NCBI RefSeq assembly: GCF_001487165.1
Contig: NZ_LN913006.1
Location: forward strand, 2,529,220-2,593,219
Origin: Blautia massiliensis (ex Durand et al. 2017)
GTDB taxonomy: Bacteria > Bacillota > Clostridia > Lachnospirales > Lachnospiraceae
DNA: 64,000 bases
Direction: 5' to 3'
Notes under the pieces: generated by a model
Seen by the model: only the letters and a program-made list of their open reading frames with translations
What the model was told of the DNA's origin: nothing
The model's database searches: none
Program-made: the position numbers and the translations under genes
Shown here: one piece after another, positions 1 to 64,000 of the stretch
Layout of the letters: every line of letters begins with the position of its first letter
Numbering within the stretch: position 1 is the stretch's first letter

Positions 1-2
1 GG

Positions 3-515
3 TATTCTACTACTGGAATCAGCGAAATCCTCAAACAAACAGACCTTCCAAAAGGATCTTTTTATTTTTATTTCAAAAGCAAGGATGACCTGGCAACAGC
101 GGTAACGGAATACTATCAAAAAATCTTACTGGAACAATTTCAAAATAGTTCTCAGGGAAATGACTGGGAAAGTTTTATTGAAGAAATCTTTGATTTTTTA
201 TCTGAAAGGACAAATGGACAAACATTTGCAGGCTGCCCGTATGCGGTGATGGGCATGGAAACAGCACTTAGCAAGCCTGCAGTTGCATCTGTATTTATGG
301 AAGGACTGAAAAAATTTGAGCAGATTTTTCAGGAAGTATTGTTATTCTCCGGATTGTCTCCAGATCATGCAAAAATTCTTTCGCAGCGCATGCTTTCTAT
401 CTATCAGGGATATTTTCTTCTTGGACGAATCAGCGCCGATACTTCTTATTTGAAAAATGCCAAAAAAAATATGATTGAAATGTACCGGGAATACCGGGCA
501 TTTCATGGAATCTGA
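3..515 (+). CDS. TetR/AcrR family transcriptional regulator, 5' end outside the window
   Basis: The frame is open from base 3 and ends with TGA at 513-515, so the start codon lies upstream of the window. The first visible residues (TTGISEILKQTDLPKGSFYFYF, here split: TTGISEILKQ, then PKGSFYFYFKSKDDL) are the recognition part of a TetR HTH, where the glycine-serine-phenylalanine turn precedes the Y-x-Y/H-F-x-S-K-x-x-L signature. The remaining ~120 residues form the helical ligand-binding half. It is a DNA-binding repressor whose ligand and target are not visible. It reads away from the minus-strand element to its right. TetR identity is secure; function is unknown. Confidence 0.85.
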   Translation, partial: YSTTGISEILKQTDLPKGSFYFYFKSKDDLATAVTEYYQKILLEQFQNSSQGNDWESFIEEIFDFLSERTNGQTFAGCPYAVMGMETALSKPAVASVFMEGLKKFEQIFQEVLLFSGLSPDHAKILSQRMLSIYQGYFLLGRISADTSYLKNAKKNMIEMYREYRAFHGI

Positions 516-575
516 GAGGAACTTACATGAGTACGGTAATTCGGGCTTGTAACTGCCCAGTCGTAGTAACGGCTT

Positions 576-695
576 TCACTCCGTATTATTCAATTTCGTC
601 AGTCCAATGCTATAAAGCTCTGCACCCTCTTGATAGCGCACAAATTTCTTTGCTATTTTCTTTGTTTTCTCTACATCTTTACGTGCATATCCCAT
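576..695 (-). pseudogene. DUF6462 excisionase-like fragment
   Basis: A 39-codon frame starts at ATG 695 behind a strong AAGGAGG and ends at TGA 576-578. Its residues RYQEGAELYSIGLTK match the start of the winged-helix part of DUF6462 proteins, two of which occur at 10.7-11.2 kb (compare RYQQAEIIYSISHKK there). The family is usually about 65-75 residues and continues with a second helix and an 'I-Y-K-I/V' strand that is absent here. I read it as a truncated copy that may still be translated. It lies between the TetR gene and the toxin-antitoxin terminator. Confidence 0.6.
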
Positions 696-716
696 ACACG
701 GCACCTCCTTTTTTGC

Positions 717-757
717 ATAAAAAAAGCAGCTAACCTATTTTTCATAGACTAACTGCT
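717..757 (-). terminator. Rho-independent terminator downstream of the toxin gene
   Basis: On the minus strand an imperfect stem beginning AGCAGTTAGTCTAT pairs with ATAGGTTAGCTGCT around a short A-rich loop and runs into a T-tract of at least seven. It lies 25 bp downstream of the toxin stop. The first stem arm shares the 12-mer AGCAGTTAGTCT with the three cassette terminators inside the ICE (16.5, 20.9 and 21.6 kb). Confidence 0.7.
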
Positions 758-781
758 CGTGTTTTTGTTCCATATTCTGTT

Positions 782-1120
782 TTAATTTACTGAAACGTCT
801 TCTGTTTGGCTTAACTGTTTATGAATATCACGTCCACCATACATAATTCGCACTACATATACTATTTCAGTTTCATCATCTGTTTTGTAAAATACCAGAT
901 AATTATCCACCGGAAAGAATCGAAGTCCTCTGCTGTGCCACGGTTCTTCCTCATAGAGCCGATTTCTATTCGGCATAGTATCCAGCTTCCGAATTGCCGT
1001 CATAATCCGCTCTGCCTGTCCTGCAGCATTCTCCGGAGCTAACAGTTCCTCTGAAATATATCTGAAAATGTTTCGCAGATCTTTCTTTGCTCCTGCTGTA
1101 TACATCACTTTATATTTCAT
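782..1120 (-). CDS. RelE/ParE-family toxin
   Basis: A 112-residue protein of the type II toxin fold. The N-terminus (YKVMYTAGAKKDLRNIFRYI) is the typical beta strand followed by the K-D-L-x-x-I helix, and the C-terminal half has the F-P-V-x-N-Y-L-V-F-Y strand and the V-x-R-I-M-Y-G-x-R-D end characteristic of RelE/ParE proteins. It should act on ribosome-bound mRNA (RelE) or gyrase (ParE); sequence alone does not separate these. It overlaps the upstream antitoxin by 4 nt (ATGA), which implies translational coupling, and the pair probably stabilises the surrounding mobile element. Confidence 0.88.
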   Translation of the reverse strand: MKYKVMYTAGAKKDLRNIFRYISEELLAPENAAGQAERIMTAIRKLDTMPNRNRLYEEEPWHSRGLRFFPVDNYLVFYKTDDETEIVYVVRIMYGGRDIHKQLSQTEDVSVN

Positions 1121-1425
1121 ATACCAAATTCCTGTTTCATTTCTGCTTCAACTTCATCTGCTGAATACACTCTGCCAGCCTTAATATCTTCCATGCCTTT
1201 TTCTATTTCTGCATTGAACTGTTCCTTTGTCAGAGAGCCATATGCAACAGGCTCCTCATAAGCTGGAAGTTTCATCTCAAAAGGAATTCCTCTCTGGAGT
1301 ACAATCTGTCTCAGAAACATTCCTACTGCATTGGACATTGGAATTCCAAGTCGATCAAGCACCTGCTCTGCCTGTTCTTTCACTTCAGGCTCAACACGTG
1401 CAAATACATTTGCTGTTCTTGCCAT
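1117..1425 (-). CDS. RelB/DinJ-family antitoxin
   Basis: The chosen start is the ATG at 1425 (MARTANVFARVEPEVKEQAE), which has AGAGGAGG 7 nt upstream; the frame stays open further upstream without another good ribosome site. The N-terminal ribbon-helix-helix (residues ~1-50: T-A-N-V-x-A-R-V then a helix and G-I-P-M-S-N-A-V-G-M-F-L) is the classic DinJ/RelB DNA-binding segment, and the acidic C-terminus would wrap the toxin. It is expected to autorepress its own promoter with the toxin as corepressor. The gene is directly upstream of, and overlaps, the toxin. Confidence 0.9.
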   Translation of the reverse strand: MARTANVFARVEPEVKEQAEQVLDRLGIPMSNAVGMFLRQIVLQRGIPFEMKLPAYEEPVAYGSLTKEQFNAEIEKGMEDIKAGRVYSADEVEAEMKQEFGI

Positions 1426-1518
1426 AGATATCGCCTCCTCTTTTTTCTTCATTATATTTCGTTTGATTGCAAATTGCAAGCAGTTCGCAATCTTTTTTAT
1501 CATTAATACGCTGGCAGG

Positions 1519-1576
1519 TGGCAGACGGCAGAGAGGTTATCTATAAAACTCTGTATTTTTGTAAGCACTCTGCCAC
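1519..1576. repeat. 58-bp structured repeat, copy 1
   Basis: This segment resembles 3522-3579 in the same orientation. Both keep GGCAGAC at the left, TATCTATAAAA near the middle and CTCTGCCAC at the right. Read on the minus strand it forms nested stems: an outer GGCAGA/TCTGCC and an inner CAGAG/CTCTG around TTTTATAGATAAC. It lies downstream of the DUF4365-partner gene and upstream of the antitoxin. Confidence 0.75.
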
Positions 1577-1701
1577 TATCAATCTTTTAGTCTGATACGC
1601 TTTTCTTGTTTTTAATTAATCCGATATTTCGGATACAAAAAGACCACTTCTGTATTTTTACAAAAATGGTCTCTCGTACCCTACTATTTAATTACTTTGC
1701 G

Positions 1702-2859
1702 CTAATCAATAATGGAAAATGACTCTGCCGTCATTAATTTTTTCCTTTTACCATTATCTTCAATTTCCCCAATCACTTCGACATGACTACCCGATTCATG
1801 CGCCTCTATTGCCTTATTATAATCATCTTTAGCCAATTGTACACTTACTGTTTTTTTGCTATCGTTCTCATCTAAATATACTATCGTTACCTTTCCATTT
1901 GTTCTTTTGGAGGCATCCGGTATAGATTCTAGCTTTTTTACTCTTCCAACAATTTTGGTATGAGTATTTATAGTTTCTCTTAATTTTTCTATAGCCATGG
2001 TTATCGGTTGATAATAATCATGTGTTAAAGTAATTCTGTCCTGATCACAACGATTTGTTTTAACAACAGGAGACCATTGTGCAATAAACTCTACTGCCGT
2101 ATCCTGCTCTGAGATATTCATTCCTGTTAGGGCTTCATAAAAATTAGCACTTATCATCGCCCCTTCATCTTCAGAAATCAATTTATCAATTTCCCCATTG
2201 TCTATATTTGCTTTAATATTTGAAACATTTGACATAATTCGTTTTGTCACCTTGCGTGTTAGCGAATTTGCACATTGTTCTTCATCAGAAAAAATACTTA
2301 ATTGTCTATATTCTTCCGATTCATCTAATTCAGCAAAAGGGCATACTACAGAAATAACATAGCTACCAATTTCTGTTTGACCAAATTTGCAATTATTTAT
2401 AAATTGAGAAACCGCTTCTTCTGGTCTTCCTTGATGAATATGCTTCGGATGAAGAACATCTAGAGCCGTTGCTGCTATCAGCTTTTTAGCATTTTCAAAT
2501 AAATTAATCGCATCATCAAAAAATATACTACCAGCTTCAACGTCTTTTTTCTGCAATCTAATTTTCAATATATCTGTATTAGGGTTTAATAAATATAACA
2601 TCAACTGTTCTGTTGATTGTCCTTCTAAAAATGCAATCTGTTCAATTGCATCAAACATTGCTTTTTTATAATCCGCTAATGTTTTATCAATTGGTATTAT
2701 TACCTGATAGAATTCTTCCTTCTCTGTAATTTTTTGAAAGATTTTAATATATTCCTTTTTGGTTTTATATTGCATCCAACCGGTATCTTTAAGGTATCTT
2801 ACTACAGCATGAGGATTTATCTTTTCTGTCAGGTCCATGAAATTAACTGAATAGATCAT
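1702..2859 (-). CDS. Uncharacterised protein paired with a DUF4365 protein
   Basis: I do not recognise the family. The chosen start is ATG 2859, which overlaps the stop of the upstream gene by 4 nt (ATGA) and has GGAGG 7 nt upstream; a GTG at 2865 is the alternative. The 385-residue product has no signal peptide or membrane segment. The N-terminal half is mixed alpha/beta with a helix-rich middle. The last ~90 residues (from HTKIVGRVKKLES to the end) look like a small beta-rich module that could be an OB-like or nucleic-acid-binding domain; that is inference. It is translationally coupled to a nuclease-like gene and lies between two direct repeats, suggesting a two-gene cargo unit, possibly defence. 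Confidence 0.6.
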   Translation of the reverse strand: MIYSVNFMDLTEKINPHAVVRYLKDTGWMQYKTKKEYIKIFQKITEKEEFYQVIIPIDKTLADYKKAMFDAIEQIAFLEGQSTEQLMLYLLNPNTDILKIRLQKKDVEAGSIFFDDAINLFENAKKLIAATALDVLHPKHIHQGRPEEAVSQFINNCKFGQTEIGSYVISVVCPFAELDESEEYRQLSIFSDEEQCANSLTRKVTKRIMSNVSNIKANIDNGEIDKLISEDEGAMISANFYEALTGMNISEQDTAVEFIAQWSPVVKTNRCDQDRITLTHDYYQPITMAIEKLRETINTHTKIVGRVKKLESIPDASKRTNGKVTIVYLDENDSKKTVSVQLAKDDYNKAIEAHESGSHVEVIGEIEDNGKRKKLMTAESFSIID

Positions 2860-3365
2860 GGCCACTCCTCCTTTGCTATTTTTTCAAGTATCTCTAACAA
2901 AGTATCTTTATTAATCAAGTTTTTCTTATTAATAGATACCGTAACCGTGTTTTTGTTATCAGATGGTGACTCATTAGAAAAATCAGCCCAATACATACAT
3001 CCATTAATCAGCAAATCTTTTTCTGACCACTTTACCCAGGTATCTTCGTCCTCAGGCAACACAAGCAATCCCAAAATAATAGGAGTCGTACATCTTGTGC
3101 ATAAATCGTTAAAATTCTTTACTTTTAATTTATAATGAAGTATTTCTTCATCATCTGTATATTGAGATACCGATGATGTGCATTTCAACTGAATTCTTAA
3201 AGAAGACATATATTTCGTTCCATCATCAAGAGTTATTAATTTCTTCATAATGCCGTCTGTACTATCATCATCATGTCTTTGGAGATCAAAAGAAACGCTT
3301 GCACTTGCGCAAACCGCTGAAAGATAACTAATATGGATATCCTCTTTATCATTTGTCGTGAGCAT
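2856..3365 (-). CDS. DUF4365 domain protein (PD-(D/E)XK-like nuclease candidate)
   Basis: The ATG at 3365 is preferred because GGAGGG lies 6 nt upstream; the ATG at 3383 has no ribosome site. The N-terminus (ISYLSAVCASASVSFDLQRHDDDSTDG) matches the DUF4365 pattern of a helix, then an acidic 'D-x-x-D-G' stretch, followed by a strand ending R-I-Q-L-K-C-T-S (residues ~63-70). The D43 and Q65-x-K67 arrangement resembles the D...(E/Q)-x-K core of restriction-endonuclease folds. The protein is 169 residues, typical for the family. Its stop overlaps the next gene's start, so the two are likely made together. Nuclease activity is inferred, not shown. Confidence 0.7.
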   Translation of the reverse strand: MLTTNDKEDIHISYLSAVCASASVSFDLQRHDDDSTDGIMKKLITLDDGTKYMSSLRIQLKCTSSVSQYTDDEEILHYKLKVKNFNDLCTRCTTPIILGLLVLPEDEDTWVKWSEKDLLINGCMYWADFSNESPSDNKNTVTVSINKKNLINKDTLLEILEKIAKEEWP

Positions 3366-3521
3366 TTTTATCCCTCCGTTCATTTATTATTGATGAAATT
3401 ATACCACACTTCTGAACAGATGGAACACATAATATCTATTTTGTCAGGTATTAATTCTCCTCTATACCTTACAGATTCCTTCTTCAACTTATCTCTGTGT
3501 ACTTTGAAATATTTATACACC

Positions 3522-3579
3522 GGCAGACAACAGATAAGGTATCTATAAAAATCTGTATTTACTTCAATGACTCTGCCAC
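3522..3579. repeat. 58-bp structured repeat, copy 2
   Basis: Same orientation as 1519-1576, with the two-gene DUF4365 unit between the copies. On the minus strand the outer stem GGCAGA/TCTGCC is kept. The inner stem is ACAGAT/ATCTGT, where copy 1 has CAGAG/CTCTG: both sides changed together, so base pairing is preserved. The repeat begins immediately downstream of the replication-protein gene. Confidence 0.75.
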
Positions 3580-3582
3580 CCA

Positions 3583-5469
3583 TCATTCTTTTAATTGAAT
3601 ACTATTCTCCTGCTTTTCATTTACTTGGTACTCCAACTCATTCTTCATCCGGCTTCTCACATCACGCATTGTTCGCCCGGATATTCCCTGTTCCTTTGCT
3701 TTTTCATCTAATTCCCTGATTGAAATTTCTTTTTTATCAGCAAGAAGTTCCCTGATTAACTTTGCCCCTCTCTCCAGCTTTGTTTCTGTTGCTTTTCCTT
3801 CTTTTCCATCTAACAATTCATCTGCGGAAATCTCATAGGCTCCCACCCATCGGAAACCTTCTTCGTCTCCCAGTTTAAATGCCATTGTCTCCCCTGGTGG
3901 CGCAAGAGAACTTTTTTCATGTATCAATACCCTTGTGGTTGGATCTTTTCTTACTTTCCCGATGAAAATCAAGCTTCGCACTGCTGCCATAATATCAATA
4001 GAACCAAGTCCTCGATACGTGCTCTGTGTTCCGGAAGATTTATTCAGATGTCCAATCAGCACAATGGCACATCCGGTCTTCTCTGCAATCATTCCCAGTT
4101 TTCGGAACACCGGACGCACTTCATTTGCACGGTTTATATCCACATCTGCTCCAATAAAGGCCTGTACCGGATCAATGATTACAAGCCTCACATGATTCTG
4201 CCTGACTGCCTTTTCAATTCGATCATCGGATAAAGTCAACGCTTCTTCCGAATCATCAATCACCATAACCCTGCTTAGATTAGCACCTGCTTCTACCAAT
4301 CTTGGCTTAATGGTATCGCCCATGCCATCCTCCGCAGTCTGATAGATTACATTGAATGGTTCGATATCTTCCATATTCGGAAACAATTTTCTGTTGGTAC
4401 AGGCTGCCGTCAGCATCATAGCAAAATAAGTTTTTCCTTCTCCCGGATTTCCCTGAATGATTGTCAGTTTTCCAAATGGAATATAAGGAAACCACAGCCA
4501 TTCCACACTGGTCTGTTCAATGTCTTCATAACACAACATCGGCACTAATTCTTCCTTTTCCGGTACTTTAATTGTGATTGTTTCTGCAATTGCTTTCTTT
4601 CTGTCGGCGTTTTTATCACAGAGAATTTCGTTCCAGTCTTTTCGTGATGGTTTCAGACGAATTACACTGTACCCCTCCGGAATTTCTTCTGCCAGTTTCT
4701 TACAAGCCTCATTCCCTGCCTGGTCATTATCCAGGCACAGGAAAACAGAAGTAATCTGAGGGCGTTCAGAAAGAAAAGTCATCAGTGCCACACTGGAGAC
4801 TCCACCCAGACTCAGGTAACTGCGCTTTTTCCAATCTTTTGGAAATAACTGGATAAATGAAAGCAAATCAATAGCTGCTTCAAATACAAACAACTGATTA
4901 TCCGTTCCTCTGTAACTGAATCCATAAGATTTACCAGAACCTGTTACATCTCCTCGATATTTTATTTCACCAGTTCCCCGGCAGTGTGCATATCTCGGAA
5001 TACCATCTGCATCTCTGCCGACAAATATAACATTATGATGTTTCTTTTCTTCGTAAATATCACCTCTGTCAATCCAATCTTCCACCAGTGTTTTCTCAAT
5101 CTCTCTTTTTTCTGTCAGATACTTCATGATTTTTTCATTATCCTCATTTTTCTCCGGTAATCGGAAGTCTTTAGACGGGGCGGGGCAGGACTTCTGCCTG
5201 CCTTCGCCTTCTTCCCCAATCAGAATTTTCACTGCTTCCGGGAATGTTGCATAATAAAATTCCATCACAAAGTCTACCGGATAACCGCCCTTACTCTGAC
5301 TATGCCGATACCATCGATTTCCGGATATCGTTACACTGTCATGCTTTTTCCAACGGTATTCTCTGCCACTTTTCATCAACTGTTCCCCTTGTTCGTTCAG
5401 AAAAGACACAAGATCGGTCTGGTTTGCTCTTGCAACCTCCACATAAAATATACATCGATTAAAAAACAT
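3583..5469 (-). CDS. Toprim (DUF3991-type)/AAA RepA-like replication protein
   Basis: The N-terminal ~90 residues (NQTDLVSFLNEQG ... RWYRHSQSKGGYPVDFVMEFY) form the zinc-less CHC2/DUF3991-type module of mobile-element primases. A Toprim-like segment follows (FVFEAAIDLLSF, then VFLCLDNDQAGNEAC). An AAA_25/RepA-type ATPase then carries Walker A GNPGEGKT, Walker B LVIIDPVQAF and the sensor IVLIGHLNK. The end looks like a winged helix. The protein probably initiates or primes element replication. The ATG at 5469 (AGGGAAAA just upstream, 7 nt after the previous stop) is preferred over 5493, which would overlap the upstream gene. It is the main replication gene of region A. Confidence 0.85.
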   Translation of the reverse strand: MFFNRCIFYVEVARANQTDLVSFLNEQGEQLMKSGREYRWKKHDSVTISGNRWYRHSQSKGGYPVDFVMEFYYATFPEAVKILIGEEGEGRQKSCPAPSKDFRLPEKNEDNEKIMKYLTEKREIEKTLVEDWIDRGDIYEEKKHHNVIFVGRDADGIPRYAHCRGTGEIKYRGDVTGSGKSYGFSYRGTDNQLFVFEAAIDLLSFIQLFPKDWKKRSYLSLGGVSSVALMTFLSERPQITSVFLCLDNDQAGNEACKKLAEEIPEGYSVIRLKPSRKDWNEILCDKNADRKKAIAETITIKVPEKEELVPMLCYEDIEQTSVEWLWFPYIPFGKLTIIQGNPGEGKTYFAMMLTAACTNRKLFPNMEDIEPFNVIYQTAEDGMGDTIKPRLVEAGANLSRVMVIDDSEEALTLSDDRIEKAVRQNHVRLVIIDPVQAFIGADVDINRANEVRPVFRKLGMIAEKTGCAIVLIGHLNKSSGTQSTYRGLGSIDIMAAVRSLIFIGKVRKDPTTRVLIHEKSSLAPPGETMAFKLGDEEGFRWVGAYEISADELLDGKEGKATETKLERGAKLIRELLADKKEISIRELDEKAKEQGISGRTMRDVRSRMKNELEYQVNEKQENSIQLKE

Positions 5470-5476
5470 TTTTTCC

Positions 5477-6373
5477 CTATGCATAAATAGCAATTGGGAT
5501 CACAATAGCAGCCGGTCCTTCTATTTTCGTCTTTAATTCCGGCAAATTAAATTGTTTCATATCCTCCGTTTTAAATTCTGCAAACATTTCATTTAATAAG
5601 TCTTCCTGCAAAATCGACAACGATGTTTTTCTGAGTAAATCAATGTTTTCTGTATCCTCTTTGCATATGAATATTACTTTTCCAAGAACTTTAAAATGCC
5701 CACCAATGATTTCTGATATATTATCATTCGCAAGATATTGTTCTTGGACTGACAAGACAGTCGTTCCTTTGTTATCTGATAATATAAAATCTATTGTTCC
5801 ACTATGTTTTAATTCATCCGCAAATAATTTAATTTGCTTTACCATTTCATCATCTTTTTTCTTTTGATTTTTTGCCTGTGTTTTACCCCCTACTTGAGGT
5901 TGTTCTGCGAAAATATTTGCCATACGAAATAAATCAATGAAACTATCCATATAATTTATTATCGGATTCTTTTGTAATTCTCCTTCAACTTCGATAAAAT
6001 CACCTACTTGCATTTTTAAAAAATCCAAATCAGATTTTAATATCTTTTGTTGTACTAAAAATCCTCGAAACTTTGATAAAAGAGAAACATTTGTATGTAT
6101 CTTTTCTTTAACAATACTTTCATTTTCGCCTTTATTTCCTTCATGGCTTATTCCACCAGAAACATCAATTTTTAATAACTTACTTAAGATACTGGCAGAT
6201 GTTGAAATTCCCGCATCAATTTTCTGTGAAGAACTATTTTCTTTATGCTCTGTATAATTAATTTGACTTACCATTGAAAATCCATCTTCCATAATAGCAA
6301 GCATATCCAAAACAATTTTTTCATTTATATATATCGGAATAATAAGTCTATCTGATTTTATATTATGTTCCAC
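5477..6373 (-). CDS. DUF6414 family protein
   Basis: A 298-residue soluble protein begun by GTG 6373 with GGAAGGG 8 nt upstream. The opening 'LIIPIYINEKIVLDMLAIMEDGFSMV' (here noted as LIIPIYINE, VLDMLAIMEDGFSMV) is the conserved N-terminal signature of DUF6414 proteins: a strand, then an acidic D-G-F-S motif. The middle is Lys/Gln-rich (KTQAKNQKKKDD) and the last third is mixed alpha/beta. No catalytic motif or membrane segment is visible and no function is known. It sits between the restriction-modification gene and the replication protein, 7 nt before the latter, so the two are likely cotranscribed. Confidence 0.65.
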   Translation of the reverse strand: MEHNIKSDRLIIPIYINEKIVLDMLAIMEDGFSMVSQINYTEHKENSSSQKIDAGISTSASILSKLLKIDVSGGISHEGNKGENESIVKEKIHTNVSLLSKFRGFLVQQKILKSDLDFLKMQVGDFIEVEGELQKNPIINYMDSFIDLFRMANIFAEQPQVGGKTQAKNQKKKDDEMVKQIKLFADELKHSGTIDFILSDNKGTTVLSVQEQYLANDNISEIIGGHFKVLGKVIFICKEDTENIDLLRKTSLSILQEDLLNEMFAEFKTEDMKQFNLPELKTKIEGPAAIVIPIAIYA

Positions 6374-6601
6374 AATTTTACCCTTCCTTCATTTATCTAT
6401 AGCATATTTTTTGAATAAAAATTCATGATGCACAGGTGAAGACGCACCATTATCCGAAATCTACGATTTTGCTATATTTCTGAATTGAAATTTTTCAAAT
6501 CCATAAACAGCACCGCTGGTCGCACGATACAGGCAGATCCCATCACCTGTATAGAAGTGCGTTCTTAGCTTTGCTAAGAGAATTATGCCGTATCCGGCGT
6601 G

Positions 6602-9397
6602 TTATCTTTTTTCAAGGTCTTCTACTTTCTTCTGATAAAGTTTCATCAGTCCCACAACACAGGCAGCTTCGCTTTTATAGGCTTCACTGCCTTTTGTGAA
6701 TCCGTATGCCTGCATGACTGCCATATCATTCTGGTGATGTGCTTTTCGCAGTTCCGGCGGCATGGTCAGTTCATCATAAAGATCTGCAAGGCTGCTATCC
6801 GGATATAATGCTCTGGCATCAAGGACTGCCTGTGCAGTCTGTTCGATTTTTTGCCGTTGCTGAGCGGTCGGTTCTGGCCATGGGAAATTATTGTAAACGA
6901 TTTTTATCGAATAATCATAATCGCTTTTTAGTCTCCCACAAACAACCCGCATCCATGCCATGTGTACATTTGATTCTAAGATTCCAAATTCATATAAGTC
7001 AGCATCTGGCATCAATCGAACCTTATTACTACATAAAACCGAGCTATCCATATATCCCATCGGAACATATCTCCTTCTCTGAGATGAGACTTCAGGAATT
7101 ACTATATACTGTCCTTTTGGCATATTCTCCACATGGAATCTTGTTGGCTTTTCAGCCAATTTAACCGTACCTTTGCTCGGACTTGATAATCGATATTCTC
7201 TAACTGCTTTAATCCGTTCCATACACAAAGGAAGTTTTCTTAATTCAGTCGGGCTGCATTCTCCCAACCAAAGACAATATCTTGGCGATCTGTTTATAAA
7301 TTCTCTCGAGCCATACCATTGGTGAAAGTATTTTTGAGCTTCCGGTTCTTGTTTTATAAACTCTTCCATTTCTTTTTTTTCAAAAAGATAATATCCACCA
7401 TCAATTGGCTTATTTCCAATTCCGATTTCTGGAATATTGCAGATAGGCTTATTTCTGCTCTCGACATATACATTCGCTGCATCCAAAAGATAACCATTGA
7501 TGTTTTTTGCAATTTGATATCGTTCATCTATGAATATTTTCTTTGGTTTATTATAAGGAGCAATACTAAATCCAATGATCACACAATGCACATGGGCCTT
7601 TATCTTTGCTTCACTATCCCACTGAAATGTTCGATATGCAAAATCAATATGTACGTCATTTTCCAATAGTGGTTTCCACAAATTAGCAACACTTTCTCCT
7701 TGGGAAACAGAATTTGTCGAAACCAATGCAGCTCGTATTGATGTATTCTTCATAAAATCTGCACATTTCTTATACCAGCAGCAAACGTAATCCATATTTC
7801 CGACATTTTTCCATCCCTTAAAAATTTCTCTTACATCATCTTTCTGTTCAGAACTCATTACTCTGGCACCAACAAACGGAGGATTTCCCATAATATATGA
7901 CACCTGATATTTCGGTACAACGCTCTCCCAGTTAATCTGCAAAGAATTACCTTCTACAATAAACGCATTTGTCGTCAACGGCAGAAAATCCAAATTCATA
8001 TGAACGATATCTTCTGTCTCTTTCATCATCTGGGATTCTGCAATCCACAATGCCGTCTTGGCAACTGTAACAGCAAAATCATTAATCTCAATTCCATAAA
8101 ACTGATCAATAGAAACATGAATCGGGGAAGATTCATCAAAGCCAAAAGTAATCTGTCCTCTCTGCAATTCTTTTATGACTTCGTTCTCCAATCGCCGTAT
8201 ACTGATATATGTTTCCGTAAGGAAATTTCCACTTCCCGATGCCGGATCAAGCCACCGGAGATTTGCCAGCTTCATCTGGAAGTCTCTCAGCTTTTTATCT
8301 TTTGTTCTCTGCACGGTTATCTGCTGAATTTCTTTCAGCTCATTTTTCAGATCGTCCAGAAACAGTGGATCAATGACCTTGTGAATATTCTCAATGCTGG
8401 TGTAATGCATACCGCCGGAGCGTCTTGTCTCTGGATTCAACGTACTCTCGAACACAGCACCAAATATGGTCGGACTGATTTCTGACCAGTCAAAATCTGC
8501 TGATGCTTTTTCTAATAAAAGATTTCTGATTTCATCCGTAAAAGGCGGAATCTCAATATCTTCATTTGCAAAAAGTCCACCATTTACATACGGAAAAGCT
8601 GCAAGCTGTGGGTTATCATCTTTCAAATAAGGATCTCTATCCTCCGGCTTTGTATCAAGGATCTGGAAAAGTTCAATCATTGCTTTTCTCATTTTTCTTG
8701 CATCAAATTCTTCCAGATAATCATGGAACATACCATGCTGTCCGAAAATGCCGGCATCCTCTGCATACAGGCAGAATACCATTCTGACACAAAGGATATT
8801 CAGACTTTTCATTGCACGCTCTGTTGTTGGATCGGCATATTGTTTTGCCAGTGCATCATACAGCAACCCTACAATTTCACCTGCGGCAATGGAAACTTCC
8901 ATTTCTCTCTGAAGATTTGTGTTTCCCTCGTCCACAAGGAACTGTAACCGATAATATTCTTTTTCCAGATTCTCCAACTGGATAATCTCCGGATCACCGC
9001 CCGGCTTTTCCATGTCATAAATATAGAATGACTGGAAATTACTGGTAACAATCCATCTCGGTCTTTTTGAATACGGCAATTCAGAAGAATATCTTTTTGC
9101 CTGTTCAAATGGTGTCAGCATAGATCCATCGGACTGTCGGATAGCAGCTGTCAGGCTCTTGTTGATACTTTTCTGTTCAATCATGACATGGGTTTTCTCG
9201 ATATACCCATCAATAAAACTGGTATGGTCAAGGTGTACCTGATCTTCAAAAGAAATAAACTGTGATATTTCCGTCACACCAAATACCGTTGTGAGAAGCT
9301 CCACCCAGAAAATCTGGCTGTCGCCTTTTTCATATCCACGGTCTTTCCAGTTTTTCGCAAATGCTTTCGCAGCTACTCTTTGTTGTGTATCTGTCAT
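6602..9397 (-). CDS. MmeI-like type IIL restriction-modification enzyme
   Basis: A single 931-residue polypeptide combines nuclease, adenine methyltransferase and target recognition. The N-terminal nuclease shows D63-x10-E74-Q-K76 (FIDGYIEKTHVMIEQK), a PD-(D/E)XK core. A helical connector follows at ~150-370. The gamma-class N6-adenine methyltransferase has the SAM motif DPASGSGN at 384-391 and the catalytic motif GNPPF at 504-508. The region ~620-850 is the probable target recognition domain, and a helical tail with repeated aromatic and proline residues ends the protein. MmeI-family enzymes methylate one strand of an asymmetric site and cut about 20 nt away. Length and motifs look intact, so it is probably active. 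A small HTH gene lies 15 nt upstream and may regulate it. Confidence 0.85.
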   Translation of the reverse strand: MTDTQQRVAAKAFAKNWKDRGYEKGDSQIFWVELLTTVFGVTEISQFISFEDQVHLDHTSFIDGYIEKTHVMIEQKSINKSLTAAIRQSDGSMLTPFEQAKRYSSELPYSKRPRWIVTSNFQSFYIYDMEKPGGDPEIIQLENLEKEYYRLQFLVDEGNTNLQREMEVSIAAGEIVGLLYDALAKQYADPTTERAMKSLNILCVRMVFCLYAEDAGIFGQHGMFHDYLEEFDARKMRKAMIELFQILDTKPEDRDPYLKDDNPQLAAFPYVNGGLFANEDIEIPPFTDEIRNLLLEKASADFDWSEISPTIFGAVFESTLNPETRRSGGMHYTSIENIHKVIDPLFLDDLKNELKEIQQITVQRTKDKKLRDFQMKLANLRWLDPASGSGNFLTETYISIRRLENEVIKELQRGQITFGFDESSPIHVSIDQFYGIEINDFAVTVAKTALWIAESQMMKETEDIVHMNLDFLPLTTNAFIVEGNSLQINWESVVPKYQVSYIMGNPPFVGARVMSSEQKDDVREIFKGWKNVGNMDYVCCWYKKCADFMKNTSIRAALVSTNSVSQGESVANLWKPLLENDVHIDFAYRTFQWDSEAKIKAHVHCVIIGFSIAPYNKPKKIFIDERYQIAKNINGYLLDAANVYVESRNKPICNIPEIGIGNKPIDGGYYLFEKKEMEEFIKQEPEAQKYFHQWYGSREFINRSPRYCLWLGECSPTELRKLPLCMERIKAVREYRLSSPSKGTVKLAEKPTRFHVENMPKGQYIVIPEVSSQRRRYVPMGYMDSSVLCSNKVRLMPDADLYEFGILESNVHMAWMRVVCGRLKSDYDYSIKIVYNNFPWPEPTAQQRQKIEQTAQAVLDARALYPDSSLADLYDELTMPPELRKAHHQNDMAVMQAYGFTKGSEAYKSEAACVVGLMKLYQKKVEDLEKR

Positions 9398-9412
9398 TGC
9401 AGCAACCTCCTA

Positions 9413-9619
9413 TTATTCATCATCTGTAAATTCCATCATCTCATCCACGGTGCAGTCCAGTTTCTTGCAAATTTTCTCAATCGTCTCCATTGATACATAT
9501 TGGTTTTTCCCCATCCGTGCAAGAATGTTTCCGCTGATCCCAGTAAGGTACTGCATTTCTATCCGCTTCATATTTTTATCTATGAGCATTTTCCATAATC
9601 TGTTATAACTTACGCCCAT
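9413..9619 (-). CDS. Cro/C1-type HTH regulator next to the R-M gene
   Basis: A 68-residue protein that is almost entirely one XRE helix-turn-helix. Residues ~5-60 read NRLWKMLIDKNMKRIEM, then a recognition helix (GISGNILARMGKN), then VSMETIEKICKKLDCTVDEMM, the usual XRE ending. It ends 15 nt before the MmeI-like gene and so is cotranscribed with it. In many R-M loci such proteins (C proteins) delay endonuclease expression; that role is inference here. A less specific reading is a generic XRE protein of gut Firmicute mobile elements. Confidence 0.8.
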   Translation of the reverse strand: MGVSYNRLWKMLIDKNMKRIEMQYLTGISGNILARMGKNQYVSMETIEKICKKLDCTVDEMMEFTDDE

Positions 9620-9765
9620 AAGCTACCTCCGTATTTTTCGTTCAAACATATTTTGATTATATCACGATTTCGTTAGGTTGAATATCTGTGTTTTTGATAT
9701 CTTCTGTAAAAATGGAAAAGAGGATGCATTTTGTCTAGGCATCCTCTCCAACCATTTATTCTAAA

Positions 9766-10098
9766 TTAATTAAATGGAATTTCTCCTTCAGATGCTTCCA
9801 TAAATCCGTCCTTATCTGTTTTCGATGTTTCTGATGAATCTACCCCAGCACCGCTGTCCTTGTTCTGGGCAAATTCATGTTCTTCCACAATCACATCTGT
9901 AGTATAAATTGTTTTCCCGTCCTTATCCTTATAACTACCGGTACTGATACGACCGCCAATCACAATCCTCATTCCTTTGTGAAGATATTTCTGTGCGAAC
10001 TCTGCACTCTTACCAAACGTGATACACGAAATAAAATCTGCTTCCTGTTCTCCGTCACGTTTATATCTTCTGTTCACTGCCAGAGTATAATTCTTCAA
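9766..10098 (-). pseudogene. ssb: Single-stranded DNA-binding protein, N-terminus missing
   Basis: The OB-fold core is clear (YTLAVNRRYKRDG, ADFISCITFGKSAEF, KGMRIVIGGRISTGSY) and so is the acidic tip ending EGEIPFN, which binds partner proteins. Normal SSBs begin with ~30 further residues (M-N-x-V-x-L-x-G-R-L-T-x-D-P); these are absent. The only start is a TTG at 10098 with a poorly spaced ribosome site, and an unrelated frame from ATG 10119 (MKLTEEIEELYSGS) runs across the junction. I infer a deletion that removed the first OB strand, so ssDNA binding is probably impaired. Confidence 0.75.
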
Positions 10099-10146
10099 TC
10101 TCCTCTGTCAATTTCATAGATTTACACCTGCCCTTTCCATGTTATC

Positions 10147-10326
10147 TCACTGTTTCAGATAACTCCGGTAACTATCTAGAACTGAATCAGTAACACCACT
10201 TTTATATATTTTACGAATATCAACAATCTGTTCATCTTTCAGCAATTTCAACCAATCCAGTAAATCTTTTCTGCTGTTTGCAAAATTGCAGCATCTTCCA
10301 TCTGCATATTCAATCCTGTATCTCAT
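10147..10326 (-). CDS. Small hypothetical protein, 59 residues
   Basis: Starts at ATG 10326 behind GGAGGA (6 nt spacing) and ends at TGA 10147-10149. The product (MRYRIEYADGRCCNFANSRK ...) is a small alpha/beta protein: two predicted strands around Y-A-D-G-R, then a basic helix (KDLLDWLKLLKDE). No family was recognised with confidence. The good ribosome site and its position between ssb and tnpV on the same strand support a real gene of the element. Confidence 0.6.
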   Translation of the reverse strand: MRYRIEYADGRCCNFANSRKDLLDWLKLLKDEQIVDIRKIYKSGVTDSVLDSYRSYLKQ

Positions 10327-10368
10327 ACGCTCCTCCTATACATATACCAATTCACTCAATACAATTTC

Positions 10369-10719
10369 CTACACACGATTCCTGATGTTGTTACACTGTC
10401 GCACCCATTCCATAGGATTCTGACTCTTCAGTTTCTCGGTAACTCCATCCGCAATTCTCATTTGTGTTTCAATCAGCTCATACCGTTCCTGTGCCTGTTC
10501 GTTAAGATCTGCCAGATAGCGATCCAGTTTTCCGGTCAACAAAAGATAAGAATACATCCCTGATTTATGTTTTTTCAGATATTGTTTCCGAAGTATTCCC
10601 CAGTAACCAATCGGTCGGTTTTCCTCCGGCAAGGCTAACATCGGCATGTAATAATCTCCCACCAGCACATAATCCAATCCATTGTTATCATCATGTATTA
10701 TTTTTCTCTGTTCACTCAT
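10369..10719 (-). CDS. tnpV: TnpV family transposon-encoded protein
   Basis: The product has the signature features of TnpV, first named in Tn4451-type mobilizable transposons: a strand-rich start with DYVLVGDYYMPML, then P-I-G-Y-W-G, a basic helix (LRKQYLKKHKSGMYSYLL), TGKLDRYLADLNEQA, and an ending EWVRQCNNIRNR. The start was moved to ATG 10719 because GAGGAG lies 6 nt upstream of it; the longer frame begins with TTG. TnpV's biochemical role is not established. It marks region A as a Clostridia-type mobile element. Confidence 0.85.
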   Translation of the reverse strand: MSEQRKIIHDDNNGLDYVLVGDYYMPMLALPEENRPIGYWGILRKQYLKKHKSGMYSYLLLTGKLDRYLADLNEQAQERYELIETQMRIADGVTEKLKSQNPMEWVRQCNNIRNRV

Positions 10720-10733
10720 GTTCTTCTCCTCTA

Positions 10734-10961
10734 TCAAATCTTCCTCTGCTCTCGCAGATACGCTTCAAATATACTTCTACGAATCAGTACTTTCTTCCCA
10801 ATCTTATATACTGCTCTGGCTTCATGTGCCATACGAACTACGGGCTTGATTCCCAGTCTGTAATATTCACATGCCATATTGTAGGTCACGTAGTCATGGC
10901 TCATAAATTCCAGATCTTCATCGTCAATCTCATCTGAAAACATCCATACATTACCGCTCAT
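10734..10961 (-). CDS. DUF6462-like small DNA-binding protein
   Basis: A 75-residue protein with the pattern of excisionase-like winged helices: DYVTYNMACEYYRLGIKPVV, then the A-x-x-A-x-A-V-Y-K-I-G-K-K-V-L-I-R-R strand pair and a final helix FEAYLREQR. It resembles its upstream neighbour and overlaps it by 11 nt, so the two are a tandem, probably diverged, pair. Such genes are common next to integrases or relaxases in gut Firmicute elements, where they may act as excisionase or recombination directionality factors; this role is inference. Confidence 0.7.
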   Translation of the reverse strand: MSGNVWMFSDEIDDEDLEFMSHDYVTYNMACEYYRLGIKPVVRMAHEARAVYKIGKKVLIRRSIFEAYLREQRKI

Positions 10962-11220
10962 CCATCATTTCCTCCCTGCCTTTTCCTGTCGCCGGTTCAT
11001 GGAATCGTTCCAGATAAGTATCAAAAATATCCCGATTAATCAGTACCGTTCCATCTATTCTGTAAATCGCACCTGCATCACTGGCAAGTTCAAATAATTT
11101 CTTATGAGAAATACTGTAAATAATCTCTGCCTGTTGATAACGCAGATACTGTCGGCGCAATTTTCTAAGCTACTCCGATACTTCCTTCATACTTGTGATT
11201 GGTTTATAATTTTTATCCAT
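10951..11220 (-). pseudogene. DUF6462 protein interrupted by an amber codon
   Basis: From ATG 11220 the frame reads MDKNYKPITSMKEVSE, meets TAG at 11170-11172, and continues LRKLRRQYLRYQQAEIIYSI to the end at 10951. The upstream piece is what a full DUF6462 N-terminus looks like, so the TAG appears to be a nonsense mutation within codon 17. Translation could restart at the TTG at 11160, but no ribosome site is visible there. The conserved core A-x-D-A-G-A-I-Y-R-I-D-G is intact. Confidence 0.65.
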
Positions 11221-11357
11221 GATATTTTCGCGTAATTCACTGTTTTACAGAAGTTGACTGCCGGGATATATTTTTTAGTGCGAAAAACACAATAAAAATC
11301 TGATTATCCGCTAAAACACAGTATCTATCAGCATTTTCAAGGAAACAAACACATCAA

Positions 11358-11379
11358 TTTACTACTTATTTACTACTAA
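11358..11379 (+). repeat. Tandem 11-bp integrase arm-type repeats, left end
   Basis: TTTACTACTTA is followed directly by TTTACTACTAA. A near-identical pair occurs at 43839-43860 in the same orientation, ~140 bp inside the right end. Tn916 integrase binds such DR2 repeats through its N-terminal domain; the assignment here rests on position and motif. Confidence 0.75.
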
Positions 11380-11476
11380 CGAATGAGCTTTGATACGCTA
11401 GTTTTCTTAGATATGCAAAGATATGGTACAGCACATCAGTATTGAAACAAGAAAAATTTAATATTTCATAGACTAT

Positions 11477-11504
11477 GGAACGCCTAACATGACGTTCCTT
11501 TTCT
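11477..11504 (+). promoter_or_regulatory. Stem-loop upstream of the surface-protein gene
   Basis: GGAACG pairs with CGTTCC around CCTAACATGA and is followed by TTTTCTATTT. The same layout, with a different stem, occurs at 22937-22960. It could be an attenuator or terminator in the leader of the adhesin gene. The stretch 11221-11566 holds no other gene: it contains the region A leader, the ICE end and the arm repeats. Confidence 0.5.
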
Positions 11505-11566
11505 ATTTCCAGCCATTCTTATTGGACGGCTATTTTATTACTCAAAACGAAAGGAGCATTAGACTT

Positions 11567-14500
11567 ATGAAAAAGATATTAAAGCGATTGTGTACGGGCT
11601 TCTTAGCTCTTGCAACTGTCGTTACTGCTTTACCGAGTACACCCGTTCATGCAGAAAGTAAGCAATACTGGACGGAAAGTGCAGAGCGTGTCGGTATCAT
11701 TGAAAAAGTAATGAATGACGGTTCTATCGGTTCTACATTCAATGAGGGCATGATGAAAGTTGAGGGCGAAACTGCCTATTGTATTGACATCAATACAGAT
11801 TTCAAAAATGGTTACAAGACCAGAGCTGACGCAAGCTCACGCATGAGTGCCGACCAGATTTCAGATGTGGCGTTATCCTTAGAGTATGTCAAACAGTATG
11901 GCGAAGCTCACAAGGAACTGAATTACAAGCAAGTCTATCTGTTGGAACAATGTGTTGTCTGGCAGAGATTGAGCGTACATCTTGGCTGGCAATGTGATAA
12001 CGTGCGAGCTTCTTATGATGAAATACCAAAGGCAACACAGGACGAAGTTTTCTCTGGTGCAAAAGCCTTTGTCAAAGAGAATAAAGGACGCTATGAATGT
12101 GGCGGTTATATCTACTCTGGCGAGGGGCAGGAATTAGGACAATTCTGGGCGAAACTGAATGTCGGAAATGCGAAACTACAAAAGACTTCCAGTAATACCA
12201 GCATTACAAACGGTAACGGGAATTACTCTGTCGCTGGTGCAATCTACGGTGTCTTTTCTGATAAGGACTGCACGAAACAGCTTGCCACCCTTACGACTGA
12301 TGAAAACGGAAATACAGATGTTGTAGAGGTAAAAGCAGGCACAGTCTATATCAAGGAATTATCCGCACCAGCAGGATATAAAGTAGATAAAACTGTATAT
12401 TCCTTAAAGATTGAAGCTGGAAAGACAGCGACATTGAACGTATCTGATACGCCAAAAGTAACGGACACTTTGATTGAGCTTTTCAAGATTGACATGGAAA
12501 CACAGAAAGACAATCCGCAAGGAAACGCTTCTCTAGCAGGTGCGGAATTTACATGGAAGTATTATGCAGGCTTCTATACTAAAGACAATCTCCCTGCCGA
12601 AGCTACTCGTACATGGGTTACAAAGACAATCGCTGAAACAGACAGCGACGGGACAACCCACTACATCACAAAATTAGCGGACGCATACAAGGTGTCTGGC
12701 GACAGCTTCTATATGCAAGACGGTAAAGCCGTTTTTCCACTTGGAACACTAACCGTTGAAGAAACGAAAGCTCCAAATGGCTACTTACTTGACGGTGCAT
12801 ATATGCAGGCTGGCGATAAGTCCGAACAGATTAAGGGCTTATATGTAACACAGATTACCGAGGACGGCGACCTTGCCGTATTATCTGGAAGTAACCAGTT
12901 TTCCGTTTCTGACAAGGTTATCCGTGGCGGTGTCAAAATTCAGAAACGAGATTTAGAAACGGGCGATACAAAGCCACAAGGAAGTGCCACTTTGAAAGAT
13001 ACTGCCTTTGACATCATTTCCTTAAATGATAATGCAGTATTGGTTGAGGGCAAGCTATACAAAAAAAATGAAGTGGTAAAGACAATTCGTACCGATATTG
13101 AGGGTGTCGCTTCTACTTCTTCTGACCTCTTACCTTATGGAAAGTTTCGTATCGTTGAAAGTGAAGCTCCAAACGGATATTTGACTGACGGTGCAAAACC
13201 GATTGATTTTACAATCACAGAAAATGGAAAAATTGTGGACTTAACCGACAAAGCCCATTCTATCTACAATCAGATTAAGCGTGGGGATATTGAGGGCGTG
13301 AAAATCGGTGCAGGCACACACAAGCGTCTTGCTGATGTTCCCTTTAGGATCACAAGCAAGACGACGGGCGAAAATCATGTTGTGGTAACTGATGATAACG
13401 GGCAATTCTCCACTTCTGCTGAATGGGCTTCTCATAAGCACAATACCAACGCAGGCAAGACCAGCGAGGACGGTATATGGTTTGGGACTTCTGAACCAGA
13501 CGACAGCAAGGGTGCATTACCTTATGATACTTACATCATTGAAGAAATGAAATGCGACAGCAACAAAGGTTTTAAACTTATCCCACCTTTTGAAATCGTG
13601 GTATCAAGAAATAACCTTGTGATTGATTTAGGGACTTTGACTGATGAATACGAAAAAGAAATCTCTATCCATACCACAGCGACCAGCAAGGACGGCGAAA
13701 AGACTATCCTTGCAGGAAAAGAGGTAACAATCGTTGATACTGTCAAATTAGACGGACTTACAAAAGGCACAAAATACCAGCTCAAAGGCTGGCAGATGTT
13801 AAAAGAAGAAAACACCGAGCTTATCATTGACGGGAAACGTGTAGAAAACGATTATACCTTTGTCGCTGATGATGAAGCTATGAAAGTGGAAATTTCCTAT
13901 ACATTTAATGCGTCTGCTTTAGGTGGCAAAAACCTTGTTACCTTTGAGAAATTGTATGATTTAAGCAATCCAGACGAACCCGTGAAAGTTGCAGAACACA
14001 AAGACATTGCGGACGACGGGCAAACGGTACTTATCACAGAGCGTATCATCAAAATTCATACGACTGCTACTGATAAGGACGGCAACAAAGAGCTTGAAGC
14101 TGGAAAAGACGTTACAATCATTGATACAGTAACCTTAGAGGGCTTAGAAGTCGGTACACAGTACAAACTTGTGGGCTGGCAGATGTTGAAAGAAGAAAAT
14201 ACAGAGCTTCTTATCAATGGAAAGCGTGTGGAAAGTGATTATACGTTTACTGCTGACAGCGAAACTATGAAAGTAGAAGTTGCCTTTACGTTTGACGCTA
14301 CTTCTCTTGACGGCAAACAGCTGGTAACTTTTGAAGAATTATACGATTTAAGCAATCCAGACGAGCCGAAGAAAGTTACCGAGCATAAAGACATTGAGGA
14401 CGAGGGACAGACGATTACCTTTAAGGAAAAACCAGAAGTCCCAGAAGAACCAGAGAAACCCGAAATACCGCAGACACCAGATACACCACATAAAACAAAC

Positions 14501-14617
14501 AGTCCAAAAACTGGCGATAGTACTAACCTTTACGGACTGCTTGCACTTCTTATGACTTCTGGTGCTGGGCTGGCAGGTATTTTCTTCTATAAACGCCGTA
14601 AAATGAAGAAATCATAA
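11567..14617 (+). CDS. Sortase-anchored thioester/VaFE-repeat surface protein
   Basis: The ATG at 11567 follows AAAGGAG and opens a signal peptide (KKILKRLC, hydrophobic GFLALATVVTAL, cut near VHA-ES). Residues ~45-190 form a thioester (TQXA) domain with C72 in AYCID and Q128 in LLEQCVVW as the likely Cys-Gln pair. Several SpaA/Cna-B-like domains follow, each with the K-A-P-x-G-Y type ending (SAPAGYKV, KAPNGYLL, EAPNGYLT). Two VaFE-type repeats follow (KLYDLSNPDEP and ELYDLSNPDEP), then a Pro/Glu stalk, the sortase motif SPKTGD, a hydrophobic helix and KRRKMKKS. The 1016-residue protein would be covalently attached to peptidoglycan and could hold cells together during conjugation or bind host surfaces; neither is proven. 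Confidence 0.88.
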   Translation: MKKILKRLCTGFLALATVVTALPSTPVHAESKQYWTESAERVGIIEKVMNDGSIGSTFNEGMMKVEGETAYCIDINTDFKNGYKTRADASSRMSADQISDVALSLEYVKQYGEAHKELNYKQVYLLEQCVVWQRLSVHLGWQCDNVRASYDEIPKATQDEVFSGAKAFVKENKGRYECGGYIYSGEGQELGQFWAKLNVGNAKLQKTSSNTSITNGNGNYSVAGAIYGVFSDKDCTKQLATLTTDENGNTDVVEVKAGTVYIKELSAPAGYKVDKTVYSLKIEAGKTATLNVSDTPKVTDTLIELFKIDMETQKDNPQGNASLAGAEFTWKYYAGFYTKDNLPAEATRTWVTKTIAETDSDGTTHYITKLADAYKVSGDSFYMQDGKAVFPLGTLTVEETKAPNGYLLDGAYMQAGDKSEQIKGLYVTQITEDGDLAVLSGSNQFSVSDKVIRGGVKIQKRDLETGDTKPQGSATLKDTAFDIISLNDNAVLVEGKLYKKNEVVKTIRTDIEGVASTSSDLLPYGKFRIVESEAPNGYLTDGAKPIDFTITENGKIVDLTDKAHSIYNQIKRGDIEGVKIGAGTHKRLADVPFRITSKTTGENHVVVTDDNGQFSTSAEWASHKHNTNAGKTSEDGIWFGTSEPDDSKGALPYDTYIIEEMKCDSNKGFKLIPPFEIVVSRNNLVIDLGTLTDEYEKEISIHTTATSKDGEKTILAGKEVTIVDTVKLDGLTKGTKYQLKGWQMLKEENTELIIDGKRVENDYTFVADDEAMKVEISYTFNASALGGKNLVTFEKLYDLSNPDEPVKVAEHKDIADDGQTVLITERIIKIHTTATDKDGNKELEAGKDVTIIDTVTLEGLEVGTQYKLVGWQMLKEENTELLINGKRVESDYTFTADSETMKVEVAFTFDATSLDGKQLVTFEELYDLSNPDEPKKVTEHKDIEDEGQTITFKEKPEVPEEPEKPEIPQTPDTPHKTNSPKTGDSTNLYGLLALLMTSGAGLAGIFFYKRRKMKKS

Positions 14618-14840
14618 GGCGGTAACAGTATGAGAAAAGGAAAATCACGCTCTCCGCCGATACCGTATCGGCAGACTTCCGCTTATTCTGGCTTGTCTGC
14701 CAACAACCTGCAAGAACACGGATAGTCAAGGGTGCGAAGCATTGATTTTACCCTTTACTATCTGTGGGATTGCTGGTACTTTCCAAACCGCCAGAATAAG
14801 AAATCACAATCAAATATAGAAAGAAACGAGGTAAAACAAT
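14618..14840 (+). other. Leader region before the DUF961 genes
   Basis: No convincing long gene lies here. A 31-codon frame (ATG 14630 to TAG 14723-14725, starting MRKGKSRSPPIPYRQ) has only a weak ribosome site. An 11-bp perfect inverted repeat, CTTATTCTGGC (14682-14692) and GCCAGAATAAG (14790-14800), encloses most of the stretch and could close a long stem-loop. The segment would be the 5' leader of the transfer operon. Confidence 0.4.
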
Positions 14841-15167
14841 ATGGAAATGAAATATGTCGTGCCAGATATGGCACAGTCTTTTGGAACTCTTGAATTTGCA
14901 GGCGAAAGCGAGCCAGTCTTTGAAAGAGATAAAAATAACCGCAGGGTCTTAGCCAGACGAAGCTATAACCTTTATTCTGACGTACAGAAAGGCGAAAATG
15001 TTGTAGTGGAAATTCCCGTGCAGGCTGGCGAAAAGAAGTTCAAGTATGAACAGAAAGTAAAACTTGTCAATCCGAAGTTATACGGCAGAGGTTACGCAAT
15101 CGGGGATATGGGACATACCGATTATGTGTTGCTTGCTGATGATATTGTAGCAGTTGAAGAAAAGTAA
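14841..15167 (+). CDS. DUF961 (YdcP) protein, Tn916 Orf23-like
   Basis: A 108-residue soluble protein with the DUF961 layout: an N-terminal strand F-G-T-L-E-F, R-x-Y-N-L-Y-S-D-V, and the closing V-K-L-V-N-P-x-x-Y-G-x-G-Y with Y-V-L-L-A-D-D-I. DUF961 genes start the transfer module of nearly all Tn916-like elements, where two copies precede the coupling protein. In ICEBs1 the homologues (HelP-like) aid element helicase processivity, so a DNA-replication accessory role is plausible. It is followed 15 nt later by a second family member. Confidence 0.85.
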   Translation: MEMKYVVPDMAQSFGTLEFAGESEPVFERDKNNRRVLARRSYNLYSDVQKGENVVVEIPVQAGEKKFKYEQKVKLVNPKLYGRGYAIGDMGHTDYVLLADDIVAVEEK

Positions 15168-15182
15168 AGGAGTGAAGCATTT

Positions 15183-15566
15183 ATGAGATTATCAAACGGA
15201 TTTGTTATTGACAAAGAGAAAACATTTGGAGAATTAAAATTTACAGCGGTGCGTGATGTGTTCTTGCAGAATGAGGACGGGACACCGAGTACCCAGCTTA
15301 AAAAGCGTATCTATGATTTGAAGTGCAGTCTGCATGGTGGAATTATCCCCGTGTCTGTACCGCCAGAAGTACCGCTAAGGGAATTTCCGTACAATGCAGT
15401 TGTGGAGCTTGTCAATCCCGTAGCCGATACGGTATCAAGAAAGACGTTTGGTGGTGCAGATGTGGACTGGTATGTAAAGGCAGAGGATATTGTACTGAAG
15501 AATAAAGGCAATCAGAACACAGGCACTTCACAAAACCATGCACCGCAGGGACAACCGAAAAAATAG
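15183..15566 (+). CDS. DUF961 (YdcP) protein, Tn916 Orf22-like
   Basis: Second DUF961 protein (127 residues), ATG after AAGGAGTGAAGCATTT. It keeps F-G-E-L-K-F-T near the start, the V-V-E-L-V-N-P strand and the W-Y-V-K-A-E-D-I-V-L ending, then adds a low-complexity Asn/Gln/Pro tail of ~20 residues. It is expected to work with the preceding paralogue in processing or replication of the transferring ICE DNA. In related elements tcpA follows directly; here a cargo cassette (15,567-16,510) separates them. Confidence 0.85.
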   Translation: MRLSNGFVIDKEKTFGELKFTAVRDVFLQNEDGTPSTQLKKRIYDLKCSLHGGIIPVSVPPEVPLREFPYNAVVELVNPVADTVSRKTFGGADVDWYVKAEDIVLKNKGNQNTGTSQNHAPQGQPKK

Positions 15567-15586
15567 ACTTGCTGAATAGATTTTCG

Positions 15587-15615
15587 TTGTAGAGGATATA
15601 CGGAACTGTTATAAT
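15587..15615 (+). promoter_or_regulatory. Promoter of the MBL cassette
   Basis: TTGTAG (15587-15592) and TATAAT (15610-15615) with 17-nt spacing. The same -35, -10 and spacing recur before the GNAT cassette at 20999-21027, and ~10 nt downstream both have GGGTATGAA. The cargo gene therefore has its own promoter. Confidence 0.7.
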
Positions 15616-15667
15616 ATGGGTATGAAGAAAGCGACAAATTAAAATTTTTAGGGAGTGAGAATAGTAT

Positions 15668-16432
15668 ATGGACAGTTGGTTTACCGTCGAACAAATAGAC
15701 CAAGATACATTCGTCATCAGCGAATACAGACACTGGGAAGAAACACATTGTTATCTATTGTGTGGGACAAAAAGAGCCATTCTGATTGATACAGGTTTAG
15801 GTGTTTCCAACATCAGAGAGGTTATTGATGGATTGACGAAACTGCCCGTTACAGTAATCACTACTCATGTTCATTGGGATCATATCGGTGGACATAAATA
15901 TTTTCGGTCTATTGCAGTTCATGAAGCAGAAAAAGAATGGCTATCGGTCAAATTCCCTATACCTTTGCAAGTGGTAAAAAACAATATTATGTGCAATCCA
16001 TGTGATTTCCCCTCGGATTTTAATGTAGAGAAATATCAGATTTTTCAAGGGGTTCCGCAAATGATTTTACATGATGAAGATTGTATTGACTTAGGGAACA
16101 GAAAGTTGGTAGTTATTCACACGCCCGGTCATTCTCCCGGACATTGTTGTTTCTATGAAGCGGATAGAAAATATCTGTATTCCGGCGATTTGATATATAG
16201 CGGTTGCCTTGATGCTTTTTATCCATCAACAAACCCACAAGAATTTTGGAAGTCTGTTAGAAAAATTCAATCTTTAAAGATAAGTCGAATTTTGCCAGGA
16301 CATCATCATTTATCTATTCCAGTTACTATAATTGACAAGATAGAGACAGCTTTTCACAACTTGTCAAATGAAGGGAAATTAAAACAAGGGAATGGTATTT
16401 TCAGCTATGAGGGGTTTCAAATCCATATCTGA
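15668..16432 (+). CDS. MBL-fold metallo-hydrolase (cargo)
   Basis: A 254-residue metallo-beta-lactamase-fold enzyme. The zinc motif H67-V-H69-W-D71-H72 lies in THVHWDHIGGH. The further ligands are the His in HTPGHSPGH, the Asp in YSGDLIY and the His run in LPGHHH. This is the glyoxalase-II/hydrolase-like branch, so the substrate may be a thioester, lactone or similar; it is not a beta-lactamase call. No signal peptide. The gene splits the usual DUF961-tcpA order and has its own promoter and terminator, indicating inserted cargo. Its base composition is more AT-rich than the flanking transfer genes. Confidence 0.88.
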   Translation: MDSWFTVEQIDQDTFVISEYRHWEETHCYLLCGTKRAILIDTGLGVSNIREVIDGLTKLPVTVITTHVHWDHIGGHKYFRSIAVHEAEKEWLSVKFPIPLQVVKNNIMCNPCDFPSDFNVEKYQIFQGVPQMILHDEDCIDLGNRKLVVIHTPGHSPGHCCFYEADRKYLYSGDLIYSGCLDAFYPSTNPQEFWKSVRKIQSLKISRILPGHHHLSIPVTIIDKIETAFHNLSNEGKLKQGNGIFSYEGFQIHI

Positions 16433-16471
16433 AATGCAATCTTAGTTTTACAATTTTATATCCCTACACAC

Positions 16472-16504
16472 AAAGCAGTTAGTCTTAGGATTGACTGCTT
16501 TTTT
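16472..16504 (+). terminator. Cassette terminator, copy 1 (after MBL)
   Basis: An AGCAGTTAGTC / GATTGACTGCT stem with a T6 tail. The hairpin is essentially identical to 20885-20917 and 21579-21611. With copy 3 the similarity extends ~25 bp upstream (TATCCCTACACACAAAG). Confidence 0.85.
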
Positions 16505-16530
16505 CATACCCAGAAAGGAGTGATTGATTT

Positions 16531-17922
16531 ATGCGTATGATTTGGAACAAAGGACACCGTATCAGAGCCAGCGACAAGCACCTTGTCTACCACTTTTCCA
16601 TAGGAACGCTTCTGTTTATATTCGTGACGGTTCTCCTGTTACTGAATATGAAACAGCTCATGTGTACCGATTGGGAGCATTTCAGCTTGTTAGAGAACGG
16701 CTTGACGCTTTCCCCTTACAACTTCATAACCATAGGGATAGCGACTGGTGTTTGTGCATTGGTCGCTTTTGGGTATTACCGCTTCTGTTACGACGGTTTC
16801 AAGAAGCTCCTGCACCGTCAAAAGCTGGCAAGAATGATACTGGAAAATAAGTGGTATGAAGCCGATACCGTACAAGACAGCGGTTTTTTTACTGACCTGC
16901 AAAGCAGATCAAGGGAAAAAATCGTCTGGTTTCCGAAGATTTATTATCAAATGGAAAAGGGACTGCTTCATATCCGCTGTGAAATCACGCTGGGAAAATA
17001 TCAAGACCAGCTTTTACGGTTAGAGGATAAGTTGGAAAGTGGTTTATATTGTGAGCTGACCGACAAGACTTTGCATGACGGCTATATCGAATATACCCTG
17101 CTTTATGATATGATAGCAAACCGCATTACCATTGATGAAGTACGGGCAGAAAACGGCTGTTTAAAGCTGATGAAAAATCTTGTCTGGGAATATGACGCAC
17201 TCCCTCACGCTCTGATTGCTGGTGGGACTGGTGGCGGTAAAACTTATTTTCTGCTGACGCTCATTGAAGCCTTACTCCATACCAACGCTGTCCTTTATAT
17301 CTTAGACCCGAAGAATAGCGACCTTGCGGACTTAGGAACGGTCATGCCAAACGTCTACCATACCAAAGAAGAAATGATAGATTGCGTCAATGCCTTTTAT
17401 GAGGGCATGGTACAGCGAAGCGAGGAAATGAAACGACACCCGAACTATAAGACGGGTGAAAACTACGCCTATCTGGGACTGCCACCCTGCTTTCTTATCT
17501 TTGATGAATATGTGGCGTTTTTTGAAATGCTGGGGACGAAAGAAAGCGTGAGTTTACTTAGCCAGTTAAAGAAAATCGTTATGTTAGGGCGACAAGCAGG
17601 TTATTTCCTTATTGTTGCCTGCCAGCGTCCAGACGCAAAGTATTTCTCGGACGGTATCAGAGATAACTTCAATTTCCGTGTGGGATTGGGGCGTATCAGC
17701 GAATTAGGTTACGGTATGCTGTTCGGTTCAGATGTGAAAAAGCAGTTTTTCCAGAAGCGTATCAAGGGGCGTGGCTACTGTGATGTGGGGACAAGTGTTA
17801 TAAGTGAGTTTTACACGCCTTTAGTCCCAAAAGGACATGATTTTTTACAAACTATCGGCAGGCTTGCACAAGAAAGACAAGCTATGCCAGAACAACAAGG
17901 AAAGGAAGATGTGATTGAATAA
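16531..17922 (+). CDS. tcpA: FtsK/SpoIIIE-type coupling protein TcpA (Tn916 Orf21-like)
   Basis: A 463-residue membrane ATPase that docks the relaxase-DNA complex to the conjugation channel and pumps DNA. Two N-terminal membrane helices lie at ~24-41 and ~66-84. The ATPase has Walker A GGTGGGKT at 231-238 and Walker B (CFLIFDEYVAFF), and the AKYFSDGIRDNFNFRVGLGR segment is typical of FtsK/TcpA motors. GAAAGGAG precedes the start. The end overlaps the start of the next small gene by 8 nt. Length and motifs look complete. Confidence 0.9.
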   Translation: MRMIWNKGHRIRASDKHLVYHFSIGTLLFIFVTVLLLLNMKQLMCTDWEHFSLLENGLTLSPYNFITIGIATGVCALVAFGYYRFCYDGFKKLLHRQKLARMILENKWYEADTVQDSGFFTDLQSRSREKIVWFPKIYYQMEKGLLHIRCEITLGKYQDQLLRLEDKLESGLYCELTDKTLHDGYIEYTLLYDMIANRITIDEVRAENGCLKLMKNLVWEYDALPHALIAGGTGGGKTYFLLTLIEALLHTNAVLYILDPKNSDLADLGTVMPNVYHTKEEMIDCVNAFYEGMVQRSEEMKRHPNYKTGENYAYLGLPPCFLIFDEYVAFFEMLGTKESVSLLSQLKKIVMLGRQAGYFLIVACQRPDAKYFSDGIRDNFNFRVGLGRISELGYGMLFGSDVKKQFFQKRIKGRGYCDVGTSVISEFYTPLVPKGHDFLQTIGRLAQERQAMPEQQGKEDVIE

Positions 17923-18406
17923 GGACACATTAAATATTTATCACACACCCACAGAGAAAAATTACCTCTGTTTGTGCTTGAATACAGATATTTTTACAGC
18001 GGATTGCAGGAAATATATGTTAGATTGTTTCTTAAATTATTCTGTCAATCCAAATTTACGATTTCATTCAAGGATAGATAAAATCATTGATGATGTTATT
18101 CGTGAAAAAATCAACATTCCTCATAAGTTTAGAATGAGGTTGGAAAGCAGACATTGCATTGAAAGCAGGATAATTTATTTTCGATTTCGAGTTTTAGATA
18201 AGTCTTGTCTGCAATGTAATGTATTTCTTAGAGGACTGTCTGATGAAATGAAAGAAGCACTTTCAGATGAAAGAATAGATTTTGCGGTTCTCTATGAGGG
18301 CATACAAGGTTCACAGCAGGACACAGACACGGACGACAAGGACGGGTTTTGCGGTTCTCAACCGCAAGTTCCGTTCTTGGCGGACGGGACTTGTCCCGTC
18401 CGCTGA
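17915..18406 (+). CDS. Hypothetical protein between TcpA and oriT
   Basis: A 163-residue product starting at TTG 17915 with AAAGGAAG upstream; it overlaps tcpA by 8 nt. I recognise no domain. It is rich in charged residues, has seven to eight Cys over its length and no membrane segment. The last ~25 residues (DTDTDDKDGFCGSQPQ...) are encoded by the first two hairpins of the oriT region, so the C-terminus is probably dictated by DNA structure rather than protein function. More AT-rich than tcpA over its first 400 bp, which may mean it was acquired separately. Confidence 0.55.
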   Translation: MNKDTLNIYHTPTEKNYLCLCLNTDIFTADCRKYMLDCFLNYSVNPNLRFHSRIDKIIDDVIREKINIPHKFRMRLESRHCIESRIIYFRFRVLDKSCLQCNVFLRGLSDEMKEALSDERIDFAVLYEGIQGSQQDTDTDDKDGFCGSQPQVPFLADGTCPVR

Positions 18407-18450
18407 TTAAACCCCTCGGTATCTAACAGAGGGGTACGTTTGCAAATAGA
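18349..18450 (+). other. oriT: oriT region with three consecutive hairpins
   Basis: Three perfect inverted repeats stand in a row: TTGCGGTT/AACCGCAA (18349-18367), GCGGACGGGAC/GTCCCGTCCGC (18380-18403) and ACCCCTC/GAGGGGT (18411-18435, loop GGTATCTAACA). The third, with its GTATCTAACA loop and the following GTACGTTTGCAAATAG, resembles the Tn916 oriT that lies between orf21 and orf20, exactly this location. The MobT gene follows at 18556. The nick position cannot be set from sequence alone. Confidence 0.75.
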
Positions 18451-18555
18451 CAATAGACAAAAAACATAGGAAACATAAGGCTTCTGGCATGATTTTCTAG
18501 CAAAAATCGGCTGTGAAGTCGCCTTAAAAAACTTCACACTTGACAGATTGGGGGT

Positions 18556-19752
18556 ATGGTTCTGAATGAAGAACAATGGATAAAAGAATTACGGGAGAAA
18601 CGGATTGCTTACGGTATCTCACAAGGAAAGCTGGCGGTGGCTTCTGGTATCACAAGGGAATATCTCAACAAGATAGAAAGTAGAAAAATGAAGCCGTCAA
18701 AGGAACTTCTTAATACTCTGCATAAGGAACTGGAAAGGTTCAATCCAGAAGCACCGCTTACCATGCTGTTTGATTATGTGAAAATTCGTTTTCCCACATT
18801 GGATATACAGCACATCATCAAAGATATATTAAAACTGAATATCAATTATATGCTCCATGAAGATTACGGGCGTTACAGCTATACGGAGCATTACTCTTTA
18901 GGGGACATCTTTATTTATACTTCGGCTGACGAAGAAAAAGGTGTCCTTTTAGAGTTAAAGGGGCGTGGTTGCAGGCAGTTTGAAAGTTACCTGCTGGCAC
19001 AGCAAAGAAGCTGGTATGACTTCCTCATGGACGCACTCATAGACGGGGGCGTGATGAAACGTATCGACCTTGCTATCAACGACCATACGGGCATTTTAGA
19101 TATTCCAGAGCTTGCGGAAAAATGCAGGAAACGGGAATATATCGGAAAGTCCAGAAGCTATAAGTTTTATCAGTCGGGCGAGCTTATCAAGCACAGAGAG
19201 GACGACAGAGAATATATGGGACGTACCCTTTATCTTGGTTCGCTGAAATCAGATGTGTATTTTTGTATCTATGAAAAGGACTATGAGCAGTACGTCAAGT
19301 TAGGGACACCGCTTGAAGAAGCCGACATTATCAACCGTTTTGAGATACGGCTTAGAAATGAACGTGCCTATTATGCAGTACGAGATTTGCTGACCTATTA
19401 TGACGCAGAGCAGACCGCCTTTTCTATCATCAACCAGTATGTGCGGTTTGTTGATGAAGAACCAGACAAGCGAAAAAATGACTGGAAACTCAATGACCGC
19501 TGGGCTTGGTTTATCGGCGATAACAGACAGAGTTTGAAGCTGACGACAAAGCCAGAGCCTTATACCTTAGACCGTACATTGCGTTGGGTACAAAGGCAGG
19601 TAGCACCAACCTTGAAAATGCTGAAAAAGATTGATAAGGGAAACGGTACAGACTACATGGAAACAATCGAACAGCAGGCAAAACTCACAGAAAAGCATGA
19701 AATGATAATCAAACAGCAGACGACCCCTGCAAAAGATTTGGTGGAAAGTTAG
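18556..19752 (+). CDS. mobT: MobT-type relaxase (Rep_trans family, Tn916 Orf20-like)
   Basis: A 398-residue rolling-circle-type relaxase that nicks oriT and probably also starts ICE replication. Residues ~5-60 are an XRE helix-turn-helix (LREKRIAYGISQGKLAVASG, ITREYLNKIE), the hallmark of MobT. The Rep_trans catalytic body follows, with KRIDLAINDH, YIGKSRSYKFYQSG, GRTLYLGSLKSDVYFCIYEKDYE and IINRFEIRLRNERA. GGGGG precedes ATG 18556. It lies directly after oriT and upstream of the small membrane genes, as in Tn916. Confidence 0.9.
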   Translation: MVLNEEQWIKELREKRIAYGISQGKLAVASGITREYLNKIESRKMKPSKELLNTLHKELERFNPEAPLTMLFDYVKIRFPTLDIQHIIKDILKLNINYMLHEDYGRYSYTEHYSLGDIFIYTSADEEKGVLLELKGRGCRQFESYLLAQQRSWYDFLMDALIDGGVMKRIDLAINDHTGILDIPELAEKCRKREYIGKSRSYKFYQSGELIKHREDDREYMGRTLYLGSLKSDVYFCIYEKDYEQYVKLGTPLEEADIINRFEIRLRNERAYYAVRDLLTYYDAEQTAFSIINQYVRFVDEEPDKRKNDWKLNDRWAWFIGDNRQSLKLTTKPEPYTLDRTLRWVQRQVAPTLKMLKKIDKGNGTDYMETIEQQAKLTEKHEMIIKQQTTPAKDLVES

Positions 19753-19764
19753 GAGTGATAAAAA

Positions 19765-19899
19765 ATGTGGGTATTATTAAAAGACTTCCTGCTGGTATCT
19801 ATGGGAATGGGTATCGGCGTAGTCTTGATGTGTATTTTGAATGTCGGTAAAGAAGCTGACTATGAAATGAAACAATTAAAAGAAAGCGAGGACAATTAA
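19765..19899 (+). CDS. DUF3789 small membrane protein
   Basis: A 44-codon gene starting at ATG 19765 (AGGAGTGATAAAA upstream), ending TAA 19897-19899 and adjoining the next ATG. The product (MWVLLKDFLLVSMGMGIGVV, then LMCILNVGKEADYEMKQLKE) has one N-terminal membrane helix and a charged tail, the DUF3789 pattern found in Tn916-like transfer modules between mobT and tcpD. Presumably a minor component of the transfer machinery; no activity is known. Confidence 0.8.
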   Translation: MWVLLKDFLLVSMGMGIGVVLMCILNVGKEADYEMKQLKESEDN

Positions 19900-20121
19900 A
19901 TGAATTTCGGACAAAATTTGTATCAATGGTTTTTATCAAATGCACAGAGCTTGGTGCTTATGTCGATCGTGGTTATCGGTATCTACTTAGGTTTCAAGCG
20001 TGAGTTTTCCAAACTTATCGGCTTCTTGGTAGTTGCCTTAATTGCTGTCGGCTTGGTATTCAATGCTGGCGGTGTGAAAGATGTACTGTTAGAGCTGTTC
20101 AATAAGATTATCGGTGCATAA
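19900..20121 (+). CDS. tcpD: TcpD-family membrane protein (Tn916 Orf19-like)
   Basis: 73 residues with two membrane helices (SLVLMSIVVIGIYLG and LIGFLVVALIAVGLVF) separated by FKREFSK, and an amphipathic end VKDVLLELFNKIIGA. TcpD-type proteins are small inner-membrane parts of the Gram-positive conjugation apparatus. The 3' end is notable: a diverged copy of its last 13 codons occurs at 20953-20991 beyond the VanZ cassette. Confidence 0.82.
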   Translation: MNFGQNLYQWFLSNAQSLVLMSIVVIGIYLGFKREFSKLIGFLVVALIAVGLVFNAGGVKDVLLELFNKIIGA

Positions 20122-20264
20122 AATATTGAAATTATCTTTAATTGCAGAGCAAAAAATGATATGATAACATAAAATCTTTCATAAAAACAAAATACATTCT
20201 TTCGTGCTTTTTAAGATTTTTACTGTATCATTTTATTTAAAATTACTGTGAAAGGACGATTACT

Positions 20265-20861
20265 ATGTTATCTACAATTTATGCTTTGCTATGTATTATA
20301 GTTCCTTGTTCCTTATACCAGCTTATCATTTGCAAGCGTCAAAACAAAAAACAAGAAAACAAAGCAATTCATTTTGTATGGGTATATATTTTTCTGTTAT
20401 ATATCTACTTGACGTTCTCTGTTGCAGGTATAGGTAGTATTTGGGATATTGGACATTATGATACGATTATAAGATTAGAGGAAATCAATTTATTACCGTT
20501 TCAGTCTGAGGGGATAATGACTTATGTTTTAAATATTATAATGTTTTTACCTCTGGGCTTTTTAATTCCTTTAATTTGGAAACGATACAGAAATCCTCTG
20601 AAAATTTTTATGATAGGCTTCGGTTTTTCATTATCCATTGAACTTTGCCAGTTATTCAATCGGAGAAATACAGATATTGATGATTTAATGATGAATACGC
20701 TAGGGGCAGTTATTGGATATTTTATTTGGAAATTGACAAAAAGGTTATTTAAAAATATTAACCATAAATCTATTTCTCTTTCTAAACTAGAACCTATTGT
20801 ATATTTAACTCTTGCAGTTTTAGGAGAATTTCTATTATTCAACTGGAGAATTTTTCTCTAG
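20265..20861 (+). CDS. VanZ-family membrane protein (cargo)
   Basis: 198 residues with five likely membrane helices. The VanZ family core is visible: I-I-x-L-E-E-I-N-L-L-P-F, N-I-I-M-F-L-P-L-G-F-L-I-P, and S-x-S-I-E-L-C-Q-L-F-N-x-R-x-x-D-I-D-D-L-M-M-N-T-L-G-A. VanZ proteins can raise tolerance to teicoplanin or other lipoglycopeptides, but many family members have no known phenotype. The gene has its own upstream region (a possible -35 TTGCAG and -10 TAACAT near 20.15 kb), an AT-rich composition and a cassette-type terminator. It is inserted directly after tcpD. Confidence 0.85.
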   Translation: MLSTIYALLCIIVPCSLYQLIICKRQNKKQENKAIHFVWVYIFLLYIYLTFSVAGIGSIWDIGHYDTIIRLEEINLLPFQSEGIMTYVLNIIMFLPLGFLIPLIWKRYRNPLKIFMIGFGFSLSIELCQLFNRRNTDIDDLMMNTLGAVIGYFIWKLTKRLFKNINHKSISLSKLEPIVYLTLAVLGEFLLFNWRIFL

Positions 20862-20884
20862 TGCTAACAAAAATATTTACACAA

Positions 20885-20917
20885 AAAGCAGTTAGTCTTA
20901 GGATTGACTGCTTTTTT
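20885..20917 (+). terminator. Cassette terminator, copy 2 (after VanZ)
   Basis: Same hairpin as at 16472-16504, followed by CTTACCTAAATTTCAGATTGG and then GGAGTGATGAAATG. The GGAGTGATGA ribosome-site sequence also follows copy 3, so downstream context was copied with the terminator. Confidence 0.85.
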
Positions 20918-20952
20918 CTTACCTAAATTTCAGATTGGAGTGATGAAATGAT

Positions 20953-20991
20953 ATACTCTTAGAACTTTTCAACAAGATTATCGAAGCATAA
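20953..20991 (+). pseudogene. Diverged remnant of the tcpD 3' end
   Basis: These 39 bases read ILLELFNKIIEA-stop and match the last 13 codons of tcpD (VLLELFNKIIGA-stop, 20083-20121) with about seven base differences. No start codon in frame belongs to it. It sits between the VanZ terminator and the GNAT promoter. Confidence 0.8.
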
Positions 20992-20998
20992 AATTTTG

Positions 20999-21027
20999 TT
21001 GTAGTGCTTATATGTGAATGGTATAAT
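20999..21027 (+). promoter_or_regulatory. Promoter of the GNAT cassette
   Basis: TTGTAG, 17 nt, TATAAT, identical in elements and spacing to the MBL cassette promoter at 15587-15615. GGGGTATGAAAAAAG follows, similar to GGGTATGAAGAAAG there. Confidence 0.7.
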
Positions 21028-21067
21028 CGGGGTATGAAAAAAGATAAAATAGATTAGGAGTCAAGTT

Positions 21068-21541
21068 ATGGATTATATCATAAGGGAAATTAAAAAAGCA
21101 GAATATGATTTACTCAATGACTTTTTGTATGAAGCAATTTATATTCCAGACGGTGTTGAGCCACCACCTAAATCAATAATTAACTGTCCAGAATTACAAG
21201 AATATGTTTTTGAATTTGGAAAGCGAAAAGATGATAGGGCTTTAGTTGCGGAAGTTCAAGGAAATGTCGTAGGTGCTATTTGGGTACGAATAATGAACGA
21301 TTACGGACACATTGACAATGATACACCGTCCCTTGCTATGTCTGTTTTTCAAAAGTATAGAGGACAAGGGATTGGAACTTCATTATTGCAACAGTTATTG
21401 TTGGTGGAAAAATCTTTTGGTTATTCAAAAATTTCCTTATCTGTTCAGAAAAATAATTATGCAGTAAAAATGTATAAGAAAGCAGGTTTTCTTGTTGTTG
21501 ATGAAAACAGCGAAGAATATATTATGACTATAAATCTATAA
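21068..21541 (+). CDS. GNAT-family N-acetyltransferase (cargo)
   Basis: 157 residues with the GNAT fold. The acetyl-CoA loop is clear: S-V-F-Q-K-Y-R-G-Q-G-I-G-T-S-L-L (Q/R-x-x-G-x-G/A), preceded by VVGAIWVRIMNDYGHI and followed by ISLSVQKNNYAVKMYKKAGF, the C-terminal N-x-x-A-x-x-x-Y motif. The substrate is unknown; resistance by drug acetylation is possible but not indicated. AGGAG lies 10 nt before ATG 21068. The gene is AT-rich and framed by its own promoter and terminator like the VanZ and MBL cargo. Confidence 0.88.
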   Translation: MDYIIREIKKAEYDLLNDFLYEAIYIPDGVEPPPKSIINCPELQEYVFEFGKRKDDRALVAEVQGNVVGAIWVRIMNDYGHIDNDTPSLAMSVFQKYRGQGIGTSLLQQLLLVEKSFGYSKISLSVQKNNYAVKMYKKAGFLVVDENSEEYIMTINL

Positions 21542-21578
21542 CAAACAATCTAGTTTACAATTTCATATCCCTACACAC

Positions 21579-21611
21579 AAAGCAGTTAGTCTTAGGATTG
21601 ACTGCTTTTTT
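21579..21611 (+). terminator. Cassette terminator, copy 3 (after GNAT)
   Basis: Same hairpin as the other two copies. The ~25 bp before it (ACAATTTCATATCCCTACAC) match the corresponding stretch before copy 1 almost exactly. Confidence 0.85.
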
Positions 21612-21640
21612 CTTACCTAAAATCAGATTGGAGTGATGAC

Positions 21641-21937
21641 ATGAACGATATTTTTAAGGATATGCAGGCAAAAGTCGGCTGTGAATACATTTCCGACCTG
21701 CCCTCTTACAAACGTAAGGTGTGGCAGGAAATGAAACGACTGAACCCTGCCAACTATGAAGAAAGACAGTTAGAAGATTTTTCAAAGTATGTGTTTGGTA
21801 TGTCGTACCAGACCTTAAAAGATGTGATGAAACAACAGAAAGGACGTGAGGAACAATGCAGGAAACAAGGGTGCTGGTGGAAACGAAAGGAACAACTGGC
21901 GAAGAAACAATATCATACTGGTTCGACCTGCCGATAG
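21641..21937 (+). CDS. Hypothetical ICE protein upstream of ardA
   Basis: A 98-residue soluble protein starting at ATG 21641 behind GGAGTGATGAC. The first ~65 residues (MNDIFKDMQAKVGCEYISDL, then RKVWQEMKRLNPANYEERQLEDFSKYVFG) look folded and helical. The last ~30 residues, rich in Lys, Trp and Cys, are translated out of frame with the overlapping ardA gene, so the conserved part probably ends near GREEQ. I recognise no family. The position in the transfer operon suggests an accessory role. Confidence 0.55.
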   Translation: MNDIFKDMQAKVGCEYISDLPSYKRKVWQEMKRLNPANYEERQLEDFSKYVFGMSYQTLKDVMKQQKGREEQCRKQGCWWKRKEQLAKKQYHTGSTCR

Positions 21938-22359
21938 ATGTTGCCGAGTTTGAAGAAAAGTTAGGTATCGGTGCAGAAAGTGGGGATTACCGTATTATCG
22001 AAAAGGTGTTGCCTTATGCTGATGAAGTCCACGAACATACAAGAGTGTATCAGCTCAACGAATTAGATTTTATGTACCGCCAGCTTTCAAGCGATATGCA
22101 GGAAGAATATGTATCACTTCTTACGGTGTTTGAGAATTTAGAAGCACTTTATATTTGCAGGAACGTGATTACGGTTTATCTCGACTGCAAAAGCATGATT
22201 GATGTTGCAAGGCAAAAGCTGATGAACGACCCGACGTTCAAACATTTATCCGAGGACTGTCAAGAATACTATTTTGACTTTGAAGCCTACGCTTCTCACT
22301 TGCAGGAACACGGAAAATTTTTAGTAACAGAACACGGTATCTTTGAACTGCCAGAGTAG
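21856..22359 (+). CDS. ArdA-family antirestriction protein, first copy
   Basis: 167 residues, strongly acidic, with the ArdA layout: a strand-rich first domain (VETKGTTGEETISYWFDLPIDVAEFEEKLG, here read as ISYWFDLPID and EFEEKLG), the Y-Q-L-N-E-L-D segment, and the closing Y-F-D-F-E-A-Y-A-S-H-L and H-G-I-F-E-L-P. ArdA dimers mimic bent DNA and block type I restriction enzymes during entry into a new host. This copy is more divergent than the next. GTGAGGAAC precedes ATG 21856, which lies inside the 3' end of the previous gene. Confidence 0.75.
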   Translation: MQETRVLVETKGTTGEETISYWFDLPIDVAEFEEKLGIGAESGDYRIIEKVLPYADEVHEHTRVYQLNELDFMYRQLSSDMQEEYVSLLTVFENLEALYICRNVITVYLDCKSMIDVARQKLMNDPTFKHLSEDCQEYYFDFEAYASHLQEHGKFLVTEHGIFELPE

Positions 22360-22376
22360 GAAATGAGGTGGTGCTT

Positions 22377-22880
22377 ATGATTGATGATATGGCGGTTTAC
22401 ATTACTAATCTTGGCAAATACAATGAGGGCTATTTAGTCGGCGCTTGGTTCACGTTTCCCATTGACGAGGAAGATGTAAAAGAAAAAATCGGCTTGAATG
22501 AACAGTATGAGGAATACGCAATCCATGATACCGACAACTTCCCCATTGCGATTGGCGAGTATGTTTCCATTGAAGAACTGAACTCTATGTATGAAATGAT
22601 AGAGGAACTTCCCGATTATATCATAGAGTGTCTGGACGAATTTATCAGCCACTATGGGACGCTGGAAGAAGTCGTGGAACACAAGGACGATATTTATTAT
22701 TATCCCGACTGTGAAACCATGACAGACGTTGCCTACTACTACATAGACGAATTGCAGGCACTTGGCGACATTCCACCCCACTTACAGAACTACATTGACT
22801 ATGAAGCCTACGGGCGAGATTTGGATATGGGTGGTTGCTTTATTGAAACAAGCCGAGGTATGTGCGAGATACCATACTAA
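22377..22880 (+). CDS. ardA: ArdA antirestriction protein (Tn916 Orf18-like)
   Basis: The start at ATG 22377 (GAGGTGG upstream) gives the canonical ArdA opening D-D-M-x-V-Y-I-x-N-L-G-K-Y-N-E-G-Y-L-V-G-A-W-F. The E-x-Y-E-E-Y-A-I-H-D, Y-P-D-C-E-T-M and the ending I-D-Y-E-A-Y-G-R-D are all present. At 167 residues it matches Tn916 ArdA in length. Its dense acidic surface imitates ~40 bp of B-DNA and inhibits type I R-M complexes. It follows a divergent paralogue by 17 nt. Confidence 0.92.
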   Translation: MIDDMAVYITNLGKYNEGYLVGAWFTFPIDEEDVKEKIGLNEQYEEYAIHDTDNFPIAIGEYVSIEELNSMYEMIEELPDYIIECLDEFISHYGTLEEVVEHKDDIYYYPDCETMTDVAYYYIDELQALGDIPPHLQNYIDYEAYGRDLDMGGCFIETSRGMCEIPY

Positions 22881-22936
22881 CGCTGGAAGATCAGCGACAA
22901 GCATTGTTGCTACTGACAGCGTATTTCTCTTTTAAG

Positions 22937-22964
22937 GGACAGTCTGAAACATGGCTGTCCTTTT
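22937..22964 (+). terminator. Stem-loop before tcpE (attenuator-like)
   Basis: GGACAG pairs with CTGTCC around a 12-nt loop containing GAAACATGG, and TTTTCTATTT follows. It lies between ardA and tcpE and could partly terminate transcription, separating early (ardA) from late (channel) genes. The layout repeats that at 11477-11504. Confidence 0.6.
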
Positions 22965-22989
22965 CTATTTTGAAAGGAGCTGAAAGAAC

Positions 22990-23388
22990 TTGAAAAAGAT
23001 TAAATCTTATACGGGTATCTGGAACGTGGAAAAAGTCTTGTATGCAATCAATGACTTTAACTTGCCCTTTCCCGTTACCTTTACACAGATTACATGGTTT
23101 GTGATTACGGAATTTATCATCATTCTGTTTGGGGATATTCCCCCACTTTCCATGATTGAGGGAGCATTTCTCAAATACTTTGGTATTCCCGTTGCTCTCA
23201 CATGGTTTATGTCGCAGAAAACCTTTGACGGAAAGAAGCCGTACAGCTTTTTGAAATCACAGATAACCTATGCCCTGCGACCAAAAATCACTTATGCAGG
23301 AAAAGCCGTAAAACTGCATAAGCAGATACTCAATGAAACAATCACGGCAGTAAGGAGTGTGAACTATGTTCCCGATAAAATATATTGA
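22990..23388 (+). CDS. tcpE: TcpE-family conjugal transfer membrane protein (Tn916 Orf17-like)
   Basis: 132 residues starting at TTG 22990 behind GAAAGGAG. It shows the TcpE/PrgI-like layout: a short cytosolic N-terminus (KSYTGIWNVEKVLYAI), two membrane helices (ITWFVITEFIIILFG and FLKYFGIPVALTWFM) and a cytosolic end with KKPYSFLKSQITYALRPK. It is a small inner-membrane component of the mating channel. The 3' end overlaps the VirB4-like gene by 23 nt. Confidence 0.88.
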   Translation: MKKIKSYTGIWNVEKVLYAINDFNLPFPVTFTQITWFVITEFIIILFGDIPPLSMIEGAFLKYFGIPVALTWFMSQKTFDGKKPYSFLKSQITYALRPKITYAGKAVKLHKQILNETITAVRSVNYVPDKIY

Positions 23389-25816
23389 CAATAACCTTGT
23401 CTGGAACAAGGACAATGAGGTGTTCGCTTACTATGAGCTGATACCGTACAACTATTCTTTCTTATCCGCAGAGCAGAAATTTATCGTGCATGACAGCTTT
23501 CGACAGCTTATCGCACAGTCCCGTGAGGGTAAAATTCATGCCTTGCAGATTGCCACAGAAAGCTCAATCCGAAGTCAGCAGGAACAGTCAAAGAAACTGG
23601 TAACTGGAAAATTAAAGGAAGTTGCCTGCCAGAAGATAGACGAGCAGACCGAAGCGTTAGTATCTATGATTGGGGACAATCAAGTGGACTACCGCTTTTT
23701 TCTTGGCTTTAAGCTCATGGTTACGGAAGAACAGCTCAATCTGAAGAACATCAAAAAATCGGCATGGCTGACGTTCACGGAATTTCTCCATGAAGTGAAC
23801 CACACGCTGATGAATGACTTTGTTTCCATGCCGAATGATGAAATCAACCGTTACATGAAAATGGAAAAGTTACTGGAAAATAAAATCTCCCGTCGCTTTA
23901 AGGTGCGTCGCTTGGAAATCAATGATTTTGGGTATCTCATGGAACATCTTTACGGCAGGGACGGTATCGCCTATGAAGATTATGAGTACCAGCTACCAAA
24001 GAAAAAATTGAACAAAGAAACGCTGATAAAATACTACGACCTTATCCGTCCGACAAGGTGTGTGATTGAGGAAAGCCAGCGGTATTTACGCTTGGAGCAT
24101 GAGGACAAGGAAAGCTATGTGTCCTATTTTACCGTCAATGCGATTGTCGGGGAGCTTGATTTTCCGTCGTCTGAAATCTTCTATTTCCAGCAACAGCAAT
24201 TCACATTCCCCGTTGATACTTCTATGAATGTAGAAATCGTGGAGAACCGTAAAGCATTAACAACCGTCCGCAACAAGAAAAAGGAATTGAAAGACCTTGA
24301 CAATCACGCTTATCAAGCAGGAAGTGAAACCAGCTCCAACGTGGTGGACGCATTAGACAGCGTGGACGAGCTGGAAACAGACTTAGACCAGACAAAAGAA
24401 AGTATGTATAAGCTCTCTTATGTAGTGCGTGTATCGGCTGATGATTTGGACGAATTAAAACGCCGTTGTGATGAAGTCAAGGACTTTTACGACGACCTCA
24501 ATGTAAAGCTGGTGCGTCCTGCTGGGGATATGCTGGGGCTTCATTCTGAATTTTTACCTGCCAGCAAGCGATATATCAACGACTATGTGCAGTATGTAAA
24601 ATCAGATTTCTTGGCAGGGCTTGGCTTTGGAGCGACACAGCAGTTAGGGGAAACTACGGGTATCTATATGGGCTATTCCGTTGATACGGGAAGAAATGTG
24701 TACCTGCAACCGTCTTTAGCTTCGCAGGGCGTAAAAGGCACAGTTACAAATGCCCTTGCTTCTGCTTTTGTCGGTTCGCTTGGCGGTGGTAAGTCGTTCT
24801 GCAACAATCTTCTGGTGTATTATTCGGTTCTCTTTGGGGGACAAGCGGTTATCTTAGACCCAAAATCAGAGCGTGGCAACTGGAAAGAAACGCTCCCAGA
24901 AATCGCCCATGAAATCAATATCGTAAACTTAACCAGCGACAAGGACAATGCAGGACTTCTTGACCCATTTGTGATTATGAAAGACAAAGAGGACGGAGCG
25001 ACGCTGGCAAAAGAAATTTTAACATTCTTAACGGGTATCTCTACCCGTGACGGAGATAAATTTCCTGTGCTTATTAGTGCAATCAGCAATGTATCTGAAA
25101 GCGAACACCGAGGGCTGTTAAATGTTATCACAGAATTACGGAAAGAAAATACGCCGATTGCGAACCATATTGCAAATCATATTGCCAGTTTTACGAACTA
25201 TGATTTTGCACATTTATTGTTTTCAGACGGGACAGTAAAAAATACAATCAGCCTAGATAATCAGCTCAATATCATTCAAGTAGCGGACTTAGTATTGCCA
25301 GATAAAGACACCACTTTTAATGAATACACGACCATTGAATTATTGTCGGTGTCTATGCTGATTGTGATTAGTACCTTTGCACTCGACTTCATTCACAGCG
25401 ACAGAAGCATTTTTAAGATTGTAGACCTTGATGAAGCGTGGGCGTTCTTAAATGTAGCACAAGGAGAAACGCTCTCTAACAAGCTGGTTCGTGCTGGACG
25501 AGCTATGCAGGCAGGCGTTTATTTTGTTACACAATCTTCTGGGGACGTGTCAAAGGAAAGTCTGAAAAACAATATCGGCTTGAAGTTTGCCTTTCGTTCT
25601 ACTGACATCAACGAGATAAAACAGACCTTAGAATTTTTCGGTATCGACAAGGACGATGAGAACAACCAGAAACGCCTGCGTGATTTGGAGAACGGACAAT
25701 GTTTATTACAGGACTTATACGGACGTGTCGGTGTGGTGCAGATACACCCCGTCTTTGAAGAACTGCTACACGCCTTTGATACCAGACCGCCCGTACAGAG
25801 AAATGAGGTGGAGTGA
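23366..25816 (+). CDS. VirB4/ConE-like conjugation ATPase (Tn916 Orf16-like, TcpF)
   Basis: An 816-residue ATPase energising the mating channel at the inner face of the membrane. The N-terminal ~400 residues form the channel-binding domain. The C-terminal RecA-like motor has Walker A GSLGGGKS near residue 470, Walker B KIVDLDEAWAFL near 685, and the VYFVTQSSGDVSKES and FAFRSTDINEIKQ segments typical of VirB4/TraC motors. The length matches Tn916 Orf16. It overlaps tcpE at the start and the next gene at the stop (TGATG). Confidence 0.92.
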   Translation: MFPIKYIDNNLVWNKDNEVFAYYELIPYNYSFLSAEQKFIVHDSFRQLIAQSREGKIHALQIATESSIRSQQEQSKKLVTGKLKEVACQKIDEQTEALVSMIGDNQVDYRFFLGFKLMVTEEQLNLKNIKKSAWLTFTEFLHEVNHTLMNDFVSMPNDEINRYMKMEKLLENKISRRFKVRRLEINDFGYLMEHLYGRDGIAYEDYEYQLPKKKLNKETLIKYYDLIRPTRCVIEESQRYLRLEHEDKESYVSYFTVNAIVGELDFPSSEIFYFQQQQFTFPVDTSMNVEIVENRKALTTVRNKKKELKDLDNHAYQAGSETSSNVVDALDSVDELETDLDQTKESMYKLSYVVRVSADDLDELKRRCDEVKDFYDDLNVKLVRPAGDMLGLHSEFLPASKRYINDYVQYVKSDFLAGLGFGATQQLGETTGIYMGYSVDTGRNVYLQPSLASQGVKGTVTNALASAFVGSLGGGKSFCNNLLVYYSVLFGGQAVILDPKSERGNWKETLPEIAHEINIVNLTSDKDNAGLLDPFVIMKDKEDGATLAKEILTFLTGISTRDGDKFPVLISAISNVSESEHRGLLNVITELRKENTPIANHIANHIASFTNYDFAHLLFSDGTVKNTISLDNQLNIIQVADLVLPDKDTTFNEYTTIELLSVSMLIVISTFALDFIHSDRSIFKIVDLDEAWAFLNVAQGETLSNKLVRAGRAMQAGVYFVTQSSGDVSKESLKNNIGLKFAFRSTDINEIKQTLEFFGIDKDDENNQKRLRDLENGQCLLQDLYGRVGVVQIHPVFEELLHAFDTRPPVQRNEVE

Positions 25817-28026
25817 TGAAAGAAAGGATAAAAGGTGCGTTCACAAAAAAGAAGATTTTCCACTTTCTCAAAATGGCTCTGTTCGTGGTGGCACTCTCCC
25901 TTATCCTGCTTTCACTTCTGGGGACGGTGGCTCATGCAACGGGGCTTGTGGACGATACCATAAACGCAGAAAATCTTTACTCAAAATATCCCCTTTCCAA
26001 CTACCAGCTTGATTTTTATGTGGATAATAGCTGGTCGTGGTTGCCGTGGAACTGGCTGGACGGGATTGGAAAATCGGTGCAGTACGGGCTTTACTGCATT
26101 ACCAACTTTGTCTGGACGATAAGCCTTTATTTAAGCAATGCTACGGGCTATGTGGTGCAGGAAGCCTATAAGCTGGACTTCATTAACGATATGGCAGACA
26201 GTATCGGAAAGAGCATACAGACCCTTGCAGGCGTAACACAGAACGGCTTTTCTTCTACGGGCTTTTATGTTGGTTTCCTGCTTCTCATTATCTTAGTGGT
26301 GGGACTTTATGTTGCCTATACGGGACTTATCAAACGGGAAACCAGCAAGGCACTTCACGCCGTTATCAACTTTGTAGTGGTGTTCGTACTGTCCGCTTCG
26401 TTTATCGCCTATGCTCCCGATTACATCAAGAAGATAAATGAATTTTCATCAGACATCAGTACCGCTTCACTTGATTTGGGAACAAAAATCATGCTCCCCA
26501 ACTCTGACAGCGAGGGCAAGGACAGCGTAGACTTGATACGGGACAGCTTATTTTCTATTCAAGTGGAACAGCCGTGGCTACTTCTGCAATTTGGAAACAG
26601 CAACGCAGAGGAAATCGGGGCAGACCGTGTAGAAGCTCTCGTATCGGCAAGCCCAGAGGACGAGGACGGAAAGACCAGAGAGGAAGTCGTGAAAACAGAA
26701 ATCGAGGACAACGACAACAACAATCTGACGATACCGCAGGTGGTAAACCGTTTAGGTATGGTGTTCTTCCTATTGTTCTTCAATTTAGGGATAACAATAT
26801 TTGTATTCTTGCTTACGGGCATGATGTTATTTAGCCAGATACTTTTTATTATCTTCGCTATGTTCCTGCCTATTAGTTTCTTGCTCTCTATGATACCGAG
26901 CTATGAAAGCATGGCAAAGCAGGCAATCGTAAGGGTATTTAATACCATAATGACACGGGCAGGAATAACGCTCATTGTAACGGTGGCGTTCAGTATTTCC
27001 AGTATGTTTTATAACATATCTACGGACTATCCGTTTTTCATGGTGGCGTTCTTGCAGATAGTGTGTTTCGCTGGTATCTACATGAAGCTGGGCGACTTAA
27101 TGAGTATGTTCTCTTTGAATGCTAACGACAGTCAAAGCATGGGACGCAGGATTTTCCGCAGACCGTATCTGTTTATGCGACATAGGGCTAGGCGTATGGA
27201 ACACCGTATTGCAAGGGCAGTAAGTGCTGGCGGTATTTCGGGTGGTGTGGCTGGTGCGGTGGCTGGAAGTGCCGTTGCTGGCAAACGAGCGGAAAGAAAA
27301 AATACAGCTTCTAAAGAAAATCGGGGCAATACCACTTCCAGCATGGGACAGCGAGCAGGCTCAAAGGTGGGTGCTGTCTTAGATACGAAAAATAAAGTGA
27401 AAGACAAGGCAAATGCTGTCAAAGAAAACATCAAGGATATGCCGACACAGACCGCTTATGCGGTATATTCCGCAAAGGAAAAGGCAAAGTCCAGCGTATC
27501 TGACTTCAAGCGTGGTATGGTGCAGGAACAGCAGTCCAGACAAACGGGACGATTGGAAAAGCAGACACAGCATAGACAAAATATCGCCGATAAGCGTATG
27601 GAGCTTCAAAAGGCACAAGAAGCAAGGCAGGCACAGCGAAAGGCTGACGGATCAGCGACAACGGGAGCTACCCGTCCCCATGAGCGACCAGCCACGGCTT
27701 CAACCATTCCAAAGCCGAGTATGGAAAAGACGCAGGAAGTCAAACGCCCTGCCACAGCGACCACTTCAAAAGCAAGCGAGCCAGTCAAGACAAATATTGT
27801 GAAAGAGCGTCCGCTATCTTCTGGTGCTTCTGATAGAAAAGCGACCCAGTCTGTACAGCCAGTACATAGGCAGAATGTAGAAAAAGTGGTATCGCAGGAA
27901 ACACGCCAGAACTACAAAGCAGAGCGTACTACAAAGACACAGACCTTTGAACAATCAAAGCGTACAACAGAACATACCGAAAAGAACCGTAGTCTTGTAA
28001 TGAAGAAAGGACAGAAGAAAAAATGA
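25816..28026 (+). CDS. VirB6-like mobilome membrane protein (CD3337/EF1877 family, Tn916 Orf15-like)
   Basis: The start was set at ATG 25816, overlapping the previous stop (TGATG) with GAGGTGG before it. The 736-residue protein has a signal-like N-terminus (LFVVALSLILLSLLGTVAHA), about seven further membrane helices between residues ~70 and 430, and a long, highly charged, Gln/Lys/Arg-rich cytosolic tail with Ala/Gly stretches. This is the polytopic channel component of Tn916-type conjugation systems (VirB6/ConG analogue). The tail may contact the coupling ATPases; that is inference. Confidence 0.88.
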   Translation: MKERIKGAFTKKKIFHFLKMALFVVALSLILLSLLGTVAHATGLVDDTINAENLYSKYPLSNYQLDFYVDNSWSWLPWNWLDGIGKSVQYGLYCITNFVWTISLYLSNATGYVVQEAYKLDFINDMADSIGKSIQTLAGVTQNGFSSTGFYVGFLLLIILVVGLYVAYTGLIKRETSKALHAVINFVVVFVLSASFIAYAPDYIKKINEFSSDISTASLDLGTKIMLPNSDSEGKDSVDLIRDSLFSIQVEQPWLLLQFGNSNAEEIGADRVEALVSASPEDEDGKTREEVVKTEIEDNDNNNLTIPQVVNRLGMVFFLLFFNLGITIFVFLLTGMMLFSQILFIIFAMFLPISFLLSMIPSYESMAKQAIVRVFNTIMTRAGITLIVTVAFSISSMFYNISTDYPFFMVAFLQIVCFAGIYMKLGDLMSMFSLNANDSQSMGRRIFRRPYLFMRHRARRMEHRIARAVSAGGISGGVAGAVAGSAVAGKRAERKNTASKENRGNTTSSMGQRAGSKVGAVLDTKNKVKDKANAVKENIKDMPTQTAYAVYSAKEKAKSSVSDFKRGMVQEQQSRQTGRLEKQTQHRQNIADKRMELQKAQEARQAQRKADGSATTGATRPHERPATASTIPKPSMEKTQEVKRPATATTSKASEPVKTNIVKERPLSSGASDRKATQSVQPVHRQNVEKVVSQETRQNYKAERTTKTQTFEQSKRTTEHTEKNRSLVMKKGQKKK

Positions 28027-29030
28027 AACTGAAACATATCGCTATCATTGGCAGTCTGTTTCCTATCCTCTTTTCTCTGGTGCTTTTCTTTGGTGTCTTG
28101 ATTAGTGCGGACAGCGACGACGAGAACAGTAACTTTTCTTCTGGCATTACGGGTATGAACTTATCCGCAGAAGTCTTGAAACATCAGCCTATGGTGGAAA
28201 AATATGCCAGGGAATACGGCATTTCCGAGTATGTCAATGTGCTACTGGCTATCATTCAAGTAGAAAGTGGCGGTACGGCAGAAGATGTTATGCAGAGTTC
28301 AGAAAGTCTGGGACTACCGCCCAACTCTTTAGATACAGAAAGCTCAATCAAGCAGGGGTGTAAATATTTTGCGTCCCTGCTTTCTTCCTGCAAAAATCAA
28401 GGTATCGACGATTTGAATGTAGCGATACAGTCCTATAACTATGGCGGTGGTTATGTGGGATATGTGGCAGGAAAAGGAAAGAAACATACCTACAATCTTG
28501 CAGAGAGCTTCGCCCGTGAGAAATCGGGCGGAAAGAAAGTAACCTACACCAACCCGATAGCTGTTGCGAAGAACGGGGGCTGGCGGTATGGCTATGGAAA
28601 TATGTTCTATGTGGAATTAGTCAATCAATATCTGACTGTGGCACATTTTGATAATGCGACGGCACAAGCGATTATGAATGAAGCGTTGAAATATCAAGGC
28701 TGGAAGTATGTGTATGGTGGCAGTAACCCGAACACTTCCTTTGATTGTAGCGGACTTGTGCAATGGTGCTATGGAAAAGCTGGTATCTCCTTACCGAGAA
28801 CAGCACAAGCACAGTATGACGCTACCCAACATCTTCCACTCTCGCAGGCAAAGGCTGGGGACTTGGTGTTTTTCCATTCCACCTATAATGCTGGTTCGTA
28901 TGTAACCCATGTGGGAATATATGTGGGAAATAACCAGATGTACCATGCAGGCGACCCGATAGGATATGCAGACCTAAGCAGTAGTTACTGGCAACAGCAC
29001 TTAATCGGTGCAGGACGAGTAAAACAATAG
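28023..29030 (+). CDS. Bifunctional lytic transglycosylase / NlpC-P60 hydrolase (Tn916 Orf14-like)
   Basis: A 335-residue cell-wall enzyme that opens peptidoglycan for the mating channel. One N-terminal membrane anchor (SLFPILFSLVLFFGVLI) is followed by a lysozyme-like domain at ~45-190 with the catalytic Glu in LLAIIQVESGG and the IQSYNYGGGYV signature. The C-terminal NlpC/P60 peptidase has Cys in FDCSGLVQWC (near residue 240) and His in YVTHVGIYVG (near 295). Both catalytic sites look intact. It overlaps the previous gene by ATGA. Confidence 0.93.
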   Translation: MKLKHIAIIGSLFPILFSLVLFFGVLISADSDDENSNFSSGITGMNLSAEVLKHQPMVEKYAREYGISEYVNVLLAIIQVESGGTAEDVMQSSESLGLPPNSLDTESSIKQGCKYFASLLSSCKNQGIDDLNVAIQSYNYGGGYVGYVAGKGKKHTYNLAESFAREKSGGKKVTYTNPIAVAKNGGWRYGYGNMFYVELVNQYLTVAHFDNATAQAIMNEALKYQGWKYVYGGSNPNTSFDCSGLVQWCYGKAGISLPRTAQAQYDATQHLPLSQAKAGDLVFFHSTYNAGSYVTHVGIYVGNNQMYHAGDPIGYADLSSSYWQQHLIGAGRVKQ

Positions 29031-29037
29031 AAAGGAC

Positions 29038-29958
29038 TTGAAAAATATGTTTAAGAAGAATAAGAAACAGACAGAAACTATCAAAGAACCAAAAGAAAAA
29101 AAGGTGCGTACTGTCAAGGTAGGCACACATCAGAAAACCGTGATTGCGTTGTGGGTGGTGCTTATCGCAAGCGTGAGTTTTGGAGTGTATAAGAATTTTA
29201 CGGCTATCGACCAGCACACGACCCACGAAAAAGAAATCATTGAGCTTCGCTTACAGGACACCAACGGGATAGAAAATTTCGTGAAGAACTTTGCGAAGTC
29301 CTACTACACATGGAGTAACAGTAAAGAAGCGATTGAAGCAAGGACGCAGGCAATCAACGGTTATCTGACAAAGGAATTGCAGGACTTGAATATAGATACC
29401 ATTAGAACCGATATACCGACCAGCTCCACAGTTACAGATGTGATTGTGTGGCATATCGAGCAATCGGGAACGGACACTTTTTCTGCTACCTACGAAGTAG
29501 ATCAGCAGATAAAAGAGGGAGAACAGACAAGAAATGTCAAGGCAACCTATACCGTAAAAGTCCATGTAGACGCTGACGGGGATATGGTAATCGTTCAGAA
29601 CCCTACCCTTGCACCAGCAATCGAAAAATCAGACTATGAGCTAAAGACACCAGAAGCAGACGCAAGCGTAGACGCTGATACCGTCAATGACGCTACCGCA
29701 TTTCTGGAAACATTCTTTAAGCTCTACCCAACAGCCACAGAAAAAGAGCTTGCCTACTATGTAGCTGGAAATGTGATTGAACCTATCGGCAGGGACTACC
29801 TTTATTCTGAATTGGTAAACCCTATCTTTACAAAGAACGGGGATAATGTGAAAGTCAAGGTAGCGGTAAAATTCCTTGATAATCAGACAAAGGCGACGCA
29901 GGTATCACAGTATGAGCTTGTGTTACAAAAGGATAGTAACTGGAAGATTGTAGGATAA
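29038..29958 (+). CDS. tcpC: TcpC-family conjugal transfer protein (Tn916 Orf13-like)
   Basis: 306 residues: a basic cytosolic start, one membrane helix (VIALWVVLIASVSFGVYKNF) and an extracytoplasmic part made of two NTF2-like domains, the first around FVKNFAKSYYTWSNSKEAIE and the second around TAFLETFFKLYPTATEKELAYY. TcpC is a VirB8-like assembly factor of Gram-positive mating channels. It is the last gene of the transfer operon and is followed by a bidirectional terminator. Confidence 0.9.
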   Translation: MKNMFKKNKKQTETIKEPKEKKVRTVKVGTHQKTVIALWVVLIASVSFGVYKNFTAIDQHTTHEKEIIELRLQDTNGIENFVKNFAKSYYTWSNSKEAIEARTQAINGYLTKELQDLNIDTIRTDIPTSSTVTDVIVWHIEQSGTDTFSATYEVDQQIKEGEQTRNVKATYTVKVHVDADGDMVIVQNPTLAPAIEKSDYELKTPEADASVDADTVNDATAFLETFFKLYPTATEKELAYYVAGNVIEPIGRDYLYSELVNPIFTKNGDNVKVKVAVKFLDNQTKATQVSQYELVLQKDSNWKIVG

Positions 29959-29965
29959 ATGATAT

Positions 29966-30020
29966 AAAAAGACCGTAGCCTGTAATATAACACTCTGATG
30001 TGATATACAAGCTACGGTTT
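29966..30020. terminator. Bidirectional terminator between tcpC and the histidine kinase gene
   Basis: ACCGTAGC (29972-29979) and GCTACGGT (30011-30018) form the stem, with an AT-rich extension inside. A-tract and T-tract flanks lie on the appropriate sides for both converging transcripts. Confidence 0.8.
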
Positions 30021-30022
30021 TG

Positions 30023-31399
30023 TCATTGATTATTTATAGGTAAGGAAATAGTTGTAGAAAAGCCTTTATTTAATGCACTTGAAATGGAAACTGTTCCTTT
30101 ATGAATAGAAATGATTTCTTTCACAAGAAGAAGTCCTAGACCATGTCGCAAATCTAACCTATTATCTGTACTTTGTAAATAATGAGGTGTCGATTGTATT
30201 TTTTGTAGTTCTTTTTCGGAAATTCCTTTTCCATTATCGCTGATTACTAATTCTAAATTATTTCCATTTATTTCTAATCTAACTGAAATTATACAGCCGT
30301 TTTCATTATGATTGATACTGTTAGAAATAATATTTTGTATTGCTCGACATAGCAATCTTTCGTCGCCTATAATAGTGATTTGTTCTGTATTATGGTTTAA
30401 GTTCAATTCAAATTCAAACTTATTATTTATATTGCTGTTTAGATATTCAGCAACAATTTCTCGTATCAATTTACAGAAATGAACTGGTTTTTCTTGATGT
30501 GGTTGCACATTATAATTTAATTGGCTTACAAGGTTTAAATCTTGAACCAAATTTTTGATTTTTACACTTTGAATTTTGATAATATTAGCTTGTTTTCTAG
30601 CGTTTTCCTCAACATTTAATGAAGAAGATATTCTATCTGCATATCCCATAATCATGGAAAGGGGTGTTCGTATATCGTGTGAAACGCCACTTATCCAGTT
30701 TGCTCTTGCTTGATTTTGTTTTTTTAATTGCAATGACGTTTCGTTGATACGATTTCCAATTTCTTCCAATTCTCCATTTATATTAAGTGTAACCGTTTCG
30801 CCGTGTGATAGTTTATCTATTCCATTGAGTATAGGGGAAATTTTTAACATCACATTTCGTTTTGATAAGTAGTACACAATAAATAGAATGGCAATATTTG
30901 ATACTAACATAATCAAAAAAAGAAAGGGTGTTTTCTGTATTGCTGATAAGGGAAGATAGTTAGTCATAAATTTTGAATAGCTGTTCTTTGGATAACCTAA
31001 TACTAATAAATCATTTCCTTGTTTCCATGTAAATACGGGATAATTTTCGATATACCCCTTAGAAAAGGTAGCAACATCTTGTAATGAATAGTTTAATGGT
31101 ATTTCTTTTGGTAGATTGTGTTTCCATACTACATTACCATTATCATCTATTACTATTCCCCAGATATTGTTTGTAACTAAATCTTTTTGACATTTATTAT
31201 TTAATATATATTCTCCATTTTGAATAGTAAGGTTATTAGATACTTTTTCTAGTATTTGAATAGGATTATCTTTGCTTATACTGTTGACAGTACCATTAAA
31301 AGTTAGGAAGAAAATTAATAAATCTAAAAGCACTATAAGAATTACTACTGATAAGTATATAAAGAAATGTTTACTGATAAATTTTCCAAAATTACGCAT
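30023..31399 (-). CDS. Sensor histidine kinase, lantibiotic-ABC module (CprK/NisK-like)
   Basis: 458 residues. Membrane helices at ~13-35 and ~158-178 bracket an extracytoplasmic sensor of ~120 residues. A HAMP-like linker leads to the H-box with phospho-accepting H241 (VSHDIRTPLSMIMGYAD), then the N-box (IQNIISNSINHN), G1 (VISDNGKGIS) and G2 (RHGLGLLLVKEI). It overlaps the response-regulator gene by 1 nt (TAATG) and lies divergently next to a lantibiotic-protection-type ABC transporter, which it probably controls. The likely signal is an antimicrobial peptide; this is inferred from the neighbourhood. Confidence 0.88.
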   Translation of the reverse strand: MRNFGKFISKHFFIYLSVVILIVLLDLLIFFLTFNGTVNSISKDNPIQILEKVSNNLTIQNGEYILNNKCQKDLVTNNIWGIVIDDNGNVVWKHNLPKEIPLNYSLQDVATFSKGYIENYPVFTWKQGNDLLVLGYPKNSYSKFMTNYLPLSAIQKTPFLFLIMLVSNIAILFIVYYLSKRNVMLKISPILNGIDKLSHGETVTLNINGELEEIGNRINETSLQLKKQNQARANWISGVSHDIRTPLSMIMGYADRISSSLNVEENARKQANIIKIQSVKIKNLVQDLNLVSQLNYNVQPHQEKPVHFCKLIREIVAEYLNSNINNKFEFELNLNHNTEQITIIGDERLLCRAIQNIISNSINHNENGCIISVRLEINGNNLELVISDNGKGISEKELQKIQSTPHYLQSTDNRLDLRHGLGLLLVKEIISIHKGTVSISSALNKGFSTTISLPINNQ

Positions 31400-32109
31400 T
31401 ATTGTAACCTGCTTTCCACGTTTATTTTATATCCCAATCCTTTAACAGTTATTAATGATTTTGGTTTTGAGGGGTTAAGTTCAATTTTTTCTCTTATACG
31501 TCGAATATGAGCAAGGAGAGAATTTCCATATCCAAATGGGTTATCGCCCCATACAGCTTCACAAAGAGCGTCTATTGTTACAATATGATTAGCATTTCGT
31601 ACAAGTGTTTCTAAAATATCATGTTCTTTTGCGGTAAGAGGTAAAACTTCATCGTTCTTTATAACTTGTGCATTAGCCAAATCAATTTTACAATCATGTA
31701 ATTCTATAAGAGGGCTATCTTCCTTATAACATCTGCGTAATACGGCATTTAGGCGAAAGACAAGTTCTTTTGGCATAAAGGGTTTTGTTATATAATCGTC
31801 AGCTCCTAACCCAAAACCAGAATATTTATCTTGTATATCATCTTTTGCAGTCAAAAATATTACTGGAATATTAGTGAAACTTCTTAGTGCGTCCATAAGT
31901 TCAAAACCGTTTCCGTCTGGAAGCATAACATCTAATATAGCTATATCTGGTTTTTCCTGTTGGCAGATTTCCAAAGCTGATTTTACACAATCAGCGGTAA
32001 TAATATTAAAAAAGTTTTCATCTTCTAATATGGTAATGAGCATACTTCTTAAACTTTCTTCATCATCAACTATTAATACTTTTTTTGATTTTAAGTATGT
32101 ATCTTTCAT
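31399..32109 (-). CDS. OmpR-family response regulator, lantibiotic-ABC module
   Basis: 236 residues: receiver domain with the acidic pair (VDDEE), phospho-accepting D60 (IAILDVMLPDG), Thr in VIFLTAKDD and Lys in DDYITKPF; then an OmpR-type winged helix (LTAKEHDILETLV, SLLAHIRRIREKIE, VKGLGYKI). It precedes and overlaps its cognate kinase. Its likely operator is the direct repeat at 32189-32208 in the divergent promoter of the ABC genes. Confidence 0.92.
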   Translation of the reverse strand: MKDTYLKSKKVLIVDDEESLRSMLITILEDENFFNIITADCVKSALEICQQEKPDIAILDVMLPDGNGFELMDALRSFTNIPVIFLTAKDDIQDKYSGFGLGADDYITKPFMPKELVFRLNAVLRRCYKEDSPLIELHDCKIDLANAQVIKNDEVLPLTAKEHDILETLVRNANHIVTIDALCEAVWGDNPFGYGNSLLAHIRRIREKIELNPSKPKSLITVKGLGYKINVESRLQ

Positions 32110-32188
32110 TTGTTTGTCACACTCTCTTTATCTTTTTCTTTATCCTATTATAACATTCTGAAAAAAGTTGAACAGTCATTTTCGCATT

Positions 32189-32208
32189 TGTAAGGTAAAT
32201 GTAAGGTA
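32189..32208 (+). promoter_or_regulatory. Direct-repeat operator upstream of the ABC genes
   Basis: TGTAAGGTA occurs twice with an 11-bp period (32189-32197 and 32200-32208), the spacing expected for an OmpR-type dimer on one DNA face. It lies just upstream of a promoter with -35 TTGCTG (32219-32224) and a -10 region near TATTAT about 16-17 nt later, driving the ABC genes. Confidence 0.6.
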
Positions 32209-32271
32209 GAGAGAATGTTGCTGTAATGTCGGTGTTTTATATTATAAGTAACGAGAAAGGAGTTAAAAATT

Positions 32272-33036
32272 ATGAAAAACATGATTGAAACTAAAAATTT
32301 GACAAAAACATACAAAGAGTTTATTGCAGTAGACCACGTATCTTTACACATTAAGAAAGGTAGTATTTACGGTTTTCTCGGACCAAATGGTGCTGGGAAA
32401 TCTACGACTATGAAAATGCTTTTGGGTTTGACTGCACCTACTGATGGAGAATTTCAAATTGATAACATGACTTTCCCGAATGACCGTGTTCGTATTTTGA
32501 AAGAAGTTGGTTCATTTATCGAGTCTCCGTCATTCTATCCAAATTTAACAGGTAGAGAAAACCTTGATATTATTCGTAGAATTTTAGAACTTCCAGCGTC
32601 AAGTGTTGATAAAGCATTAGAATTAGTAGGATTATCTGAATTTGGTAATCGCTTGGCAAAAAAATATTCTTTAGGAATGAAACAGCGTTTAGGTCTTGCT
32701 TCTGCTCTACTTGGCGAACCACCAGTTTTAATTTTAGATGAACCAACCAATGGTTTAGATCCAGCAGGTATTCACGAAATTCGCAATCTCATTAAAACAC
32801 TTCCAAAAAGATATGACTGTACGGTTCTAATTTCGTCACATATGCTGTCAGAAATTGAATTATTAGCAGACAATATTGGTATTTTAAATCATGGAAGATT
32901 ATTATTTGAAGGAAGTCTTGATGATTTGAAATTGACGGCACATCAAGCTGGCTTTGAAAATGATAACTTAGAAGAAATGTTTTTATCTATGATTGATGAG
33001 GACAATGCCAATAGAAAGCAGAGGTTAAAATTATGA
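32272..33036 (+). CDS. ABC transporter ATP-binding protein, lantibiotic protection type
   Basis: 254 residues with Walker A GPNGAGKST, Q-loop region, signature YSLGMKQRLGLASAL, Walker B VLILDEPTNGLDP and switch His in LISSHMLSE. This is the NisF/CprA-type ATPase that powers removal of lantibiotics from the membrane (bacitracin-type BcrA proteins are close relatives). AAAGGAG lies before ATG 32272. Two permease genes follow with overlap or short spacing, completing an A-B-C set. Confidence 0.9.
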   Translation: MKNMIETKNLTKTYKEFIAVDHVSLHIKKGSIYGFLGPNGAGKSTTMKMLLGLTAPTDGEFQIDNMTFPNDRVRILKEVGSFIESPSFYPNLTGRENLDIIRRILELPASSVDKALELVGLSEFGNRLAKKYSLGMKQRLGLASALLGEPPVLILDEPTNGLDPAGIHEIRNLIKTLPKRYDCTVLISSHMLSEIELLADNIGILNHGRLLFEGSLDDLKLTAHQAGFENDNLEEMFLSMIDEDNANRKQRLKL

Positions 33037-33758
33037 AGAATTTAACCGTAGAATTAAAAAAATGTAAACGTACTGGAATATTAGTGGTTTTACCGCTTGT
33101 TGGACTTCTTGGTGCATTATACGCTTTTGTAAATTTTATAGTTCGTAAAGAGGTTTTGTTGAGTTTACCGCTTCCGCCTATGGACGTTTTGCTGACACAA
33201 CTTTATGGAATGGTTATGGTTCTTAATATGTTCGGCATTATCGTGGCAACAACTTTAACATATAATATGGAGTTTCAAGGAAATGCAATTAAAAAGATGT
33301 ATATGCTTCCTTTTAAGACATCATCTATTTTCAAAAATAAATTTTATATATTATTTGTCTTGCTTACTTTTTGTATCGTCTTGCAAAATGGAGCATTGTG
33401 TATTATTGGAAATATCTTTTTACCCAACGGAACTTTTGAGTTACTAACACTTGTCAAATATACAGGATATTGCTTTGTATCATCTTTACCTGTATTGGCA
33501 TTTATGCTTTTGGTGTCATCACGATGTGAAAATATATGGTTTACATTAGGTATTGGAGTAGCAGGTTTTTTTAGCGGTATGGCAATGTCCCTTTCAGATA
33601 TATCACTATTTCTTGTCAATCCATTTGTACTGATGATGAAACCTGCGGTAGCTTCAACAGCAAGTATTGATACAGGTATTTTAATATTGGGAGTTTTTGA
33701 AACAATCATATTCTTTATGATTGGCTGGTATCTTTGCAAAATAAAGCATTATGAATAA
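33033..33758 (+). CDS. Lantibiotic-protection ABC permease (NisE/CprB-like)
   Basis: 241 residues with six membrane helices, the typical ABC-2 permease of this group (LVVLPLVGLLGALYAFVNF near the start, MVMVLNMFGIIVATTL, IGWYLCKIKHYE at the end). It overlaps the ATPase gene by 4 nt. With the next gene it should form the heterodimeric channel that expels peptides such as nisin-like lantibiotics; substrate specificity cannot be read from sequence. Confidence 0.85.
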   Translation: MKNLTVELKKCKRTGILVVLPLVGLLGALYAFVNFIVRKEVLLSLPLPPMDVLLTQLYGMVMVLNMFGIIVATTLTYNMEFQGNAIKKMYMLPFKTSSIFKNKFYILFVLLTFCIVLQNGALCIIGNIFLPNGTFELLTLVKYTGYCFVSSLPVLAFMLLVSSRCENIWFTLGIGVAGFFSGMAMSLSDISLFLVNPFVLMMKPAVASTASIDTGILILGVFETIIFFMIGWYLCKIKHYE

Positions 33759-33773
33759 AAGGGGGGCAATCGT

Positions 33774-34538
33774 ATGTCAATTATTGAATTGTTAAAAATA
33801 GAATTTATGAAAGTAAAAAGGTCTATGATTTTACCTTTGCTTTTAATTCCGCCTATCTTAGTTGTGATTTCTGGCGTATCTAGTATTAGTATGTATATGA
33901 CGCCAGAATATACAGACGCTTGGTCGGCAATGTTCATTCAAAGTGCATTACTTTTTGGATATTATTTACTTCCATTTTCAATGGTAATTGTTTGCGTTAT
34001 GATTTCCAACAGAGAAACAAAGAATAATGGTATATTAAAAATGCTTGCTTTGCCCATCAGTAAAGGAAAACTTGCATTGGCAAAGTTCTTTGTATTATTA
34101 AGTTTTTTAATGATTGAATTATTAATCTTTTTCAGTTCATTCATCATTGCAGGCATTATTGCTACTAAAATAATGAATGTGGCAGAAAATATTCCTGTTT
34201 TCTACTTACTCACATGGACATTAAAATTGTTTGCAACAATGATTCCAGCTATTGCTTGTATGTGGGCGATTACTGTACTATTTGAAAAACCACTATTGTC
34301 TATGGGATTAAATTTACTCTTAATAATTCCGGGGGTTTTAATTGCTAATACGCCTTTATGGTTAGTGTACCCTTATTGTTATAGTGGTTATGTCGTATCA
34401 GACGCATTACATACTGTAACAACGACGGGAACAGGAAGTACAATATCGCTATTTCCTTTTATACCGTGTGCTGTAATCATATCAGCCCTTGCACTATATG
34501 TTTCTATTAAATGCTTTGGACGAAAAGAAATGAGGTAA
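33774..34538 (+). CDS. Lantibiotic-protection ABC permease (NisG/CprC-like)
   Basis: 254 residues, six membrane helices, homologous in layout to the previous permease: a cytosolic start IELLKIEFMKVKRSM, helices PLLLIPPILVVISG and LLPFSMVIVCVMISNRET, then LTWTLKLFATMIPAIACMW. GGGGGGCAA precedes ATG 33774. Pairing of two unequal permeases with one ATPase is characteristic of LanFEG/CprABC systems. Confidence 0.85.
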   Translation: MSIIELLKIEFMKVKRSMILPLLLIPPILVVISGVSSISMYMTPEYTDAWSAMFIQSALLFGYYLLPFSMVIVCVMISNRETKNNGILKMLALPISKGKLALAKFFVLLSFLMIELLIFFSSFIIAGIIATKIMNVAENIPVFYLLTWTLKLFATMIPAIACMWAITVLFEKPLLSMGLNLLLIIPGVLIANTPLWLVYPYCYSGYVVSDALHTVTTTGTGSTISLFPFIPCAVIISALALYVSIKCFGRKEMR

Positions 34539-34544
34539 TATAAA

Positions 34545-34829
34545 ATGAAAAAAAATAAATTAAGTGTTATTACATTTATCATTTCGCTGTTACCATTTAT
34601 CACGTTATTGATTTCTCTTTTTACAGAAGAAATTACAGGAGGACTTCAAACGGGATTGATTGTATTAAATGTAATCTCGATATTATCTGGTTTTGTTCTT
34701 TCGGTTTCGTTAGTAAAAAATCCCAAACGACGAGATGTATTTTCAATCGTCGCTTTATGTGTTAGTGCTTTTTTCGGTTTTCTTATGTTTGGTATTTTAG
34801 CTTTTGGCTTAATAGCCACTTTTATGTAA
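34545..34829 (+). CDS. Small membrane protein at the end of the ABC operon
   Basis: 94 residues, three membrane helices (VITFIISLLPFITLLISLF, LIVLNVISILSGFVLSVSL, ALCVSAFFGFLMFGILAFG) joined by short basic or acidic loops. Starts 6 nt after the last permease, so it is cotranscribed. No family recognised. It could be an accessory or immunity-like membrane protein of the transporter; this is guesswork from position. Confidence 0.6.
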   Translation: MKKNKLSVITFIISLLPFITLLISLFTEEITGGLQTGLIVLNVISILSGFVLSVSLVKNPKRRDVFSIVALCVSAFFGFLMFGILAFGLIATFM

Positions 34830-34872
34830 AAAATGTTTATGAAAAATATATAGATTAAAGGTTATTTGAAAT

Positions 34873-35097
34873 ATGATAGGTCTAAAAAAACGAGATATTA
34901 AAAAAGCTTTGAAAGCAGGTGCAAAGGCTGGCGGTGTTTCATTGGCTGATATACGGGCTGATATTGAAGCAACGATTGATGAAGCCATGAACAGCCCAGA
35001 CCCAGAGGTGCAGGCAAATTTCAAAAAATATTTTGGTAATAAACGCCCTACCCCAGAAGAATATATTTACAAGATTACCAAAAAGACAAAGATTTGA
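34873..35097 (+). CDS. Small protein resembling Spo0A C-terminal-domain family
   Basis: 74 residues, all helical. The core [21 protein letters not shown], then [20 protein letters not shown], matches small mobile-element proteins annotated as sporulation initiation factor Spo0A C-terminal domain proteins, where the P-D-P-x-x-Q and R-P-T-P-E-E motifs are conserved. Whether they bind DNA like Spo0A is not established. The gene ends right before a hairpin that also terminates the convergent kinase gene. Confidence 0.6.
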
Positions 35098-35139
35098 AAA
35101 AAGGCTTGCTCCATACATATTGTATGATCTGCAAGCCTT
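35096..35139 (-). terminator. Terminator of the second kinase gene
   Basis: A perfect 9-bp stem AAGGCTTGC/GCAAGCCTT (35101-35109 and 35131-35139). On the minus strand it runs into TTTTTT; on the plus strand the tail is weak, so it mainly serves the minus-strand operon. Confidence 0.8.
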
Positions 35140-35142
35140 AAT

Positions 35143-36435
35143 CTATTTCAGAGGAAATTTAACAGTAAAAGTAGCACCGCCACCAGCAGTATCATTGATA
35201 GTTATTGTGCCGTTCAGCATTTGGGTTAATTCTTTGGCGATACTTAGTCCCAGTCCAAAATTTGATTTGTTCGTATGGGACTTGTCGCCACTATAAAAGC
35301 GGTCAAAAATATACTGCTTATCTTCATCAGAAATGCCTTGTCCGTGGTCTGCCACAGAAAAAGCAATATTCTTTTCGGTGGCGATTACTTCTATCTCTAT
35401 CAAAGAATTATTCTTGGAATGTTGAATGGCATTATCCATAAAGACACACAAGATTTGAAATAATCGGTCTTTGTCGGTAAGCATGGCAGGATAACTTTCC
35501 TCGGATAAATGCAGTTTTAGTTCTAAATTCTGCTTCATGCAGACGGGTTCGTAGGTTTCATATAACGTGATGAGTAAGGTATCTACATTGATTGTGCTTT
35601 TATGCAATGTCCATGTTTTAGCGTCGGAAGAAGCCAGAAGCAACATATCTTTGACTAAACGGGATAACCGCATACATTCAAAATCTATGGTCTGTACGGC
35701 TTGCCTTGCCTGCTCGTTTAAGGAAACATTATCAAGAAGCATATCCGTGTTGGAAATCATAACAGCAAGTGGAGATTTTAATTCATGGGACGCTGTTGCA
35801 ACAAAATCTTTTTGGCTTTGCAGTATCCGTTCCGTTGGAGCAAACGACTTTTTCAGCAGATAACGGGTCAGCACGATAACAACGATACAAGCCAAAAACC
35901 AGATAAGAAGATAGATAGGCAATGTCTTTTGTAAAATATCCGTCAAACTGGCTGTCTGATAAAGAAAGGTTGCATGATATACGGTATCATTTGCTGTCCG
36001 AATGGTAGCAGGAATAACAAAATAAGTATCGTGATGTTTTCCTCTTATTTCCAGAAAACCGCCTTGAGAAGTTGTGTCGCTTTCTGTTCGGGATAATGGC
36101 TGTGTGGAAATCTGCTTTTCTACATCATGCAAGAGATTGTCCGCAGGCGTTGGAAATGGAAAATCACTTTGATAAATGGTATTCCCTTTTGTATCGTTAA
36201 TCAAAGAAAAAATATGATAACTTTTTTCGTAGGCTGTGAGTGATTTATCCATATCCGAAGAAGCACTTTCAACTTGATAAATCAGCAAGGTTGTCAATCT
36301 TTGAAACAAGGTGCTTTCGTTGATTTTCTCTGTATGAACTGTGTTCGCAACGACAAAGGAAATCACAAGGGTAATAATCAGCATAACAGAACTTGCAAAC
36401 AGAATATGAAGTTTTCGGTATAAATTATTTAACAT
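35143..36435 (-). CDS. Sensor histidine kinase, FtsX-ABC module
   Basis: 430 residues. Two membrane helices (~10-32 and ~174-193) enclose a ~140-residue extracytoplasmic sensor. The kinase core has H217 in the H-box (FVATASHELKSPLAVMISNTD), N-box (FQILCVFMDNAIQHS), G1 (FSVADHGQGIS), F-box and G2 (NFGLGLSIAKEL). It overlaps its response-regulator gene by 7 nt and lies divergent from a lipoprotein plus MacB/FtsX-like ABC set that it probably regulates. The ligand is unknown. Confidence 0.88.
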   Translation of the reverse strand: MLNNLYRKLHILFASSVMLIITLVISFVVANTVHTEKINESTLFQRLTTLLIYQVESASSDMDKSLTAYEKSYHIFSLINDTKGNTIYQSDFPFPTPADNLLHDVEKQISTQPLSRTESDTTSQGGFLEIRGKHHDTYFVIPATIRTANDTVYHATFLYQTASLTDILQKTLPIYLLIWFLACIVVIVLTRYLLKKSFAPTERILQSQKDFVATASHELKSPLAVMISNTDMLLDNVSLNEQARQAVQTIDFECMRLSRLVKDMLLLASSDAKTWTLHKSTINVDTLLITLYETYEPVCMKQNLELKLHLSEESYPAMLTDKDRLFQILCVFMDNAIQHSKNNSLIEIEVIATEKNIAFSVADHGQGISDEDKQYIFDRFYSGDKSHTNKSNFGLGLSIAKELTQMLNGTITINDTAGGGATFTVKFPLK

Positions 36436-37115
36436 GTTTCTTTCTCCAGTTTGTACCCTGCACCGTAGACCGTTGTTATTTTACATGAACTTTTTAATTC
36501 TTTTAGGCGTTTTCGCAGAAAAGAAATGTAACTGTCTACATTGCCAGTTTCTACTTCGGAAGAACTGCCCCAGATTTTAAGGATAAGCTGTTCACGGGAA
36601 AATAGTGTTTCTGGGTTCTGCATAAATACAAAAGTCAACTCGGTTTCTTTTGAAGTTAATAAAAGAGAATTATTTGGTGTGGATAAGGTTCTACTGTCTT
36701 TATCGAAAGTTAAATCTCCATATTGTAATTTAGACGATAACTGGATATTGGCAGGTCGCCTTGTCAATGCTCGAACTCTTGCAAGCAATTCTTTGATATG
36801 AAACGGCTTTACTAAGTAATCATCAGCACCGCCGTCTAAACCCTCAACCCGATTGTCAAGGGTACTCATGGCAGTAATGATAAGGATAGGAATAGATATT
36901 CCTTTTCTACGCATAGATTTTATGATTGTCAAACCGTCAATAATCGGTAGCATACGGTCTACAATGGCAATGTCATAAGCATAGTCTGTATTTAAAGCAT
37001 ACAGCATAGCGGTTTCCCCGTCATTGCAACAATCAACCATATAGTTTTCTTTTTCCAGCGAAATTTTTATATTTTTACATAATTCTAAATCATCTTCCAG
37101 AAGAAGTATTTTCAT
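36429..37115 (-). CDS. OmpR-family response regulator, FtsX-ABC module
   Basis: 228 residues: receiver with LLEDD, phospho-accepting D53 (IAIVDRMLPIIDG), Thr in LIITAMST and Lys in DDYLVKPF; winged helix with LTSKETELTFVFM and VDSYISFLRKRLKELKS. The gene precedes its kinase. The inverted repeat at 37169-37222 in the divergent promoter is the likely operator. Confidence 0.92.
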   Translation of the reverse strand: MKILLLEDDLELCKNIKISLEKENYMVDCCNDGETAMLYALNTDYAYDIAIVDRMLPIIDGLTIIKSMRRKGISIPILIITAMSTLDNRVEGLDGGADDYLVKPFHIKELLARVRALTRRPANIQLSSKLQYGDLTFDKDSRTLSTPNNSLLLTSKETELTFVFMQNPETLFSREQLILKIWGSSSEVETGNVDSYISFLRKRLKELKSSCKITTVYGAGYKLEKETC

Positions 37116-37168
37116 AATGTATCAATCCTTTTCTATATAAATTATAGACAGTATAACAGAAAAGTCTG

Positions 37169-37222
37169 TAAAAATCCTCTAAAAAATGATGATGATTTTC
37201 TTACTTTTTTACAGGATTTTTA
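37169..37222. promoter_or_regulatory. Inverted repeat in the divergent regulator/lipoprotein promoter
   Basis: TAAAAATCCT (37169-37178) and AGGATTTTTA (37213-37222) are exact inverted copies 34 nt apart. The wider arms also share CTGTAAAAAT/TTTTTACAGG-like bases. They lie between the response-regulator and lipoprotein starts, where an activated OmpR-type protein would bind. Confidence 0.55.
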
Positions 37223-37277
37223 GAATGGTTTGCTTTTACAATAGGGGCATATCGAACAAGAAAGGTGGAATACAAAA

Positions 37278-37772
37278 ATGAAAAAAACAAACATCAGTAA
37301 ATTCATAGCAGTTGGATTATGTATCTGTGCATTGACGGGGTGTGGTGCAAGTCCAGATGAAAAACCAGATACGTCTAATCCTATTGTCAATTCTAATACG
37401 AATGAAGAAAATGCAAATGGTTCTTCAGAAAATAAAGGAAACGACATATTAGATTCTGCTAATTTGATAGGAAGTGTTTTGGAATTTACAGACAATGGTT
37501 GCTTGGTAAATCAAGCAAAAGATATTGAGGGTGGAGCTGGGATAAAAATAGAAGCACCGGGAATGGAAAAAAAAGAGAATGCTGTTTCTGTAACCTATAA
37601 CCCAGATTGTGAATTTGTCATTGCCACAGTAAATGCACAGTCTGGTGTTACAAATGTAACAACGGGTTCTATATCCGATGTGAAAAAGCAATCTGAAGTA
37701 TATCTCTATGGAGAGTTTGCAGACACAAATCATTTCAATGCAACAAAGGTTGTCATAGCCCATTGGGAATAG
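37278..37772 (+). CDS. Lipoprotein of the FtsX-ABC operon
   Basis: 164 residues with a lipoprotein signal peptide: KKTNISKF, a hydrophobic run, and lipobox LTGC (Cys near residue 22). An Asn/Ser/Glu-rich linker leads to a ~100-residue beta-rich domain (IGSVLEFTDNGCLV ... SEVYLYGEFADTNHFNATKV). It may play the periplasmic/accessory role of a MacA-like subunit, but it lacks the long hairpin of such adaptors. First gene of a four-gene operon. Confidence 0.8.
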   Translation: MKKTNISKFIAVGLCICALTGCGASPDEKPDTSNPIVNSNTNEENANGSSENKGNDILDSANLIGSVLEFTDNGCLVNQAKDIEGGAGIKIEAPGMEKKENAVSVTYNPDCEFVIATVNAQSGVTNVTTGSISDVKKQSEVYLYGEFADTNHFNATKVVIAHWE

Positions 37773-37783
37773 AGGTGTGAAGT

Positions 37784-39007
37784 ATGAAGTTTTATCAACT
37801 TGGTTTTCGCTATTTACAGCGAAAAAAAGGGAAAACCATTCTTCTGTTGATTGTTTTGATACTTGTAAACAGTATGATTTTAGGTACAAGCATGATTTTA
37901 AGGACTACAAATGAGTCCAAACAAGCCATGCAGGAAAAGACAAACTCTAAGATTGTGGCTGAAATTACAAGTAAGGACAGCAAGATAACAGAGAATGAAG
38001 TAAACAAGATTGAAACGCTAGAAGATGTTTCGTCTATCAACCGCATTGGTAGACAAGAGGTATTTCCGAATAATTTTGCTCCCGTTACGCTCAATACTTC
38101 TACGAATGAGGAAAATTTGAAAATAGCACTGCTTTCCTATGATGATTTGGAAAAGGACAGCCCTTTTTCAGAAATGCAGTACCGCTTAGCTTCTGGCGAT
38201 TATATCAAACATGAGAAAAAAGGTGCTGTTATCAATGCGAACCTTGCAAATCAAAATGGACTAAAGGTTGGAGATACGATTGAACTAGGTACAGAAAACG
38301 GAACAAAAGTATCTGTTCAGATTATTGGAATTTTCATGTCCGCAGGAAATGCGGAAAAAGACCAGCCGTCAAAAACTACGGCGGTCAATCGAATAGAAAA
38401 TCAAGTCTTTATTGACAACAGCACTTATAAAGAATTGTTCAAAGAAGCTGAATTTGAAAAACTCTGCGTTTATTCAAAAAGACCAGAAAAATTAGATGTG
38501 CTGGAAACCAGCCTGCAAAAAATATTCGGAAATGATGTAGAACTTAGCACTTCCGATACCCTTTATCAACAGATGTCTGCTCCATTAGAGCAAATCAGTA
38601 AGGTGGCAAATCTTATGCTGGTACTTACATTGGTAACTGGTACTGTTGTTGTTTCCCTGCTGTTATGTATGTGGATGCGGACAAGGCAAAAAGAGGTGGC
38701 AATCTTTATGAGCCTCGGCAAGACAAAAAGTGAAATTTTCCTGCAAACTTTATTAGAAGCAGGCAGTGTATTTACACTTTCGGTTTTAGGAGCAACAGCC
38801 ATTGGTAAATTGTTCTCGGGCGTTTTGCAAAATGTCATTACTGGTTCAGAAACAGTAACAGAAAATCTGAAAGTGGTGTTGCAGATACAAGATATTGGAA
38901 TGTTGTTCCTTTTAGGTGGTGCAGTTATTCTGGTGGCATTGTGCTGTTCCATTCTTCCGATATTACGAGCAAACCCAAAAGATATATTAGCGAAAATGGA
39001 GGGATAG
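37784..39007 (+). CDS. FtsX/MacB-family ABC permease
   Basis: 407 residues: one N-terminal membrane helix (ILLLIVLILVNSMILGTSMI), a large extracytoplasmic MacB_PCD-like domain (~45-260), then three helices (NLMLVLTLVTGTVVVSLLL, a coupling segment KEVAIFMSLGKTKSEIF, and IGMLFLLGGAVILVAL). The K-E-V-A-I-F-x-S-L-G-x-x-K motif is the conserved coupling helix of FtsX permeases. It should work with the second permease and the ATPase in peptide export or sensing. It starts 11 nt after the lipoprotein gene. Confidence 0.88.
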   Translation: MKFYQLGFRYLQRKKGKTILLLIVLILVNSMILGTSMILRTTNESKQAMQEKTNSKIVAEITSKDSKITENEVNKIETLEDVSSINRIGRQEVFPNNFAPVTLNTSTNEENLKIALLSYDDLEKDSPFSEMQYRLASGDYIKHEKKGAVINANLANQNGLKVGDTIELGTENGTKVSVQIIGIFMSAGNAEKDQPSKTTAVNRIENQVFIDNSTYKELFKEAEFEKLCVYSKRPEKLDVLETSLQKIFGNDVELSTSDTLYQQMSAPLEQISKVANLMLVLTLVTGTVVVSLLLCMWMRTRQKEVAIFMSLGKTKSEIFLQTLLEAGSVFTLSVLGATAIGKLFSGVLQNVITGSETVTENLKVVLQIQDIGMLFLLGGAVILVALCCSILPILRANPKDILAKMEG

Positions 39008-39010
39008 TAC

Positions 39011-40456
39011 ATGAATTTTTTTGGATTGGCAAGGCGTTCTGTGTTCAGAAAGCCCATAAAAAGTATTCTCTTATTGTTGATTGTTTTTGCAATCAGTACC
39101 CTGCTTCTTGCAGGTGTGGCGAGCAAAAATGCCAGTATTGAGGTGCAGGACAAAACCAGACAAGCCATAGGTGCAGGCTTTCTTTTAGAAAGAAATGCAG
39201 AGTACCGAACAAAACGAGTTCGTGAATACTCAGAAAAGATTGGTAATGATAAGGAAGGTAGTTTTGGTGGCTACCATCAGGAAAAAGAGATTATCAATGG
39301 TGTGGAGACTTGGTCAGGCTGGACAACAAATGAATTTGAAAGCTTAGATATAAAAGACATTGAGAAACTGGCAAAAACAAAAGGAATTGCTGATTACAAT
39401 ATTACAACAGCAACAACTCCTGTAAACCCTGTAAATTTCAAAAGAATTGAAGATAAAGATGTAGACCAAAGTGTAGATGAGGGAGGTGTAAGCTTAATTG
39501 GAAACAAAGATATGAAACTTGACAGAAATGTTTTATCTGGAAACCTGCATATCAAAGAGGGGCGAATGATAACCCCAGAGGATAAAGATATGTGTGTCAT
39601 TTCAGAGGAACTTGCAAATCAAAATAATCTGAAAATCGGCGATAAGATTTCTTTTAATGATTACCACGATACTGAAAATTCAAAGGTATCAGAAGCTGAG
39701 ATTGTTGGAATTTATCAAGTGGATCAAAAGATGTCCCCACTTATGCAGGGAGATACTTACCGTTCGGAAAATGTAATATTTACAGATTTGAGATTTCCAG
39801 AAAAGGCAGAGGGTGAAACAAGTCCATTATATGAAAGAGCCTATTTCAAAGTAGAAGATGTGGAAGCTTACGACGAAGTAAAAGAAAATCTGCAAAAAGT
39901 AGACATCAACTGGGAGCAATATGATTTGATTGACAATAACGGAAATTCCGAAACCATGTCCTCAAACTTCAATGATTTAGCAAAAGTAAGCGAAATGATG
40001 ATATTGGTAATCTCTGTTGCAAGTTTTGTTATCCTTGTTTTCGTATTTCTTTTCTGGCTGAAAAATCGAGTGCAGGAAGTCGGCATTTTCTTATCTCTCG
40101 GTGTTCCGAAATTCAGAATTATCGGGCAGATTTGGAGTGAAGCGATTATGATTGCTGTTCTTTCCCTTATGCTATCCTTTGCTGTCGCTCCTGCCGTTTC
40201 CAAAGTAACTGCAAATTATCTGGTATCACAGCAGGTTCAGCAAATGCAGGAAGAAGAAAAAAATAACGAGGGAAAAGTATCCACAAAATATGTTGCACCA
40301 AAGCAGGACGTGCAGAATATCAGCGTAGAGGTTACGCCAGAAATGTATCTGTTGGACGGAGCAAGTGTTCTTGTGTTGATAACGGCTTCTGTTCTGGTAT
40401 CTGGAATTGTAATACTAAAGAGAAACCCGAAAGATATTTTATCGGAAATGAGTTAG
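39011..40456 (+). CDS. FtsX/MacB-family ABC permease, second subunit
   Basis: 481 residues with the same plan as its upstream partner: N-terminal helix (SILLLLIVFAISTLLLAGV), a large extracytoplasmic domain of ~290 residues, then three helices with the coupling motif VQEVGIFLSLGVPKFRI, and the closing RNPKDILSEMS. Four bases separate it from the previous gene. Two unequal FtsX permeases with one ATPase occur in antimicrobial-peptide resistance modules; the substrate is not evident. Confidence 0.87.
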   Translation: MNFFGLARRSVFRKPIKSILLLLIVFAISTLLLAGVASKNASIEVQDKTRQAIGAGFLLERNAEYRTKRVREYSEKIGNDKEGSFGGYHQEKEIINGVETWSGWTTNEFESLDIKDIEKLAKTKGIADYNITTATTPVNPVNFKRIEDKDVDQSVDEGGVSLIGNKDMKLDRNVLSGNLHIKEGRMITPEDKDMCVISEELANQNNLKIGDKISFNDYHDTENSKVSEAEIVGIYQVDQKMSPLMQGDTYRSENVIFTDLRFPEKAEGETSPLYERAYFKVEDVEAYDEVKENLQKVDINWEQYDLIDNNGNSETMSSNFNDLAKVSEMMILVISVASFVILVFVFLFWLKNRVQEVGIFLSLGVPKFRIIGQIWSEAIMIAVLSLMLSFAVAPAVSKVTANYLVSQQVQQMQEEEKNNEGKVSTKYVAPKQDVQNISVEVTPEMYLLDGASVLVLITASVLVSGIVILKRNPKDILSEMS

Positions 40457-40469
40457 GAGGACGACGAAA

Positions 40470-41105
40470 ATGTTAGAAGTAAAGAATGTAAGCTATGCTT
40501 ACAAAACAAAAAAAGATAAAACCATTTTGAATAATGTATCTGCTACTTTCGAGGAGGGTATTTTTTATACTATTGTCGGTCCGAGTGGTGCAGGAAAAAC
40601 AACACTCTTATCGTTGTTAGCAGGCTTAGACACAGCGGTAAAAGGGACTGTCCTTTGCAATGGCGAGGACATTACAAAAAAAGGGCTGAATTACCACAGA
40701 AAGCATAATATCTCATTGGTATTTCAAAATTATAATCTGATTGATTATTTGACAACGGTTGAAAATGTCAAATTAGGTGGTAGTGGAAATGCTGAAAAAT
40801 TATTGGAAGAAGTCGGCATTGGAAAAGAATACTGGCAGAGAAATGTATTGCAACTATCTGGCGGACAGCAACAGCGTGTAGCGATTGCAAGAGCATTAGC
40901 CAGCGACGCTCATGTACTTTTGGCAGACGAACCGACGGGAAATCTTGACGAAACTACCGCTGATGAAATCATTGCTTTGCTGAAAAAGACTGCACATGAA
41001 TTAGGAAAATGTGTTGTTGTGGTTACACACAGTAAGCATTTGGCAGAAGAAGCCGACGAAATCTTAGAAATTAAAAACGGTGCAATTTCTTTTCTGTCTG
41101 ATTAA
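40470..41105 (+). CDS. MacB/LolD-type ABC ATP-binding protein
   Basis: 211 residues with Walker A GPSGAGKTT, the LVFQNYNLIDYLTTVENV Q-loop region typical of LolD/MacB ATPases, signature LSGGQQQRVAIARAL, Walker B VLLADEPTGNLDE and switch His in VVVTHSKHL. Powers the two FtsX permeases upstream. Last gene of the operon, followed by ICE regulatory DNA. Confidence 0.92.
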   Translation: MLEVKNVSYAYKTKKDKTILNNVSATFEEGIFYTIVGPSGAGKTTLLSLLAGLDTAVKGTVLCNGEDITKKGLNYHRKHNISLVFQNYNLIDYLTTVENVKLGGSGNAEKLLEEVGIGKEYWQRNVLQLSGGQQQRVAIARALASDAHVLLADEPTGNLDETTADEIIALLKKTAHELGKCVVVVTHSKHLAEEADEILEIKNGAISFLSD

Positions 41106-41217
41106 ATTAGAATAGTGCCGTAAAGGAGTTGTCATTATGGAATATTTTAGATATACCTCGACGCAATCAGTTTGAACCTAACGGCATTTTTATAACAACT
41201 GAATATAGCACAGTTTT

Positions 41218-41257
41218 AAAAGCTCGTACAGACTATATGTTTTGTGCGGGCTTTTTT
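41218..41257 (+). terminator. Terminator ahead of the Orf7/Orf8 regulatory genes
   Basis: AAAGCTCGTACA pairs with TGTGCGGGCTTT and ends in a T6 tract. In Tn916 a comparable terminator precedes the orf7-orf8 region and is read through during induction; a similar attenuator function is inferred here. The 41,106-41,379 stretch holds no other clear gene. Confidence 0.75.
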
Positions 41258-41379
41258 CATGCCAGAAAAAAATTTTTTAAAGTTTTTTCGATTTTGGTTA
41301 CGCTGTCCCCCACTTTCAACGCGGTATATATGAAAAGGGGCAGACACCTCTTTTCGACTAGCGAAAGGAGGTGAGGAAA

Positions 41380-41820
41380 ATGAAACCGTCAGAACTACAA
41401 GAAAAAACCTGTCATCAATTCGATTGTGCTATTAAAACAGTTATACGTCATAGAGCGATTGACTTCTATCGAGCGATACGTCGTTCAGAGAAAAAAGAAA
41501 TGCCATTCGCCGAAATTATGGACGACCTCTTAAATTCCATAGGTACAGAAGATACATATTCTACGGATTATGTTGCGGTATTTGAAGTCTGTGGAGAAAA
41601 AGTATCAATCGAAGATGAACAACTGGCTCGTGCATTGAAAGCTATTGAAGAACGAAAGCGTAATATCGTTTTACAGTATTTTTTCATTGGCGACACGGAC
41701 ACTTACATTGGGAAAATGCTTGACTGTTCCAGAGCGAATGTAACGAAGTGCAGAATACAAGCACTAGACAAGTTAAAGCAACTGATTGAGGAGGAAAAAG
41801 AAAAATGCCAAAAGAGCTGA
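41380..41820 (+). CDS. Sigma-70-like regulator (Tn916 Orf7-like)
   Basis: The start was set at ATG 41380 with AGGAGG 8 nt upstream (the longer frame begins GTG at 41371). 146 residues: the N-terminal region resembles sigma region 2 remnants (TVIRHRAIDFYRAIRRSE) and the C-terminal part is a sigma region-4 HTH (RALKAIEERKRNIVLQYFFIGDTDTYIGKML, with CSRANVTKCRIQALDKLKQL as recognition helix). Orf7-type proteins activate excision and transfer genes in Tn916-like ICEs. It overlaps orf8 by 16 nt. Confidence 0.88.
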   Translation: MKPSELQEKTCHQFDCAIKTVIRHRAIDFYRAIRRSEKKEMPFAEIMDDLLNSIGTEDTYSTDYVAVFEVCGEKVSIEDEQLARALKAIEERKRNIVLQYFFIGDTDTYIGKMLDCSRANVTKCRIQALDKLKQLIEEEKEKCQKS

Positions 41821-42038
41821 CACCGACTTTCACGGTTATTTCCAAAGCCTGCGACGGCGACGAAACAGCAATTTCAAAAATCTTGGAATTTTATGACCCA
41901 TATATCAATCAGTGCTGTATGCGTCCGTTTTACGACGATAACAACAACTTACGTCTTGCGGTAGATTTGGAAATGAAAGGTTTTATCAAAGAAGCGATTA
42001 TTCGTAAAATCTTAAACTTTGATATTAAACGCTTCTAA
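41805..42038 (+). CDS. HTH protein (Tn916 Orf8-like)
   Basis: 77 residues: FTVISKACDGDETAISKILEFYDPYINQCCM is the helix-turn-helix_16 type start found in Orf8 of Tn916, and the C-terminal R-L-A-V-D-L-E-M-K-G-F-I-K-E-A-I is also conserved. It acts with Orf7 in control of the ICE. ATG lies within the 3' end of orf7. Confidence 0.87.
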   Translation: MPKELTPTFTVISKACDGDETAISKILEFYDPYINQCCMRPFYDDNNNLRLAVDLEMKGFIKEAIIRKILNFDIKRF

Positions 42039-42095
42039 TTCATATTGGGATTGATTATGCCCGTCTGGTCTTTGACAACTGAATAAAGCAGACAG

Positions 42096-42240
42096 ATACG
42101 TTTGTGAGATAGCAAGCCACGGGGACTGTACGCCATGACCTTTCCAAAAGAAAGCGAGCGACCCACGCAGTGATCCGAGAGCGACCGTTGGAAAAGTCGC
42201 TTTGCCACGACCTATCCTCACAGAATAATGATACGTCCGC
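42096..42240 (+). ncRNA. Candidate structured RNA between orf8 and xis
   Basis: The 313-bp stretch 42,039-42,351 has no convincing ORF but several long-range complementarities: TGTGAGATAG (42103-42112) with CTATCCTCACA (42212-42222), TTTCCAA (42141-42147) with TTGGAAA (42188-42194), and AAAGCGA (42151-42157) with TCGCTTT (42197-42203). The last two cross each other, so they form either a pseudoknot or two alternative folds. It would lie in the leader of the xis-int transcript. The RNA function is inference. Confidence 0.4.
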
Positions 42241-42351
42241 ATGGTGCGGTTCTGCCCACAAGAATGGGAATAGTTGAGATACTAACGGAGCTTTCCAAAG
42301 CCGTCTGCCTGCTTGTAAAAAATGACACACAGTAAAGGAGGTGCATAGATT

Positions 42352-42555
42352 ATGAACAATACTGATGTGCCTATCTGGGAAAAATATACTCTGACGATTG
42401 AAGAAGCGTCTAAATACTTCCGCATTGGCGAAAAGAAATTGCGTAAATTAGCCGAAGAAAATATTGACGCTGGCTGGGTTATCGTGAACGGTAATCGTAT
42501 TCAGATTAAGCGAAAACAATTTGAAAAAATCATAGATACATTGGACGAAATCTAA
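42352..42555 (+). CDS. xis: Excisionase (Tn916 Xis)
   Basis: 67 residues, closely matching Tn916 Xis: [21 protein letters not shown]-x-K-L-R, then [20 protein letters not shown]. It is a winged-helix protein that bends the ICE ends so that Int excises rather than integrates. AAAGGAGGTG lies upstream. Int follows 78 nt later. Confidence 0.95.
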
Positions 42556-42633
42556 TGTCATTGAGCCGTAGATATGGTATAATAAGGTATAGCGTATCAC
42601 GGCTCATTCCATGACGGAAAGGAGCTTTACACT

Positions 42634-43824
42634 ATGTCTAATGTAAAACGAAAAGACAGTAAAAATCGCAATTTGCGTAATGGAGAGAGCCAGCGAAAAG
42701 ACGGAAGATACGTTTATAAATATACCGATATATACGGAAAGCCACAATTTATCTATTCTTGGAAACTTGTACCGACAGACAAGACACCTGCTGGAAAGCG
42801 TGATGATATTTCATTGAGGGAAAAAGAAGCACAGATAAAAAAAGACCTTAACGACGGTATCGACACAGTCGGCGGTAAAATGACAGTCTGCCAGCTCTAC
42901 GACAAGAAAAACAGCCAAAGAAAGAACATCAAAAGGGCTACTGAAAAGGGACGACAGTATCTTATGAATGCTCTGAAAAATGACCCATTGGGTATGAGGG
43001 CGATTGATACTGTTAAGCAGTCGGACGCTAAAGAATGGGCTATCAGAATGAGCGAAAAAGGATATGCCTATAAAACGATTGATAACTATAAGCGTTCCTT
43101 GAAAGCTTCATTTTACATGGCGATACAAGACGACTGTATCAGAAAGAACCCATTTGAATTTAAGCTAAGTGATGTTCTGGAAGATGATACAGAGCAGAAA
43201 GTTATCCTTACACCAGAGCAGGAAGAACGCCTGCTTGCCTTTATGGAAAAGGACAAGATTTATAGTAAGTATTATGATGAGGTTGTGCTTCTGCTGGAAA
43301 CGGGACTTCGTATTTCTGAATTTTGCGGACTGACGACGCATATTGATATGCAGAACAGAATACTCAATATAGACCACCAGTTATTGAAAGACAGCGAAAT
43401 GGGCTACTATATTGAAACACCAAAGACCAAAAACGGAAAACGGGAACTTCCATTGACAGAACGGGCTTATCAAGCAATCCAAAGAATACTAAAGAACAGA
43501 GGAAAAGCACAACCGCTGATTGTAGGTGGTTACAGCAATTTCCTATTCTTAAACCGTGAGGGCTTGCCTAAAGTTGCAGGAAACTATGAGGGCATGGTGC
43601 GAGGATTGATTAAGAAGTATAACAAATATCACACGGACAAGTTACCGAACATCACACCACATTCATTCAGACATACTTATTGTACGAATATGGCAAACAG
43701 AGGAATGAACCCTAACACTCTGCAATATCTCATGGGACACGCTAACATAACCATGACACTTGGTTATTACGCACACGGGACATTTCAATCTGCAAAAGCG
43801 GAGCTGGAAAGGCTGGCTTGTTAA
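42634..43824 (+). CDS. int: Tyrosine integrase (Tn916 Int type)
   Basis: 396 residues. The N-terminal ~75 residues (NGESQRKDGRYVYKY, GKPQFIYSWKLV) are the three-stranded AP2-like arm-binding domain that contacts the 11-bp DR2 repeats. A SAM-like core-binding domain follows at ~95-185. The catalytic domain has Arg in LLETGLRISEFCGL, the H-x-x-R box HSFRHTYCT, the third His in LMGHANITMT and the nucleophile Tyr in LGYYAHG. All are present, so the enzyme should be active. It is the last gene before the right end. Confidence 0.95.
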   Translation: MSNVKRKDSKNRNLRNGESQRKDGRYVYKYTDIYGKPQFIYSWKLVPTDKTPAGKRDDISLREKEAQIKKDLNDGIDTVGGKMTVCQLYDKKNSQRKNIKRATEKGRQYLMNALKNDPLGMRAIDTVKQSDAKEWAIRMSEKGYAYKTIDNYKRSLKASFYMAIQDDCIRKNPFEFKLSDVLEDDTEQKVILTPEQEERLLAFMEKDKIYSKYYDEVVLLLETGLRISEFCGLTTHIDMQNRILNIDHQLLKDSEMGYYIETPKTKNGKRELPLTERAYQAIQRILKNRGKAQPLIVGGYSNFLFLNREGLPKVAGNYEGMVRGLIKKYNKYHTDKLPNITPHSFRHTYCTNMANRGMNPNTLQYLMGHANITMTLGYYAHGTFQSAKAELERLAC

Positions 43825-43838
43825 TATCGGAGCTTATA

Positions 43839-43860
43839 TTTACTACTCATTTACTACTTT
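43839..43860 (+). repeat. Tandem 11-bp integrase arm-type repeats, right end
   Basis: TTTACTACTCA then TTTACTACTTT, matching 11358-11379 at the left end. They start 14 bp after the int stop codon. Confidence 0.75.
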
Positions 43861-43877
43861 TGGTTGCATTTTCATGC

Positions 43878-43962
43878 TGGTAAATGCCAGCTTATGCAAG
43901 GTATCTTCCAAAAAGAAAATACCGATAAAGTCCTAAAATACGGGATATATCGGCATTTACCA
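43878..43962 (+). repeat. Nested inverted repeats at the ICE right end
   Basis: TGGTAAATGCC (43878-43888) is exactly inverted as GGCATTTACCA (43952-43962). Inside, CCGATA and TATCGG form a second stem, and GCTGG-TAAAT-CCAGC a small local hairpin. The structure follows int and may terminate its transcript or help align the ends. Confidence 0.5.
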
Positions 43963-44003
43963 ACTTATGAAAAGATAATCAGAAATTTAGTAAGTTTTTA
44001 TAT

Positions 44004-44042
44004 AAAAAAAAAGCACCTCTCAGATTAACTCTAAGAAGTGCT
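44004..44042 (-). terminator. Region A terminator split by the ICE insertion
   Basis: On the minus strand AGCACTTCT...AGAGGTGCT forms the stem and nine T follow. The ICE right end begins a few bases after this T-tract (43999). Confidence 0.75.
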
Positions 44043-44161
44043 CTTGTTGTCATGCATATCAATCATTGATCCAGTGAATCAATTTTGATTTCATTCTCAA
44101 ACCTGTGTCCTTTCACCTGAAATTCGTCATGCTTCATAACGATTCATTATTATCCCAAATT

Positions 44162-44183
44162 TTGTTGTCAAATTGTTGTCAAC
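44162..44183 (+). repeat. Tandem 11-bp repeats beside the displaced lysS end
   Basis: TTGTTGTCAAA followed by TTGTTGTCAAC, with a third related unit TTGTTGTCATG at 44044-44054. The 11-bp period equals that of the Tn916 arm repeats. On the minus strand this DNA also reads as a protein tail (VDNNLTTKFGIIMNRYEA-stop) like those ending many gut Firmicute integrases. Confidence 0.55.
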
Positions 44184-44224
44184 TGTGGTCTGACATCATG
44201 GTTTTAGAGATTTTATATTTAATT

Positions 44225-44327
44225 TTAGTACAGCTTAGCACATGCCGGAATATGGTTATCAACCATCAGAAGATGAAGCTTTTCTTCGCCTTCTTCTTCA
44301 TGAATAGCACTGAGGAGCATGCCGCAA
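44225..44327 (-). pseudogene. Displaced 3' end of lysS
   Basis: 103 bases reading [20 protein letters not shown], then VDNHIPACAKLY and a stop, align with the last codons of the intact lysS (49314-49416) with 10 mismatches (~90% identity). The fragment keeps the stop codon and same orientation, as expected for an attachment-site duplication formed when an element integrated at the lysS 3' end. The intact gene has [12 protein letters not shown]. Confidence 0.85.
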
Positions 44328-44799
44328 AAGCTATGGATTATATCAATCTGCTCCACGCATCCGGAATGTATGAAAAGCAGACTGCTAAGATAATTCCATT
44401 CCGTAGCATTGATATTTTTGAAAATGCCGCATCAGCCGGAACCGGTAACTTCCTTGTAGACGGACAGAAAGAGACTGTACGCATAGATGAATCTATCCTG
44501 CCGGAAGATACTACTTTCGGTGTCCGTATTAGTGGTGACAGTATGGAACCTGAATTCCATGGTGGTCAGATTGCATGGGTATTACAACAGGAATCTGTTG
44601 CTAATGGAGAAATCGGCATCTTCGCTCTTAACGGAGAACCTATATTAAGAAATTACAAAACGATAAAGACGGAATTTTCCTTATCTCTCTTAATGAAAAG
44701 TATGCACCTATCAAGGTTAGTGAAAATGACCGCTTAGACATATTTGGAAAAGTTCTTGGAAAATCTGATGCTTCTGCTATTACAGGACATTGCCGATAA
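44328..44799 (+). pseudogene. S24 (LexA/CI-like) repressor, truncated and frameshifted
   Basis: From the lysS-fragment edge the frame reads KAMDYINLLHASGMYEKQTA, IIPFRSIDIFENAASAGTGN, then FGVRISGDSMEPEFHGGQIAWV: the S24 self-cleaving domain with the catalytic Ser in GDSMEP. The N-terminal HTH is missing, replaced by the lysS end. Near 44641 one base is lost: the expected continuation KKLQNDKDGIFLISLNEKYAP is present in another frame and runs to TAA 44797-44799. Both defects make it a pseudogene of an XRE-S24 phage/ICE-type repressor. Confidence 0.8.
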
Positions 44800-44897
44800 A
44801 GCATTGCCGATAAAATTGCAAGTCCTTTTTATTGGACACATTATTTTGCATAATTGACAATAAGAAAATATCTATAGAACTGAAAGAAGGGATTTTT

Positions 44898-45098
44898 ATG
44901 GCGGTTACCAATAATATCAGAGAAATCCGGGAACAGCGTGGCATTTACCAGGATGACCTTGCCGCTGCTATCGGATACAGCACCAAAACTGTTGGCAGGA
45001 TAGAACGTGGGGACAGCACCCCATCTGCCGAATTTATGCTGCGGATATCAAAATACTTTAATATGCTGGTGGAAGATGTATTCCACGTGGAAGATTGA
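44898..45098 (+). CDS. XRE-family transcriptional regulator
   Basis: Start at ATG 44898 with AAGAAGGG upstream. 66 residues, a minimal Cro/C1 HTH: NIREIREQRGIYQDDLAAAIGY, recognition helix STKTVGRIERGDSTPS, and EFMLRISKYFNMLVEDVF. Small stand-alone XRE proteins of this kind are common in gut Firmicute genomes. Position between the repressor remnant and the MerR gene suggests element cargo. Target unknown. Confidence 0.82.
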   Translation: MAVTNNIREIREQRGIYQDDLAAAIGYSTKTVGRIERGDSTPSAEFMLRISKYFNMLVEDVFHVED

Positions 45099-45180
45099 GT
45101 CGGAGCAGCAATCCGGTTCACCTTCTATTTTGGACAGCTTTTCATGTCCTTATCAACAACTATAGTTTTTTGATAAATGC

Positions 45181-45211
45181 TTGACTGTAAACCTTGTTTA
45201 TAGCTTATTAT
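45181..45211 (+). promoter_or_regulatory. MerR-type promoter with 19-bp spacer and palindrome
   Basis: -35 TTGACT (45181-45186) and -10 TATTAT (45206-45211) are 19 bp apart, longer than the usual 17, and enclose the palindrome TAAAC-CTT-GTTTA (45188-45200). This is the arrangement on which MerR proteins act by untwisting DNA. It drives the MerR gene at 45248, so autoregulation is likely. Confidence 0.65.
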
Positions 45212-45247
45212 TAAGTAAAATAGAGTTGCTCGAAAGGAGGGCATAAT

Positions 45248-46093
45248 ATGACTATAAAAGACGTAGAAGAGCGAACAGGTTTATCCCGTTCTAATATCCG
45301 TTTTTATGAAAAGGAACAACTTATTGAGCCTTCGAGAAATGAAAGTAATGGTTATAGAGATTATTCTGAAAATGATGTGGAAAATATAAAGAAGATTGCA
45401 TATCTACGTACATTGGGAATTTCTATTGAAGATATACGAAGTATTATATCCGAAAAAGTAACATTGCAGGAAATGCTTGAGAAGCAAAAGGAAGTATTAA
45501 AAAATCAGATTACTGATTTGAATAAGGCGAAACTCATGTGCGAAAAAATGCTGGATGAAGAAAGTATTAGTTATGAAAAATTACAGGTAGAACAATATGT
45601 AACAGATTTGCATGACTATTGGAAAGATAATCGAACTGTTTTCAAACTGGATTCCGTCAGCTTTTTGTATATATGGGGAAGTATGCTTACCTGGACTATG
45701 ATTACCGCACTATGCTTGATTATTGGGGCTTTGTCTTATTCTAAGTTGCCGACAGAAATTCCAGTACAATGGAGTAAAGGAGTGGCAACATCCCTAGTTA
45801 ATAAAAACTGGATTTTTATTTGTCCTGTTATATGTATCATAATCCGTTATTTATTAAAACCTTTTATCTATGCGAAATTGCAGATGAACAATTATTATGG
45901 AGAAATTATAACAGAGTATTTGACAAATTATATGTGTTTTATTGTGTTGTCAGTGGAAATCTTCTCCATACTTTTTACTTTCGGAGTGGTAAAAAGTGTT
46001 GTTGTACTGTTATTTGTGGACACGGCAATTTTTATTGGATTGTTAGTAGTTGGTTTGGTAAAAATGGATTTGAGAGGGAAAGAAGTTTTATGA
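45248..46093 (+). CDS. Membrane-tethered MerR-family regulator
   Basis: 281 residues. Residues 1-70 are a MerR winged HTH (TIKDVEERTGLSRSNIRFYE, then YRDYSENDVENIKKIAYLRTLGISIEDIR). A coiled-coil follows at ~75-115. Instead of a small effector domain, the C-terminal half has four probable membrane helices (SMLTWTMITALCLIIGALSY, WIFICPVICIIIRYLL, MCFIVLSVEIFSILFTFGVV, VVVLLFVDTAIFIGLLVVGLV) with LPTEIPVQWSKG between, resembling DUF1648. It probably senses a membrane condition or ligand and acts on a nearby promoter. AAAGGAGG precedes the ATG. Confidence 0.82.
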   Translation: MTIKDVEERTGLSRSNIRFYEKEQLIEPSRNESNGYRDYSENDVENIKKIAYLRTLGISIEDIRSIISEKVTLQEMLEKQKEVLKNQITDLNKAKLMCEKMLDEESISYEKLQVEQYVTDLHDYWKDNRTVFKLDSVSFLYIWGSMLTWTMITALCLIIGALSYSKLPTEIPVQWSKGVATSLVNKNWIFICPVICIIIRYLLKPFIYAKLQMNNYYGEIITEYLTNYMCFIVLSVEIFSILFTFGVVKSVVVLLFVDTAIFIGLLVVGLVKMDLRGKEVL

Positions 46094-46635
46094 TTCAAAT
46101 TTTATATTTCAGAAATAACAATAAGATACTATTTTTCCCACGCCTACTATGAGAACGGCGGCTATGAGATAGAAATTGCATATACTGGCGAATAAAAGAA
46201 CCGCTGTTGCATGGTTTATTGGCTTCCATGTAGCTGGTATTCGGCTGAGGTATTGAAAGAGCTGGGATTGAAATGAGGGAAGTGGATAAATGTTTTGATT
46301 GACGAAATAACCTATACATGATAGTATAAATCCAAAGATGATGGTCTATCAGAGAGACTGTTATATATCTTCAAGTTTAAAAAGATAATTTTCAATAATT
46401 TTTCAAAAATCAGAATCGACAATTCATGACAAATCAACCCTGAATCGGGGAACGTTTCTCATAGAAAAGAACTACAAAAAATAAGAAAATAAAAACGGAA
46501 AACCATTGTCTGTAGTATAAGTATTTGTTATTATGAAGTAAATAGAGGATATTTTACAAAGTAAAGCTTAATCTAGAGAATCTGCCAGTGGCAGGCCTCT
46601 GTAGATACCAAGGTATACAAAAGGAGAGTGAAAAA
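46094..46635. other. Degenerate intergenic DNA with gene fragments
   Basis: No intact gene. Two plus-strand scraps look like protein ends: HAYYENGGYEIEIAYTGE-stop (ending near 46195) and WYSAEVLKELGLK-stop (ending near 46276). A possible promoter TTGACG...TAGTAT (17-nt spacing) lies near 46.30 kb. A 13-bp palindrome CTGCCAGTGGCAG is at 46582-46594, just upstream of the DUF1847 gene. Confidence 0.4.
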
Positions 46636-47274
46636 ATGAAAAAAGAAGCCATGTCCTGTATCGACTGCGCAGTAAAAAACTGCAGTAAAATGGATAAAAC
46701 ATATCCGGATTTCTGTCTGACAACACACATGGATGAAGAAGTTCTAAATGAAGCTATGGAATGCTACAATGAAGACGAGAACCGCAAAGTAACAATCGCT
46801 GCAGCTGAAGTAGAGTATGAGAATTACTGCAAACATACCCGTGTCGAAGAAATCATGGATTTTGCAAAGAAGATTAATGCGAAAAAGATCGGGATCGCAA
46901 CCTGTGTCGGATTGTTGAAAGAAAGCCGTATCCTGGCAGATATCCTGCGCAGACATGGCTTTGAGGTGTATGGTGTCGGCTGTAAAGCCGGAACACAGAA
47001 GAAGACATCGGTCGGCATCCCGGAATGCTGCGAAGGTGTCGGTGTGAATATGTGTAATCCGATCCTGCAGGCAAAGCTTCTGAACAAGGCGAAGACGGAC
47101 CTGAATGTTGTGGTCGGACTTTGTGTGGGGCATGACAGTCTGTTTTACAAATATTCCGAGGCACTGACTACGACAGCAGTGACGAAAGACCGTGTATTGG
47201 GGCATAATCCGGTGGCGGCGCTTTATACTGCGGATAGTTATTATTCGAAGTTGAAGAAGAGTGAAGAAGAGTAA
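46636..47274 (+). CDS. DUF1847 protein (Cys-rich, metal-binding candidate)
   Basis: Start moved to ATG 46636 (AAGGAGAGTG upstream). 212 residues with ~14 Cys. The N-terminal SCIDCAVKNCSKMDKTYPDFC is a clustered Cys motif expected to bind metal or Fe-S. The rest has a Rossmann-like body (KKIGIATCVGLLKESRILAD), then YGVGCKAGTQKKTSVGIPEC and VGLCVGHDSLFYKYSEA. This is the DUF1847 pattern seen in anaerobes. The function is unknown; redox or metal handling is a guess. Base composition resembles the chromosome, so it may not be mobile cargo. Confidence 0.85.
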   Translation: MKKEAMSCIDCAVKNCSKMDKTYPDFCLTTHMDEEVLNEAMECYNEDENRKVTIAAAEVEYENYCKHTRVEEIMDFAKKINAKKIGIATCVGLLKESRILADILRRHGFEVYGVGCKAGTQKKTSVGIPECCEGVGVNMCNPILQAKLLNKAKTDLNVVVGLCVGHDSLFYKYSEALTTTAVTKDRVLGHNPVAALYTADSYYSKLKKSEEE

Positions 47275-47398
47275 TATTTCTAATTTGGGCGTTTAAAGAT
47301 ACATAAAGATATCCCATTCAAGCATTTCTCTTTTTATCCAACGAAAAAAAGAACACACAACACTCTGTATGTTCTCTTTCTGTATGTGAAGTCCAATA

Positions 47399-48421
47399 TT
47401 ATACTTTGAAGTAGCTATCCAATCCTTTGAACTCTTCCGCTTTCATTTCTTTTGTAACATCAGCATAGATGTTCAGTGTAGTTGAAATATCTGAATGTCC
47501 GAGTGCGTCTTGAATGACCTTTATATTTACTCCAGCTTCACACATTCTTGTTGTAAATGTATGTCTAAGCGAGTGGCAGCTAAAATGAGGAAGTAACACA
47601 TCAGGTTCATCACTGTGCAAAAACTGCTCATCATTGCAATCACGGATAATTCTTCGGATTGCTTTGTTGAGTGTGGCTTGGTGCTGTGCCTGACCAAAAC
47701 GATTGATGAAAATAAAATCTGTATATCCGTCAATCGTGAACTCGCAATGAAGTCCTAAATATTCCTGCTTCTGTTTCTCATGTTCAAATGCTTCTTTCAC
47801 AAAACCGAGCATTGGAACCTGCCTCATACTCGCCGGAGTCTTCGCTGTATTTACATTGAAATAACAGCCACTTTTACTTCCCTCGGTTCTGTGGTCATAA
47901 TATACAAGAGTATGATTAACATCAATCATTCCACTTTCCATATCAATATCACACCATCTCAATCCAGTTACTTCCCCCACACGAAGTCCAGTTCCTATCA
48001 TTACTGCAAAGACCGGATACCAGTGTTCATATACAGGGTGGGTTTTCAGGAAATTCAGAAATAGCTCCTGCTCCGGTTTCGTCAACGCTCTACGCTTTTC
48101 CGACTGAAAACAATGTGCTTTTTTCAATTCTCTCAACACATTATCTGACGGGTTATTTCTGATAAAGTCATCATCGACAGCAATCTGTAAAACCTGATGA
48201 AGAACCGTATGTATATTATCAATCGTTGAAGGCTTCAAATTTCTTTCATCAACAAGATAATTGTAGTATTTCTTAATATCCGATTTCTTCAGCGTTGATA
48301 TTCTTTTACTTCCAATCACTGGTCGCACAAAAGTATTGTACATATATTTGTAATTTTCAAAGGTATTATTCTTCAGCCCTCTTTTCATATTTGCCCAAGC
48401 GGTAAGTTTTTCTCCGACCAC
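47399..48421 (-). CDS. Tyrosine recombinase lacking the arm-binding domain
   Basis: 340 residues from GTG 48421; ATG 48388 (MKRGLKNNTFENYKYMYN) is an alternative that overlaps an upstream stop by ATGA. A SAM-like core-binding domain spans ~15-105. The catalytic domain keeps Arg in MIGTGLRVGEVTGLRW, the box HSLRHTFTT, His in LGHSDISTT and nucleophile Tyr in LNIYADV. The N-terminal ~60-residue AP2-like domain that such integrases use to bind arm sites is absent and replaced by a DUF4379 scrap in another frame. Probably the remnant integrase of the lysS-targeting element; catalytically plausible but likely defective in site recognition. Confidence 0.85.
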   Translation of the reverse strand: MVGEKLTAWANMKRGLKNNTFENYKYMYNTFVRPVIGSKRISTLKKSDIKKYYNYLVDERNLKPSTIDNIHTVLHQVLQIAVDDDFIRNNPSDNVLRELKKAHCFQSEKRRALTKPEQELFLNFLKTHPVYEHWYPVFAVMIGTGLRVGEVTGLRWCDIDMESGMIDVNHTLVYYDHRTEGSKSGCYFNVNTAKTPASMRQVPMLGFVKEAFEHEKQKQEYLGLHCEFTIDGYTDFIFINRFGQAQHQATLNKAIRRIIRDCNDEQFLHSDEPDVLLPHFSCHSLRHTFTTRMCEAGVNIKVIQDALGHSDISTTLNIYADVTKEMKAEEFKGLDSYFKV

Positions 48422-48465
48422 TCCGAAACAAGTTCCGGATGTACTTCTGCTAAACTGTTATTCAT
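48385..48465 (-). pseudogene. DUF4379 zinc-ribbon N-terminal fragment
   Basis: ATG 48465 opens a 26-codon frame (MNNSLAEVHPELVSEWSEKN, then LPLGQI-stop). N-S-L-A-x-x-x-P-E-L-x-x-E-W is the signature start of DUF4379 repeats, which continue with T-P-x-x-V-x-x-G-S and a Cys-rich zinc ribbon, all missing here. It ends on ATGA shared with a possible recombinase start. AAGGAGG lies ~13 nt before the ATG. Confidence 0.65.
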
Positions 48466-48542
48466 AGCCAAACCTCAACCTCCTTGTGCTTAGAGTATAT
48501 GAAGTTTTAGCTTTGTCTTGTAGTTTGCGAATATCCGTATAA

Positions 48543-48588
48543 ATAGAAAAAGCCCTTTGAGAAAAGGATTTCTCCTCTCTCAAAGGGC
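48543..48588 (-). terminator. Terminator after the VOC gene
   Basis: An 11-bp perfect stem GCCCTTTGAGA/TCTCAAAGGGC (48552-48562 and 48578-48588) runs into TTTTTCTATTT on the minus strand. Confidence 0.85.
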
Positions 48589-48636
48589 AACCTGACAAAC
48601 TGAAAGTTGCCGCTTTCCTGTACTTACCATTTTTCA

Positions 48637-49089
48637 TTAAAGCGGCTGCATCAGCTCAAGAATGATTCCATCCGGGTCTCTAAAATAAAAAGCTCTACTT
48701 TCCCCAAATCCATCTGCTCTAAAATCGAAATACTGCGGTTCAGACAAGCACTCCACATTATTATCTACGAGATGTTTGTAAGCAGAATCAATATCATCTG
48801 TGTAGAAACATACTTCCGAGATAGATGTTGTAAACAAATCAGAGGGAACTTTCTTTACTTCGTTGTTTACAAACTGAATCAGCTCAACTGGCGGTGCTTC
48901 AACAGCCTTGGAGCCATTCAAATAAGCGACCCTTGCTTTGCAATTTACTCTACGAAACATTTTATCTGTTTCTTCGCCTTCCATAAAAATCTCTCCTTGA
49001 AACTCAAGCCCAAGGACATCTCTGTAGAATGCAATTGAGCGTTCCAAATCAGAAACCGTTAGTCCTACATGATAAATTCTTCCAAACAT
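48637..49089 (-). CDS. VOC-family (glyoxalase/dioxygenase fold) protein
   Basis: 150 residues with two beta-alpha-beta-beta-beta modules. The first begins IYHVGLTVSDLERSIAFYRDVLGLEF (metal His in YHVGLTV). The second has EVCFYTDDIDSAYKHLV and ends FYFRDPDGIILELMQP with the metal-binding Glu. These enzymes include glyoxalases, ring-cleaving dioxygenases and drug-binding proteins; the substrate is not inferable. AGGAG lies 9 nt before ATG 49089. It stands between the recombinase and lysS. Confidence 0.88.
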   Translation of the reverse strand: MFGRIYHVGLTVSDLERSIAFYRDVLGLEFQGEIFMEGEETDKMFRRVNCKARVAYLNGSKAVEAPPVELIQFVNNEVKKVPSDLFTTSISEVCFYTDDIDSAYKHLVDNNVECLSEPQYFDFRADGFGESRAFYFRDPDGIILELMQPL

Positions 49090-49132
49090 ATATATTTCTC
49101 CTGTAAATTTCGATATGTATTTTTGTTTGTTT

Positions 49133-49163
49133 AAAAAATGGGCAATCCCGATTGGAATTGCCC
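49133..49163 (-). terminator. Terminator between lysS and the VOC gene
   Basis: GGGCAATTCC...GGGATTGCCC stem with TTTTTT behind it on the minus strand. It terminates transcripts coming from lysS. Confidence 0.82.
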
Positions 49164-49219
49164 ACTCATTGTACTAATTATGCGATTTTTTCTTGCTTGC
49201 ACCGATTTCTGCATCAAAT

Positions 49220-49240
49220 GATGTAAGTTTGATGTAAATC
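49220..49240 (+). repeat. 11-bp-period repeats downstream of lysS
   Basis: GATGTAAGTTT is followed by GATGTAAATC. On the minus strand the same DNA reads IYIKLTSFDAEIGASKKKSH-N-stop, another integrase-tail-like end. The pattern mirrors that at 44162-44183 next to the displaced lysS end. Confidence 0.5.
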
Positions 49241-49313
49241 GCTGTTTTTTTAGTTTTTTATCAAATGAAGTACGTCCCGTCTATTCGGTAAAACGGTACA
49301 TCTTTACATCATC

Positions 49314-51353
49314 TTAATAGAGCTTTGCACCTGCTGGAATATGGTCATCAACCATCAGAAGATGGAGCTTTTCTTCGCCTTCTTCTTCGTGGATAGCACT
49401 GAGGAGCATACCGCAAGAGTCAATGCCCATCATAGCTCTCGGTGGAAGATTTGTGATAGCGATAAGCGTCTTTCCAACCAGTTCTTCAGGCTCATAAAAG
49501 CTATGAATACCACTTAAAATGGTTCTGTCTGTGCCTGTTCCGTCATCAAGAGTGAACTGTAACAGTTTCTTTGACTTCGGTACTGCAACACACTCTTTAA
49601 CTTTTACTGCACGGAAATCTGACTTGCTGAATGTGTCAAAATCAACTGCTTCCTCAAACAAAGGCTCAATCTTTACCTTAGAAAAATCAATCTTTTCAGG
49701 CTCAGCTTTCACTTCTGCAGCTGCCGGAGCTGCTTCGGAAGTCTTGGAAGCTTTCTTATCAGCGTCCAGGGACTTCATTGTCGGGAACAGAAGTACGTCA
49801 CGAATTGCCTGGCTGTCTGTCAGGAGCATAACGAGACGGTCGATTCCGTATCCGATACCACCTGTTGGCGGCATACCGATCTCCAGTGCATTCAGGAAGT
49901 CTTCATCTGTGTGGTTGGCTTCCTCATCACCTGCGTCTGCAAGAGCATCCTGTGCTTTGAAACGCTCTCTCTGATCGATCGGGTCGTTGAGCTCGGAATA
50001 TGCGTTACACATTTCCCATGTATTGATAAAGAGCTCGAAACGCTCTACCTTGTTCGGATCGGAAGGTTTCTTCTTGGTCAGCGGAGAGATCTCGATCGGA
50101 TGATCCATGATAAATGTCGGCTGGATCAGCTCTTTCTCACAGTACTCCTCGAAGAAGAGGTTGATGATATCACCCTTCTTATGGCGATCCTCATACTCGA
50201 TATGATGCTCGTCAGCAAGCTTCTTGGCTGCCTCATCATCTGCTACTTCGTCAAAGTCGATTCCTGCATATTTCTTGATGGCATCGTTCATGGTCAGACG
50301 TGCGAAAGGCTTTCCAAGATCGATCTCGATACCATTGTAGGAAATCTTTGTGGAACCGCAGACCTTCTCTGCAAGGTAACGGAACATGGACTCTGTCAGC
50401 TCCATCATTCCCTCATAATCAGTATATGCCTGATAAAGCTCCATCAGAGTGAACTCCGGATTGTGACGGGTATCAACACCCTCGTTACGGAATACACGGC
50501 CGATCTCGTAAACTCTCTCAAGTCCGCCTACGATCAGTCTCTTAAGATAAAGCTCCAGGGAAATACGAAGCTTAACGTCTTCGTTCAGTGCGTTGTAATG
50601 TGTCTCAAATGGTCTTGCAGCTGCACCGCCTGCGTTGGAAACCAGCATTGGTGTCTCAACTTCCATGAAGTCACGTCCTGCAAGGAAGTTACGGATCTCC
50701 TTAAGGATCTGGGAACGTTTGATGAATACATTCTTGCTGTCCTGGTTCATGATAAGATCCACATATCTCTGACGATAACGGGTATCTGTATCTGTCAGTC
50801 CGTGGAATTTCTCAGGAAGGATCTGTAAGCTCTTGGAAAGAAGAGTCATCTTCTCTGCATGAATGGAGATCTCACCTGTTCTTGTTCTGAAAGCAAATCC
50901 CTCCAGACCAAAAATATCACCGATATCAGATTTCTTGAAATCTGCATAGGAATCGGTTCCAATGGCATCTCTTGCCACATAAACCTGAATGTTACCCTGT
51001 AAATCCTGGATATTGCAGAAAGAAGCTTTTCCCATTACACGCTTGAACATCATACGTCCTGCGATCGATACATGGATCGGGCTTGCGTCCATGATGCTTC
51101 TTCTTTCTTCATAATCCTTCTTCTGAGCCTCTTTTGTCTGCTCTTCATCAAGACCTGTTACATCAAGCTCCTTGCGATCTTTGAGAAGCTCTGCCTCATG
51201 TGCTTCATAGAGATTCTTTACCTCAAGGGAATGATGTGTCTGATCAAATTTTGTGATCTGAAACGGGTCCCTGCCATTTGCCTGAAGGTCTGCCAGTTTG
51301 TCACGACGTACCTTAAGCAGCTGGTTTACATCCTGCTTCTTCTGCTCTGCCAC
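49314..51353 (-). CDS. lysS: Lysyl-tRNA synthetase with C-terminal tRNA-binding (EMAP/Trbp111-like) domain
   Basis: 679 residues. An anticodon-binding OB fold lies at ~60-180 ([19 protein letters not shown]). The class II catalytic core has motif 1 ([10 protein letters not shown]), motif 2 ([16 protein letters not shown]) and motif 3 ([13 protein letters not shown]). An Ala/Lys linker (~530-555) joins an extra domain ending [40 protein letters not shown] and [17 protein letters not shown], the PF01588 tRNA-binding fold more familiar from MetRS. Bacterial LysRS is usually ~490-500 residues, so the extension is notable. The 3' end is the element attachment site. Upstream greA is 64 nt away and likely cotranscribed. 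Confidence 0.95.
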
Positions 51354-51417
51354 TTGTTGGCCTCCTTAATCTATCTGTCGTTCAAGCGGATCTGTGCGAT
51401 CCGCTCCGTTGTCTGCT

Positions 51418-51903
51418 TTATACGTTTCTCTGGATCTCAAGAACCTTGTATTTCATGATTCCGGACGGCATCTCAACCTCAACGATATCGTTGGTGTGTG
51501 CACCGATCAGTGCTTTACCTACCGGAGACTCATTGGAGATCTTTCCCTCAAGGCTGTTAGCCTCTGTGGAACCTACGATCTTCAGCTCCATATCTTCCTC
51601 AAATTCATAATCATGAACCTTAACCTTGCAGCCTACGCTGATTCTGTCAAGATCGACTTCGTCCTCTACTACAACCTCAGCGTTCTTGAGGATCTTCTCG
51701 ATCTCCTCGATACGTGCCTCGATATCTCTCTGCTCATCCTTTGCTGCATCGTACTCTGCGTTCTCAGAAAGGTCTCCCTGCTCTCTGGCCTCTTTGATCT
51801 TTCCTGCTACTTCTTTTCTCTTAACAACTTTCAGATCGTGCAGCTCGTCTTCCAGTTTTCTAAGTCCTGCGTATGTGAGTAAGTTCTTCTTTGCTTCTTC
51901 CAT
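51418..51903 (-). CDS. greA: Transcription elongation factor GreA
   Basis: 161 residues, full length. The N-terminal coiled coil contains the catalytic acidic tip (QGDLSENAEYDAAKDEQ, D and E at the loop) that enters the RNA polymerase secondary channel to stimulate cleavage of backtracked RNA. The C-terminal FKBP-like domain has IVGSTEANSLEGKISNESPVGKALIG. A perfect sigma-70 promoter lies ~140 bp upstream. The greA-lysS order is common in Clostridia. Confidence 0.96.
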   Translation of the reverse strand: MEEAKKNLLTYAGLRKLEDELHDLKVVKRKEVAGKIKEAREQGDLSENAEYDAAKDEQRDIEARIEEIEKILKNAEVVVEDEVDLDRISVGCKVKVHDYEFEEDMELKIVGSTEANSLEGKISNESPVGKALIGAHTNDIVEVEMPSGIMKYKVLEIQRNV

Positions 51904-52040
51904 TTTGCCTTACTTCCTTTCAAAACCGTGCTGTTTTTTCTGAAAAAAATACAGCTTCGGATATTTCTGTTGCTACCATTCCCAAGAGCTCTTTTTTCTA
52001 AAAAAGGGCGTAAAAATCTCAGGATATTCACAATTCCTGT

Positions 52041-52069
52041 ATTATACCGAAAAGCCCCAGTATTGTCAA
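52041..52069 (-). promoter_or_regulatory. Consensus sigma-70 promoter of greA-lysS
   Basis: On the minus strand TTGACA (52064-52069), a 17-nt spacer and TATAAT (52041-52046): an exact consensus match, giving a ~130-nt leader before greA. Confidence 0.9.
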
Positions 52070-52102
52070 GCATTCCACGTCGAAAAAGGGTCCCTGAAAT
52101 AT

Positions 52103-52147
52103 GCAAAAAAAGCCGCGCGAAATCTCAGATTTCAACACGGCTTTTCT
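52103..52147 (-). terminator. Terminator of the glycosyltransferase gene
   Basis: Nested stem: AAAGCCG/CGGCTTT outside and GAAATC/GATTTC inside, followed by TTTTTTT on the minus strand. It separates the glycosyltransferase from the greA promoter. Confidence 0.85.
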
Positions 52148-52172
52148 GTATTATCCTGCCCGGTCTGATTCC

Positions 52173-53123
52173 TTATTTCTTCTCCGGAAAAAGATCTTTA
52201 TAACGATTAGTCACCATCTGTGTCTGATACTCAAAATCCTGTTTATGCTGATTGACCAGTGTAGAAAGGATGATCCCTGAAAACCAGCAGATGATAGCTG
52301 TCAGGATCACAAACCCGCTGACGATCAGTGTCGGGATCTTTTCCACTGTCCCAACCTCCAGAAAATGTACCAGCACCGGAATAAAGAATACCATTCCCAC
52401 CACAAACAGCACTGCTGCGATAAGGGAGAAGAACTCCAGCGGCTTGTAATTTTTGAACATTTTCACAATAGTCTTCAGGACCTTAAATCCATCTGCATAA
52501 GTATTCAGCTTGGACTCACTTCCCTCCGGCCTGTCACGATATTCAATGACTACATTCTCAACCTGCATGTTCTTATCGATGGCGTGGATCGTCATCTCTG
52601 TCTCGATCTCAAAATTCCTGGAAAGTACCGGGAATGTTTTTACAAAGCGGTAACTCATGGCACGGTAACCTGTCATGATATCCTTGATGTTGCTTTTGAA
52701 AAGACGGTTAATGGAACCTCTTACGATGCTGTTTCCAAAGTTGTGGAAAGGTCTCTTGTTCTCTGTAAAATATGTAGAAGAAAGGCGGTCACCAACTACC
52801 ATGTCTGTGCCTTTCTCCAGAACCTTGCTGCACATTTCAGCTGCAAACTCTGCCGGATAAGTATCGTCGCCATCTACCATAAGATAACACTGCGCATCGA
52901 TATCCCGAAACATACTGCGGATCACGTTTCCTTTTCCCTGCTGATACTCATAACGGACAACTGCCCCTTCTTTTCTGGCGATCTCGTCTGTTCCATCTGT
53001 AGAGTTATTATCATATACGTAGATCACAGCTTCCGGAAGTGCTTTTTTCATATCGCGGATAACCTTTGCTACCGTCTTGCTTTCGTTGTAGCAAGGAATT
53101 AAAACTGCTATTTTATCTGCCAT
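52173..53123 (-). CDS. GT2-family glycosyltransferase with C-terminal membrane helices
   Basis: Start set at ATG 53123 (AGGAG 8 nt upstream; the longer frame has no site). 316 residues. The GT-A domain reads IAVLIPCYNESKTVAKVI, then YVYDNNSTDGTDEIA and the nucleotide/metal DGDD in CYLMVDGDDTYP. GYRAMSYRFVKTFP resembles dolichol-phosphate-mannose/undecaprenyl-phosphate sugar transferases. Two membrane helices near the C-terminus (FFSLIAAVLFVVGMVFFIPV and LIVSGFVILTAIICWFSGII) place it at the membrane. It probably makes an undecaprenyl-phosphate-linked sugar for envelope glycans. The sugar is unknown. Confidence 0.88.
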   Translation of the reverse strand: MADKIAVLIPCYNESKTVAKVIRDMKKALPEAVIYVYDNNSTDGTDEIARKEGAVVRYEYQQGKGNVIRSMFRDIDAQCYLMVDGDDTYPAEFAAEMCSKVLEKGTDMVVGDRLSSTYFTENKRPFHNFGNSIVRGSINRLFKSNIKDIMTGYRAMSYRFVKTFPVLSRNFEIETEMTIHAIDKNMQVENVVIEYRDRPEGSESKLNTYADGFKVLKTIVKMFKNYKPLEFFSLIAAVLFVVGMVFFIPVLVHFLEVGTVEKIPTLIVSGFVILTAIICWFSGIILSTLVNQHKQDFEYQTQMVTNRYKDLFPEKK

Positions 53124-53238
53124 TATTTTTCTCCTGTAAAACAAAAAAACTTTCTGCGGATTCCCGCTAACTGACTGTAGCACGCGCCCCGTTCCTTGTC
53201 AATAGAACGTTTCGTTTTCTCCGACATACTTTTCTCTT

Positions 53239-54213
53239 TTATCGCTCCAGTACCATGTCTGTAAGCTTTTTCAATTCTTCATAGCTTGAAATATTATTAG
53301 ATTCTCTCCGGATTCCCGCACTGTGCCGCATACCGGCTGTATACCAGGCTACATGCTTCCGCATTTCGCGGATCCCGATATACTCACCCTTTATCGCGAT
53401 CTGATCTTCGGCATGGCGCAGGATCATCTCGCAGACTTCCTCTGCGGTTGGTCTGGAAAGCTTTTCCCCGGTGCGGAAATAGTGATTCAGCTCCCGGAAG
53501 ATCCACGGGTTCCCACGTACTGCACGGCCGATCATCACCGCATCGCAGCCAGTTTCTTTAAACATGGCTTCTGCAGTTTCCGGTGAAACGATATCTCCGT
53601 TTCCTATCACCGGAATAGTCACCGCTTCCTTCACCCTGCGGATAGCATCCCAGTCCGCCTGACCGGAATAATACTGCTGTCTGGTCCTTCCATGAACTGC
53701 GATGGCTGCTGCACCGGCATCCTCCACCCGTTTTGCGATCTCCACCACATCCACCGGCGTATTTTCATCAAAGCCAATGCGGACCTTCACCGTTACCGGC
53801 TTGGAAACTGCTCCGGAAACACTGCGGACGATCTCTTCGATTAGCTGAGGATCCTTCAGAAGAGCTGAGCCCTCGCCATTATTTACCACCTTGGGAACCG
53901 GACATCCCATATTGATATCGAGAATGTCAAAGGGACGCTCCTCAATGCTTTTTGCCACCTCTGCCATAAGGTCCGGCTCGCTGCCGAAAAGCTGCATGGA
54001 TACCGGATGCTCCCCGGGATCGATTTCCATCAGCGCCTCTGTATTCTTATTATGAAAAGAGATCGCCTTGGCACTGACCATTTCCATACAGATCAGGCCT
54101 GCACCCTGCTCCTTGCAAAGTCTTCGAAATGCCAGATCCGTAACCCCTGCCATCGGTGCAAGCACAAAGGGGTTCGGTATCTCCACATTTCCGATCTTCC
54201 ACTGCATCTTCAT
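53239..54213 (-). CDS. dusB: tRNA-dihydrouridine synthase DusB
   Basis: 324 residues. FMN-binding TIM barrel with PFVLAPMAGVTDLAFR, DILDINMGCPVPKVV (catalytic Cys in M-G-C-P), KPVTVKVRIGFDE, AAIAVHGRTRQQYYSG, and phosphate loop CDAVMIGRAVRGNPW. The helical C-terminal tRNA-recognition domain follows. It reduces specific uridines in tRNA D-loops with NADPH. A DUF6145 gene lies 3 nt upstream, so both are one operon. Confidence 0.95.
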   Translation of the reverse strand: MKMQWKIGNVEIPNPFVLAPMAGVTDLAFRRLCKEQGAGLICMEMVSAKAISFHNKNTEALMEIDPGEHPVSMQLFGSEPDLMAEVAKSIEERPFDILDINMGCPVPKVVNNGEGSALLKDPQLIEEIVRSVSGAVSKPVTVKVRIGFDENTPVDVVEIAKRVEDAGAAAIAVHGRTRQQYYSGQADWDAIRRVKEAVTIPVIGNGDIVSPETAEAMFKETGCDAVMIGRAVRGNPWIFRELNHYFRTGEKLSRPTAEEVCEMILRHAEDQIAIKGEYIGIREMRKHVAWYTAGMRHSAGIRRESNNISSYEELKKLTDMVLER

Positions 54214-54216
54214 GGA

Positions 54217-54585
54217 TCATTCCTCAACGGCATCTGCTTTTTTCTGCAGTTCCTCATCCGGGATATCTCCCAGGAAAAATACCTTGTAATACATTTCCAG
54301 AGATTCCAGAAGCTCTCTTTTGTCCCGCTGGAGTTCCTTGATCTTCAGTGCACTTCCGATCTCGTCAAAACGGGCATCTGCCTCCAGGGCCTCAGTCTTA
54401 AACTGCAGACTGCCGTCCTCATCAAATTCCAGTGTCAGGATCCCGCCTACATCCTCTGTGAAAAGCACACACATGATCTGCAGCTCCTGCTTTACCGTCT
54501 CAGGAAGAGACGCAAAATCCTGGTTAAAATAATATTTCTGCTCATAAGAGCTTGCTCCGCAGAGCACAATGTTATCCTGATACAT
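54217..54585 (-). CDS. DUF6145 family protein
   Basis: 122 residues, soluble: two beta-rich segments (NIVLCGASSYEQKYYFN and GGILTLEFDEDGSLQFKTE) followed by a long C-terminal helical part (KELQRDKRELLESLEMYYKVFF). This matches the DUF6145 proteins that sit beside dusB in Lachnospiraceae. No function is known. GGAG lies before ATG 54585. Conserved linkage with dusB hints at tRNA modification or metabolism. Confidence 0.75.
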   Translation of the reverse strand: MYQDNIVLCGASSYEQKYYFNQDFASLPETVKQELQIMCVLFTEDVGGILTLEFDEDGSLQFKTEALEADARFDEIGSALKIKELQRDKRELLESLEMYYKVFFLGDIPDEELQKKADAVEE

Positions 54586-54606
54586 AAAATCTCCTTTATT
54601 TATAAC

Positions 54607-54642
54607 TTGACACTCCCCACAGCTAAAGCAGGGAGATTCTTG
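54607..54642 (+). mobile_element. IS200/IS605-type end or omega-RNA-scaffold-like remnant
   Basis: TTGACACTCCCCACAGCTAA followed by AGCAGGGAGATTCTTG: a CTCCC/GGGAG stem around an 'A-G-C-T-A-A-A-G-C' loop that ends in GATTCTTG. This is the form of the conserved hairpin at the right ends of IS200/IS605-type TnpB elements, which is also part of their guide-RNA scaffold. No transposase gene is nearby, so it is a solo end or a fortuitous terminator (TTTTTT follows). Confidence 0.5.
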
Positions 54643-54716
54643 TTTTTTCCACTACTGCAATAAAACATCAACGGAAAATCGCTGCCGGAAATTTTATCCG
54701 ATCTGTGCTGCATGTT

Positions 54717-55523
54717 TTACACATAGCTGTATAAACCACGTACAGAAACCTCTCCGGAATTTACTTCCTCGACTGTACCGTCTGCACGCTCTACCAGAAG
54801 CTCTCCGCCGGCATTGATCCCTCTTGCGATCCCCTCATATGGATCATTCTGATCCAGTACACGTACCGGCTGGTTCAGATTGGCCAGCATTTTCTCATAA
54901 TCCGGTTTCAGGCCGCTGAGATCCTCTGTCTGTACAAATCTCTCATAATTTTCCTCAAAATGCTTCATCACAAGTCCGACTACCTGTGCCCGGTCAAAGG
55001 GATGTCCGCTTTCCAGATACAGAGAGGTAGCCTTATCTGCCATTTCTTCCGGGAAGCTTTCCATATTTACGTTAATCCCGACTCCGATAACTGCACAGCC
55101 GATCTTATCCTGCTTCATGGTCATTTCGGTTAAGATACCGCAGATCTTTTTGCGGGAAACAACTACATCGTTAGGCCATTTGATCCCTACCTCAAGACCG
55201 AGCTCTGCTACTGCCTGTGCAACTGAAAGTCCCATAACAAGTGTCAGCATCGGCGCCTTCTGCGGAGAAAATTCCGGGCAGATAAGGATACTCATAGTAA
55301 TGGCACTGTCCGGCGGCGCACTCCATCGTCTTGTAAAACGTCCGCGTCCTGCGGACTGATATTCTGCCACAAACAGCTCTCCGTGTCCTGCGCCTTCTTC
55401 CCTCCAGGCACGTTTTCCCCAGAGGTTGGTGGAATCTGTTTCTCTTGCAAAATGGACGGTTTTGCCCGCCCATTTTGTATGTGTTGCCTGTGAAATTATT
55501 TCTTCATTAAATAAATCTGACAT
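54717..55523 (-). CDS. birA: Biotin-[acetyl-CoA carboxylase] ligase (no repressor HTH)
   Basis: 268 residues. The catalytic BPL/LplA fold has the biotin-adenylate loop GRGRFTRRWSAPP (G-R-G-R-x-x-R), TMSILICPEF, IKWPNDVVVSRKKICGILTEM and VIGVGINVNM. The C-terminal SH3-like cap ends GELLVERADGTVEEVNSGEVSVRG. The N-terminal DNA-binding domain of bifunctional BirA is absent, so it is a ligase without repressor function. Its start overlaps the argF stop by one base (TAATG). Confidence 0.93.
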   Translation of the reverse strand: MSDLFNEEIISQATHTKWAGKTVHFARETDSTNLWGKRAWREEGAGHGELFVAEYQSAGRGRFTRRWSAPPDSAITMSILICPEFSPQKAPMLTLVMGLSVAQAVAELGLEVGIKWPNDVVVSRKKICGILTEMTMKQDKIGCAVIGVGINVNMESFPEEMADKATSLYLESGHPFDRAQVVGLVMKHFEENYERFVQTEDLSGLKPDYEKMLANLNQPVRVLDQNDPYEGIARGINAGGELLVERADGTVEEVNSGEVSVRGLYSYV

Positions 55524-56521
55524 TATTTCTCCGGCTCTCCTAATGTTGCAACGATCACAGCCTTAATGGTGTGCATACGGTTCTCAGCTTCGTCGAATAC
55601 CTTGGACTGCGGAGACTCGAATACTTCGTCTGTAACCTCCATATCTGTAAGGTTGAAACGCTCGCCCATCTCTTTTCCGATCTTTGTCTTAAGATCATGG
55701 AATGCCGGCAGACAGTGAAGGAAGATCGCCTTTTCACCGGCGTTCTCCATTACATGTCTGGTAACCTTGTATGGTGTCAGGTCGTGGATACGCTCTGTCC
55801 ATACTTCGTCAGGCTCGCCCATGGATACCCATACATCTGTGTAGATGATGTCCGCATCTTTTGTTCCTACCTCCACATCCTCTGTGAGAGTGATGGTGGA
55901 ACCTGCCTCTTCTGCCCACTGCTGACACTGTGCTACAAGCTCATCATTCGGGAAATATTTCTTATTGGTGCAGGCTACGAAATCAAGACCAAGCTTGGAG
56001 CATACAACCATCAGGGAGTTACCCATGTTGTAACGGGCATCGCCCATGTATACAAGCTTCAGGCCTTTCAGTTTGCCGAAATGTTCACGTACTGTCAGCA
56101 TATCTGCAAGCATCTGTGTCGGATGATACTCGTTTGTCAGGCCATTCCATACCGGTACACCTGCATGCTTCGCAAGCTCCTCAACAATATCCTGACCGAA
56201 GCCACGGTACTCGATTCCCTCATACATTCTTCCGAGAACTCTTGCAGTATCTGCAATGCTCTCCTTCTTTCCGATCTGGGAGCCTGTGGGATCCAGATAG
56301 GTAGAACCCATTCCCAGATCATGAGCTGCCACTTCGAAGGAACAGCGTGTTCTTGTGCTTGTTTTTTCAAAGATCAGGGCAATATTCTTACCTCTGTAAT
56401 ACTCATGAAGCTCTCCTGCTTTTTTCTTTGCCTTCAGATCTGCTGCAAGGTCGATCATGTAAGTGATCTCTTCCGGTGTAAAATCTTTCAGTGTCAGGAA
56501 ATTTCTTCCTTTAAGATTCAT
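55523..56521 (-). CDS. argF: Ornithine carbamoyltransferase
   Basis: 332 residues, full length. The carbamoyl-phosphate motif is [16 protein letters not shown] (S-T-R-T-R), followed by [18 protein letters not shown] (H-P-x-Q) and the ornithine-site LHCLPAFHD (H-C-L-P). It forms citrulline from ornithine and carbamoyl phosphate in arginine synthesis (or runs in reverse in the deiminase pathway). No other arg gene is nearby. It begins 26 nt after the SPFH gene and overlaps birA. Confidence 0.96.
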
Positions 56522-56547
56522 AATATGTCCTCCTCATGGCTGCAGAT

Positions 56548-57489
56548 TTATTTCTGCTCTGCCGGTTTATCTGTCATGATTTCCTTCAGGGATGTTGCCA
56601 GCCCTGCGATGCCCTGTATCTCGGACGGAATGATGATCTTCGTTGCCTTGCCGTCAGCAACCTTTGTAAGAGCCTCCAGGCTCTTCAGAGTAAGAACAGA
56701 TTCATCTGCTCCTGCTTCCTTGATCATACGAAGTCCTTCTGCAGTTGCCTGCTGTACTTTAAGGACTGCCTGTGCCTGTCCTTCAGCCTCTTTGATCATA
56801 CGCTCCTTCTGAGCCTCCGCATGAAGGATCGCCGCCTGCTTCTCAGCCTCCGCATCCAGGATAGCGGACTGTTTTTTACCCTCTGCAACAAGGATGGTGG
56901 AACGTTTCTCTCCTTCTGCTTTCAGAATGGCTTCTCGTCTCTCACGCTCAGCCTTCATCTGTTTCTCCATGGCATCCTGGATGGCTGCCGGAGGAATGAT
57001 GTTCTTAAGCTCCACACGGTTAACCTTGATTCCCCATGGATCTGTAGCCACATCAAGGGAAGCACGCATCTTGGTATTGATAACCTCTCGGGATGTCAGT
57101 GTCTCATCCAGCTCCATATCACCGATGATGTTACGAAGTGTTGTAGCAGAAAGATTCTCGATCGCCATGATCGGATTCTCAACGCCATATGCGTAAAGCT
57201 TCGGATCTGTGATCTGGAAAAATACAACCGTATCGATCTGCATGGTTACATTATCTTTGGTAATTACCGGCTGCGGTGGAAAATCCACAACCTGTTCTTT
57301 CAGGTTTACTCTTCTTGCAACACGCTCAATGAACGGAACCTTGAAATGGATTCCTGTACTCCAGGTAGCCTTGTAAGCGCCAAGACGTTCCAGTACCACT
57401 GCATAGGCCTGCGGTACAATGCGGATACAGGATGCAAGTACCCACAGCACAAGAACGATGACTACAAGCAAAACAACAACTCCACCCAT
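56548..57489 (-). CDS. SPFH/band-7 (stomatin-like, QmcA/YbbK-type) membrane protein
   Basis: 313 residues: N-terminal membrane helix (VVVLLVVIVLVLWVLASCI), SPFH domain (YAVVLERLGAYKATWSTGIHFKVPF, then NVTMQIDTVVFFQITDPKLY and LRNIIGDMELDETLTSRE), and a long Ala/Glu/Lys-rich coiled coil (residues ~200-280). Such proteins form membrane-associated rings that organise membrane domains and modulate proteases. It lies 3 nt after the nfeD-type gene, the classic pairing. Confidence 0.92.
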   Translation of the reverse strand: MGGVVVLLVVIVLVLWVLASCIRIVPQAYAVVLERLGAYKATWSTGIHFKVPFIERVARRVNLKEQVVDFPPQPVITKDNVTMQIDTVVFFQITDPKLYAYGVENPIMAIENLSATTLRNIIGDMELDETLTSREVINTKMRASLDVATDPWGIKVNRVELKNIIPPAAIQDAMEKQMKAERERREAILKAEGEKRSTILVAEGKKQSAILDAEAEKQAAILHAEAQKERMIKEAEGQAQAVLKVQQATAEGLRMIKEAGADESVLTLKSLEALTKVADGKATKIIIPSEIQGIAGLATSLKEIMTDKPAEQK

Positions 57490-57492
57490 AAT

Positions 57493-57933
57493 TTAGCCCT
57501 CCTTGCTAATTTCTTTTACGATCAGCTTCACTCCGCGGATCTCTTCGATCTCAACCACTGCACCTGTTGGAATTTCTTCCCCGTCATCTGCGGTCCGTGC
57601 AGTCCACTCGATGTCATTGATCCTCACCTGCCCGGTCTGGGCCAGGTTGTTGACCGGCTGTATCACTACGGCTCTTTTTCCCAGAAGGCTCTCTGCATTG
57701 GTCTTTTCCACGCCCTTGTTCATGTAGCGGACCGCCAGAGGTCTGGTAAAGATCAGAAGCACCACGGAAACTCCGAAAAATAAAAGGAGCTGTACAACAA
57801 TTCCCCCACCAAGCCACGAGGCAATGCACGCCACAAGCGCACCGCCTGCAAACCAGACAGTGGTAAGTCCTACCGTGATTGCTTCAATTACCAGTAAAAT
57901 TGCCAGTATTCCAAGCCAGGCCAAAGGTGTCAT
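57493..57933 (-). CDS. NfeD-family membrane protein
   Basis: 146 residues: two or three membrane helices (LAWLGILAILLVIEAITVGL, FAGGALVACIASWLGGGIVV, LLLFFGVSVVLLIF) and a C-terminal soluble OB-like domain (LGKRAVVIQPVNNLAQTGQV, then IEEIRGVKLIVKE). This short NfeD lacks the serine protease domain of long forms. NfeD partners SPFH proteins, encoded here immediately downstream, probably in membrane quality control. Confidence 0.92.
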   Translation of the reverse strand: MTPLAWLGILAILLVIEAITVGLTTVWFAGGALVACIASWLGGGIVVQLLLFFGVSVVLLIFTRPLAVRYMNKGVEKTNAESLLGKRAVVIQPVNNLAQTGQVRINDIEWTARTADDGEEIPTGAVVEIEEIRGVKLIVKEISKEG

Positions 57934-57948
57934 AAAACCCCTCCTCTC

Positions 57949-58725
57949 TTATTCTCTTCTCTGTCTTGCAGCTTCGTACATCAGAATTCCCGATGCCATG
58001 GCAGCATTCAGCGATTCTACCTTTCCGCACATGGGAATGCGGATCAGACAGTCTGCTGCCTCCGCCGCCTGATCAGTCAGGCCCTTTCCCTCGTTTCCGA
58101 TGAAAAATGCGGTACCGCCCTTATAGGATTCCTGATCATAGGAATTCTCGCCCTTCAGATGAGCTGCAAAACTGCGGATTCCCTTTTCTTTCAGCTTCTT
58201 TTCTAATGATACCACATCTTCCACGTATAGAAAAGGCATTCTGTAAATGGAGCCCATGGTAGAACGGATCACCTTGGGATTTGTGATATCCACGCAGGTT
58301 TTTGTGAGGAAAACTCCGCTTACGCCGGCGCCCTCACCGGTCCTGAGAATGGTTCCCGCATTTCCCGGATCCTGAAGATCCTCCAGAACCATGACCAGAG
58401 GATTTTCTCCCGCCAGTACCTCTTCCTCGCTCCAGGAAGGCAACTTCAGAACTGTCAGGATCCCCTGGGGAGTCTTGGTATCACACATCTGACGGAATAC
58501 GGAATCCTTCACGATCTCACAGGGATATTTTTCTGCCTGAGACATCAGCTCTCCATCCCGGGAAACTGTCTCGGAAACAAACACCTGGGAAACCCAGCTT
58601 TCCGGTGCTTCCAGAAACATTTTCCGGCCCTCTGCCACAAAAAGTCCCTGCTCTCTTCTGGCTTTTGCCTTCTGGTTCAGCTGCATGACATTTTTTATTT
58701 TTGCATTTGATACACTGGTTATCAT
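57949..58725 (-). CDS. TrmH-family SPOUT RNA 2'-O-methyltransferase
   Basis: 258 residues: N-terminal substrate-binding domain (KIKNVMQLNQKAKARREQGL, FVAEGRKMF) of the SpoU_sub_bind type, then the trefoil-knot SPOUT domain with MVLEDLQDPGNAGTILRTGE (motif 1, N-x-G-x-x-x-R), FFIGNEGKGLTDQA (motif 2) and IPMCGKVESLNAAMASGILM (motif 3). It 2'-O-methylates rRNA or tRNA; the target (for example 23S rRNA as in TsnR/RlmB relatives) cannot be fixed from sequence. Precedes nfeD by 15 nt. Confidence 0.92.
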   Translation of the reverse strand: MITSVSNAKIKNVMQLNQKAKARREQGLFVAEGRKMFLEAPESWVSQVFVSETVSRDGELMSQAEKYPCEIVKDSVFRQMCDTKTPQGILTVLKLPSWSEEEVLAGENPLVMVLEDLQDPGNAGTILRTGEGAGVSGVFLTKTCVDITNPKVIRSTMGSIYRMPFLYVEDVVSLEKKLKEKGIRSFAAHLKGENSYDQESYKGGTAFFIGNEGKGLTDQAAEAADCLIRIPMCGKVESLNAAMASGILMYEAARQRRE

Positions 58726-58761
58726 ACTTTTATTTCTCTCCTTCCGGCAATCCGTATTCGG

Positions 58762-59421
58762 TTAACGTAATTCCTCACGACTTGCATTCAGATCCTTGTT
58801 TTTTCCGATGGCGATTATGGAACAGTTGTCCGGAAGCGGTTCGGAAGGATCCAGATCTACCGTGACATTTTCACCCAGCTTGATGCCAATGATATTAATG
58901 TGAAAACGCTCCCGTACATTCAGATCTACCAGATTTTTTCCAATCCAGGATACCGGCATGGAAAACTCCGCCATACTGAACTCCGCTGAAAGCTCAAACA
59001 CATCCAGATACCCGCCGGACATAAGATTTCTGGCAACCCGCAGTCCCATGGACTGTTCCGGATAAATGATCTTATCTGCACCGATTTTGTCAAGTATACG
59101 TCCATGAAGAGAATTCATACTTTTTGCAACTACAAAGGGCACTCCCAGATCTTTGGCCTGCATGGTTGCGGAAATACTGGCTTCCAGATTTTCGGCAACT
59201 GCGATAATGGCTACATCCACATTCTGAACTCCCAGAGCCTTCAGGATTCCCGGTTCACGGACATCTGCTTTTACCGCATAGGTTACTTTTTCGGAAATCT
59301 CTTCGATATTTTCTTCTTTGTCATCAATGGCAAGAACATCGCAGTCTGACTCTGCCAGCGTCACCGCCAGAGTCATTCCAAACTGTCCAAGCCCGATCAC
59401 GGCAAAAGATTTATTTTTCAT
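58762..59421 (-). CDS. ktrA: KtrA/TrkA-type K+ uptake regulatory subunit
   Basis: 219 residues: RCK_N Rossmann domain (SFAVIGLGQFGMTLAVTLAE with G-x-G-x-F/G; acidic end of strand 2 in VLAIDDKEENI), then RCK_C (VSWIGKNLVDLNVRERFHINIIG). Binds ATP/ADP and gates the membrane subunit encoded 13 nt upstream. The single RCK module fits KtrA rather than the double-module TrkA. Confidence 0.9.
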   Translation of the reverse strand: MKNKSFAVIGLGQFGMTLAVTLAESDCDVLAIDDKEENIEEISEKVTYAVKADVREPGILKALGVQNVDVAIIAVAENLEASISATMQAKDLGVPFVVAKSMNSLHGRILDKIGADKIIYPEQSMGLRVARNLMSGGYLDVFELSAEFSMAEFSMPVSWIGKNLVDLNVRERFHINIIGIKLGENVTVDLDPSEPLPDNCSIIAIGKNKDLNASREELR

Positions 59422-59434
59422 TCTATTCTCCTGT

Positions 59435-60829
59435 TTAACCGATCATGATATCTTCTTCACCGAGATGCGTGGTGCTTCCCGGCCTGTTGCGTACACGCAT
59501 CACAACTGCTGTTCCAAGTGTCAGCGGTCCGATACGTCCCAGATACATGGTAAGGATCACGATCCACTTGCCTGCCACATTCAGCTGAGGTGTCAGTCCT
59601 CTGGAAAGTCCTACTGTAGCCCCCGCAGAAGTGATCTCATATAAAACATCTGCCAAATCCACTCCCGGCATTACTGCGGACAAAAGCACCGTCATGGTAA
59701 AAAGGATCAGCACACTGGTTCCTGCAACAACCATGGCAGAACGGAGATAGCTCTCACGGATCCTGCGGCCGTATACCTCTACATCCTTTTTTCCCTGAAG
59801 ATATGCTGCAATAGAAAGGATCAGAACCGCAATGGTAGTAGTCTTCACACCACCGGCAGTGCCCATGGGTGATCCTCCGATAAACATCCACAGCAGGGAA
59901 ATGATCACGGTAGGTGTGGACAAAAGCGACTGATCCATGGTATAAAATCCCGCCGTACGTGTTGTCACTGACTGGAAAAAGGATGCCATGAGCTTTGTTC
60001 CCAGTGGTGCCCCCTTCAGCGTGGAAGGGTTTCCGGATTCAAAGATAAATACCAGAAATGCTCCTGAAAATACTAGGATCCCGGTCATCGTAAGGACCAG
60101 CTTGCTCTGAAGCCGCAGTACACGAAAAACTCTGGATGGGGAAAGCTCTTTTCTCAGAACCTTGCGGAATTTATCCCACAGATCCCACCAGACGATAAAT
60201 CCAAGACCTGACACAATGATCAGGCCAATCGTAGTGATATTGACCAGCGGATTGCTCACATATACCGAAAGGCTTGTTTCCCCGAAAAGATCGATCCCAG
60301 CGTTGCAGAATGCAGATACCGCCAGAAATATGGCATGCACCAGACCTTTTTTTATTCCAAATTCCGGTACAAAGCAAAACGCATACAGGACCGCACCGAT
60401 TCCTTCTGCAAGAAACACGCATTTCACCACACTGCGGACTACAGCCACGACTCCACCCATTTCATCCAGGTTATAGGATTCCTTGATGATCCGCCGGTTT
60501 TTCAGGGAAATTTTCCTCCGGAGGCTGATGAATATCATATTCGCCAGTGCGATCAGTCCAATCCCGCCGATCTGTATCAGGCACAGGATAACCGCTTTTC
60601 CAATGGGGCTCCACTGGACTGCCATAACAACTGTGGAAAGTCCTGTCACACATACGCTGGTCGCCGCTGTAAAAACAGCATCCGGGAAGGTAACAGCCTG
60701 CCCGGGTGCACTGCAAAACGGCATCCACAAAATAAGTCCACCTACAAAAATCACCCCCGCAAAGCCGAGGGCAATTATTTGTGACGTATTCAGTTTATGC
60801 AATCCGTCTGAAACTTTTTTTAAGTTCAT
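59435..60829 (-). CDS. ktrB: KtrB/TrkH-type K+ uptake channel subunit
   Basis: 464 residues with about ten membrane helices and four pore repeats. The selectivity loops are visible: AATSVCVTGLSTV, SAFCNAGIDLFG, SVTTRTAGFYTMD and SAGATVGLSRGLT, each with the conserved Gly. The GGSPMGTAGGVKTTT stretch is the KtrB/TrkH gate region. It takes up K+ (in many species Na+-dependent) together with KtrA. Order ktrB-ktrA with 13 nt between. Confidence 0.93.
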   Translation of the reverse strand: MNLKKVSDGLHKLNTSQIIALGFAGVIFVGGLILWMPFCSAPGQAVTFPDAVFTAATSVCVTGLSTVVMAVQWSPIGKAVILCLIQIGGIGLIALANMIFISLRRKISLKNRRIIKESYNLDEMGGVVAVVRSVVKCVFLAEGIGAVLYAFCFVPEFGIKKGLVHAIFLAVSAFCNAGIDLFGETSLSVYVSNPLVNITTIGLIIVSGLGFIVWWDLWDKFRKVLRKELSPSRVFRVLRLQSKLVLTMTGILVFSGAFLVFIFESGNPSTLKGAPLGTKLMASFFQSVTTRTAGFYTMDQSLLSTPTVIISLLWMFIGGSPMGTAGGVKTTTIAVLILSIAAYLQGKKDVEVYGRRIRESYLRSAMVVAGTSVLILFTMTVLLSAVMPGVDLADVLYEITSAGATVGLSRGLTPQLNVAGKWIVILTMYLGRIGPLTLGTAVVMRVRNRPGSTTHLGEEDIMIG

Positions 60830-60837
60830 AAATATCT

Positions 60838-61827
60838 TTATTTTCTGTAATTATGAGAAAGAGAATTGCAGACCTCCCACATGTAGGAATCTACATTCTT
60901 CTGCATTGCAAGAGCCTCATTGATGTCGAAATCAACAAACTCACCATGACGGTATCCAACCACACGGCTGCGTTTTCCGGCAACAAGAAGATCTACTGCA
61001 AGAGCACCCATCATGGACGCATATACACGGTCCTTACATGTAGGGCTTCCACCACGCTGCATGTGACCAAGGATCGTTGCACGTGTCTCGATACCTGTTG
61101 CAGCCTCGATACGCTTCGCCATAGCCTCTGAATGGCCGATACCCTCAGCATTTACGATGATATGGTGTTTCTTGCCTTTCTTACGGCTCTCTACGATATT
61201 GTCAATAAGCTTCTGCTCGTCGTAATCATATTTCTCCGGGATCAGGATATCCTCAGCACCGTTTGCGATACCGCACCATACTGCAAGGTATCCGGCGTTA
61301 CGTCCCATAACCTCGATGATACTGCATCTCTCATGGGATGTGGATGTATCACGTACCTTGTCAATAGCTTCCATAGCTGTATTTACAGCAGTATCGAAAC
61401 CGATGGTGTACTCGGTACATGCGATATCAAGGTCAATGGTTCCCGGCAGGCCAATGGTATTGATTCCAAGGTTCGCAAGCTTCTGAGCACCTGCGAAGGA
61501 TCCGTCTCCACCGATAACAACAAGGCCGTCGATCCCATGCTTTCTGCAGATCTCTGCAGCCTGCTGCTGTCCTTCCTCTGTTCTCATCTCTGCACATCTG
61601 GCAGTATAAAGAATTGTTCCGCCTCGCTCAATCGTATCGGAAACGTCCTTTGCTGTCATATCTCTGATCTCCTCATTTAAGAGACCGCTGTATCCTTTAT
61701 AGATTCCCTTTACGTTCAGTCCGCTGCTTAATCCTCTTCTGACAACAGCACGGATTGCAGCATTCATTCCAGGTGCGTCACCGCCACTGGTCAAAACGCC
61801 GATCGTTTTGATTTTGTTCTCTGCCAT
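60838..61827 (-). CDS. pfkA: ATP-dependent 6-phosphofructokinase
   Basis: Start at ATG 61827 with GGAGGA 7-8 nt upstream. 329 residues: ATP loop IGVLTSGGDAPGMNAAIR, GLVVIGGDGSFAGAQKLA (the Gly at the GGDGS position marks ATP rather than PPi use), catalytic PGTIDLDIACTEYTIGFDTA (T-I-D-x-D), EVMGRNAGYLAVW, and GHMQRGGSPTCKDR for fructose-6-phosphate binding. Commits glucose to glycolysis. The usual second Asn/Asp in 'PGTIDND' is L-D here, a variant worth noting. dnaE lies upstream on the same strand, as in many Firmicutes. Confidence 0.95.
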   Translation of the reverse strand: MAENKIKTIGVLTSGGDAPGMNAAIRAVVRRGLSSGLNVKGIYKGYSGLLNEEIRDMTAKDVSDTIERGGTILYTARCAEMRTEEGQQQAAEICRKHGIDGLVVIGGDGSFAGAQKLANLGINTIGLPGTIDLDIACTEYTIGFDTAVNTAMEAIDKVRDTSTSHERCSIIEVMGRNAGYLAVWCGIANGAEDILIPEKYDYDEQKLIDNIVESRKKGKKHHIIVNAEGIGHSEAMAKRIEAATGIETRATILGHMQRGGSPTCKDRVYASMMGALAVDLLVAGKRSRVVGYRHGEFVDFDINEALAMQKNVDSYMWEVCNSLSHNYRK

Positions 61828-61895
61828 ATTGTTATCCTCCATCTTATGAAACAACCTATTGTAATACACATATTCGGGTATAGTTTATAGCATTT

Positions 61896-64000
61896 TTATA
61901 AGTTTTTCAATACTCTCTCCACAATTTTAACATTGGAACTTCCATATTTTTTACACATGCGCTCCAGCCAGGAATCCTCGATATGGACCTGATAAGCAGG
62001 GGGAAGCTTCTTCATTGCCTTGACATCTTTGAGATAAATAACCACCGTGCTGTTTCCTCTGGATTCCATCAGATCATCTACCAGACCGGTCTCGGCTTTT
62101 GCGTACTCTTCCCGGCTTTCAAACTGGAGCCACAGTTCTCTTGGCATATCATCAAAAAGACGGACCTTTTCCAGGATCAGCTTGCTGGCTTTGTCGTCTT
62201 CTGCGGATACTCTTCCCTGAATAAAGAGCCGGGCATCTTCATTCAGGAACATCTGGCATTTTTCGTAATCACGTGGAAATACCACAACCTCCACGGTGCC
62301 TACCAGATCTTCCACTGTAAGGAACGCCATTACCTTATTATTCTTTGTATATTTTATGGTTTTATCCGTGATCATTCCACCCACGATCACTTTCTGGTTA
62401 TCGTAAACCTCCGGTATCCCTGTTTCATCATCCGGTTGAAAATCAGAAGTTTTTGCAGAGATCATTTTTTCCATCATATTCCGGTAACGCTCCAGCGGAT
62501 GACCGCTGAGATAGATGCCGAGAACTTCCTTCTCAAAGGTCAGTATCGTCTCCTTCGGATATTCTGCTGCCTGCGGCATACGGATCTCAAATTCCTTTTT
62601 ATCTTCTTCAGGCGCAATATCAAAAAGACTCAGCTGTCCCGCCATGGTATGCTTCTTATCCTGGTTGATACTGTCTATGATCTGCGTATAAACCGTCATT
62701 TTCTGATTCCGGTTTCCCTCCAGGCAATCCAGCGCTCCGGCCTTGATCAGATTTTCCACAACTCTCTTGTTGATCTGGTCGATATTTCGCTCAATAAATG
62801 TTTTCAGGGAGGTATATTCTCCGTGCTCCTCACGCTCCCGCACAATCCCCTCGATTACCGGACGGCCGATACTCTTGATGGCAGAAAGTGCATAACGAAT
62901 GGAACCATTGTCAACAGAAAAGCCATAAACACCATGATTGATATCCGGCGGAAGGATCCGGATCCCCATCTGACGGCATACAGAAATATACTCGGCAACC
63001 TTGTTCGGCATTTCCACAACGGATGTCATCAGTGCAGCCATAAATTCTACCGGATAGTAATATTTGAGATATGCCGTCTGGTAGGAAACCACTGCATAAG
63101 CGGCAGCGTGAGACTTATTGAAGGCATACTTTGCAAAATCTGTCATCTCATCGTAGATCTTGTTTGCGATCTCCTCGGAAATACCGTTGGCAATACATCC
63201 CGGTACTCCCTCTTCCACGTTTCCGTAAACGAAATTCTGACGTTCTTTTGCCATAACAGAAGCTTTTTTCTTGGACATGGCACGGCGCACCAGGTCACTT
63301 CGTCCAAGGGTGTAGCCTGCAAGCTCACGGACGATCTGCATAACCTGCTCCTGGTATACGATACAGCCATAGGTTGGCTTCAGGATCGGCTCCATCTGCG
63401 GACAGTCATAACGGATGGTATCCGGACGGTTTTTTCCACGGATGTACTGCGGAATGAAATCCATGGGACCCGGACGATAAAGCGAAATTCCCGCGATCAC
63501 GTCCTCAAGGCTCTGAGGCTTCAGCTCCTTCATGAAGCTTTTCATTCCGGCACTCTCCAGCTGGAACACACCGTCAGTACGTCCTGTTCCGAGAGAATCC
63601 AGTACCTTTTTGTCGTTGTAGTCGATCTTTTGCATATCCAGAAGCATACCGGTACTTTTTTCCACCATTTTCACAGCATTCTGGATAACCGTCAGGGTAC
63701 GGAGACCCAGGAAATCCATTTTCAGAAGTCCCAGCTCTTCCAGTGTTGTCATGGTAAACTGCGTGACAATGGAACCATCCTGTGCTCTGGAAAGGGGTAC
63801 GTATTCCGATACATCCTTCTGGCTGATCACAACACCTGCCGCATGCATGGAGGTATGCCTCGGAAGCCCCTCCAGACGTTTTGCCAGATCGATCAGACGA
63901 TGGATATCGTCCTGTTCCTCGTAAGCCTTGCGAAACTCCGGATTCATTCCCAGTGCCTTGTCAATGGTGATATTCAGCTCCTGTGGAATCATCTTGGCGA
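61896..64000 (-). CDS. dnaE: DNA polymerase III subunit alpha, 5' part outside the window
   Basis: The frame runs off the right edge (AKMIPQELNIT at the window end), so the first part (PHP domain and palm N-terminal part) is missing. Visible are the palm/fingers region (LPRHTSMHAAGVVISQKDVS, GLLKMDFLGLRTLTVI, ISLYRPGPMDFIPQYIRGK, GCIVYQEQVMQIVRELAGY, FAKYAFNKSHAAAYAVVSYQ), the helix-hairpin-helix region, and the OB fold (KVIVGGMITDKTIKYTKNNK). This is the DnaE-type replicative/lagging-strand polymerase. The end lies 68 bp upstream of the pfkA start. Confidence 0.95.
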   Translation of the reverse strand, partial: AKMIPQELNITIDKALGMNPEFRKAYEEQDDIHRLIDLAKRLEGLPRHTSMHAAGVVISQKDVSEYVPLSRAQDGSIVTQFTMTTLEELGLLKMDFLGLRTLTVIQNAVKMVEKSTGMLLDMQKIDYNDKKVLDSLGTGRTDGVFQLESAGMKSFMKELKPQSLEDVIAGISLYRPGPMDFIPQYIRGKNRPDTIRYDCPQMEPILKPTYGCIVYQEQVMQIVRELAGYTLGRSDLVRRAMSKKKASVMAKERQNFVYGNVEEGVPGCIANGISEEIANKIYDEMTDFAKYAFNKSHAAAYAVVSYQTAYLKYYYPVEFMAALMTSVVEMPNKVAEYISVCRQMGIRILPPDINHGVYGFSVDNGSIRYALSAIKSIGRPVIEGIVREREEHGEYTSLKTFIERNIDQINKRVVENLIKAGALDCLEGNRNQKMTVYTQIIDSINQDKKHTMAGQLSLFDIAPEEDKKEFEIRMPQAAEYPKETILTFEKEVLGIYLSGHPLERYRNMMEKMISAKTSDFQPDDETGIPEVYDNQKVIVGGMITDKTIKYTKNNKVMAFLTVEDLVGTVEVVVFPRDYEKCQMFLNEDARLFIQGRVSAEDDKASKLILEKVRLFDDMPRELWLQFESREEYAKAETGLVDDLMESRGNSTVVIYLKDVKAMKKLPPAYQVHIEDSWLERMCKKYGSSNVKIVERVLKNL

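Follow-up and report, generated by a model that had tools for sequence, protein, structure and literature searches.

Parts of the published account of SPARDA describe its DREN domain, "also called DUF4365", as a PD-(D/E)XK fold with the catalytic residues D41, Q60 and K62, and report that activity of the SPARDA DREN alone was not detectable and that tetramerisation on the filament of its partner activates it (PMC12205087). A mutant of another DUF4365-APAZ protein, Q62A/K64A, is given as inactive in an excerpt of a second study (PMC10810196). DUF6575, a further domain that bears on the present locus, is listed in a third report as part of a defence system validated in E. coli, one of 21 that a functional selection uncovered there (PMC9519451), and the candidate systems named PDC are said to derive from a guilt-by-embedding approach, most of them being without experimental validation (PMC12988326).

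Here we compare with these systems a two-gene locus in a stretch of 64,000 nucleotides from Blautia massiliensis, hereafter the window, in which a DUF4365 gene (A) overlaps a long partner gene (B).

The gene pair and its predicted nuclease

Gene A (2856–3383, minus strand; ORF, Pfam and PADLOC evidence) encodes a predicted stand-alone DREN-type nuclease of 175 residues, and gene B (1702–2859, minus strand; ORF, PADLOC and AlphaFold2 evidence) a partner of 385 residues counted from its ATG. The window sequence bears out that the two genes overlap by ATGA at stop and start (2856–2859, minus strand), as the sequence-only reading had noticed. The partner ORF opens 6 bases earlier at a GTG (1702–2865, minus strand, 387 residues); we prefer the ATG at 2859–2857, which gives 385 residues and the overlap, because it agrees with the homologues, in which M3 is nearly invariant (12 sequences). 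The order on the minus strand is primase-helicase, DUF4365 gene, partner, RelB-RelE/ParE, so that the pair lies between a replication-type Toprim/AAA primase-helicase gene (3583–5493, minus strand; assigned by profile match, with a conserved 3' site in close relatives) and, at the opposite end of the slot, a RelB plus RelE/ParE toxin-antitoxin pair (782–1503, minus strand; profile matches). The proposal that restriction-modification as well as toxin-antitoxin genes lie nearby was likewise correct, as an MmeI-type IIG enzyme is recognized by profile match at 6602–9397. This restriction-methylation enzyme adjoins a DUF6414 gene at 5477–6373.

Protein A matches the PADLOC profile PDC-M02A (PDLC04297) at E 3.8e-49 with 164.7 bits, and protein B matches PDC-M02B (PDLC04321) at E 1.5e-200 with 664.1 bits over profile positions 1–383 of 383. 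The earlier description of the pair as undescribed must therefore be withdrawn, since PADLOC-DB 2.0 already lists the two as components A and B of candidate PDC-M02. The matches are nearly full length and the genes adjacent on the same strand (an arrangement that we assume the system to have, seen here in the ATGA overlap), and no difference from PDC-M02 was found. The pair belongs to a listed candidate system that is, as far as we found, uncharacterised: our literature search returned no paper naming PDC-M02, no experiment on the A-B pair and, among the matches listed, no paper with both DREN and OB-fold. No NCBIfam model reached its cut-off for A or B, and in PHROGs both fall into families without assigned function.

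Residues 18–168 of A are covered by Pfam DUF4365 (PF14280; E 1e-17, 65 bits against a cut-off of 24.3). The D...Q-x-K pattern attributed to this gene is present, and D43, Q65 and K67 are invariant in 88/88 full-length homologues, fragments being left out; a lack of conservation at these positions, which the sequence-only reading had named as adverse to its proposal, was thus not seen. These residues match the catalytic D41, Q60 and K62 of the SPARDA DREN and constitute a candidate catalytic triad; A is thus a predicted nuclease with a PD-(D/E)XK-type motif. The first PDB profile match of A is a DREN-APAZ protein, with the GxD and QxK motifs in register, at an E value of 0.86 that is no better than that of glycerol kinases (0.90). 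The likeness to SPARDA consists of the DREN/DUF4365 domain, the D...QxK triad and this weak profile match. The differences are that A is a separate 175-residue protein lacking APAZ, whereas the DREN-APAZ protein of NbaSPARDA has 442 residues, and that B combines a domain without close match and an OB fold, with no Piwi match, where SPARDA has a short Argonaute.

The PD-(D/E)XK-type motif, together with a type IIG restriction-modification enzyme two genes past the primase-helicase, could also be accommodated by an unusual restriction system that reads a DNA mark, in which B would be the specificity subunit and A would cut. We consider such a system very unlikely, because the pair has no methylase and its flanking genes vary between plasmids, as seen in the 9 annotated regions among 12 fetched.

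Predicted fold of the partner protein

The AlphaFold2 model of full-length B, built with 16 sequences (pLDDT 82.8, pTM 0.69), predicts an OB fold in the C-terminal quarter, at about residues 300–387. Compared by VIA, the OB fold reaches Z scores of 10.6 to SilF, 10.0 to SSB and 9.3 to PriB, and SSB, PriB and RPA entries make up most of the 50 VIA matches listed for B (Z 8.3–10.6 over 70–95 residues). A Foldseek search with the full model found nothing at E 0.001 or better, the best match being PriB at 1.3e-3; the Pfam OB match of B lies under its cut-off (17.5 vs 27 bits), and no Pfam family matches B above cut-off. The likeness to SSB and PriB resides in the predicted fold of residues about 300–387; B differs in that this fold is a quarter of a 385-residue protein, the N-terminal domain of which matches nothing closely in the PDB. 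Based on the model, the OB fold may bind single-stranded DNA, a predicted function; OB folds are common, which calls for caution in reading B as a sensor.

The N-terminal domain (about residues 1–298), modelled alone with 83 sequences, gave a pLDDT of 91.0 and a pTM of 0.86, and W30, D98, T164, G167 and S168 are invariant in it. Against the PDB, its best Foldseek match was a type III-B Cas10/Cmr2 at E 0.092 (prob 0.13) and its best VIA match had a Z score of 5.3, lower than what the tool describes as common; the absence of a close PDB match for the modelled domain does not establish a new fold. With respect to an Argonaute-like nature of B, no Piwi family appeared among the sequence matches at E up to 0.1.

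In BFVD, Foldseek matched the N-terminal domain to a 381-residue protein of phage LE1 (E 1e-14), which is presumably the LE1 partner, as 381 residues is the length of LE1 gp37. A second BFVD match (E 1e-4, prob 1.00), to a phage protein with DUF6575, is a partial structural similarity, with a TMq of 0.38 only. Over the 83 N-terminal domains 45 Pfam families matched, and DUF6575 is absent from the 25 that are listed; DUF6575 (PF20215) was counted in 0/291 genomes and 0/14 controls, a count that by the tool's own statement cannot show absence. We therefore treat the modelled likeness to DUF6575 as a lead, not as membership.

Co-occurrence, spread and a proposed role

B was searched for in 397 genomes of the same family (5 match, including that of the window and one other that is broken), in 72,556 plasmid records (14 match, 12 fetched), in viral contigs (16 loci from 20 candidate stretches) and in one genome per species (111 candidate stretches, of which 96 were confirmed as loci and 80 retained). 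The window itself, L023 (the same place as L020), L127 (the same as L027) and the broken pieces L021 and L022 were left out of the co-occurrence count, and near-identical loci, e.g. L018/L019, L039/L040 and L095/L108, stay in it. The resulting 110 loci comprise 102 in which A and B are paired, 4 cut by a contig end (L078, L083, L084 and L093, starting within 200 bp of the end) and 4 without recognisable A (L030, L060 with a 19-residue remnant, L069 and L130). With pairing defined as A upstream of B on its strand, no more than 300 nt away (four loci have gaps of 123–189 nt), A precedes B in 102/106 testable loci. The rare co-occurrence that the sequence-only reading had named as evidence against its proposal was thus not seen. 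One of the paired loci, L090, was set to paired by hand, its extended B ORF having hidden A from the script. The gap between the two ORFs is −4 in 52/101 other loci and −10 in 15/101. Moreover, the distances among A and among B proteins correlate with r 0.898 over 69 shared loci, a value reached in 0/2000 permutations, and the two proteins co-diverge. Cumulatively, the pair is a genuine, widespread and well-conserved unit.

In 12 of the 102 paired loci, A was scored as partial or split before a long partner ORF (L039, L055, L063, L079, L080, L092 and others). Some are genuine splits; in L102 the gene runs off the contig, and L089 has a full copy in addition; decay, assembly error, contig ends and ORF-picking may each contribute and are not separable in all cases. 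In genome G281 (L021, L022), the partner gene is broken in pieces and accompanied by a short remnant of the nuclease gene.

The B loci fall into phyla that we assign from record titles as Bacillota, Pseudomonadota, Bacteroidota, Verrucomicrobiota, Myxococcota, Planctomycetota, Chloroflexota, Nitrospirota, Gemmatimonadota, Synergistota, Spirochaetota, Actinomycetota and Deinococcota, a list that we take to be a minimum; many of the records are metagenome bins. Among 50,697 phage records, B had no match at 1e-5; A matched 4 phage records at 1e-3, two of LE1 and two of M. abscessus prophages. The gp38-gp37 genes of temperate phage LE1, found through A, match both PDC-M02 profiles.

These carriers bear on a possible role of the pair as a DNA-processing helper of its element, in which an SSB-like protein and a PD-(D/E)XK nuclease would serve replication, recombination or sister exclusion together with the primase-helicase. 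The modelled SSB/PriB-like OB fold of B would suit such a task, as would the position of the pair next to the primase-helicase gene and its 3' site. We nevertheless judge it quite improbable, since the pair is carried not only by the integrative element in this window but also by phage LE1, Streptomyces plasmids and proteobacterial contigs, since no other B locus scanned (L018–L131, mostly 3–13 kb) encodes this primase-helicase, and since relatives with the primase-helicase or its tail have the site without the pair.

Considering the pairing, the co-divergence, the conserved triad, the predicted OB fold, the mobile carriage and the variable slot described below, which form the observed basis, we hypothesize, and think it reasonably probable, that the pair is a two-component immune module of the PDC-M02 class, probably anti-phage, composed of a nuclease effector and a nucleic-acid-sensing partner. 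A would be a stand-alone DREN-type nuclease that is inactive or weak alone, and B its sensor and activator, the C-terminal OB fold binding nucleic acid, likeliest single-stranded DNA arising from phage or plasmid replication, and the N-terminal domain holding or assembling A. Upon recognition, B would cluster A, which would then degrade nucleic acid so that either the invader or the cell is stopped. We infer the formation of the complex, its trigger, its substrate and the outcome. The role in defence is suggested by the PADLOC listing, the carriage on mobile elements, the parallel with DREN and the lead from DUF6575. Our comparison of the gene neighbourhood with a control showed no enrichment of defence genes and adds no support: 42 PADLOC families matched among 145 neighbour ORFs and 45 among 145 control ORFs, where families and not proteins were counted, PADLOC was run at 1e-15 with long ORFs cut at 600 residues, and the samples were 145/577 neighbour ORFs (80 loci) and 145/194 control ORFs (20 arbitrary regions from a single bacterial family). 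Among the matches listed, the neighbour families include PglX, BrxL, BrxB and methylases, and the control families Cas9, SoFic, reverse transcriptases and mad3 in 8.

The pair becomes testable in this form, with the effector and its candidate catalytic residues named and the partner divided into an OB fold and an N-terminal domain. If it is active, the DREN nuclease of Argonaute immunity would be shown to operate in many phyla with a very different kind of sensor as well.

The repeats and the variable slot

The pair is flanked by two copies of one sequence. Repeat r2 (3522–3593, minus strand; core 3531–3550) starts within the final ~11 nt of the primase-helicase gene and continues into a conserved site, and r1 (1520–1589, minus strand; core 1529–1548) is a second, diverged copy of the same site. 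When the genome was searched with window positions 3510–3600, 1520–1589 was the one other significant place (79% over 72 nt, E 3.8e-9); the 14 further matches in the 3.7-Mb genome were all shorter than 30 nt with E of at least 0.29, and r1 and r2 are its only two good copies. The 20-mer pattern of the core matches twice vs 0.06 expected, the pattern being derived from those two copies. The earlier claim of two direct repeats around the pair is confirmed.

In one respect that claim needs correcting: rather than a neutral boundary, the repeat represents a site that is conserved 3' of the primase-helicase gene in close relatives. The core TTTTATAGATACC with GGCA/TGCC-type arms lies just 3' of this gene in relatives of 53% to 97% identity and was seen in the related integrative elements L162, L163, L165–L172, L179, L153 and L235, as well as in a circular 8.5-kb record that is typed mobilizable and has a serine recombinase. 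Other primase-helicase relatives, of 55–57% identity, have a different arm pair there and the core is absent. We can only guess that the site serves replication or priming. Its arms are self-complementary by eye, and a hairpin reading rests on this inspection, as RNAalifold gave 0 pairs and no consensus RNA structure on the site alignment.

Several other interpretations of the repeats were rejected or found no support. No Rfam family reached its gathering score, which gives no backing to a known RNA, and with two good copies the repeats are not genome-wide elements; a fresh target-site duplication is opposed by their being 79% alike and by each resembling the resident site on a different side. 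Their reading as borders carried by the pair itself is not supported, since no significant copy was found in L018–L131 (best E 0.079) or in L180 and L181, two longer stretches that surround other pairs. Since the pair elsewhere is not bracketed by the site, the repeats belong to the element family, not to the pair. A second genome with two nearby site copies was found in none of the 397, searched with a strict pattern that matches in 19.

Five related sites are without the pair. In L162, a single site copy lies between a primase-helicase of 97% and a RelBE of 96% identity, and L210, L211, L247 and L248 have only the 3' tail of the gene, the site, and RelB and RelE, complete or partial. In L246, where the outer flank (window 592–790) is conserved at 93%, a two-gene unit follows the site in place of RelBE, and in L163, L165, L249 and L250 the next long gene after the site is a large serine recombinase, identified by Pfam in L163 and L165. 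The unit in L246 (4555–5184) encodes 82 and 122 residues with no Pfam match at 0.01. The slot is thus not always filled by the same DNA, a further observation that had been named as adverse to the proposal. Of the exchangeable unit proposed earlier, the variability of the slot is retained, with five pair-free sites and one holding a different gene pair; the idea that the repeats delimit a travelling unit is weakened, because no other B locus searched has a significant copy. In L210 (8457–8695), a site from the same genus, the primase-helicase tail is joined to a homologue of window 48497–48608, so that the 45 kb lying between in the window are absent there.

The left side of r2 agrees with four of the five empty sites at 54–56/61 positions and with L247 at 47/61, and its right side at 26–34 of 66–68; the corresponding values for r1 are 42–44/61 on the left and 48–62 of 66–68 on the right. 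Over the core plus right arm, r1 agrees at 34–41/43 and r2 at 30–33/43. As r2 is like the resident site on the left and r1 on the right, the pair sits between two hybrid junctions, and the crossover falls within the shared core or close to it. The arrangement may have arisen by insertion at the site or, in the relatives, by a deletion through recombination of r1 with r2; both fit the one filled site seen. A bolder proposal would have an Argonaute-free and guide-free DREN immune system move, within this element family, as a recombinase-less cassette through the 3' site of the primase-helicase gene. B, with its unmatched N-terminal fold and SSB-like tail, would sense foreign single-stranded DNA and switch on the detached DREN nuclease, and movement through the conserved site would leave two hybrid sites, the repeats. 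Taken as a whole, this proposal is unlikely.

The slot also touches on whether the pair stabilises its element by addiction, A being a nuclease toxin and B its antitoxin or immunity protein. Overlapping genes that are often on mobile elements would agree with this, as would the RelBE pair that adjoins here and the different small two-gene unit that replaces RelBE in L246. A usual antitoxin is much smaller than a two-domain protein of about 380 residues, which B is, many copies of the pair lie on contigs of 100–900 kb, and no Pfam or NCBIfam toxin-antitoxin model matches A or B; addiction is, in our view, rather unlikely. For the two-component immune module that we favour, the related elements with an empty slot are natural controls, and the bracketing site offers a clue to how cargo varies among such elements.

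Elsewhere in the window, a 109-nt stretch at the 3' end of the lysyl-tRNA synthetase gene is duplicated (44222–44330 and 49311–49419, 89%), with a tyrosine recombinase (47399–48421) between the two copies. The arrangement resembles that of an element integrated in lysS, beside a Tn916-type integrase (42634–43824). A 1042-residue protein encoded at 11489–14617 contains SpaA and T-Q ester domains and has a 300-nt internal repeat (73%).
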